Of a stretch of DNA of 35,143 nt, positions 1-35,143 are shown piece after piece. This DNA is from Gammaproteobacteria bacterium. GTDB taxonomy: Bacteria; Pseudomonadota; Gammaproteobacteria; Pseudomonadales; Pseudohongiellaceae. The notes beneath the pieces were generated by a model, which was given only the letters and a program-made list of their open reading frames with translations, had not been told where the DNA came from and searched no databases. The first letter of the stretch is position 1, and every line of letters begins with the position of its first letter. Made by a program: the position numbers and the translations under genes. The DNA lies in contig JAUHWU010000021.1 in NCBI GenBank assembly GCA_030427065.1, forward strand, positions 1 to 35,143, given 5' to 3'.

Positions 1-285
<285 letters not shown>

Positions 286-309
286 ATAAATAATTGAATA
301 CAAGGCGTT

Positions 310-432
310 ATGATAAAAATAGGGCTTAAAAACAAGCCTGATCAAAACTCGAAAGGTGCTTGGAAGGTCAGGAATACAATTGCGTGCCGCTGGGCACCTG
401 GTCAGCTAGTTCGACTTACTGTGGACACCTGA
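310..432 (+). CDS. Possible 40-residue leader peptide (hypothetical)
   Basis: An ATG at 310 preceded by AAGG (302-305, four bases away) opens a 40-codon frame ending in TGA at 430-432, in the gap between tgt and yajC-secD-secF. The peptide is basic, has no membrane segment or signal peptide, and carries the string CRWAPGQ at about residues 26-32. I do not recognise a family. The frame coincides with nested inverted repeats, so coding potential may be accidental. The RWAPG string faintly recalls Arg-Ala-Pro-type ribosome arrest motifs, but a chain this short would still be inside the exit tunnel at that point, which argues against secretion sensing. Treat as a candidate only. Confidence 0.3.
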   Translation: MIKIGLKNKPDQNSKGAWKVRNTIACRWAPGQLVRLTVDT

Positions 433-450
433 CAAAGACTTGATAAGCAC
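356..450 (+). other. Nested inverted repeats, possible structured RNA upstream of yajC
   Basis: Three nested complementary pairs can be read: GTGCTT (356-361) with AAGCAC (445-450), GTCAGG (367-372) with CCTGAC (428-433), and an inner perfect hairpin GTGCC (384-388), loop GCTG, GGCAC (393-397). An alternative pair AGGTGC (354-359) with GCACCT (394-399) would compete with the inner hairpin. I recognise no known RNA family. If transcribed it would lie in read-through from tgt, upstream of the promoter predicted at 440-469. Confidence 0.35.
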
Positions 451-469
451 TAAAAACAAGCACTATAAA
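440..469 (+). promoter_or_regulatory. Sigma70-type promoter candidate for yajC-secD-secF
   Basis: TTGATA (440-445) and TATAAA (464-469) are separated by 18 bases, each one mismatch from consensus. The predicted start near 476 would give an 80-nt leader before yajC. This would allow yajC-secDF to be expressed apart from tgt. Confidence 0.5.
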
Positions 470-487
470 TTTACAGTATAAAAATAG

Positions 488-535
488 AACAGCAGATTGC
501 TGTTTTACCAACTAACACCGGGTTTTATAGCCCGG
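488..535 (+). promoter_or_regulatory. Two hairpins in the yajC leader
   Basis: AACAGCA (488-494) and TGCTGTT (498-504) form a perfect 7-bp stem with a 3-nt loop, and CCGGG (518-522) pairs with CCCGG (531-535). GGGTT (520-524) could instead pair with AACCC (541-545) next to the ribosome-binding GGGGA at 546-550, so the second stem has an alternative that reaches the translation start region. Confidence 0.4.
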
Positions 536-555
536 CATTTAACCCGGGGAATTTT

Positions 556-885
556 ATGGATTTCTTTATCAGTTCAGCTTATGCACAGGCGGAGGCGGGT
601 AGCCAGCCCTCAGGCATTTTCAATCTCATCTTTTTTGGTGGCTTTGCGCTGATTTTCTATTTTCTTATCTGGCGTCCACAGTCAAAACGAGCCAAAGAGC
701 AAAGAGAGCTTCTGACCAGTCTCAACAAGGGTGATGAAGTGATGACCAATGGTGGCTTGCTGGGCAAACTTGGCAAAGTAGATGATAACTATGTTGTCGT
801 TGAAATCGCGGAAAATGTGGAAGTGAAAATGCAGAAAGCTTCCGTCGCCGCCGTGTTGCCAAAAGGCACACTGAAGTCTATTTGA
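556..885 (+). CDS. yajC: Sec translocon accessory protein YajC
   Basis: YajC is a small inner-membrane protein that associates with SecD and SecF and the SecYEG channel. The 109-residue product matches the usual length of about 110. One membrane segment spans roughly residues 19-40 and ends in the family signature WRPQ, followed by a cytoplasmic domain with KGDEVMTNGG and GKLGKV, both typical of YajC. A GGGGA Shine-Dalgarno sequence lies 5 bases before the ATG. It heads the yajC-secD-secF cluster. Three imperfect 14-bp repeats lie in the 153-bp gap that follows. Confidence 0.96.
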   Translation: MDFFISSAYAQAEAGSQPSGIFNLIFFGGFALIFYFLIWRPQSKRAKEQRELLTSLNKGDEVMTNGGLLGKLGKVDDNYVVVEIAENVEVKMQKASVAAVLPKGTLKSI

Positions 886-923
886 TCAGATAGCTGGCCG
901 GATTTTTAACACGATTATCAGAA

Positions 924-965
924 CTCTGTTTTCCGAGCTCTGATTTCCGGTCTCTGTTTTCAGGG
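924..965 (+). repeat. Three imperfect 14-bp tandem repeats
   Basis: Units start at 924, 938 and 952 with an exact 14-bp period. Each begins CTCTG and continues TTTTC, ATTTC and TTTTC; the last four bases of each unit vary (CGAG, CGGT, AGGG). They lie between yajC and secD, on the transcribed strand. No function is evident. Confidence 0.7.
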
Positions 966-1038
966 CTGCAATCGTAATTTTTACATTAACTTACAAACTA
1001 ACTTTTATACCAACTATGAATAGCGCAGGAACATTCTT

Positions 1039-2949
1039 ATGCTGAATAAATATCCGCTCTGGAAAAACCTGCTCATCATTTTCATCGTGATGCTGGGTGC
1101 TATATATGCAGCCCCCAATTTCTATTCGCCGGACCCGGCAATTCAGATATCCCACGATAGCGGTATCGTCGATCAGAGTGCTCTGGACAGTGCGACTTTT
1201 GCGCTTGGTGCTGATGGCATAGAGTTTTTTGGTGAAGTGATTGAAGACGGCAATGCCATCATTCGATTACGTGATCCGGATATGCAAAGTCGTGCCCAGC
1301 AGTTGGTGAATCTGGCATTGCCGGATGAATATATTGTTGCGCTGAACATGGCGCCCAATACGCCGTCCTGGCTGGAATCACTTGGCGCAGGACCAATGAC
1401 CTATGGTCTTGATTTGCGTGGTGGTGTGCACTTTTTGATGGAGGTGGACCTTGATGCTGCAGTCAATAAACAGTTGACGGACTCCCTTGCCACCATGCGT
1501 ACCCTGTTTCGGGAAGAAGGCTTACGCTATCGTCCGCCGCTGGAAGTCGATGACAGCAACAGGATTGTCATACGCTTTACCTCAGCAGAAATTCGCAGTA
1601 AAGCCATTGAATTAATGCGTGATGAATTCCCTGACTTCCTTTTCCGTACCGCAGAAACCGGTGGCAATTACCTGCTTTACTACTCCATGAGCGACCTGTC
1701 CATGCTGCAATTGCAGGAATATGCCTTGCAGCAAAACCTGACAACCCTGCGTTCAAGAGTGGATGAGCTGGGTGTCAAGGAGCCTAAAGTTCAGCCCATG
1801 GGGAACAATCGAATTATTATCGAGCTGCCAGGTATCCAGGATACCACGCGCGCCAAGTCCCTGATCAGCGCTGTCGCGACTTTGCAACTGCACCTGGTTG
1901 CCCAACCTGGCGCGGCCACAGGTACTACGCTTGAATATCTGGACCCCGATGGACTGCCGCTAACAATAGAAAGGGATATTGTGCTGTCCGGTGAGAATAT
2001 TACCAATGCGCAATCTGCCTTTGACCCCCAAACCAGTCTGCCCCAGGTAAATCTTTCTTTTGATGCAGTTGGAGCAAGACAAATCAATGAAGCCAGTCGA
2101 GCCAATATAGGCCGTCGCCTTGCCATACTATTGATAGAAACCAAAACCCGTACTGTTACAGAACGTAATGCAGAGGGTGAACTTGAATCCCATTCAGAGC
2201 CTTATGTAGAGGAACGGGTAATCAGCGCGCCGGTAATGCAGTCAGCACTGGGCAGGCAGATTCGAATTACCGGACTGGAAGGTAATGAAGCCAATGACCT
2301 GGCCTTATTGATCAGGTCCGGAGCCCTGGCAGCTCCGATGTATTTCCTTGAAGAGTATGCCATAGGGCCAAGCCTGGGGCAGGAGAATATCACGCGTGGC
2401 CTGCTGTCGGTGCAAATTGGCCTGGGTCTTGTTCTTCTGTTTATGCTGGTCTACTACCGTGTTTGTGGTCTGGCTGCCAATATTGCACTGGGTGTTAACC
2501 TGCTTTGCCTGGTGGCACTGATGTCGATCATCGGTGGTACGCTCACCCTTCCCGGAATCGCCGGTATCGTATTGACAGTGGGTATGGCGGTTGACGCCAA
2601 TGTGCTGATTTTTGCCAGGATACGTGAAGAGCTGACAAGTGGTATGCCGGTTCAGAAGGCTATTGACGCTGGATTCGGCAGGGCTTTTATTACCATCTTT
2701 GATGCCAATATTACGACCTTTCTGGTGGCCATTATTCTTTATTCAATCGGCACCGGTCCGGTGAGAGGTTTTGCCGTAACCCTGTCTATCGGCATTATTA
2801 CGTCCATGTTTACAGCAATTATGGTGACCCGTGCCATGATCAATTTAATTTATGGTGGGCGTAATATAAAAACTATTTCCATAGGCACGACAATTACGCC
2901 AGCGCCAGCATCATTACCAGGTACTGAACCAAGTACAGATCCAGCATAA
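1039..2949 (+). CDS. secD: Protein translocase subunit SecD
   Basis: SecD, with SecF, uses the proton gradient to pull proteins through SecYEG and complete export into the periplasm. The 636-residue product is slightly longer than the E. coli protein (615). It shows an N-terminal membrane helix (about residues 8-28), the SecD signature YGLDLRGG at about residues 121-128, a long periplasmic region, and a C-terminal RND-type membrane domain with GMAVDANVLIFARIREE near residues 515-531, where the conserved Asp and Arg lie. The start ATG is preceded by CAGGA (1026-1030). A low-complexity Pro/Thr/Ser tail ends the protein. It is followed after 40 bp by secF. Confidence 0.97.
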   Translation: MLNKYPLWKNLLIIFIVMLGAIYAAPNFYSPDPAIQISHDSGIVDQSALDSATFALGADGIEFFGEVIEDGNAIIRLRDPDMQSRAQQLVNLALPDEYIVALNMAPNTPSWLESLGAGPMTYGLDLRGGVHFLMEVDLDAAVNKQLTDSLATMRTLFREEGLRYRPPLEVDDSNRIVIRFTSAEIRSKAIELMRDEFPDFLFRTAETGGNYLLYYSMSDLSMLQLQEYALQQNLTTLRSRVDELGVKEPKVQPMGNNRIIIELPGIQDTTRAKSLISAVATLQLHLVAQPGAATGTTLEYLDPDGLPLTIERDIVLSGENITNAQSAFDPQTSLPQVNLSFDAVGARQINEASRANIGRRLAILLIETKTRTVTERNAEGELESHSEPYVEERVISAPVMQSALGRQIRITGLEGNEANDLALLIRSGALAAPMYFLEEYAIGPSLGQENITRGLLSVQIGLGLVLLFMLVYYRVCGLAANIALGVNLLCLVALMSIIGGTLTLPGIAGIVLTVGMAVDANVLIFARIREELTSGMPVQKAIDAGFGRAFITIFDANITTFLVAIILYSIGTGPVRGFAVTLSIGIITSMFTAIMVTRAMINLIYGGRNIKTISIGTTITPAPASLPGTEPSTDPA

Positions 2950-2989
2950 TAAATTCTGTTGAGTTAATACAGGCAAGAGTTGAATAGAT

Positions 2990-3934
2990 ATGAGTGAAAT
3001 GAAAGTTATTGATTTCATGAAATGGAGAACACCTACCACGGTATTCTCTGCTGTGCTGATACTGGTGTCGCTTGGCTCCCTGATCGTGAATGGTATGCAA
3101 TTTGGCATGGATTTCACCGGAGGTACCCAGATCCAGGTCTCTTACTCAGAGCCTCAGGATCTGGAAGAAATTCGCGGCCTTATCAGTGAAATCGGCTTTC
3201 AGAATTCCGAAGTGGTTAATTTCAGAACAGACCGCGATGTCCAGATTCGTATCCAGGATACCGCTTCCGCAGATGTTGATCAGAGAGAGGCAGCCCAGGC
3301 AACAGATATTGTGCTGGAGGCATTGAGTGCCAATACCACAGCAGAAATCGAGGTTCTTGGAACCGGTTTTATCGGTTCGCAAGTAGGGGAAGAGCTGCGC
3401 GAGCAGGGCGGTCTTGGCATGCTGGTAGCGTTAATCATGATCATGATTTATATCTCCATCCGCTTCCAGTTCAAATTCGCGGTAGGGGCTGTTGCGGCTC
3501 TGGCCCATGATGTGATTATTACCCTGGGGTTCTTTTCCCTGTTTCATATAGATTTTGATCTTACCGTCATGGCTGCCGTGCTAGCGGTCATTGGTTATTC
3601 GCTCAATGACACGATTGTAGTGTCGGATCGTATCAGGGAAAATTTCCGTCTGTTGCGAAAAACAGAGCCGGTGGACCTGATCAATATCTCCATAACCCAG
3701 ACGTTCAGCAGAACCATTATTACTTCGTTAACAACCTTGCTGGTTTTGCTTGCGCTGTTTATTTTTGGCGGTGAAATGATTCATGGCTTTGCTACAGCGT
3801 TGATCGTCGGTGTTTTAATTGGTACCTATTCATCAGTGTATGTCGCAGCGGAAGTCCTTCTTTATATGCACATTACGAAAGAAGATTTGATGCCGCCGGT
3901 TAAAGAAGGCGAGGAAGCCGATTTAATGCCCTGA
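2990..3934 (+). CDS. secF: Protein translocase subunit SecF
   Basis: SecF is the partner of SecD in proton-driven protein export. The 314-residue length fits (E. coli 323). The order is: first membrane helix (about residues 16-36), the signature FGMDFTGG at the start of the periplasmic domain, then five C-terminal helices containing GYSLNDTIVVSDRIRENFR, the SecF version of the RND proton-relay motif. The last residues are acidic (EGEEADLMP). The gene is co-directional with secD and 47 bp upstream of an oxygenase gene. Confidence 0.97.
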   Translation: MSEMKVIDFMKWRTPTTVFSAVLILVSLGSLIVNGMQFGMDFTGGTQIQVSYSEPQDLEEIRGLISEIGFQNSEVVNFRTDRDVQIRIQDTASADVDQREAAQATDIVLEALSANTTAEIEVLGTGFIGSQVGEELREQGGLGMLVALIMIMIYISIRFQFKFAVGAVAALAHDVIITLGFFSLFHIDFDLTVMAAVLAVIGYSLNDTIVVSDRIRENFRLLRKTEPVDLINISITQTFSRTIITSLTTLLVLLALFIFGGEMIHGFATALIVGVLIGTYSSVYVAAEVLLYMHITKEDLMPPVKEGEEADLMP

Positions 3935-3981
3935 ATGAAAAGGGTGCTGTGACGATATAATCAGGATATTGATAACTAGCT

Positions 3982-4605
3982 ATGCTGGAACTGTATGATA
4001 TTTTTCCTAAAACCATTGCATTAGCCCAGTTGCGAACACTGACGCCATCTCTTATAAGTGAAGCCATTGCGTTGTTGGATGAAACTGAACTGGTGGAGTT
4101 GGGCTCAGACGGGGCCTATACAAAAGAACAGCAGCTTCTTGAACACCCTCTGTTTCATGCAGTTAAAGAAGAATTACTTGCTCTTTGTATGGAGTTTAGC
4201 CAGGCCTGGGGACATGAAGTCGAGGATATCGGGATATGCAACTCCTGGGGCAACGTTGTCAGCTTGAATCAGTCTATCCGCTATCACCGGCATGACAATA
4301 GTTACATCAGCGGGTCTTTTTACCTGACTGAAGGATCCAAGTTCAATCTACTCAATAATTTAACCAGTGACCTGTTCAGCATCGTGCCTAAAATAAGACA
4401 TGATGCTCCCCATAAACGTTCTTTTGAGGCACTGGATATAGACCCCAAGCCGGGAAAAGTTATCATTTTTCCATCAGGTATGTATCACAGTGTAGTTGCT
4501 TCAACGCAGGAGAAAAAACGCTATTCGATAGCGTTTAATGCCATTCCTTTGGGAGAGGTCGGCAAGCCTACCAGCTTGATGGACGTTCAGTTATCGAGAG
4601 CCTGA
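3982..4605 (+). CDS. Putative 2-oxoglutarate/Fe(II)-dependent oxygenase
   Basis: This 207-residue protein looks like a double-stranded beta-helix oxygenase of the 2OG-Fe(II) type. Visible elements are YHRHDNSYISGSFYL at about residues 101-115 (likely first iron ligands), GKVIIFPSGMYHSVV with H169 (likely distal histidine), and KRYSIAFN about ten residues later (arginine expected to bind 2-oxoglutarate). The substrate is unknown. It has no signal peptide or membrane segment, so it is probably cytoplasmic. It follows secF by 47 bp on the same strand and converges on suhB with a 13-bp gap. I do not know this gene as a standard member of the sec cluster. Family call fairly sure, function unknown; exact ligand assignment is inferred. 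Confidence 0.7.
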   Translation: MLELYDIFPKTIALAQLRTLTPSLISEAIALLDETELVELGSDGAYTKEQQLLEHPLFHAVKEELLALCMEFSQAWGHEVEDIGICNSWGNVVSLNQSIRYHRHDNSYISGSFYLTEGSKFNLLNNLTSDLFSIVPKIRHDAPHKRSFEALDIDPKPGKVIIFPSGMYHSVVASTQEKKRYSIAFNAIPLGEVGKPTSLMDVQLSRA

Positions 4606-4618
4606 ACTCAACCCCGTT

Positions 4619-5407
4619 TTATGTTTGACTGCCTGCTTTTGAGATCAGTCTTAGCCAATCCTTGAAGCACCGATTATTACTGAATACCAGGCTTTCGCTT
4701 TCCATGCAGTCAGGATTTCCCTTTGTATCACTGATAAGTCCCCCGGCTTCCCGAACAATCAGAATCCCTGCCGCGACATCCCATAAATTCATTCCCGACA
4801 TCCAGCCTGCATCGGTGCGCCCGGCGGCCAGGTAGGCCAGGTCCAGGGCAGCGGAGCCACTCATACGAATTGCCCCCACAAGGCCTTTCATTGCAGTCTG
4901 GATCTGCAGCAGGTTTTCATAATGCTTGAGGCCGGCACAACTCATACTCACCGTTGCACCTTCAAAGGACTGTCTTTTAGTAACGCGAATCCGCTGGTCA
5001 TTGAGACGGGCACCGCTTCCTCTGGTGGCGGTAAATTCTTCATTCTTGATCGGATCCACAATGAGGGCATGCTCAATTTTACCCTGCTTGATGCAGGCCA
5101 TTGAGATACAAAAATGGGGAAATCCGTTAATAAAATTACGCGTGCCATCTATGGGATCAATTACCCAGATGGTGTCTTTATCCTTGCCTTCTATTGTTCC
5201 GCATTCTTCTCCCATAAAGCTGTGATCGGGGTAGGCTTTGCGTAACTGCTCGATAATAATTTCTTCAACTTTGACATCAATATCAGTGACAAAGTCATTA
5301 TGGCCTTTTTCTGAAATCTGAAGACGATCAGGTCGATCCCATGCCTGAAGGATTAAATCGGATGCTTCGCGTGCGGCCTTGAGACCGATATTAATAGTGG
5401 CATTCAT
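4619..5407 (-). CDS. suhB: Inositol-1-monophosphatase family protein SuhB
   Basis: SuhB is a Mg-dependent inositol monophosphatase that in enterobacteria also acts in rRNA transcription antitermination with the Nus factors. The 262-residue product has the family metal sites: EE at 67-68, WVIDPIDGTRNF (Asp84, Asp87), and WDVAAGILIVREAGG near the C-terminus, plus GSAALDLAYLAAG. I chose the ATG at 5405-5407 (MNATINIGLKAAREAS), which matches the N-terminus of SuhB; the frame extends upstream to 5536 but that part is unlike the family. Divergent from trmJ as in E. coli and Pseudomonas. Confidence 0.95.
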   Translation of the reverse strand: MNATINIGLKAAREASDLILQAWDRPDRLQISEKGHNDFVTDIDVKVEEIIIEQLRKAYPDHSFMGEECGTIEGKDKDTIWVIDPIDGTRNFINGFPHFCISMACIKQGKIEHALIVDPIKNEEFTATRGSGARLNDQRIRVTKRQSFEGATVSMSCAGLKHYENLLQIQTAMKGLVGAIRMSGSAALDLAYLAAGRTDAGWMSGMNLWDVAAGILIVREAGGLISDTKGNPDCMESESLVFSNNRCFKDWLRLISKAGSQT

Positions 5408-5491
5408 GATTGTGAGAGGGCCAGGACCCGGCGGTAGAAATTGGAGCGCATGATAGCAAAAGAAGTGAAATAAGTAGAGGAGCTTTCTGCT

Positions 5492-5497
5492 ATTATA
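5492..5497 (-). promoter_or_regulatory. Candidate -10 element for suhB
   Basis: Reading the minus strand, TATAAT occurs at 5497-5492, 85 bases before the suhB ATG. The -35 region is not recognisable. On the plus strand the same bases contain TATTAT (5491-5496), which could serve trmJ, so the two divergent genes may share overlapping promoters. Confidence 0.4.
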
Positions 5498-5548
5498 TCG
5501 CGCCGCTGGGCACAGGATTAAAGTCGCATTAAACAACTAAAGGAAGCA

Positions 5549-6364
5549 GTGGTGGATTTATCACGCATACGCATAGTCCTTGTACAAACAACCCATCCCG
5601 GGAACATAGGTGCAGCCGCCAGGGCCATGAAAAACATGGGCCTGAAAAAGCTGGTTCTGGTAAGACCCAGAGATTTTCCCTCAGGCGTTGCTCTTGGCAG
5701 GGCAGCTTCGGCACTGGATATTCTTGATAATGCCGGGGTGGTCGATAGTCTGGATGAGGCTATCGCTGATTGTGGTCTTGTCATTGGTACCAGCGCCCGT
5801 TCCCGCAGTATTCCATGGCCCATGGTTGAGCCAGAAGACTGTGCTGAAAAACTGGTTGTTGCCAGTAATCAGAATGATGTGGCCCTGGTGTTTGGTCGCG
5901 AAGACCGGGGACTGAGCAATGACGAACTCCAGTTGTGCCATTTCCACGTTCAGATCCCTGCCAACGAAGAGTATCCCTCTCTTAATGTCGCCGCGGCAGT
6001 CATGTTGCTTTGCTACGAGATCAGAAAGGCAGTGCTGAGGGCTACAGCTGAGGCGCCGTCAGAGAGTACCGGCTCGGGTAATCTGGCAGATCCGGGTAAA
6101 ACACAAGGGATCGACGATCCAATCTATGAAATTTGGGATCAACCTCTGGCCACCGTAGCTGATCTTGAGGGTTATCTGAAACATCTGGAAAAAGTGCTGG
6201 TCAGGCTGGAGTTTCATGATCCGGAAAACCCTAGACAGTTGATGTCCAGGCTACGTCGACTGTATTCGCGGATTCGCCCTGATACTATGGAAATCAATAT
6301 CTTACGTGGCGTTTTGGCATCTACTGAATACCAGCTGGACAAGAAAGACAGTCAAAAAAGCTAA
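5549..6364 (+). CDS. trmJ: tRNA (cytidine/uridine-32-2'-O)-methyltransferase TrmJ
   Basis: TrmJ 2'-O-methylates position 32 in the anticodon loop of several tRNAs with SAM. The SPOUT (SpoU) fold motifs are all visible: HPGNIGAAARAMKNMGL near residues 16-32, VFGREDRGLSNDEL in the middle, and YPSLNVAAAVMLLCYEI forming the knot. At 271 residues it is longer than E. coli TrmJ (246); the extra sequence is a polar linker (SESTGSGNLADPG) before the C-terminal helical part. The start is GTG at 5549 (a second GTG at 5552 is possible), with AAGGAAG at 5540-5546. The gene precedes iscR as in E. coli; no cysE lies between them, unlike in Pseudomonas. Confidence 0.93.
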   Translation: MVDLSRIRIVLVQTTHPGNIGAAARAMKNMGLKKLVLVRPRDFPSGVALGRAASALDILDNAGVVDSLDEAIADCGLVIGTSARSRSIPWPMVEPEDCAEKLVVASNQNDVALVFGREDRGLSNDELQLCHFHVQIPANEEYPSLNVAAAVMLLCYEIRKAVLRATAEAPSESTGSGNLADPGKTQGIDDPIYEIWDQPLATVADLEGYLKHLEKVLVRLEFHDPENPRQLMSRLRRLYSRIRPDTMEINILRGVLASTEYQLDKKDSQKS

Positions 6365-6372
6365 CCCTCAAC

Positions 6373-6397
6373 TTACCTGACTAAATTACTCTGATAT
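6373..6397 (+). promoter_or_regulatory. IscR type-1-like binding site, upstream copy
   Basis: Aligned by eye to the E. coli type-1 consensus (ATASYYGACT, then five R/W/Y positions, then AGTCRRSTAT), 21 of 25 positions agree, including CCTGACTAAATTA at 6376-6388. It abuts the second site with no gap. Type-1 sites are bound by [2Fe-2S]-IscR, so autorepression of the isc operon is inferred. Confidence 0.6.
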
Positions 6398-6422
6398 ATA
6401 CTTGACTGATTTGCTAGGTTTT
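6398..6422 (+). promoter_or_regulatory. IscR type-1-like binding site, promoter-overlapping copy
   Basis: By-eye alignment to the type-1 consensus gives 20 of 25 matches, with a perfect first half (ATACTTGACTGATTT, 6398-6412). The TTGACT inside it is also the -35 hexamer, so bound IscR would block RNA polymerase. Tandem type-1 sites are also known in the E. coli iscR promoter. Confidence 0.62.
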
Positions 6423-6430
6423 TGCATAAT
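6402..6430 (+). promoter_or_regulatory. iscR operon promoter
   Basis: TTGACT (6402-6407) and CATAAT (6425-6430) are spaced by exactly 17 bases, each one mismatch from sigma70 consensus. Transcription should start near 6437, leaving a leader of about 175 nt before iscR. Confidence 0.7.
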
Positions 6431-6449
6431 GGCCCTTCTTTAGACCGCT

Positions 6450-6519
6450 GCGCAAGGTAGAAAAATAGTTCAACTACTGCGCTATAAAAGTCGCTAGATT
6501 TCATTATTTTGCTAATGAA
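6450..6519 (+). promoter_or_regulatory. Two hairpins in the iscR leader
   Basis: First: GCGCA (6450-6454) plus GTAG (6457-6460) pair with CTAC (6474-6477) plus TGCGC (6478-6482), nine pairs with a 2-nt bulge. Second: TTCATTA (6500-6506) pairs perfectly with TAATGAA (6513-6519) around a 6-nt loop. Neither is followed by a U-run, so these are not terminators. Confidence 0.4.
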
Positions 6520-6612
6520 TGGAAGATGTCTACAACAGACAAGACAGAGCTGAATAGTTTAGCGAATGTAAAGGTTCAAAGGGCAAAACTGGTAAATCAA
6601 AGGTAAAACACC

Positions 6613-7167
6613 ATGAGACTCACAACCAAGGGCCGATATGCAGTAACTGCGATGCTGGACCTGAGCATAAATGCCAAGAAGGGACCTGTTACACTAAGTG
6701 ATATTTCCAAGCGTCAGGATATTTCCCTGTCATACCTGGAACAGTTATTTTCCAAGCTTCGCAAACGTGACCTGGTAAGCAGTGTGCGGGGGCCAGGTGG
6801 CGGTTATATGCTGGGCCGGGAAGGTTCTGAAATTGATGTGGCAGAGATTATTGATGCGGTTAGTGAGTCCCTCGACTCTACCAAGTGCCAGGGCAAAGGT
6901 GATTGTCGGGGCGGAGAGATCTGTCTTACCCATCATCTTTGGGAAGACCTCAGCAAGCAGATACATAAATTCCTCAGCAACATTAGTCTGGCAGACCTGG
7001 TTTCCAAACGGGAAATAGAAGAGATATCTCGCAATCAACACGAGCGTGCAAGCCAGATGCAGGCTTCTGCTCAGGATACCAGTCATGATTCAGAGCAGAG
7101 CGAAAGGCAGAACGAAAAAATAGCCACTATCAGCAATCTTGAATTGATAGCTGCCAGCTCTCGATAG
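6613..7167 (+). CDS. iscR: Fe-S cluster assembly regulator IscR
   Basis: IscR is an Rrf2-family DNA-binding regulator that senses cluster supply by carrying a [2Fe-2S] cluster. The N-terminal winged helix ([37 protein letters not shown]) is nearly identical to E. coli. The ligands C92, C98, C104 and H107 fall at exactly the E. coli positions, in [17 protein letters not shown]. At 184 residues it is about 20 longer than E. coli IscR because of a polar, Gln/Ser-rich tail. It heads the isc operon, and two type-1-like sites upstream suggest it represses its own operon when loaded with a cluster. Confidence 0.97.
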
Positions 7168-7239
7168 GCACTATCACGTGAGCTGATTTTCCATAAAAGT
7201 ATTCACAAAAAACACATATAAGCAGTATTGGAGAAAGTA

Positions 7240-8451
7240 ATGTTACCGATATATTTTGACTACTCAGCCACCACTCCGGTAGATCCCAGGGTTGTGGAAA
7301 AAATGGTCGAGTGTCTGACACTGGAAGGTAATTTTGGCAATCCGGCATCACGCTCTCACCTGTTTGGCTGGAAAGCTGAAGAAGCCGTTGAGGAAGCCAG
7401 GCAGAATGTGGCCAATCTGGTCAATTGTGATCCCCGCGAAATTGTCTGGACTTCGGGCGCTACAGAAGCCGACAACCTGGCGCTGAAAGGCGCAGCACAT
7501 TTTTACAAGTCCAAGGGAAAGCACATTATTACCTCGAAAATAGAACATAAAGCTGTTCTGGACAGCTGTCGACAACTGGAGCGTGAAGGGTTTGAAGTGA
7601 CTTATCTTGATCCGGATAACAAGGGCATGATTGCGCCTGAAGTGGTTCAGAAGGCAATTCGTGAAGACACCATTGTGGTCTCATTGATGCATGTGAATAA
7701 TGAAATTGGAGTTATCAACGACATCAAGGCAATCGGTGAAATTTGTCGCGAGAAGAAAGTCCTCTTCCATGTGGATGCTGCACAAAGTACAGGCAAGATT
7801 GATATTGACCTGCAAGATATGAAAGTGGATTTAATGTCTTTTTCAGCTCACAAAACTTATGGGCCGAAAGGGATTGGTGCTTTATATGTGCGCCGCAAGC
7901 CCCGAATCAGACTGGAAGCCCAGATGCATGGCGGCGGTCATGAGCGCGGTATGCGCTCAGGCACTCTGCCCACACACCAGATAGTAGGGATGGGTGAAGC
8001 TTTCCGGATTGCCAAGGAAGAGATGCACGATGAAGTCGTGCGTACCAAAGCCCTGCGTGATCGTTTTCTGAAAGGCCTGGAGGGTATGGAGGAAGTCTAT
8101 ATCAATGGTGATCTTGAGCATCGGGTACCGGCAAACCTCAATGTCAGTTTCAACTTTGTCGAAGGTGAGTCGCTGATTATGGCACTGAAAGACCTTGCGG
8201 TCTCTTCCGGGTCTGCCTGTACCTCGGCGAGTCTGGAGCCTTCCTATGTACTGCGCGCCCTTGGCATGAATGATGAGCTGGCCCACAGTTCACTGCGATT
8301 CAGTATTGGCCGATTTACCACTGAGGAAGATGTCGATACTGCTGTTGCCAAGGTTAAAGAAGCCGTTGGCAAGCTCAGGGAGCTTTCACCCTTGTGGGAT
8401 ATGTTCAAGGATGGAGTCGATATTTCACAGGTGCAATGGGCTGCACACTAA
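7240..8451 (+). CDS. iscS: Cysteine desulfurase IscS
   Basis: IscS is the PLP enzyme that takes sulfur from cysteine and passes it as a persulfide to IscU and to tRNA thiolation proteins. The ATG at 7240 gives 403 residues starting [18 protein letters not shown], matching E. coli (404); GGAG (7230-7233) lies before it. An in-frame TTG at 7228 is less likely. Seen: [16 protein letters not shown], the PLP lysine in [12 protein letters not shown] (about residue 205), and the active-site C327 in [21 protein letters not shown], the mobile loop of IscS rather than SufS type. Confidence 0.97.
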
Positions 8452-8501
8452 ATTCTGCTAGTTAAATAAACGCTAAATTTTGCAACACCAGAGGTAACAA
8501 C

Positions 8502-8903
8502 ATGGCATATTCAGATAAAGTTCTTGATCATTATGAAAATCCACGCAATGTCGGGCGCCTGGATGATAAAGACCAGGATGTCGGTACCGGAATGGTTGGT
8601 GCGCCTGCCTGTGGTGACGTCATGCGTCTGCAGATCAAGGTGAACAAGGAAGGTGTCATTGAAGATGCGAAATTCAAGACTTATGGTTGTGGTTCTGCCA
8701 TTGCTTCCAGCTCATTACTCACTGAATGGGTAAAAGGCCGAACTATTGACGATGCGGCCAAGATCAGAAATACAGAAATTGCCCAGGAACTTGGTCTTCC
8801 CCCGGTGAAGATTCACTGCTCGGTTCTGGCTGAAGATGCAATTAAGGCAGCCATTTCTGATGTAAAAAAGAAACGTGGTGAAAGCACTGAAACTGCCCAG
8901 TAA
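8502..8903 (+). CDS. iscU: Fe-S cluster scaffold IscU
   Basis: IscU is the scaffold on which [2Fe-2S] clusters are built before transfer with help from HscA and HscB. The 133-residue product carries the three ligand cysteines C37 (GAPACGDV), C63 (TYGCGSAIASSS) and C106 (KIHCSVLA), Asp39 beside the first, and the HscA recognition loop LPPVK at 99-103. All sit at E. coli positions; the C-terminus is five residues longer. AGAGG (8489-8493) precedes the ATG. It is 50 bp downstream of iscS in the operon. Confidence 0.98.
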   Translation: MAYSDKVLDHYENPRNVGRLDDKDQDVGTGMVGAPACGDVMRLQIKVNKEGVIEDAKFKTYGCGSAIASSSLLTEWVKGRTIDDAAKIRNTEIAQELGLPPVKIHCSVLAEDAIKAAISDVKKKRGESTETAQ

Positions 8904-8992
8904 TCAGCTGTTATAAGTAGATAAGTTATTAGTAGTCAAGTATTAAAAGAATAGTTGCAGAGCATTCATAGTCTCGGGAGAGCGCAATAGCA

Positions 8993-9316
8993 ATGGCATT
9001 AACCATTACAGAAACAGCCGCTAAACATGTGGCCAGTCAACTGGAAAACAGGGGTAAGGGCCTGGGTATACGTGTTGGTATTACGACAACAGGATGTTCC
9101 GGCATGGCTTACGTTCTGGAGTTCGTTGATGAACTTGATCCGGCCGATGAAGTGTTTGAAGACCATGGCGTCAAGATCGTGGTTGATCCTAAAAGCCTGG
9201 TTTATATTGATGGCACTGAGATGGATTTTGTTAAAGTCGGTGTCAATGAAGGCTTTGAATTCAGGAATCCCAACGTGAAGGGTGAGTGTGGTTGTGGCGA
9301 AAGCTTCAGCGTTTAA
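8993..9316 (+). CDS. iscA: A-type Fe-S carrier IscA
   Basis: IscA is an A-type carrier that receives or delivers iron-sulfur clusters, especially for [4Fe-4S] maturation. At 107 residues it equals E. coli IscA, with conserved C35 ([14 protein letters not shown]) and the C-terminal C99 and C101 ([11 protein letters not shown]). An 89-bp gap separates it from iscU, longer than the other gaps in the operon apart from normal variation; no promoter is obvious there. Confidence 0.97.
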
Positions 9317-9347
9317 TTCCTTTGTCTGATTACAGTCCCGTTTAATC

Positions 9348-9878
9348 GTGTCCCTGCAAAAAGCCAATTATTTTGAACTTTTTTCCCTGCCGGTTTCATT
9401 CCAGCTGGAAAATGCCCAGCTTGAAGCTGCTTACAAGAAACTGCAATCGGAATTTCATCCTGATAAAGCAGTGAACGCTGACGACCGAACCAGGCTTCAG
9501 GCACTGCAGCAAACCAGCATGGTTAATGATGCCTATGTCACCCTGAAATCACCACTGAAAAGGGCAGCGTATTTACTAAAAATTGCCGGTATTGATGCAG
9601 AAGAGCATAACCAGTTACATCTTGATGAGGGATTTCTGCTACAGCAAATGGAAATGCGTGAGACGCTGGAAAGTCTGATTGATGATGAAGATCTGGAAGG
9701 GCTGGATGCCATGAAAGACTCGATTAACAAGGAAAAAACATCCATATTGGCACATTTTGAAACGCAATTTACAGCTGGCGAGTTTGTGGGTGCAAAATCC
9801 ACCTATAACCAATTACAGTTTGTTTATAAATTGCTTGATGAAATTGACAAGGCAGAAGAAAAGCTGCTGGACTATTGA
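9348..9878 (+). CDS. hscB: J-domain co-chaperone HscB
   Basis: HscB delivers IscU to HscA and stimulates its ATPase. The 176-residue product begins with a J domain containing the HPD motif at residues 37-39 (EFHPDKAV), then NDAYVTLKSPLKRAAYLL, followed by the C-terminal three-helix IscU-binding domain. E. coli HscB is 171 residues. The start is GTG at 9348, giving MSLQKANYFELFSLP; there is no strong Shine-Dalgarno sequence. It lies 31 bp after iscA and 30 bp before hscA. Confidence 0.95.
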   Translation: MSLQKANYFELFSLPVSFQLENAQLEAAYKKLQSEFHPDKAVNADDRTRLQALQQTSMVNDAYVTLKSPLKRAAYLLKIAGIDAEEHNQLHLDEGFLLQQMEMRETLESLIDDEDLEGLDAMKDSINKEKTSILAHFETQFTAGEFVGAKSTYNQLQFVYKLLDEIDKAEEKLLDY

Positions 9879-9908
9879 TTGATTTAAAAACCCTGACGGA
9901 AATTTCTT

Positions 9909-11783
9909 TTGGCATTACTTAGTATTTCAGAACCTGGACAAGGTAAACCACAGGCCCATGCTGCCGACACCAAGGTGGCCAAAAAAAGGGCAATAGGAAT
10001 CGACCTTGGTACAACCAATTCACTGGTAGCTATTGCCAGTGAGGGGCATGCGCATACTTTGTGCGATCATGATGGTCACTGTCTGGTGCCTTCTGTCGTG
10101 CACTATGCCGCAGATGGCAAAGTCACAGTAGGCTATGAAGCCTGGTTGAAGGGTGCAGAAGATTCGCGCAACACGATATCTTCAGTTAAGCGCCTTATGG
10201 GCAGGGGAAAGGAAGATATTCATTATGATCTGCCCTATGAAATTGAATCTGCTGCCACTGGGGGAATGCCGGTTATTAAAACTGCAGCGGGCAATAAAAG
10301 TCCGGTTGAAGTCTCCGCAGAAATACTGAAAACCCTCGTTAAAAGGGGAGAAGATGAGCTTGGTGGAGAACTGGAAGGGGCGGTAATCACAGTGCCTGCC
10401 TATTTTGATGAATCCCAGAGGCAGGCCACCAAAGATGCCGCACAACTGGCCGGTATCAAAGTATTAAGACTGCTTGGGGAACCTACTGCCGCAGCGATAG
10501 CCTACGGTCTTGATCGAAAGCAGGAAGAAACGGTCATGATATACGACCTGGGTGGTGGAACCTTTGATGTCAGTCTAATGCGTCTTGAGCAGGGTGTGTT
10601 CAAAGTGCTGGCAACCGGAGGAGACGCGGCACTGGGTGGTGACGATCTGGATCGGGCCATTATTCAATGGATGCTGGATGCAGCAGGCATCAGTGATGAG
10701 CTCTCCTATGCCCAACTAAATTCTCTGGCCAGTATTGCCCGTCATGCAAAGCATGCCCTGACTGATTCAGAAACAACTGAAGTCACCTTTCAACACTGGT
10801 CAGGCACACTGACTCGAGAGCAATTCAACAGTTTGATTGATGGACTGGTAGAGAAAACCATAAAAGCCTGTCGACGTGTATTGAGAGATGCAAAAGTTGA
10901 GGTAGGTGAAATATCTGATGTGGTTATGGTAGGTGGCTCCACGCGAACCCCAAGAATACGGGAGCGGGTATCAGCGTTTTTCGGGGCCGAAGTTCATACC
11001 GAAATAGACCCTGACAAAGTAGTTGCCGTCGGCGCTGCCTTGCAGGCTGATGTGCTGGCCGGAAATAAATATGGTGACGATATTCTGTTGCTGGATGTTA
11101 TTCCCCTGTCACTGGGTATTGAGACCATGGGGGGATTGATGGAGAAAATCATACCTCGAAATACCACGATTCCCGTTGCCAGGGCTCAGCAATTTACCAC
11201 GTACAAGGACGGTCAGACCGCCATGTCGCTGCATGTCTTGCAAGGAGAGCGGGAACTGGTAAGTGATTGTCGCTCTCTCGCGATGTTTGAGCTCAAAGGC
11301 ATACCTCCCATGGTGGCGGGTGCTGCCGTCATTGAAGTCACATTCCAGGTTGATGCTGATGGTTTGATGGAAGTCCAGGCGAAAGAATTAAGCACCGGTA
11401 TTGTCAGTAGCGTTGTGATCAAACCTTCCTATGGCCTTGAAGACAAGGACATTGAAAAAATGATTATGGATTCCTATTCCTCAGCTGCCACTGACAAGGA
11501 AGCCCGCGCGCTTCAGGAAAGCAGGGTAGAAGCGCAACGTATTATTGAGGCATTGGAAAGCGCGCTGCTTGTCGACGGAAAATCCCTGCTCAGCCCTGCT
11601 GAATATTCCCGCCTGGAAGACGGAATCCTGCAGTTGCAAGAGGTTCTTGAGGGCGGTGACAGTGATGCCATCCACGAGGCTTCTGAAGCCCTTAATGAAG
11701 CGACTCTAGAGTTCGCCGGCAGACGCATGGACTCACAAATCAAGACGGCACTTGCCGGTCATTCCATTGAAGAAATAGATTAA
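9909..11783 (+). CDS. hscA: Fe-S assembly Hsp70 chaperone HscA
   Basis: HscA is the specialised Hsp70 that binds the LPPVK loop of IscU and drives cluster transfer with ATP. The 624-residue product has the Hsp70 nucleotide-binding motifs [37 protein letters not shown] and [11 protein letters not shown], then the substrate domain. The start is TTG at 9909, giving [11 protein letters not shown], the same N-terminus as E. coli HscA, so the unusual codon is well supported. A GACGGAAA stretch lies about 7 bases upstream. HscA rather than DnaK is shown by the N-terminus and the operon. Confidence 0.97.
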
Positions 11784-11803
11784 CGCGAGGAAGAATTCCA
11801 CTA

Positions 11804-12142
11804 ATGCCAACTATCAAGTTTTTACCACATCCGGATATTTGCCCTGAGGGTAAACAAGTGGAAGCCGAGACAGGCGAAACCATCCTTGATGTAGCCCTGC
11901 GCAATCACATTCATCTGGAGCATGCCTGCGAGAAGTCATGTGCCTGCACAACCTGTCATGTGGTGGTCCGCGAGGGTTTTGAGTCACTGGAGGAATCTAC
12001 TGAAGATGAGGATGATATGCTGGACAAGGCCTGGGGGCTCGAACCTGAGTCACGACTGGGTTGTCAGGCAAAAGTAGAGAGAGATGACCTGGTGATAGAG
12101 ATTCCCAAATACACCATCAATATGGTCTCTGAAAACCATTAA
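11804..12142 (+). CDS. fdx: ISC [2Fe-2S] ferredoxin
   Basis: This adrenodoxin-type ferredoxin supplies electrons for cluster assembly on IscU. In the 112-residue product the ligands are C42, C48, C51 (HACEKSCACTTC) and C87 (RLGCQAK), with the additional conserved C46 found in ISC ferredoxins. Length is one residue more than E. coli Fdx. The C-terminal part (about residues 61-80) is strongly acidic, which suits docking to IscS and IscU. It is 20 bp after hscA and 12 bp before iscX. Confidence 0.97.
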   Translation: MPTIKFLPHPDICPEGKQVEAETGETILDVALRNHIHLEHACEKSCACTTCHVVVREGFESLEESTEDEDDMLDKAWGLEPESRLGCQAKVERDDLVIEIPKYTINMVSENH

Positions 12143-12154
12143 GGGAGAATACCT

Positions 12155-12346
12155 ATGAAATGGACAGATACGCTGGATATTGCCATTGAATTAATCGAGG
12201 CCCATCCGGATACAGACCCCAAGACCATCAATTTTGTTGATCTTCATCGCTGGGTCTGTGAGCTGGACGGTTTTGACGATGAGCCGGGGCGCAGCGGAGA
12301 AAAGATCCTTGAGGCTATACAAATGGCCTGGATCGAGGAATTGTAA
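12155..12346 (+). CDS. iscX: Fe-S assembly protein IscX
   Basis: IscX is a small acidic protein that binds IscS and iron and tunes the rate of cluster assembly. The 63-residue product (E. coli 66) begins MKWTDTLDIAIEL and holds DPKTINFVDLHRWV and the acidic GFDDEP, all typical of IscX. GGGAG (12143-12147) is positioned well before the ATG. It ends the isc operon; 317 bp without a gene follow. Confidence 0.95.
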   Translation: MKWTDTLDIAIELIEAHPDTDPKTINFVDLHRWVCELDGFDDEPGRSGEKILEAIQMAWIEEL

Positions 12347-12663
12347 GAGCTGAGCTCGCTGGTATGGTGACGCGGATACAGCCCTGCTTTGAATCAGATA
12401 ACGGGCATTTTGCAGGCAGTGACTAAGCTCGCAAACAGTCCTCCTCATTTTTTAACAATAAAACCAGCCTCTCCAGGCAATTTTCACAAGCTGCATCAGC
12501 ATGGCGTAAAAGCCTGATTTCAAGCAGGTTTCAAATAAAAATAGCCTTATTTACGGTACAAAAACCCCATAAAGGCGCGTACAATACGCCAATTTCTTGA
12601 CCCCGCTATGGCGTGGTTAAATTCCAACGATTTTTATGTTTTATCTTAAGCGGAGTAATTTGC
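12347..12663 (+). other. Gene-free stretch between iscX and ndk
   Basis: No ORF or RNA gene is supported here. A weak stem AAGCCTG (12510-12516) with CAGGTTT (12525-12531) contains one G-U pair and lacks a U-run. A T6 run occurs near 12449 without a convincing hairpin before it, so no clean terminator of the isc operon can be called. Confidence 0.5.
12574..12590 (+). promoter_or_regulatory. Candidate ndk -10 element inside a dyad
   Basis: TACAAT (12580-12585) resembles a -10 hexamer and is embedded in the inverted repeat GCGTA-CAA-TACGC (12577-12589). No good -35 is found at normal spacing. If real, start of transcription would be near 12592 with a leader of about 70 nt. Confidence 0.35.
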
Positions 12664-13095
12664 ATGTCAGTTGAACGTACGTTATCGATTATTAAACCTG
12701 ATGCTGTTGGTAAGAACGTGATTGGTGAAATCGTCAGCCGTTTTGAAAAGGGTGGTCTGCGGGTTGTTGCCATGAAAATGCTGCAGCTGGATGATGATTC
12801 TGCTGGTGGCTTTTATGCTGAACACAAGGAAAGGGGGTTCTTTGGTGATCTGATAGAGTTCATGACATCGGGCCCTGTAATCGTGCAGGTACTTGAAGGT
12901 GAAAATGCTATTGCCAAGAATCGCGAGCTGATGGGGGCAACCAATCCAGCTGAAGCAGATGCTGGCACAATTCGGGCTGACTTCGCGGTATCTATTGATG
13001 CTAATGCAGTTCATGGATCAGATTCACCGGCGTCGGCTGAGCGGGAAATTGCCTATTTCTTCAAGGCTGAGGAAATTTGCCCACGAAAATTCTAA
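12664..13095 (+). CDS. ndk: Nucleoside diphosphate kinase
   Basis: Ndk transfers the gamma phosphate of ATP to nucleoside diphosphates through a phosphohistidine and balances NTP pools. I chose the ATG at 12664 ([18 protein letters not shown]), giving 143 residues as in E. coli; CGGAG (12650-12654) precedes it. An in-frame extension to 12613 is not like the family. The catalytic H117 lies in [16 protein letters not shown], and the nucleotide-binding [16 protein letters not shown] is intact. It is followed by rlmN after 30 bp. Confidence 0.97.
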
Positions 13096-13125
13096 TGACC
13101 TTGTTCATCTGAAAGGGTACAAAGT

Positions 13126-14265
13126 ATGCCGGGAATGCCGGAGGGTAAGACCAATTTACTTGGTCTGAGCAGGCAGCAAATGGAGGCTTTTCTCCTTACC
13201 AAGGGAGAAAAGCCTTTTCGCGCTATACAGTTGCTGAAATGGATTCATCAATTCGGTGTTACCGATTTTGATGAAATGACCAATATCAGCAAGTCCTTGC
13301 GCGCCCAATTGAAAGACTGTGCCGAGGTTCGCCCGCCACGGGTGAAGGAACGGCTGGATGCCAGTGATGGCTGCTACAAGTGGATAGTTGAGGTGGAAAG
13401 CGGCAGTAGCGTTGAAACCGTTTTTATTCCTGAAGCAGGTCGTGGCACGTTGTGTATTTCATCCCAGGCTGGTTGCAGTCTGGATTGCTCTTTCTGCGCC
13501 ACGGGCAAACAGGGCTTTAACAGCGACCTGACAACAGCCGAGATTATAGGACAGCTGTGGCTGGCAAATCGTGAGCTCGATACGTTTGGAACCAAAAAGC
13601 CACGTCAGGTGACCAACGTGGTTATGATGGGAATGGGAGAACCGTTGCTGAATTTCGATAATGTTATCAATGCCATCAGTCTGATGATGGAAGATAATTG
13701 TTACGGTTTGTCAAAACGCCGGGTAACTATCAGCACTTCCGGGGTCGTGCCGGCACTGGACAGATTAAAGGATTATACTGATGCTTCGCTGGCAATTTCC
13801 CTGCATGCACCAAATGATGAGTTACGCAGCCAGATAGTCCCGATAAATAAAAAGTACCCAATCAGGGAATTGCTGCGCAGTACCAATGCGTATCTGGACT
13901 CACTACCTGATAGTCGTGTTGCTACCATCGAATATATTCTGATCAACGGCGTCAATGATCACCGTCAGCATGCCAGGGAACTGGCAGAATTACTCAGGGC
14001 AACACCCTGCAAGATAAACCTGATTCCATTCAATCCGTTTGAGGGATCGGACTATAATCGTTCGAGTAATTCGGCTATTTCGAATTTCAGAAAAATACTT
14101 CAGGAAGCAGGCTATACCGTGACCATAAGAACAACGCGCGGGGATGATATAGGGGCTGCCTGTGGTCAGTTAGTAGGTCTGGTTGACGATAATACCCGCA
14201 GAAGTGCCCGCTATCGGGCATTACGGGAACAATCTAACCCTGAACAGCGTCTAAAGATTCAGTAA
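13126..14265 (+). CDS. rlmN: Dual-specificity rRNA/tRNA adenine-C2 methyltransferase RlmN
   Basis: RlmN is a radical-SAM enzyme that methylates C2 of adenosine 2503 in 23S rRNA and of adenosine 37 in tRNAs. The 379-residue product has the cluster motif C117-x3-C121-x2-C124 (CSLDCSFC), C110 in [29 protein letters not shown], and C346 (AACGQL), the equivalent of the methylated Cys355 in E. coli. Its [4Fe-4S] cluster makes it a client of the ISC system encoded just upstream. Start ATG at 13126; the second in-frame ATG at 13135 is possible. Confidence 0.96.
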
Positions 14266-14328
14266 AATTAACCCGTTAGGGTAAAATCAGGGTTTTCGCA
14301 GTGCCCGGGATAAAACAGGAATAAAGGG

Positions 14329-15111
14329 ATGAGATTCATCAAGTCAGTAACAATAACAGTATTGTGTTTGTTTCTGCTCAGTGCCTGCGTGACGGAAACA
14401 ACGAATCCGGTCTTCAATGTCGAAAAATCTGATGAAGAAGCTCTAGAGAACTACTTAAAGCTGAGTATTGGTTATCTTGAACAGGGCAACCTGCCCAATG
14501 CCAAACGCCATCTGAAGAATGCCGCTGATATTGATTCCAATAACAGTGAAATGTTTGGTATCTGGGGGTTAATTTTTGCACGGGAAGGGGAACCTGAACT
14601 TGCTGAAGAAAACTTCAATCGATCCCTGCGTATTAACCCGGACAATTCACAGATGCGTAATAATTTTGCAGCGTTTTTGTTTGCAGAAGGCCGCGTTGAG
14701 GATGCCTATGATCAGTTGGCAAGAGTAGTCAAGGATACCAACTATGACCAACGTCCCCAGGCATTTGAAAATATGGGAATGGCAGCACTACGTCTTGGTC
14801 GTATTGAAGAAGGCGAGCAGGCTTTCATGAGAGCCATTCAGCTTAATCCCAATCAGTTGCGCTCGGCACTGGAACTGGCCAGTCTCAACCTGGAAAGAGG
14901 CGATGTTCTTCAGGCAAGGGCTTACTGGCGAAATTATCTGACATTAATACAGTTTTACCGGGTGGGACATTCTGCCCGTAGTTTGTTGTTGGGTGCCCGA
15001 CTTGAAATGGCGCTCAAGAATGAAGCCAGTGCACTGGCCTATGGTGAATTACTCGAGTCCAATTTTCCTGAAAGTCGGGAATATGCATTATTCCAACAGG
15101 TTGTTGAATGA
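14329..15111 (+). CDS. pilW: Type IV pilus biogenesis lipoprotein PilW/PilF
   Basis: PilF/PilW is the outer-membrane lipoprotein pilotin that helps the PilQ secretin assemble. The 260-residue product starts with a lipoprotein signal peptide ending in LLSAC (Cys20), followed by tetratricopeptide repeats from about residue 40 to 190 (for example YLEQGNLPNAKRHLKNAADI and GRIEEGEQAFMRAIQLNP). Its position between rlmN and rodZ matches pilF in Pseudomonas. The stop overlaps the rodZ ATG in an ATGA. Named by context and architecture; no other pilus gene is in the window. Confidence 0.88.
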   Translation: MRFIKSVTITVLCLFLLSACVTETTNPVFNVEKSDEEALENYLKLSIGYLEQGNLPNAKRHLKNAADIDSNNSEMFGIWGLIFAREGEPELAEENFNRSLRINPDNSQMRNNFAAFLFAEGRVEDAYDQLARVVKDTNYDQRPQAFENMGMAALRLGRIEEGEQAFMRAIQLNPNQLRSALELASLNLERGDVLQARAYWRNYLTLIQFYRVGHSARSLLLGARLEMALKNEASALAYGELLESNFPESREYALFQQVVE

Positions 15112-16244
15112 GTGAAGAAAATCAGCATCTTGAATCAGTAGCTGACGACGAACTCGTTGAGAGTTTGTCGGATCTGCCATCGCCAGGTCAGACACTGAAA
15201 GTTATTCGTGAGGAAAAGGGCTTAAGTCAGGCCAAAGTAGCACAGACTCTGCACATCACTGCACATTATGTGAATGCACTGGAATGTAATGAGTTCGACA
15301 AATTACCCGGAAAAACGTTTATTAAAGGGTATTTCAAGGCCTATGCGAAACTGCTCGGGGCGGATGTGGATAACATCACCACTATCTATGACCAGTATAT
15401 TGCAAAGCTGGAAGAAAGTGAGATAAGTGAAGCCAATGTCATTCGTGCCAGAAAGGCCTATGACCAGAACCTGCGCTGGATGATTTGTGCAGCCCTGATC
15501 ATCATTGTTGTAATTGCAGTGAGTTGGTGGCTGGCAAACAGCGAGGATAGCGCTACCTCCGTTGTTTCTGACAATACTAATGACCGCCTGCCACAAGTGC
15601 AGACACCGGTGAATGCTGGCAGGGTCGATGATTCCATAGCGGCCAGTGAAAATGAAACTGTGAATGTCGCAACCTCATCTGCCAATAGCCGGGCCAGCGA
15701 TGGGAATGGTCCGGATGGCCTGTCTGATACAGTGAGCATGAATAAATCTGTGACAGCGGAAGTACTTGTTGCCCGCATAAATGATAGTAGTACTCAGGTG
15801 CAGACTGCAGCTGTCTCGATGGCTGGCGATAACAACTCAGAGGCAGGATTACTAATACCAGAGGCTCTGGATACAGAGACACAAACAGAAACAGAAACAG
15901 TGACCAATACACCGGCAGAACTGCCCTCCGGACTTCCTGAGTTTAATGTCAGTAGAATGGACAATCATCGTGTCGTGAGCCTGGAAAGTGAGGGTAATGA
16001 CTTGCTCAAGATCCATTTTCTCGGCGATAGCTGGGTTGAAGTGGATAATGCAAATAGCACCCGGCTGTATAACGATATGCTCAGCTCTGGTGATGATCTA
16101 ACGATTAAAGGCTGGGCACCTTTTAATGTGTTGTTTGGCAATGCCAACGTTGTCGAAGTCATGTTCAATGCCAGGGAGGTGGATCTGTCAGCACGTATTC
16201 GATCTGATAATTCTGCCCGTATAATCCTGCAATCGGAAAATTGA
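15108..16244 (+). CDS. rodZ: Cytoskeletal membrane protein RodZ
   Basis: RodZ links the MreB cytoskeleton to the wall-elongation machinery and sets rod shape. The 378-residue product has a cytoplasmic Xre-type helix-turn-helix near residues 28-90 ([36 protein letters not shown]), one membrane helix at about residues 123-144 ([19 protein letters not shown]), a long Ser/Thr/Asn-rich periplasmic linker with a short TETETE stretch, and a C-terminal beta domain of the DUF4115 type. Translation is probably coupled to pilW through the 4-bp overlap. Confidence 0.93.
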
Positions 16245-16246
16245 TA

Positions 16247-17404
16247 ATGCAAAGCAAATCACCAATAGTCAGACGAAAATCACGCCAGATCATGGTGGGT
16301 AATGTCCCGGTAGGTGGCGATGCCCCGATTGCGGTTCAAAGTATGACGAATACTGAAACCTGCGACGTAGAAGCCACCCTCAGACAGATTGGCGAGCTGG
16401 AAGCTGTGGGTGCAGATATTGTTCGAGTATCGGTACCGACCATGGATGCAGCTGAAGCATTCAAGAAAATACGTTCCAGAACAAAGATTCCCCTGGTTGC
16501 CGACATTCACTTTGATTACAGGATTGCCCTGAAAGTAATTGAATACGGCGTTGACTGCTTGCGTATAAATCCAGGCAATATCGGCAGGGATGACAGAGTC
16601 AGAGCAGTGATTGAAGCGGCCCGTGATAAAAATGTTCCGTTACGCATCGGCGTTAATGCGGGTTCTTTAGGTAAGGACTTGTTGCGTAAATATGAAGAAC
16701 CGAATGCTGATGCGATGGTGGAATCTGCACTGCGGCATATTGACATTCTCGACTCCTATGATTTTCAGAATTTCAAGGTCAGCCTCAAAGCATCGGAAGT
16801 GTTTATGACTGTTGCCGCCTATCGCAAGCTTGCTTCACAAATTGAACAGCCGCTGCATCTTGGGATTACTGAAGCTGGCGGATTACGCAGTGGTACAGTG
16901 AAGTCTTCGGTTGGTCTTGGGCTTTTATTGATGGATGGTATCGGCGATACCATTCGTATCTCTTTGGCAGCCAACCCGGTAGAGGAGATCAAGGTTGGTT
17001 TTGATATTCTTAAAAGCCTTGGACTGCGCAGTAAAGGCGTCAATCTCGTCGCTTGCCCAAGTTGTTCCCGGCAAAATTTTGATGTCATTGCCACGGTGAA
17101 TGAACTGGAGTCCCGACTTGAAGATATTACAACACCGATTGATGTATCGGTAGTGGGCTGTATTGTGAATGGCCCGGGTGAGGCAAAAGTGGCAGATATC
17201 GGTCTGACTGGAGCTACACCGGTAAACATGTCCTATATTAACGGCAAGACAAGCCATAAAATCAGTAATGAAAATCTGGTAGACGAACTGGAAGCCATGA
17301 TCAGGCAGAAAGTAAGGGAAAAAGAGCAACAAGCGCAAGCCCAGGCACTCACAATCACGCGTTCAACGGACAAACAGGGTGAGTCTGTTGATATACGTAA
17401 ATAA
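16247..17404 (+). CDS. ispG: 4-hydroxy-3-methylbut-2-enyl diphosphate synthase IspG
   Basis: IspG reduces methylerythritol cyclodiphosphate to HMBPP in the non-mevalonate isoprenoid pathway, using a [4Fe-4S] cluster. I chose the ATG at 16247, two bases after the rodZ stop, giving 385 residues; the cluster cysteines then fall at C270, C273 (ACPSCSRQ) and C305 ([11 protein letters not shown]), exactly as numbered in E. coli, with the fourth ligand E312. A TTG at 16241 is in frame but overlaps rodZ. The TIM-barrel motif [19 protein letters not shown] is intact. The C-terminal 25 residues are Gln/Lys-rich and variable. Confidence 0.96.
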
Positions 17405-17507
17405 TAACCCGGGCATGAACAAGTAATACTACTGATAGCACTATTCAGGAAAATTCCAATTAATATTAAACAGTTAAATCCGGGACACGGATTCACAGGG
17501 TTGAGTT

Positions 17508-18797
17508 TTGGCTAAAATACAAGCTATTCGCGGAATGAATGATGTATTGCCGACGCAGACTCCCGCCTGGCAGTACCTTGAACGGGTCATGAGAGATTTG
17601 CTGGCTGCCTATGCCTATCAGGAAATACGTTTTCCCATTGTGGAACAGACGCAGCTTTTCAAACGCTCCATCGGTGAAGTGACCGATATCGTTGAAAAAG
17701 AGATGTATACATTCGAAGACCGTAATGGCGAGAGCCTGAGTCTGAGACCGGAAGGAACAGCGTGCTGTGTTCGCGCGGCAGAACAGCATGGGCTGCTTTA
17801 TAACCAGACGCAGAAACTCTGGTATATGGGGCCCATGTATCGTCATGAGCGCCCACAAAAAGGACGCTACCGGCAGTTTTACCAGATGGGTGTTGAAGCA
17901 TTTGGTATGAGCGGCATAGATATTGAAGCGGAACTGTTAATGCTGTCCCGTGACCTCTGGCAGCAACTGGGTATTGATGATGTACTGACCCTGGAAATCA
18001 ATAACCTGGGTAATTCTGAAGACCGCAAGCGCTATGGGGAAACACTGAAGGAATACTTACTGCAGCACCGCGATGTGCTGGATGAAGATAGCCAGCGCAG
18101 ACTGGAAAAGAACGTACTGCGTATTCTGGACAGCAAGAACCCGCAAACGCGGGAGATTCTCAAGCAAGCCCCACAACTGCCAGACCACATTTGTGCTGAC
18201 TCTGCTGCCGGTTTTCAGCAATTGCTGGAAATTCTTGCGCAGGCGGGGATTGCCTACCAGGTCAATACCTCCCTGGTGCGTGGACTGGATTATTACAATG
18301 GGGTGGTCTTTGAATGGACTACTGATAAACTGGGTGCCCAGTCTGCGGTATGTTCCGGTGGTCGTTATGATGGTCTTTCCAGACAACTGGGTGGTTCCGA
18401 TACTCCGGGGGTGGGTTTTGCCCTTGGTATGGAAAGAATGGTTCTGTTGCTGGAAGAACTGGAGAAACTGCCTGCGGGAATTTCCAGAACCGTGGATCTC
18501 TACATTTGTGTAATCGGAGACGGAGTGCAGCAACAGGCACTTATACTGGCTGCCGAAATACGCAGGAGGCTCCCGACACTCAGGGTTTTGACCCATTGCG
18601 GTGGTGGTAAATATAATAGCCAGTTGAAAAAAGCATACGCCAGTAGTGCGCAGTGTGCCTTGATACTAGAGGGTGAGGAGGCACAGCGGGAAGTAAAACT
18701 CCGGGTCCTGGATGACAACGGTGATACGAGCACAGTGGCGGCACAATCAGTATTTGATTCATTGTCCAGACTGTTTGATATAGAGCTGTTTGATTGA
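17508..18797 (+). CDS. hisS: Histidyl-tRNA synthetase
   Basis: HisS charges tRNA-His. The 429-residue class II synthetase starts at TTG 17508, giving MAKIQAIRGMNDVLP, the expected N-terminus, with CAGGG (17497-17501) before it. Visible motifs: motif 2 (MYRHERPQKGRYRQFYQMG), the histidine-binding LVRGLDYYNGVVFEW, and motif 3 (GVGFALGMERM), followed by the anticodon-binding domain. The stop codon lies inside the first copy of a three-copy 15-bp repeat. There is a 103-bp gap after ispG. Confidence 0.97.
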   Translation: MAKIQAIRGMNDVLPTQTPAWQYLERVMRDLLAAYAYQEIRFPIVEQTQLFKRSIGEVTDIVEKEMYTFEDRNGESLSLRPEGTACCVRAAEQHGLLYNQTQKLWYMGPMYRHERPQKGRYRQFYQMGVEAFGMSGIDIEAELLMLSRDLWQQLGIDDVLTLEINNLGNSEDRKRYGETLKEYLLQHRDVLDEDSQRRLEKNVLRILDSKNPQTREILKQAPQLPDHICADSAAGFQQLLEILAQAGIAYQVNTSLVRGLDYYNGVVFEWTTDKLGAQSAVCSGGRYDGLSRQLGGSDTPGVGFALGMERMVLLLEELEKLPAGISRTVDLYICVIGDGVQQQALILAAEIRRRLPTLRVLTHCGGGKYNSQLKKAYASSAQCALILEGEEAQREVKLRVLDDNGDTSTVAAQSVFDSLSRLFDIELFD

Positions 18798-18836
18798 CAT
18801 TGGTTAGATTGACATTGGTTAGATTGACATTGGTTT
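18792..18836 (+). repeat. Three-copy 15-bp tandem repeat across the hisS stop codon
   Basis: The unit GATTGACATTGGTTA occurs at 18792-18806 and 18807-18821, and once more at 18822-18836 with the last base changed to T. The first copy supplies the final Asp codon and TGA stop of hisS. Each copy contains TTGACA, the consensus -35 hexamer; the third is 17 bases from GATTAA (18847-18852), a poor -10. It may feed a promoter for yfgM or simply be slippage-prone DNA. Confidence 0.85.
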
Positions 18837-18961
18837 TATTGTAAGTGATTAAAATATAAGTACTTTATTGAGTGTCAGTTAACAGGGGCCATTCAATTTG
18901 AGCCACTTGATTGATAGTAAAGATTATTAACATAATGATATTTATTTAGGGAGTTACTCTT

Positions 18962-19627
18962 TTGGCAAGTTACGCTAATGACGACGAACAAGTTGAAGCC
19001 TTAAAACGCTGGTGGCAGGAAAATGGTACGTCACTATTGACCGGGATTGTTATTGTTCTGGTTGTTTTGTTTGGCTCCAGACAATGGCAGGGTGCCCGAT
19101 TGGCAAATGCCGAAGCGGCATCTGACCTGTATGAAGATGTAGTGCAGTTAGCCGTTCTCGATCAGGCCAATGCCTTGCCTGCCGATTCCATGGCGCAACT
19201 GGAAAGCAGCTACGATGAATTGCGCAATGAATTCGAAGACAGTATTTATACACGCTATGCTGCCATGATGATGGCGACAGTGTATGTAAACCAGGAAAAT
19301 TATGATCAGGCTGCCACCGAGTTAATCTGGATTCTTGATAATCCTGAACTGGGATTTATGCAAACTGTCGAGGAAGAATTATTTCTCACCGTCAGATTGA
19401 GACTGGCCAGGGTTAAATTGGCCCAGGGGCTGGCCCAGGAAGCGCTGACGATTGTTACTGAAGTAGAGCCGGGCGCATTGGCGGCAGGGTTTGCCGAAGT
19501 GCAGGGTGATGCTTACCTGCAACTTGGGCAATTTGAACAGGCCCGCAGTGCCTATGAGAGAGCTATTTCTCTGGAGCCCGCTAATGCCAGTTTCATTGAT
19601 CTGAAAATTCGCGGCATTGGCAGTTAA
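18962..19627 (+). CDS. yfgM: YfgM-like membrane TPR protein
   Basis: YfgM is an inner-membrane protein with a periplasmic tetratricopeptide domain that associates with the SecYEG translocon and the chaperone PpiD. The 221-residue product (E. coli 206) has the typical start DDEQVEALKRWWQENG, one membrane helix near residues 24-41 (LLTGIVIVLVVLFGSRQW) and TPR helices ending in GQFEQARSAYERAISLEP. Start TTG at 18962 with GGGAG (18950-18954). It sits between hisS and bamB as in E. coli and Pseudomonas. Confidence 0.92.
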   Translation: MASYANDDEQVEALKRWWQENGTSLLTGIVIVLVVLFGSRQWQGARLANAEAASDLYEDVVQLAVLDQANALPADSMAQLESSYDELRNEFEDSIYTRYAAMMMATVYVNQENYDQAATELIWILDNPELGFMQTVEEELFLTVRLRLARVKLAQGLAQEALTIVTEVEPGALAAGFAEVQGDAYLQLGQFEQARSAYERAISLEPANASFIDLKIRGIGS

Positions 19628-19663
19628 GCGCCAGCACTGCCTCTCCACTATTTTAATTCCAAT

Positions 19664-20845
19664 ATGCGAGCAATGATGACAACACATCTGCGACTGGTTT
19701 TACTTTTCCTGGCGATACCGGTTTTATCTGGATGCGGCTGGAATCCTTTGAGCTTTCTATCTGGTAGTGATGATGACGTAAAACCCGCTGAACTTGTTGA
19801 TTTTGATGAGGAAGTCAGACTGCGCAAACAATGGAATGTCAATGTAGGCAAGGGGCAGGGCAAAAAATACAACAGACTGAAACCTGTTATTAATGGCGAC
19901 GTTATTTATGCGGCAGGTAATGATGGCAGGATTATTGCCCTTGAAAGGGACAATGGCAGGGAAATATGGGAAACACGTCTGGATTATGAAATTACCGGAG
20001 GCGTAGGGTACGGTGGTGGCCGGGTATTGTTGGGCACTGAAAATTCGACGGTTATCGCGCTCGATGCGCAGACAGGCGCAATTCTCTGGGAAACGGAAGT
20101 TACCAGTGAAGTGTTATCTGCACCGGCGGCTAATAACGGATTTGTAGTTGTTCTGGCTATTGATGGCAAACTTACTGGCCACGATGCACGCACTGGTGAA
20201 CAGCTTTGGATATATGAAAATACCGTCCCCGCTCTTACGCTAAGGGGAGACAGCTCGCCTTTGATCCTTGAAAATTTTGTGCTGGCAGCTTTTGGTAATG
20301 GATCGGTGGTTTCTCTTGCCGTAGACAATGGCACTTTACGCTGGGAAGAGAGGGTTGCAATACCTACAGGCACTTCGGAAATTGACCGTCTTGTGGATAT
20401 AGACGGAGACCTTTTTGTGACTGATGCCGGCATCCTGTTGGTGCCTAGTTATCAGGGCTATCTGGCCGCCATTGATGTGGTTACCGGACAGATGCGTTGG
20501 CGTGTCCAGGAGTCCAGTGTTAATGGCGCCAGCTCAGGTTTTGGTAATGTCTACACAAGCGATGCCAATGGCCATGTAAAGGCCTATCAAGTGGGTGAAG
20601 AGGATCCAATCTGGACCAACGAAGCACTTGATTTAAGAAGTCTCACTGCTCCACAAAGCTTTAATAATTATGTAGCTGTAGGTGACTATGAGGGCTATGT
20701 TCATTTAATGTCGCAGGTGGATGGTAGATTCGTCGGGCGTATACGGGTGGACAATAATGGAATACGTGCGCCAATGCTGTCACGTGGTAATACCCTTTAT
20801 GTGTTTGGCAATAGCGGCAACCTGACTGCACTGGGTGTTGAATAA
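19664..20845 (+). CDS. bamB: Outer-membrane assembly lipoprotein BamB
   Basis: BamB is a lipoprotein of the BAM complex that inserts beta-barrel proteins in the outer membrane. The 393-residue product has a lipoprotein signal peptide with lipobox LSGC (Cys24) and a beta-propeller built of PQQ-like blades, for example NDGRIIALERDNGREIWE, ENSTVIALDAQTGAILWE and YQGYLAAIDVVTGQMRW. The start could be ATG 19664 or one of the ATGs at 19673/19676; none has a strong Shine-Dalgarno sequence. It is 36 bp after yfgM. Confidence 0.94.
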   Translation: MRAMMTTHLRLVLLFLAIPVLSGCGWNPLSFLSGSDDDVKPAELVDFDEEVRLRKQWNVNVGKGQGKKYNRLKPVINGDVIYAAGNDGRIIALERDNGREIWETRLDYEITGGVGYGGGRVLLGTENSTVIALDAQTGAILWETEVTSEVLSAPAANNGFVVVLAIDGKLTGHDARTGEQLWIYENTVPALTLRGDSSPLILENFVLAAFGNGSVVSLAVDNGTLRWEERVAIPTGTSEIDRLVDIDGDLFVTDAGILLVPSYQGYLAAIDVVTGQMRWRVQESSVNGASSGFGNVYTSDANGHVKAYQVGEEDPIWTNEALDLRSLTAPQSFNNYVAVGDYEGYVHLMSQVDGRFVGRIRVDNNGIRAPMLSRGNTLYVFGNSGNLTALGVE

Positions 20846-20963
20846 CTTTTTCTGTTTAGACCTGTTCCAGTTATTTTTTCGACTGTTATTTAGCCAGTCG
20901 CGTAAAGTATAGAAATTCCACAATTCTACAGGGCTGTCATTTGATAGTCCGAGGTTCAACATC

Positions 20964-22409
20964 ATGATGCCCGTCATCGCCTTGGTAGGCAGGCCAAACG
21001 TCGGCAAGTCAACGCTTTTCAATCGTCTCACCCGTTCCAGGGATGCCCTGGTTGCAGATTTTGCCGGGCTTACCCGTGACCGAAAATACGGTGAAGGTAA
21101 TGCTGCTGAACGTAACTTTATTGTTATCGACACCGGTGGCATTACAGGTAACGAGGAAGGTCTTGACCTGCGTATGAGCGAGCAATCCCTGCTTGCCATA
21201 GAAGAAGCGGATATTACCTTGTTACTGGTCGATGCGCGGGAAGGTTTGCTACCCGGTGATCATCAACTGGTGGAATACTTGCGCAAAACATCCCGGCCTT
21301 ATTCCCTGGTCGTGAATAAAACCGATGGTTTGGATCCCGATGTTGCACTGGCGGATTTTCATCAGCTGGGGTGCGAAAACATATTCGCGATTGCGGCGAG
21401 CCATGGCCGGGGCGTCAGCAAAATGATAGAGGACGTCCTGACACCATTTCCCGTTCAGGAAGATGATCCCGGTATTGAAGAAAATGCCGGCATAAAAATA
21501 GCAGTGGCTGGTCGACCTAATGTTGGCAAGTCAACGCTGGTCAACCGGATTCTTGGTGAAGAAAGAGTGGTAGTTTACGATCATCCCGGAACTACGCGGG
21601 ACAGTATCTATATTCCCTTTGAGCGTCGGGGTACGGCCTACACATTGATTGATACCGCTGGTATTCGAAAAAAGGGCAAGACCAATGAGGCAATAGAGAA
21701 GTTTTCTGTTGTGAAATCACTGCAGGCGATAAAAGATGCCAATGTGGTTGTGCTGCTGCTTGATGCGCGCGAAGGCATTGTTGAGCAGGATCTGCATTTA
21801 CTGGGCTATGTTCTGGATTCTGGAAGAGCCTTGGTCATTGCGCTGAACAAGTGGGACGGCATGGATGACTATGCCAAAGACCAGGTACGCAAGGCGATTC
21901 AAAGACGTCTGGTGTTTATTGATTTTGCCAAGATCCACTTTATTTCTGCATTGCATGGAACCGGTGTAGGCGATCTGTATGCGTCCATAGATAAAGCCTA
22001 TGCATCGGCCAGCCTCAAACTGAATACCAACAAACTGACACTTTTGCTTGAGCGTATTACCGAGAACCATGCTCCCCCTATCATTAATGGCAGGCGTATC
22101 AAACTGCGCTATGCGCATCCCGGGGGCAGTAATCCACCCATCATTGTTATTCATGGCAAACAGACAGATAAAGTTCCTGCCCACTATGTGCGCTTTCTGG
22201 AAAAGAACTTCAGAAAATTTCTGAAGATGGAAGGCACGCCCATTCGAATAGAACTGGTAAGTGATGACAACCCTTTTGTCAGGGCGGAAGAGGGGAAATC
22301 CAACAAGGAAGTAGCCCGCAAGAGGCGCATAAAGAAGAACAGGGAATTGTCTGCAAAATCCAGCCGGGATAAATCACCGGCAAAGGGTCGGACTCCGAGA
22401 CAGAGATAG
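20964..22409 (+). CDS. der: Ribosome-associated GTPase Der
   Basis: Der (EngA) is a double-domain GTPase needed for assembly of the 50S subunit. Both G domains are complete: GRPNVGKST at residues 9-17 with DTGG and NKTDG, and a second GRPNVGKST near residue 185 with [10 protein letters not shown] and [11 protein letters not shown]-like domain and a Lys/Arg-rich tail ([19 protein letters not shown]) follow. The 481-residue length fits (E. coli 490). GAGG (20951-20954) precedes the ATG. Confidence 0.97.
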
Positions 22410-22416
22410 TTTCCTC

Positions 22417-23154
22417 ATGGCAGTAACAGAAAAACTCACCCTTATTCTGAAAACTGGCGGCACAATTCCTGCAATTGCCGAGAATGCGGGGGATTTTGAG
22501 GACTGGATCGTGGATGCCATGTCCCTGTCAGAAGATCAATTCCTGTGTGTTTCTGTTTTTGAGGGTGAATCCCTGCCTGATATTGCCTCGTTATCATCCA
22601 TTGTAATCACTGGCTCCCCGGCAATGGTGACACAGAATCTGCAATGGATTCGACAGAGTCAGGACTTTATTCTTGCCGCTATCGAGGCAGGATTACCTGT
22701 ATTGGGTATCTGTTTTGGTCATCAGTTACTGGCGCATGCCCTGGGGGGCAGGGTGGACTGGCATCCGCACGGCAGGGAAATTGGTACTACTTCTGTCAGT
22801 CTTACCAGTGACGCTATAAACGACGAGTTATTTGGAGATTTGGCAATACATTTTCCCGTTCATACTACTCACATGCAGACCGTAACAAAATTGCCAGCTG
22901 GTACCAGGGTGCTGGCCAACAATCAATTTGAAGCACACCATGCGTTGCGTTTTGGCGAGCGAGTCTGGGGAGTGCAGTTCCATCCTGAGTTTGATGCCTC
23001 AATCATGCGCGGATATATCCAGGCACGTAGTGAACAAATTGAAGCAGAGGGCTTGAATACAAAAAAACTTCTTTCTGCCGTTGAGTCAACGCCTCAGGCA
23101 TTCACACTGTTAGAGAAATTTGCGACTTATTCTCGACAGATAAACAATATCTAG
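22417..23154 (+). CDS. Class I glutamine amidotransferase-like protein
   Basis: This 245-residue protein is a free-standing class I glutamine amidotransferase domain. The catalytic triad is visible: Cys99 in GICFGHQLLAHALGG, and His189/Glu191 in GVQFHPEFD. These match the nucleophile elbow and His-x-Glu of the GuaA/TrpG type. It has no synthase domain, and no partner enzyme is adjacent, so it may be a hydrolase acting on a gamma-glutamyl compound, as other stand-alone members do; that is inference. It starts 7 bp after der, so probable co-transcription, and ends 84 bp from the convergent ppk1. Confidence 0.85.
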   Translation: MAVTEKLTLILKTGGTIPAIAENAGDFEDWIVDAMSLSEDQFLCVSVFEGESLPDIASLSSIVITGSPAMVTQNLQWIRQSQDFILAAIEAGLPVLGICFGHQLLAHALGGRVDWHPHGREIGTTSVSLTSDAINDELFGDLAIHFPVHTTHMQTVTKLPAGTRVLANNQFEAHHALRFGERVWGVQFHPEFDASIMRGYIQARSEQIEAEGLNTKKLLSAVESTPQAFTLLEKFATYSRQINNI

Positions 23155-23238
23155 CTGACAGTATATAAACCAAGCTTTTTACCCGGAATTGTCACAAAGA
23201 AAAAAGTGAAAAGAAAAAACCCGGAGAGTCGAAAAAAA

Positions 23239-25329
23239 TCAGAGTGTGTAGATTTCCAGCAGGGTATTTTGGGCACAGCGAGGGTTCGCACTTGGTGTAC
23301 TCTTCTTGTAGCTGCCATCCGGTTGTAATACCCAGGACTGGGTATTATCTGAAAGATATAACTGCAAACCTTCCTTAAGCAGTTTCTTTTTCATACGTTT
23401 CTCTTCAATGGGGAAACAGGTTTCAACACGGCGGAAAAAATTCCGGTCCATCCAGTCGCCGCTGGAGAGAAACAGTTCGTAATCCCCATCATTGTGAAAA
23501 TAAAAGATTCTGGTGTGTTCAAGAAATCTGCCGACGATGGAGCGAACCTGAATATTTTCCGAGACACCTTTTATGCCCGGGCGAAGGCAGCAGATACCTC
23601 TAACGATAAGATCAATTTTAACGCCTGCCTGGGATGCACGATAAAGCGCTTCAATGATAGTGGGCTCCACCAGGGAATTCATTTTGGCAATAATTCTGGC
23701 TGATTTTCCTTTACTGGCATGGTCACGTTCGCGGTCAATGAGGTCAAGCATTCCTTTGTGAAAAGTAAAGGGCGCCTGCAGAATTTTTTTACGTTTACCG
23801 GGTTTGCCCAAGGCTGTCAGCTGTTGAAATACTTTCTGAACATCGTCAGTGATGGCCAGGTCGCTGGTGAGAAGACCGTAGTCGGTATATTGCCTGGCGG
23901 TGCCAGCATGGTAGTTGCCAGTTGCCAGGTGCACATAGCGCTTGAGTTGTTTTCCTTCGCGGCGAATCACCAGGCTCATTTTTGCATGGGTTTTATGGCC
24001 CACGACACCATAGGAAACATGGGCTCCAGCAGCCTGTAATTCGTTTGCGAGCTCAATATTCTCCTCTTCATCAAAGCGTGCTCTTAGTTCGATAACGACA
24101 GTGACTTCCTTTCCTTCATGGGCCGCCTTGATCAATGTATCAACAATACTGGAGTCGTCCTCTGTGCGGTACAGAGTCTGCTTTATGGCAAGCACCTTTG
24201 GATCCACTGAAGCCTGGCGCACAAAATCCACAACGGTGTTAAAAGTCTGGAAAGGATGGTGCAGCAGAATATCGCCTTTTTTAATGGTTTCAAATATGTC
24301 GTGGTCGCGTAAAACCCTGCTGTGAATACCCGGAGTAAAGGGGAGGAATTTCAGGTCTGGTCGATTGACCTTCTGGGAAATAGCCATTAAACGATTCAGA
24401 TTGACTGGTCCTTCGACCTGGTAAACATCATTTTTCTGCAGGTTAAACTGGTGTGTCAGATAGTCGATCATATCCTGGGGGCAATTATCCGGTACTTCCA
24501 GCCTGACAGCTTCTGCAAAGCGGCGCGATGGTAGCTTGCCTTCGAGAGCTCGCATCAAATCGCCCACTTCCTCTTCACTGACGAGTAAATCAGAGTTTCG
24601 GGTAATTCTGAATTGATAGCATCCGGTTACAGTCATGCCAGGGAAAAGGTCCGCCGCATGCATATGAATAATCGAAGACAGGAAAACAAATTCATGTTTT
24701 TTGGCAGAGCCGGTACCAGGGAGTTCTATTAAACGTGGCAGAGCCCTTGGCGCCTGTACAATGGCGATGCCGGAATTTCTGCCAAAAGCATCTTTACCCT
24801 CCAGGGAAATTATAAAATTCAGACTTTTGTTGAGAACCTGGGGAAACGGATGTGCCGGATCCAGTCCGACCGGGCTAAGGATGGGCAATAACTCTCTGTT
24901 AAAGTAATTTTTTATCCAGCTCTTTTGTTTTTGATTTAGGCTTTGCCGGTCAAGACAGTGAATACCTTCTTTTTTCAGATCCGGTAAAACGATTTCATTT
25001 AATACGCGATATTGTTCATCCACAATTTCATGGGCTACGTCACTTATTCGTTGCAATTGCTCGGAAGGCGATAAATTGTCAGGACCACTTTGCATGGAGC
25101 CAAAAGCAACCTGCTGCTTTAAACCTGCTACCCTGATTTCAAAAAACTCATCAATATTTGAACTGGATATACAAAGAAAGAAAAGTCGTTCGAGCAATGG
25201 AGTCGCAGGATCACATGCCTGCATTAGCACTCTTCGATTAAATTCAAGCAGGCTGAGTTCACGGTTAATAAAAAACTTCGGATTACTTAAATCAACCTCG
25301 CTTTCGCGTGACTCTTTTTGTGCGGCCAT
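23239..25329 (-). CDS. ppk1: Polyphosphate kinase 1
   Basis: PPK1 polymerises the gamma phosphate of ATP into polyphosphate, a reserve and stress signal. The 696-residue product (E. coli 688) shows the N-terminal FINRELSLLEFNRRVL, the autophosphorylated histidine at about 448 (GHKTHAKM), the second catalytic histidine at about 605 (GRFLEHTRIFYF), ATGNYHAGTARQYTDYGLLT and LSSGDWMDRNFFRRVE. AGG lies 5 bases before the ATG. The upstream gene on the same strand is a methyltransferase 30 bp away, so the two are probably co-transcribed. Confidence 0.97.
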   Translation of the reverse strand: MAAQKESRESEVDLSNPKFFINRELSLLEFNRRVLMQACDPATPLLERLFFLCISSSNIDEFFEIRVAGLKQQVAFGSMQSGPDNLSPSEQLQRISDVAHEIVDEQYRVLNEIVLPDLKKEGIHCLDRQSLNQKQKSWIKNYFNRELLPILSPVGLDPAHPFPQVLNKSLNFIISLEGKDAFGRNSGIAIVQAPRALPRLIELPGTGSAKKHEFVFLSSIIHMHAADLFPGMTVTGCYQFRITRNSDLLVSEEEVGDLMRALEGKLPSRRFAEAVRLEVPDNCPQDMIDYLTHQFNLQKNDVYQVEGPVNLNRLMAISQKVNRPDLKFLPFTPGIHSRVLRDHDIFETIKKGDILLHHPFQTFNTVVDFVRQASVDPKVLAIKQTLYRTEDDSSIVDTLIKAAHEGKEVTVVIELRARFDEEENIELANELQAAGAHVSYGVVGHKTHAKMSLVIRREGKQLKRYVHLATGNYHAGTARQYTDYGLLTSDLAITDDVQKVFQQLTALGKPGKRKKILQAPFTFHKGMLDLIDRERDHASKGKSARIIAKMNSLVEPTIIEALYRASQAGVKIDLIVRGICCLRPGIKGVSENIQVRSIVGRFLEHTRIFYFHNDGDYELFLSSGDWMDRNFFRRVETCFPIEEKRMKKKLLKEGLQLYLSDNTQSWVLQPDGSYKKSTPSANPRCAQNTLLEIYTL

Positions 25330-25359
25330 AATTACCTGGTGTTTTGTTTTAAAAAATGA

Positions 25360-25980
25360 TTATTTATTTTTGATGACAAGCAGATAGCCTTCTTCTTTAA
25401 CAGGGTTTTTCAGCTCCACTTCGAGAAGTTCGCTATTGAATTTCTTCTTACATTTCTTTGCCAGCTTCAGGAAGGGGGATCTGCCGGGATCTGCGATAAC
25501 TATTGTCTTCACCCCATTTTTTAAAGATTTTTTGATTAATGTATACAGAGGGCCTATGAGTTCATCCCAGAAGCAGATATCTCCACCAAGAACCATATCC
25601 TGCTGCGCAAGCAGGCCGGATTTAAGTTTTTCATATTTGCTAACCTTGGTTTTTACCGAGGTATTGTTGAGTTCAGCATGCATGTGCAGGAATGGGAAAA
25701 CATTTTTATCGGCATCGACAGCGATTACCTCGGCCGAAAATTGTTTTGCACACCAGATGCTGAGTATTCCCCAGCCACTGCCAATTTCCATGATTCTGGA
25801 GTTGGTTTCTGGTGGATTTTCGAGAAGATAATCCATGATGATATAACTGGAAAACCAGACCTTGTCACCATGAATTTCCGGGGTGCTGGTTTTTTTGAGC
25901 AATTTTTTTATTGTTTTATGCTTTTTCTTGTAAAGCTTGAGTCCGCGGACTTCTTTTACATCTTCTTTATCGCTGCTCAT
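25360..25980 (-). CDS. Small class I SAM-dependent methyltransferase
   Basis: The 206-residue product has the Rossmann motif I IMEIGSGWGILSIWCAKQF at about residues 63-81, followed by VIAVDAD (motif II acidic end) and GGDICFWDEL, which resembles the post-motif of the METTL/methyltransferase-16 protein-lysine methyltransferases. The first 35 residues are very rich in lysine (KLYKKKHKTIKKLLKKT). The substrate is unknown. It lies directly upstream of ppk1 on the same strand. The gene and the 240 bp upstream are more AT-rich by eye than the neighbours, a possible sign of acquisition. Family sure, subfamily tentative. Confidence 0.7.
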   Translation of the reverse strand: MSSDKEDVKEVRGLKLYKKKHKTIKKLLKKTSTPEIHGDKVWFSSYIIMDYLLENPPETNSRIMEIGSGWGILSIWCAKQFSAEVIAVDADKNVFPFLHMHAELNNTSVKTKVSKYEKLKSGLLAQQDMVLGGDICFWDELIGPLYTLIKKSLKNGVKTIVIADPGRSPFLKLAKKCKKKFNSELLEVELKNPVKEEGYLLVIKNK

Positions 25981-26219
25981 AAAAAATACTGCCCCATATT
26001 CAGCTCTATTTTTACATCTAAATGTTTGGCTTCGATTAAAATAAAATTAAGAATCATTTCTATATACGCATGTGAATCTATTTTTTTCTGTTAATGAGTT
26101 AGTTCATGCCTTGCTCAAGTAAACGGAAAATGAATGCTTTGTAATTATGTTGATCTATAAAAGAGGTTCTTGATACTACTAGTTCTATTCTAATGTTGTT
26201 TGGTACCAGCCTTTTACTA
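25981..26219. other. AT-rich gene-free gap between methyltransferase and xseA
   Basis: A 239-bp stretch, visibly AT-rich, between two minus-strand genes. It presumably carries the promoter for the methyltransferase-ppk1 pair, but I could not find a pair of hexamers at good spacing on the minus strand, nor a terminator for xseA. Confidence 0.4.
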
Positions 26220-27611
26220 TTACTCAACAGCTTTCCTGTTATTAGTCACTGCAGATATTTTTTCCTGTTGTGGTGCCTCGGTTTTATCCACGATACTGGT
26301 AATTTCACCACTGCTAAGCCGGGTGCGAATTGTATCACCGGCTTTCACGCTTTGGTAACTGCTTAAAACCTGGTTGTCTGCAGTGTATGTAATGGAATAA
26401 CCCCGGCTTAATGTATTAAGCGGACTGATTGTACTTAGTGCATGGCTGTGTTCTGCAAGTTTTGATTTTTTATAATATAAAAACTGCTGCATGGCTTTGC
26501 CAAGCCGGTTGGCCAGCTGGCTATTTTGCTGGCCATATTCCTTGACAAGACGCCGGGGAGAGTGAGCCCGAATGGATAAATGAAGTCGTGATAATTTCTG
26601 CTTCATTTCATTTAAATTGTTTTTAAATGCCCGTCGCAAGCGTGCTTCCGTCTCATCCAGTCGTTGCGACTGTTCCTGCAGCTTTCTACCTGGATGTTTC
26701 AACTGCTTACGCAGCCATAGCAAGGTCTGTCGTTTTTGCTTGATAGTGCCAAGAATAGAGGCTGCAAGCTGTCTGCTATAGGCATCGAACATTAATTTAA
26801 ATTCTTCCTGATCCGGGCTTAAAATTTCAGCGGCAGCAGTTGGTGTGGCCGCGCGGACATCAGCGACAAAATCGGCAATAGTAAAATCAACCTCATGACC
26901 CACAGCGCTGACAATTGGTAGTTGGCTTTCAACAATGCATCGAGCCAGACCTTCATCATTGAAGCTCCAGAGGTCTTCCAGAGAACCGCCACCGCGACCA
27001 ATGATAAGCACGTCAAGGTCAGCAAAACATCCCTGTTTTCTGTTCGCCAGAGTGATGGCATTAATCATTTCAGCGGCCGCTGTTTTTCCCTGCACGGATA
27101 CCGGGATAACTGTGACATCTATACCCGGGAAGCGACGTTTCAAGGTGCTTATAATATCCTTGATGGCAGCACCGGTCGGTGAAGTGATTACACCAATATG
27201 TTGAGGAAGATCAGGCAGTGGCTTTTTTAATGAGTCGGCGAAAAGACCCTCCCGAAACAGTTTTTCCTTTAACTGCTCAAAAGCCCGTAGCAGTGCACCG
27301 TCACCCCGTTCTTCCATTTGTTCAAGAATCAGCTGGAAGTCCCCGCGACCTTCGTACAGACTGACCTTTCCCTTGACAAGAACTTGCATGCCATCAGTTG
27401 GGCGGAAACGAACCCGCATGTTTTTATTTCTGAACATGGCACAACGAATCTGTGCGGAATTGTCTTTCAGGGTGAGATACCAGTGCCCGGAAGCCGGCAG
27501 GGCAATATTGGAGATTTCGCCCTCAACCAGCACGCAAGGGAAGTTATCCTCCAGCAGATAGCGTACATCGCGGTTCAGGTCGCTGACACTGAGGATGGTT
27601 TCTGAATTCAT
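26220..27611 (-). CDS. xseA: Exodeoxyribonuclease VII large subunit
   Basis: XseA is the catalytic subunit of exonuclease VII, which degrades single-stranded DNA from both ends. I chose the ATG at 27611 (MNSETILSVSDLNRDV), preceded by CAAGG, giving 463 residues (E. coli 456); the frame is open up to 27674 with other ATGs. Seen: N-terminal OB fold (VEGEISNIALPASGHWYLTLKD, AQIRCAMFRN), catalytic core GRGGGSLEDLWSFNDE and SAVGHEVDFTIADFVAD, a long coiled-coil region rich in Gln/Arg/Lys, and LSRGYSIT near the end. Divergent from guaB side as in E. coli. The small subunit xseB is not in the window. Confidence 0.95.
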   Translation of the reverse strand: MNSETILSVSDLNRDVRYLLEDNFPCVLVEGEISNIALPASGHWYLTLKDNSAQIRCAMFRNKNMRVRFRPTDGMQVLVKGKVSLYEGRGDFQLILEQMEERGDGALLRAFEQLKEKLFREGLFADSLKKPLPDLPQHIGVITSPTGAAIKDIISTLKRRFPGIDVTVIPVSVQGKTAAAEMINAITLANRKQGCFADLDVLIIGRGGGSLEDLWSFNDEGLARCIVESQLPIVSAVGHEVDFTIADFVADVRAATPTAAAEILSPDQEEFKLMFDAYSRQLAASILGTIKQKRQTLLWLRKQLKHPGRKLQEQSQRLDETEARLRRAFKNNLNEMKQKLSRLHLSIRAHSPRRLVKEYGQQNSQLANRLGKAMQQFLYYKKSKLAEHSHALSTISPLNTLSRGYSITYTADNQVLSSYQSVKAGDTIRTRLSSGEITSIVDKTEAPQQEKISAVTNNRKAVE

Positions 27612-27768
27612 ATAGCCTTGATCTGTCATGGTCATCATCATAACCTGAAGCCTGTCAGGCTGCACCGTAAACACGATTTGTCGGATAGCTGGTAAGCTTG
27701 CTCTGCGATTTTGCGTTACAATAATGCCCTAATTATCTCTCTTTTAGTTTACCCGGAGAATCCAATTC

Positions 27769-28248
27769 ATGAATCGATTAGTTGTTGTACTGTCTGTGTC
27801 CCTTGCCATGCTTGCCACGCCTGTATTTGCGGCCAATAACAGCAATGAAATGGATGATCGCCGGTGTAATCTTCAGGCAAGGGAAATTGCACTGCGCATT
27901 AGCGAGGAACTTGGTAGCGACTACACGGCAGCTGAGCGTGAGGCTATTGGCCGAATCGCACAGGAAGTTTGCCAGGATTACTCGGCTCAGAATAGCTCAT
28001 TACCGGTAATTAACAGGCCTGCTGGGTCACAGGCAGGTCCGCAGGCTATGCCAATGTCAACTCAGGATTCCCCTCAGCAGGCGTCTTCTCAACGGATAAG
28101 TTCCACTGAAAATCAGGCAATGACTGCTGACGCCGAAGCTCAAAGTTCAGATACAGCGGCAGAGGAAGAAAATGACGGCATCCTGGGGGGGCTTAAAATC
28201 ATTGATGCGCAGGACAGGGTACGTCGCCCAGGCCTGAAGAGACGCTAA
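27769..28248 (+). CDS. Hypothetical exported protein
   Basis: I do not recognise this 159-residue protein. It begins with a clear Sec signal peptide (MNRLVVVLSVSLAMLATPVFA, cut likely after Ala21). The mature part has a short predicted helical segment with two cysteines (C33 in RRCNLQ and C68 in QEVCQDY) that could form a disulfide, then a long Gln/Ser/Ala-rich disordered region and a conserved-looking C-terminus ILGGLKIIDAQDRVRRPGLKRR. CCGGAGAA (27752-27759) is a good ribosome-binding site. It lies between divergent xseA and guaB, on the guaB strand, 156 bp before guaB. Periplasmic location is inferred. Confidence 0.75.
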   Translation: MNRLVVVLSVSLAMLATPVFAANNSNEMDDRRCNLQAREIALRISEELGSDYTAAEREAIGRIAQEVCQDYSAQNSSLPVINRPAGSQAGPQAMPMSTQDSPQQASSQRISSTENQAMTADAEAQSSDTAAEEENDGILGGLKIIDAQDRVRRPGLKRR

Positions 28249-28330
28249 TTCTGCCTGATTTGTGAAGTCAGCCCGTTTGGATTGACCTTCAAGGTGTTTC
28301 AGAAAGATAAAAAGTAAAAAATGATAAAAA

Positions 28331-28344
28331 GGTAAACATTTACC
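28331..28344 (+). promoter_or_regulatory. Operator-like dyad on the guaB promoter
   Basis: GGTAAA-CA-TTTACC is a perfect 6+6 inverted repeat with a two-base centre. Its right arm is the -35 hexamer of the guaB promoter, so a protein bound here would block initiation. The core resembles LacI-family operators in shape, and PurR controls guaBA in E. coli, but the bases differ from the PurR box; the regulator is unknown. Confidence 0.5.
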
Positions 28345-28368
28345 TGAATTTCCCTGTTGGAGTATAAT
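28339..28368 (+). promoter_or_regulatory. guaB promoter
   Basis: TTTACC (28339-28344) and a perfect TATAAT (28363-28368) are spaced by 18 bases. The start would be near 28375, at the 5' edge of the hairpin TCCCG (28378-28382), loop CAA, CGGGA (28386-28390), which ends five bases before the AGGAAA Shine-Dalgarno sequence (28395-28400). Confidence 0.65.
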
Positions 28369-28404
28369 AAGTCGATTTCCCGCAACGGGATTTCAGGAAA
28401 TACC

Positions 28405-29883
28405 ATGCTACGCATAGTTGAAGAAGCTTTAACATTTGACGACGTTCTACTAGTCCCCGCCCATTCCCTGGTGCTGCCTAATATGGTGGACCTGAAAACC
28501 AGCCTGACAGCTTCAATTACACTGAATATTCCCCTGGTTTCTTCAGCTATGGATACTGTCACTGAATCCAGACTGGCTATCGCCATGGCCCAGGAAGGCG
28601 GCATGGGAATTATTCATAAAAGTATGAGTATTGAGCAGCAAGCCAGGGAAGTGCGCACTGTCAAAAAATATGAAAGCGGCGTCGTTGCCGATCCCATCTG
28701 TATTACGCCAGATACTACAGTACGCAAACTGCTTGAGCTGACCCAGGAGCATCATATATCCGGATTGCCGGTGATCAGGGATGTTGGGTCCCGCGATTTG
28801 GTTGGTATTGTGACCAGTCGTGATGTGAGATTTGAAAATAATATGGAAGCCACCGTTGACAAGATCATGACGCCAAAAGAGCGCCTGATAACGGTCAGGG
28901 AAGGCGCTGATCTTGATGAAATCAAGGTGCTTATGCATGATCACCGGATTGAAAAAGTGCTGGTCGTCAATGATGCTTTTGAGCTGAAAGGCCTGGTTAC
29001 GCTCAAAGATATCCGTAAATCCGAAGATTTCCCAAATGCCTGTAAGGATGCCTTGGGGCAGTTGCGGGTGGGTGCCGCTGTCGGGGTTGGCAAGGAAACC
29101 GAGGACAGGGTAACTGCCCTGGTGAATGCGGGTGTTGATGTTGTCGTGGTGGATACCTCCCATGGCCATTCCCAGGATGTCATAAACCGTGTTGGAGAAA
29201 TAAAGAAAGCTTTTCCGCAGCTGCAATTGATTGGCGGTAACGTAGCCACTGCCGCAGGTGCCGTAGCACTTGCCGAAGCTGGTGTTGATGCCATCAAAGT
29301 GGGTATTGGTCCGGGATCTATCTGTACCACACGAATTGTAACCGGTGTCGGTGTGCCGCAGATCACAGCTGTGGCCAATGTCAGGGAAGCGCTGAAAGAT
29401 ACCAATATCAAGGTGATTTCCGATGGCGGTATTCGCTTCTCCGGAGACATCGCGAAAGCTATCGTGGCCGGTGCCAATGTTGTGATGATCGGCAGCTTGC
29501 TTGCCGGTACTGAAGAAGCACCGGGCGAAGTTGAGCTTTATCAGGGTCGCTCTTACAAGGCCTATCGTGGAATGGGTTCTCTGGGCGCCATGTCTCAATC
29601 CCATAGTTCTGCAGATCGTTATTTCCAAAATATTGAAGAGGGAGCCAGCAAGCTGGTACCGGAAGGAATTGAAGGCAGGGTGCCTTATAAAGGTCCCATG
29701 TCAGCCATTATTTTTCAGCTGATTGGCGGTATTCGCTCAAGTATGGGGCTGACCGGCTGTGGCGATATTGAAGAAATGCGAGCCAAACCTGAATTTGTCA
29801 GGATCACTGCCGCCGGCGTTAGTGAAAGTCATGTCCATGATGTGAGCATCACCAAGGAAGCGCCCAATTACCGCGTGAGCTAG
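28405..29883 (+). CDS. guaB: Inosine-5'-monophosphate dehydrogenase
   Basis: GuaB oxidises IMP to XMP with NAD, the first committed step to GMP. I chose ATG 28405 ([21 protein letters not shown]), giving 492 residues (E. coli 488), with AGGAAA just before it; the open frame upstream to 28357 overlaps the promoter. Two CBS domains lie at about residues 95-205, and the catalytic loop [15 protein letters not shown] contains C307. [13 protein letters not shown], the flap [10 protein letters not shown] and [10 protein letters not shown] are intact. It is followed after 95 bp by guaA. Confidence 0.97.
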
Positions 29884-29978
29884 CGTCAAATCAGTGAGCG
29901 CGTTGTTTTATACCAGTCATATCGGGATTATTCATTCCGGCAAAAATCTAAACAGTACTTTTCTTGACGGAAGCAGGC

Positions 29979-31556
29979 ATGTCCCAGAATATTCATGACG
30001 ACAAAATTCTAATTCTGGATTTTGGTTCCCAATATACCCAGTTAATCGCCAGGCGTGTTCGTGAAGCCGGTGTCTACTGTGAAATCCATCATTATGGTAT
30101 TCCAGCCGAGGACTTTCAGGCCTTTAATGCCCGTGGTGTTATTCTTTCGGGTAGTCCGGAGTCGGCTAATCTGGACGACTCGCCGCGAGTTCCCGATTAT
30201 ATTCTCAATGCCGGGCTACCAATTCTGGGTATTTGCTATGGCATGCAGACTGTATCGCAGCAATTAGGCGGTCAGGTTGAAGGCTCCAGTAAATCCGAGT
30301 TCGGCTATGCGCGCATTGAGATTCCCAGCGGCAGCGTGCTGCTAAGTGACCTTGAGCATTCAATTCAGCAAGGCAATGTTTTTTTGCATGATGTCTGGAT
30401 GAGTCATGGCGACAAGGTAACCCAGGTCCCTGAAGGGTTTAAGGTGATTGCCTCCACGCAGAGTGCACCCATTGCAGCCATGGCCGATGAGAGTCGCCAT
30501 ATTTACTGCCTGCAGTTTCATCCCGAAGTGACGCACACCAAATCAGGACAGGAAATTCTTAATCGCTTTGTTCATGAAATCTGCCAGTGTGGTCGCTTAT
30601 GGACGCCGGCCAATATTATTGAAGATGCCATCAAGAAAGTTCAGCAGCAGGTAGGGACTGACAAGGTGCTCCTAGGTTTATCTGGCGGCGTTGACTCCTC
30701 CGTGGTGGCTGCATTGCTGCACCGGGCAATAGGTGAGCAACTCACCTGTGTCTTCGTGGATAATGGCTTGTTGCGACTGCATGAAGGTGATCAGGTTATG
30801 GAAACCTTCGCTAGTAATATGGGGGTCAAGGTAATCCGGGTGGACGCAGAAGATGAGTTCCTGGATAAGCTGGCTGGCCAGGCTGATCCTGAAGCAAAAC
30901 GTAAAATTATCGGCAATACATTTATCGACGTGTTTGATCGTGAGGCGTCAAAACTAGGCGATGTTAACTGGCTTGCCCAGGGCACTATCTATCCCGATGT
31001 CATTGAGTCAGCCGGTTCCAAGCATGGCACTGCCCATGTCATTAAATCCCATCACAACGTCGGCGGCTTGCCTGATGACATGAATATGTCACTGGTAGAG
31101 CCTTTACGTGAATTATTCAAGGATGAAGTGCGCAATATCGGTATTGCATTGGGATTGCCTCATGACATGATCTATCGCCATCCATTTCCGGGGCCGGGGC
31201 TTGGTGTGCGCGTGCTGGGTGAAGTTAAAAAAGAATACTGCGATATTCTGCGCCAGGCCGATGCCATATTCATGGAAGAGCTCCACAGGGCAGACTGGTA
31301 TCAGAAAGTGAGCCAGGCCTTTGTGGTATTTCTCCCGGTAAAATCAGTAGGCGTGGTAGGGGACGCACGTCGCTATTCCTATGTGCTTGCAGTGCGGGCA
31401 GTTGAAACCATTGATTTCATGACAGCGCGCTGGGCGCATCTGCCTTACGACCTGCTTGAAACTGTCTCCAATCGCATCATTAATGAAATCCGTGATGTGT
31501 CCCGGGTTACCTACGATATCAGCAGCAAACCACCAGCCACTATTGAGTGGGAATAA
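29979..31556 (+). CDS. guaA: GMP synthase (glutamine-hydrolysing)
   Basis: GuaA aminates XMP to GMP. I chose ATG 29979, giving 525 residues, identical in length to E. coli; a TTG at 29964 is in frame but less likely. N-terminal glutaminase: [16 protein letters not shown], nucleophile cysteine in GICYGMQ, and QFHPEVTH. Then the PP-loop ATP site [22 protein letters not shown], and the dimerisation domain with [16 protein letters not shown] and the end [18 protein letters not shown] precedes the start. Confidence 0.97.
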
Positions 31557-31571
31557 GCCCTTCTAGTGGTC

Positions 31572-32027
31572 ATGGCAGAAAATGGTGAATCATGGATGAA
31601 AAGGGCCCTTAGGCTGGCGCAACAAGCGGCCGGGCATGGCGAGGTTCCAGTTGGCGCAATCATTGTTCGGGATGGTCGTGTTATTGGCGAAGGTTATAAC
31701 CAGCCCATTTCATCCAAAGATCCCACAGCCCATGCTGAAATCATTGCTTTGCGTGATGCTGCCAACAATGAAAATAATTACCGACTCCCGGGCACTACTC
31801 TTTTTGTCACCATTGAACCGTGCACCATGTGTGTGGGAGCAATGATTCATGCACGTGTTGATACTGTTGTATTTGGCGCGAAAGAGCCGAAAGCGGGCGC
31901 TTTGCTGAGTAATCTGCAGTTACATCTGCAAGATCACTACAATCATCGCCTGAACGTTGTTGATGGGGTGCTGGAACGTGAGTGCAGCGTAGTAATGAGT
32001 GATTTTTTCAAATCCCGCAGGGTGTAA
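31572..32027 (+). CDS. tadA: tRNA-specific adenosine deaminase TadA
   Basis: TadA deaminates A34 to inosine in tRNA-Arg(ACG), needed to read CGN codons. The 151-residue product has zinc ligands H54 and C84/C87 and the proton shuttle E56 (PTAHAEIIALRDA, EPCTMCVGAM). ATG at 31572 is chosen; GTG at 31566 would add two residues. There is no clear Shine-Dalgarno sequence, and the gene begins 15 bp after guaA, so translation may depend on read-through ribosomes. It converges on the MarR gene with a 10-bp gap. Confidence 0.94.
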   Translation: MAENGESWMKRALRLAQQAAGHGEVPVGAIIVRDGRVIGEGYNQPISSKDPTAHAEIIALRDAANNENNYRLPGTTLFVTIEPCTMCVGAMIHARVDTVVFGAKEPKAGALLSNLQLHLQDHYNHRLNVVDGVLERECSVVMSDFFKSRRV

Positions 32028-32037
32028 TTTCTCCCTC

Positions 32038-32541
32038 TTATTCATGGCTTTTCAAGGGGGTTGATTGGCGATCAAGCGCTCCCACATCAAGAACAGGCGC
32101 TGCATCGATATCCTCTGCATCCATCATGGACGCCACTCGTTGCAGCGAAGCAATAATCATGTTTTGTTCCCAGTCATCCAGATGCTCAAAGGCCTTGATG
32201 AAATTATCCTGTAAAGGAGGGGGCGCCTTGGCGATTATTTTTTTCCCGTTGTCGGTAAGGTAGGCATGAACAATTCGTTTATCTTTAGTTGAGCGTTTTC
32301 GAATGACCAGATTTTTGGTTTCCAGGCGATCAAGGATACTGGTGACGGTGGCCTGACTAAGGCTGATTTCCAATGCCAGTTCCCTGATACTCACCTCGCC
32401 CCTGTTTTTTATGGATAACAGCAATAATAGCTGAGGGGTCGTTAATCCTGTTGATTTGACCAGATCTCTGGAATAGAGGTCGGTTGCACGAATGAGTCTG
32501 CGCAGGGCAATCAGCACGCTCTCAATTTGATTCTTTTTCAT
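32038..32541 (-). CDS. MarR-family regulator, EctR/CosR-like
   Basis: The 167-residue winged-helix protein has MarR features: LTTPQLLLLLSIKNRGEVSI, the recognition helix SLSQATVTSILDRLE at about residues 62-76, and the wing KRSTKDKRIVHAYLT. The start LRRLIRATDLYSRDLV and C-terminal WEQNMIIASLQRVASMMDAEDIDAAPVLDVG resemble, as I remember them, the EctR and CosR repressors of compatible-solute genes. It is divergent from the betaine-synthesis genes, which fits control of osmolyte production. Specific naming is inference; MarR family is sure. A perfect TATAAT (minus strand, 32618-32613) could be its -10 element. Confidence 0.85.
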   Translation of the reverse strand: MKKNQIESVLIALRRLIRATDLYSRDLVKSTGLTTPQLLLLLSIKNRGEVSIRELALEISLSQATVTSILDRLETKNLVIRKRSTKDKRIVHAYLTDNGKKIIAKAPPPLQDNFIKAFEHLDDWEQNMIIASLQRVASMMDAEDIDAAPVLDVGALDRQSTPLKSHE

Positions 32542-32708
32542 GACCTAATAACTTTCCGGATTACAACAGGGCTTCCTGGAATTGCCAGGCCAAGTGCTTG
32601 TGATGGAGAATTATTATAATACCCGGACCCGGGATTGTGGTATTTACTGTTAATTTTTCGTGTCGTTCCGAATCACTTTGCTATTCCTTTCGCTTTGTAA
32701 GGAAATAT

Positions 32709-32720
32709 TTAGTATACTAA
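32709..32720. promoter_or_regulatory. 12-bp palindrome, candidate operator of the MarR regulator
   Basis: TTAGTATACTAA is a perfect palindrome in the divergent intergenic region. It lies 24 bases upstream of the predicted -35 of the methyltransferase operon. The flank TATTTAGT (32706-32713) followed by ATACTA resembles the published EctR1 operator from a methylotroph as I recall it, but without its two-base centre. A looser relative, TTAG-N8-CTAA (32852-32867), lies just before the first methyltransferase start. Confidence 0.55.
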
Positions 32721-32743
32721 CGAACTATTGCAAATATCTCTGT

Positions 32744-32772
32744 TTGACTCTGCAATACTCTCCAGATAAAAA
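32744..32772 (+). promoter_or_regulatory. Promoter candidate for the betaine-synthesis operon
   Basis: TTGACT (32744-32749) and TAAAAA (32767-32772) are 17 bases apart. The -10 is weak; the following 60 bases are very AT-rich and could hold alternatives. The rest of the 342-bp gap from 32542 to 32883 holds no ORF I can support. Confidence 0.4.
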
Positions 32773-32883
32773 TTACAATAATTATATATAAAACATATAG
32801 ATAAACCGATTCTAAAGAGAATGCCGTAGTTTCATGTCTATATTTTAATGTTTAGAATACATACTAATAATCATGGTGAATAT

Positions 32884-33786
32884 ATGTCAGAACATGAAGT
32901 GCAAGTGAGTAATATGGCCCAGAAGAAACACACAATATCAATAGACCCTGGCACTGGTGAGCCTGCACCGGTTCCCTTGAATCAGATTCCTAAAGATCAG
33001 GATTACGGTGCACAACCTGAGGAAGTTCGCAGTACGGAACAATATCAGGAAGAATATGTAGAGAGTTTTGTTGAGCGCTGGGATGAGTTGATTGACTGGG
33101 AAGCACGCGCCGAGGGAGAAGGGCAGTTCTTCATTGATATTTTGAATAAGCTGGGCAAGCATAACATTCTTGATGCGGCTACCGGTACCGGTTTTCACTC
33201 CGTTCAGTTATTGCAGGCAGGGTTTAATGTCACCAGTGCTGATGGCAATGCCCAGATGCTGGTAAAAGCGTTTGAAAATGCCAAGGATCGTGGCCATGTG
33301 ATGCAGACAGTGCATGCAGACTGGCGTTGGCTGAACAGGGATGTTCAGGACAAGTTATTTGATGCAGTGATTATTTTAGGTAACTCATTTACCCATTTGT
33401 TTGAGGAACACGACCGTCGCCGCGCTTTAGCGGAATTTTATGCAGTGCTCAAACATGATGGTGTACTAATAATCGACCAGCGAAATTATGACGGTATTCT
33501 GGATGATGGATTCAAGTCCAAGCACAAATACTACTACTGCGGGGATAAAGTCTCGGCACAGCCTATTCATGTGGATGATGGTCTTGCCCGTTTTGAATAC
33601 TCCTTTGAGGATGGGTCAAAGCATCACTTGAATATGTTCCCGCTGCGCAAGGATTACCTGCGCGGACTTATTTACGATGCAGGCTTCCAAAAAATTGATA
33701 CCTATGGAGATTTCCAGGAAACCTATAAAGAGGATGACCCTGATTTCTATGTTCATGTTGCCTACAAGGATTACCATGCAAAATAA
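32884..33786 (+). CDS. Glycine/sarcosine N-methyltransferase
   Basis: This enzyme (GSMT) uses SAM to methylate glycine to sarcosine and then dimethylglycine, the first half of de novo glycine betaine synthesis. I chose ATG 32884, with GGTGA (32875-32879), giving 300 residues; an ATG at 32848 is in frame but lacks a site. Seen: FVERWDELIDWEARAEGEG, SAM motif I ILDAATGTGFHSV at about residues 93-105, IDQRNYDGILDDGF, HHLNMFPLRKDYLR and TYGDFQETY, all typical of halophile GSMTs. Its end overlaps the next gene by 11 bp, so translation is likely coupled. Confidence 0.9.
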   Translation: MSEHEVQVSNMAQKKHTISIDPGTGEPAPVPLNQIPKDQDYGAQPEEVRSTEQYQEEYVESFVERWDELIDWEARAEGEGQFFIDILNKLGKHNILDAATGTGFHSVQLLQAGFNVTSADGNAQMLVKAFENAKDRGHVMQTVHADWRWLNRDVQDKLFDAVIILGNSFTHLFEEHDRRRALAEFYAVLKHDGVLIIDQRNYDGILDDGFKSKHKYYYCGDKVSAQPIHVDDGLARFEYSFEDGSKHHLNMFPLRKDYLRGLIYDAGFQKIDTYGDFQETYKEDDPDFYVHVAYKDYHAK

Positions 33787-34612
33787 TCTATCTTCAGCCG
33801 AAGTGCTGACTGAATCCTACTATGACAGTAGTGACGCTGATCGTTTTTATGAGCAGGTCTGGGGTGGTGAGGACATTCACATTGGTTTGTATGATGAAAC
33901 CGACAATATCCCCGAGGCAAGTCGGAAAACAGTAACGACAATGGTTGATAACCTGCGAAGCCTGAATGTTCAAAGCAGGGTAATTGATCTGGGTGCAGGT
34001 TATGGTGGATCTGCGCGTTATCTGGCAAAGCAGTCTGGCTGTAACGTTACCTGTCTGAATATCAGTCAAGTGCAGAATAGTCGCAATCGCGTATTAAATC
34101 AGCAACAGGGGTTCGATAAACAAATAGAGGTACGTCATGGCAGTTTTGAAGAAATTCCCTGCCCGGATTCCTCTATGGATATTGTCTGGTCCCAGGATTC
34201 TTTTTTACACAGCAGTCAGAAAGAAAAAGTACTGAGCGAAATCAGCCGAATAATGGTGCCTGGTGGAGAACTGATTTTTACTGATCCGATGCAGGCAGAT
34301 ACTTGTCCTGAAGGCGTTTTGCAGCCGGTTTATGACAGGCTAAATCTTGAATCCATGGGGTCGTTTGCCTTTTACCGGGAGACACTCACGTCCTTGGGGT
34401 TTGAAGAAACCAATGTCATCGATTTAACACCACAGTTACGCAATCATTATGATTATGTCAGGCAGAACCTGCAGGGACGCTATGACGAGCTTGTCGCCAT
34501 TATCAGCCATGAGTACATGGACAATATGATCAAAGGTCTGAAAAACTGGGTGGCCGCGGCAGACAAGAGTTATCTTGCCTGGGGTATTTTGCACTTTACC
34601 AAAGTCAGCTAG
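33776..34612 (+). CDS. Sarcosine/dimethylglycine N-methyltransferase
   Basis: SDMT completes betaine synthesis by methylating sarcosine and dimethylglycine to glycine betaine with SAM. The ATG at 33776 has AAGGA (33767-33771) and gives 278 residues, the usual size. Motifs: YYDSSDADRFYEQVWGGEDIHIGLY at the N-terminus (seen in this family and its sarcosine-specific relatives), SAM motif I VIDLGAGYGGSARYLA at about residues 68-83, and WSQDSFLHS. The open frame runs upstream to 33677 inside the previous gene, which is not used. Partner of the preceding GSMT. Confidence 0.9.
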   Translation: MQNNLSSAEVLTESYYDSSDADRFYEQVWGGEDIHIGLYDETDNIPEASRKTVTTMVDNLRSLNVQSRVIDLGAGYGGSARYLAKQSGCNVTCLNISQVQNSRNRVLNQQQGFDKQIEVRHGSFEEIPCPDSSMDIVWSQDSFLHSSQKEKVLSEISRIMVPGGELIFTDPMQADTCPEGVLQPVYDRLNLESMGSFAFYRETLTSLGFEETNVIDLTPQLRNHYDYVRQNLQGRYDELVAIISHEYMDNMIKGLKNWVAAADKSYLAWGILHFTKVS

Positions 34613-34626
34613 GCAGCCCGGATATT

Positions 34627-35143
34627 TTGGACGAGTCAACGCAGAACAAGATCGCAGCCAGGTCCGATTCTGCCAAAGGACTTTCAACTGACCCACTGAT
34701 ATTCTTTTCGGTATTGGGTCTGGTGCTGCTTATTCTGTTGGCGACTATTATCGATCGACAGCAAACCGGTATTTTTCTCTTCGGTTTGCAGGATGCGATT
34801 GTTGAATATTTTGCCTGGCTATTCCCCCTGACGGTTAGCGGTTTGCTGGTATTTTCCCTGTGGCTGGTGTTTTCACGCTATGGACAGATAAAGCTCGGCC
34901 CTGATGATAGTAAGCCTGAGTTCAATACTATTGCCTGGATATCGATGCTGTTCAGTGCCGGTATGGGTATTGGTCTGGTCTTTTTTGGTGTCGCAGAACC
35001 CGTCCTCCATTATTTGGCTCCACTCCAGGCTGCGCCTGAGACAGTTGCCGCCGCCAGAGAAGCGATGCGGCTGTCAATATTCCATTGGGGCCTTCATGCC
35101 TGGGCGATTTATGCCGTGCTTGGCATGGCGTTAGCCTACTACC
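34627..35143 (+). CDS. BCCT-family transporter, N-terminal part
   Basis: The frame starting at TTG 34627 runs off the window end. It encodes at least 172 residues of a betaine/choline/carnitine transporter, a sodium- or proton-coupled carrier for compatible solutes. After a polar N-terminus, helices begin with LIFFSVLGLVLLILLATII and LFPLTVSGLLVFSLWLVF; then comes the family hallmark GMGIGLVFFGVAEPV and FHWGLHAWAIYAVLGMALAYY. The start is uncertain: TTG with GGA four bases before it; no ATG lies nearby in frame. It begins 14 bp after the SDMT gene, so betaine uptake and synthesis seem co-transcribed. Confidence 0.88.
   Translation, partial: MDESTQNKIAARSDSAKGLSTDPLIFFSVLGLVLLILLATIIDRQQTGIFLFGLQDAIVEYFAWLFPLTVSGLLVFSLWLVFSRYGQIKLGPDDSKPEFNTIAWISMLFSAGMGIGLVFFGVAEPVLHYLAPLQAAPETVAAAREAMRLSIFHWGLHAWAIYAVLGMALAYY

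Follow-up and report, generated by a model that had tools for sequence, protein, structure and literature searches.

A candidate glycine betaine osmoprotection cassette with a putative EctR/CosR-type MarR regulator in a Pseudohongiellaceae bacterium

Gene content and borders of the cassette

The window, that is, the whole 35,143-nucleotide stretch analysed (contig JAUHWU010000021.1 of assembly GCA_030427065.1), ends in a group of genes for two methyltransferases and a BCCT carrier, preceded by a divergent gene for a MarR regulator. The features of this region are as follows.

31566–32027, plus strand: tadA-like deaminase gene (deaminase families), the left border of the cassette
32038–32541, minus strand: MarR regulator, apparently EctR/CosR-type, 167 aa, PF01047
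32706–32723: predicted operator O1, TATTTAGTATACTAACGA, with the core palindrome TTAGTATACTAA; top held-out motif site in the window
32849–32866: candidate weaker operator O2, TGTTTAGAATACATACTA, directly 5′ of the GSMT ribosome-binding site
32884–33786, plus strand: glycine/sarcosine N-methyltransferase (GSMT), 300 aa, NF051855, match to 5gwx
33776–34612, plus strand: putative sarcosine/dimethylglycine N-methyltransferase (SDMT), 278 aa, NF041675 below cut-off, match to 2o57
34627–35143, plus strand: BCCT transporter, first 172 of 517 aa, PF02028; the remainder is on contig C20

Open reading frames and family searches bore out the layout of the original prediction, in which a divergent MarR gene is followed by GSMT and SDMT, which share 11 bp (GSMT ends at 33786 and SDMT begins at 33776) and by a BCCT frame that begins with TTG at 34627, 14 bp past the SDMT stop codon. 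The order of the cassette is not a matter of chance, because, of 80 GSMT loci examined, 79 have a same-strand SDMT gene 3′ of GSMT and 17 a BCCT gene within 500 bp 3′ of SDMT. Judging from their spacing alone, GSMT, SDMT and BCCT may well be carried on one transcript; the MarR gene, being divergent, lies outside it. A search of 32500–32900 yielded no terminator-like site. Neither the regulator nor GSMT had a match in four congeneric genomes, and in three of these tadA was directly followed by a TorF-like porin gene, the one that borders the cassette in the present genome. The part of the cassette within the window (45.2% G+C, vs 47.1% in the first 31.5 kb) showed no foreign base composition.

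GSMT matched NF051855 over its full length (461 bits; cut-off, 350) and scored 410 bits against 5gwx, a solved GSMT. Its start is most likely the ATG at 32884, which stands behind GGTGA; the ATG of a longer frame at 32848 was rejected because it is absent from the sister genome G002. SDMT scored 348 bits against NF041675, under the equivalog cut-off of 550, and 234 bits against its best solved match, 2o57, a putative sarcosine dimethylglycine methyltransferase. The cut-off is a strict one, because five other GSMT-adjacent SDMTs that were tested (337–422 bits) also missed it, and the SDMT-like label of the second methyltransferase therefore comes from its context and best match rather than from NF041675.

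The BCCT gene is cut by the contig end (PF02028, 177.6 bits over 172 aa), and its final 127 bases recur without mismatch at the end of contig C20 of the same genome. The joined frame of 517 aa exceeded the TIGR00842 cut-off (520 bits; cut-off, 407.55) and did not reach that of the glycine betaine uptake equivalog NF047988 (565 bits; cut-off, 650), and its best solved match was a trimethylamine transporter. This carrier, the only BCCT protein encoded in the genome, may transport betaine or choline. The shortfalls of SDMT and BCCT on the NCBIfam equivalogs and the trimethylamine transporter match would fit another purpose of the two proteins, such as a pathway that stops at sarcosine or dimethylglycine, or the import of choline. 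We regard this as very improbable, given that the SDMT cut-off is strict and that the best solved SDMT match is itself a putative enzyme of the same kind. As for other osmolyte routes, the genome had no match to ectC (ectoine synthase), and all of its betA matches were below cut-off.

The regulator and its predicted operator

The MarR protein (PF01047, 59.7 bits; cut-off, 24.6) contains no cysteine and has the C-terminal stretch MMDAEDIDAAPVLDVGALDR. Homologues at E ≤1e-10 were present in 76 of 194 genomes, its own included. Gene neighbours were tallied for 75 of the 82 non-window matches; the remaining seven were weaker, with E values from 5e-17 upwards. Among these 75 relatives, 31 were encoded within 5.5 kb of ectB/ectC, 24 near TonB receptor genes and two next to NAGGN genes; at ≥60% identity, the share within 5.5 kb of ectB/ectC was 12 of 17.

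Two trees were built, one of 98 rows, whose bootstrap was not quite settled, and one of 92 rows, from which L251, L170, L172 and the E. coli rows were left out (the GSMT label of the first tree had included L251, where the MarR gene is 4 kb off). The regulator was sister to an ect-linked protein in both (support 98/87 and 97/86, respectively), and in the second it fell within a clade of 35 proteins, 25 of them ect-linked (97/96), which the first did not resolve. Homologues from Vibrio megaplasmids, 46–54% identical to the regulator, were placed among the homologues in the first tree. Non-ect MarR families were represented by E. coli MarR, MprA and SlyA; in the first tree these had long branches and stood apart from the regulator. 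A grouping with drug- or phenol-responsive MarR proteins, which would have spoken against the original prediction, was thus looked for and was absent. On the strength of the two trees, and because the protein stayed well short of the NCBIfam cut-offs for OhrR, HpaR, MarR, MprA and SlyA, we reject a MarR protein of the drug, peroxide or phenol type. The predicted kinship with EctR and CosR was upheld by the position among ect-linked proteins and by an ect-derived motif that marks the intergenic region, and the protein appears to be of the EctR/CosR type on comparison with ect-linked relatives and the Vibrio homologues.

MarR family members are mostly ligand sensors, and the regulator could respond to a ligand such as choline, betaine or an aromatic compound instead of acting as an osmotic repressor. 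The 24 relatives near TonB receptor genes suggest import of some solute and would agree with such a role. It is nevertheless quite unlikely in view of the low scores on ligand- and peroxide-sensing families, the lack of cysteine and the grouping with ect-linked proteins.

The motif was trained as a palindrome on 28 ect-linked upstream regions, with the window held out. It takes the form of an A/T-rich pseudo-palindrome with 8-bp half-sites and a 2-bp spacer, to which the predicted site O1 in the MarR–GSMT intergenic region conforms. O1, at 32706, was the top site in the 35-kb window (16.07 bits), followed by a site at 26007 (11.67 bits) and by O2 (10.44 bits); O1 is kept, and O2 largely kept, in G002. 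Genome-wide, O1 was the sole exact match to the motif-like pattern, and one mismatch gave 8 places vs 65 for the backward control, so that there was no enrichment. Four GSMT promoters without a regulator reached at most 8.5 bits with the same motif. Seven of 30 ect-labelled loci scored <10 bits upstream of the regulator, four of the seven having ≥16 bits elsewhere in the locus. The motif class is not exclusive, since similar sites also accompany TonB-linked relatives and SlyA reportedly binds TTAGCAAGCTAA (PMC8070244). A search for overlap of the operator with a −10 region gave 3 sigma-70 promoter-like matches, little above the mean of 1.8 in shuffled sequences.

Pairing of GSMT with EctR-like regulators

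A survey of GSMT neighbours revealed an EctR-like gene beside GSMT at 13 of the 80 loci examined, and in the regulator tree the paired proteins come from three or more branches. Sites of ≥14 bits occurred at 8 of these 13 loci, vs 2 of 64 without a MarR match (Fisher p 2.4e-6, related rows being counted apart); the other five paired loci had no strong site. One of the two strong-site loci without an adjacent MarR gene has the regulator elsewhere in its genome, by a BCCT gene; in Candidatus Nitrotoga M5 a strong site precedes GSMT, and no regulator homologue was found in the genome. The planctomycete and myxobacterial GSMT loci lacked a strong site, which so far places the operator code in gammaproteobacterial members. 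The pairing had been predicted to be less commonly described than that with ectABC. This holds for the literature, in the accessible parts of which we found no description of it; in genomes the pairing is recurrent.

Autoregulation is common among divergent MarR genes, and the regulator might control only itself, and perhaps distant genes, with GSMT-SDMT-BCCT responding to salt through a promoter of their own. In line with this, genome G013 of the same family has a GSMT-SDMT-BCCT unit without an EctR-like regulator and with no operator in its promoter. In Methylomicrobium, ect genes are still induced by salt after loss of EctR, which is not solely responsible for the induction (PMC5924519), so that deleting the regulator could have little effect here as well; and for Thioalkalivibrio versutus the authors consider glycine-route betaine synthesis to be probably regulated after translation (PMC9062515). 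We hold it unlikely that the regulator is such a bystander, because two genomes of the genus have it directly beside GSMT and the four others match neither gene, and because the same pairing recurs in the separate tree branches, with the operator at the 8 loci mentioned.

Proposed working and comparison with known systems

We consider it probable that GSMT-SDMT-BCCT and the divergent MarR gene form a glycine betaine osmoprotection cassette under an EctR/CosR-type repressor, a reading drawn from sequence comparisons. GSMT and SDMT would convert glycine to glycine betaine by three S-adenosylmethionine-dependent methylations, and the carrier would import betaine (or choline) or recapture leaked solute. 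At low salt, a regulator dimer would occupy the palindrome at 32706–32723, and perhaps also the weaker one at 32849–32866, and thereby repress its own gene as well as the three-gene unit GSMT-SDMT-BCCT. High salt would loosen this binding and let expression of GSMT, SDMT and BCCT increase jointly. Binding, repression, autoregulation and salt response are all inferred from the sequence. For the EctR/CosR family, one proposed cue is altered ionic strength. The signal sensed by EctR is called largely unresolved (PMC13342039). Because the same regulator type stands beside chemically unrelated osmolyte routes, a shared signal, ionic strength for instance, is a likelier cue than the product of a pathway.

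For many halophiles, betaine synthesis from glycine is one of the principal means of salt protection, and in the accessible literature we found no transcriptional repressor named for it. These data suggest that the EctR-type repressor family follows the job of salt protection and not one pathway. Somewhat more tentatively than the cassette itself, we favour the view that EctR/CosR-type MarR proteins are a pathway-independent switch, in which one clan and its operator code were repeatedly attached to the osmolyte module of a lineage in Gammaproteobacteria, Planctomycetota and Myxococcota. These modules would be ectABC, NAGGN, uptake systems of the ProU or BCCT type and, in three or more distinct branches, betaine synthesis by GSMT-SDMT.

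Among known systems, EctR1 of Methylomicrobium (Methylotuvimicrobium) alcaliphilum is likewise encoded next to an osmolyte operon, ectABC-ask, and its operator, an A/T-rich pseudo-palindrome of two 8-bp half-sites 2 bp apart (PMC5924519), matches the motif described here. EctR1 controls ectoine synthesis, whereas the present genome has no ectC match, and the likeness described is one of arrangement and operator. Vibrio CosR is a MarR repressor of ectABC, betIBA-proXWV, bccT3 and proVWX (PMC7876524), and its consensus TTTGA-NN-TCTAA (PMC8070244) fits our motif, a resemblance seen at the level of the site. In contrast to the present case, CosR is a global regulator whose betaine targets concern choline oxidation and uptake, not glycine methylation. 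In Pseudomonas aeruginosa, an osmoprotectant operon is repressed by PA3458, a MarR protein encoded divergently, as is the regulator here (PMC8070244), but the osmolyte differs (NAGGN) and >300 binding sites are reported. Finally, the GMT-DMT clusters of Thiohalocapsa, Lamprobacter, Halochromatium and Rhodopirellula encode these two methyltransferases as well, in some cases followed by betT, and the accessible text names no regulator for them (Imhoff 2020, PMC7824335). We found an EctR-like gene beside GSMT in three strains named in that paper (L237, L246 and L255); a strong operator site is present in just one of them, L237 (Thiohalocapsa halophila). The cassette offers a candidate repressor with a precise predicted operator, and T. 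halophila is a cultured strain that has both.

Gene organization and genomic site of the cassette

The gene layout originally predicted for the end of the window, a MarR regulator gene followed by genes for GSMT (glycine/sarcosine N-methyltransferase), SDMT (sarcosine/dimethylglycine N-methyltransferase) and a BCCT (betaine/choline-type) carrier, was borne out by ORF calls, as follows:

32038–32541, minus strand: MarR regulator gene (ORF)
32884–33786, plus strand: GSMT gene (start by comparison with the sister genome G002; NCBIfam match above cut-off)
33776–34612: SDMT gene, overlapping GSMT by 11 bp (ORF)
from 34627: BCCT frame, 14 bp past the SDMT stop (ORF)

The GSMT start was placed at 32884 because the ATG at 32848 is missing from G002, a congeneric genome in which GGTGA and the ATG at 32884 are kept. 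GSMT scored 461 bits against its curated NCBIfam model, above the cut-off of 350, and its top solved relative was 5gwx, a glycine sarcosine N-methyltransferase (410 bits). SDMT scored 348 bits, below a cut-off of 550 that was also missed by five GSMT-linked SDMTs of other genomes (337–422 bits); its top solved relative was 2o57, a putative sarcosine dimethylglycine methyltransferase. A genome of the same family, G013, carries GSMT-SDMT-BCCT, with GSMT and SDMT likewise overlapping by 11 bp, and no adjoining EctR-like gene (L034).

The source genome comprises 3.42 Mb in 262 contigs. The final 127 bases of the window (contig C253) show full identity with the end of contig C20. Across this join the BCCT frame encodes 517 aa, scoring 520 bits against a BCCT subfamily model (above the cut-off of 407.55) and 565 bits against a glycine betaine uptake model (below the cut-off of 650); the best solved relatives were a trimethylamine transporter and choline carriers, with BetP lower. 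The gene after the carrier on C20 encodes a TorF-like porin. In three (G001, G003 and G005) of the four congeners with no GSMT or regulator match, the porin gene, recognized by eye from sequence starts, lies directly behind tadA, so that synteny supports the C253–C20 join and the cassette site looks empty in these three genomes. Sulfate-permease-like and carbonic-anhydrase-like genes (named by eye from sequence starts), which also belong to this neighborhood on C20, were found in G001 and G003 as well; G004 has other genes at the corresponding place, and the G002 contig stops behind SDMT. Elsewhere in the source genome, no match to ectoine synthase and no choline dehydrogenase above the cut-off of 732 bits (best, 512 and 469) were detected. 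It has a single regulator homologue at E 1e-10 and a single BCCT gene, in two contig halves.

Relationships of the MarR regulator

A search of 194 genomes, including the source genome, at E 1e-10 found regulator homologues in 76, with 82 hits besides the window; we examined 75 of these loci, omitting seven weaker hits. Within 5.5 kb, the neighbors were ectB/ectC at 31 loci, TonB receptor genes at 24, a BCCT or ProW-like permease at 6, NAGGN genes at 2 and GSMT at one (G002), with none of these at 11. Among homologues with at least 60% identity, 12 of 17 were ect-linked, that is, encoded beside ectABC. Two close homologues (L109 and L110, 62–64%) lie beside genes for Lon protease and a periplasmic binding protein, with none of the osmolyte genes sought within 5.5 kb. 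At the TonB-linked loci (L114, L124, L144, L146–L151, L153–L157, L159, L162–L169 and L171), a TPR-sulfotransferase gene is often next, and many carry the same palindrome as the operator motif described below.

In a 98-row tree, in which bootstrap values were not quite settled, the window protein and that of G002 were sister to an ect-linked protein (support 98/87), and Escherichia coli MarR, MprA and SlyA, on long branches, fell outside (99/91). A 92-row tree, from which the three E. coli proteins and L251, L170 and L172 had been removed, kept the sister grouping (97/86) and placed the window protein inside a 35-row clade with 25 ect-linked members (97/96). The MarR protein thus falls with ect-linked regulators. 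Among its plasmid relatives, those of Leisingera and Sphingobium are divergent from ectABC, and that of Vibrio nigripulchritudo comes after proVWX, beyond which lies ectABC. The window regulator has no cysteine. Its C-terminal stretch, MDAxxIDA[A/S]PxL, recurs in relatives linked to ect, BCCT and TonB genes, is present in most aligned homologues and could act as a family signature.

The predicted operator

The upstream regions at 28 ect-linked loci, with the window excluded, were used to learn a motif under a palindrome constraint: TATTTAGAnnTCTAAATA. Ect-linked loci outside the training set scored 19.4 (L125), 15.3 (L160) and 15.3 bits (L111). The top site in the 35,143-base window, at 32706–32723 (16.07 bits), lies between MarR and GSMT, and its G002 counterpart scored 17.45 bits; four GSMT promoters without the regulator scored 8.54, 7.95, 5.09 and 5.37 bits. 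The third site (32849–32866, 10.44 bits) likewise precedes GSMT. The second (26007–26024, 11.67 bits), which may be due to chance, lies 27 bases ahead of a gene predicted to encode a methyltransferase (25360–25980, PF10294).

The pattern TNNTTAGWNNWCTAANNA, composed after the site was known, has a single exact match in the source genome, at the MarR-GSMT site. With one mismatch allowed it occurred at 8 places and its backward control at 65; there is no genome-wide enrichment, and what counts is therefore the place of the site. Across 74 relative loci, the 28.9 kb upstream of the regulator contained 19 sites of at least 16 bits and the 669 kb elsewhere 11, a contrast that is overstated because the 28 training loci are among the 74. 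Seven of 30 ect-labelled loci scored below 10 bits upstream of the regulator, and four of these carry a site of at least 16 bits elsewhere in the locus.

Together, tree grouping and predicted operator support, as far as sequence reaches, the original prediction of an EctR/CosR-like protein, and the regulator would presumably act on GSMT.

Distribution of the pairing and comparison with known systems

We surveyed the neighbors of GSMT in the best (nearest) 80 of 514 confirmed loci of the genome_contigs collection, many from MAGs. SDMT lay directly behind GSMT in 79; a BCCT match was found in 19, directly behind SDMT in 17 of those, and a MarR match in 15. Exclusion of L251 (MarR 4 kb off) and L257 (weak, partial) as not adjacent left 13 loci with an adjoining EctR-like gene: G002 (L183), Exilibacterium, eight Chromatiaceae, Roseiconus (Planctomycetota) and two MAGs, one titled Deltaproteobacteria but placed in Myxococcota and one unassigned. 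Four have the full MarR, GSMT, SDMT, BCCT order (L191, L218, L225 and L259), with the regulator of L218 and L225 on the GSMT strand rather than divergent. On the 92-row tree, the GSMT label needs four changes, at least three forced by well-supported branches.

A site of at least 14 bits preceded GSMT in 8 of the 13 loci (all except L218, L225, L246, L255 and L259) versus 2 of 64 without a MarR match (Fisher p 2.4e-6), in a comparison where the Chromatiaceae cannot be taken as independent and the motif is favored by low G+C. Site scores of all 15 MarR-match loci also differed from those 64 (Mann-Whitney p 1.2e-5); of the 80 loci, one was not long enough to be scored. When the regulator was sought in the whole genomes of 16 GSMT loci, it was found in three, including the positive control, L191. 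L185, with a strong site and no neighboring regulator, has one elsewhere, beside a BCCT gene, as the proposed model predicts. In Candidatus Nitrotoga M5 (L184), a strong operator-like site (5834–5851) precedes GSMT and no regulator homologue was found in the genome. The 13 other genomes, whose sites score no more than 11.4 bits, yielded one homologue (46%), in L221.

The gene-level observation is confirmed, and its interpretation is supported to the extent that sequence allows. Among the papers listed by full-text searches, no description of an EctR, CosR or MarR gene with GSMT-SDMT was found in titles or abstract starts, or in passages of PMC7876524, PMC7824335, PMC13342039, PMC5924519, PMC8070244 and PMC9062515; a full-text search on the operator gave nothing relevant. 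Among these papers, the closest parallel is that of the GMT-DMT genes of Thiohalocapsa halophila, Lamprobacter modestohalophilus and Halochromatium roseum (Imhoff 2020, PMC7824335), with which the passages available name no regulator. Since a similar binding site is cited for SlyA in PMC8070244, the motif alone is no proof of the EctR/CosR family. Its architecture agrees with the two 8-bp half-sites and 2-bp spacer given for the EctR operator in a review (PMC5924519), and the motif agrees with the CosR consensus cited in PMC8070244.
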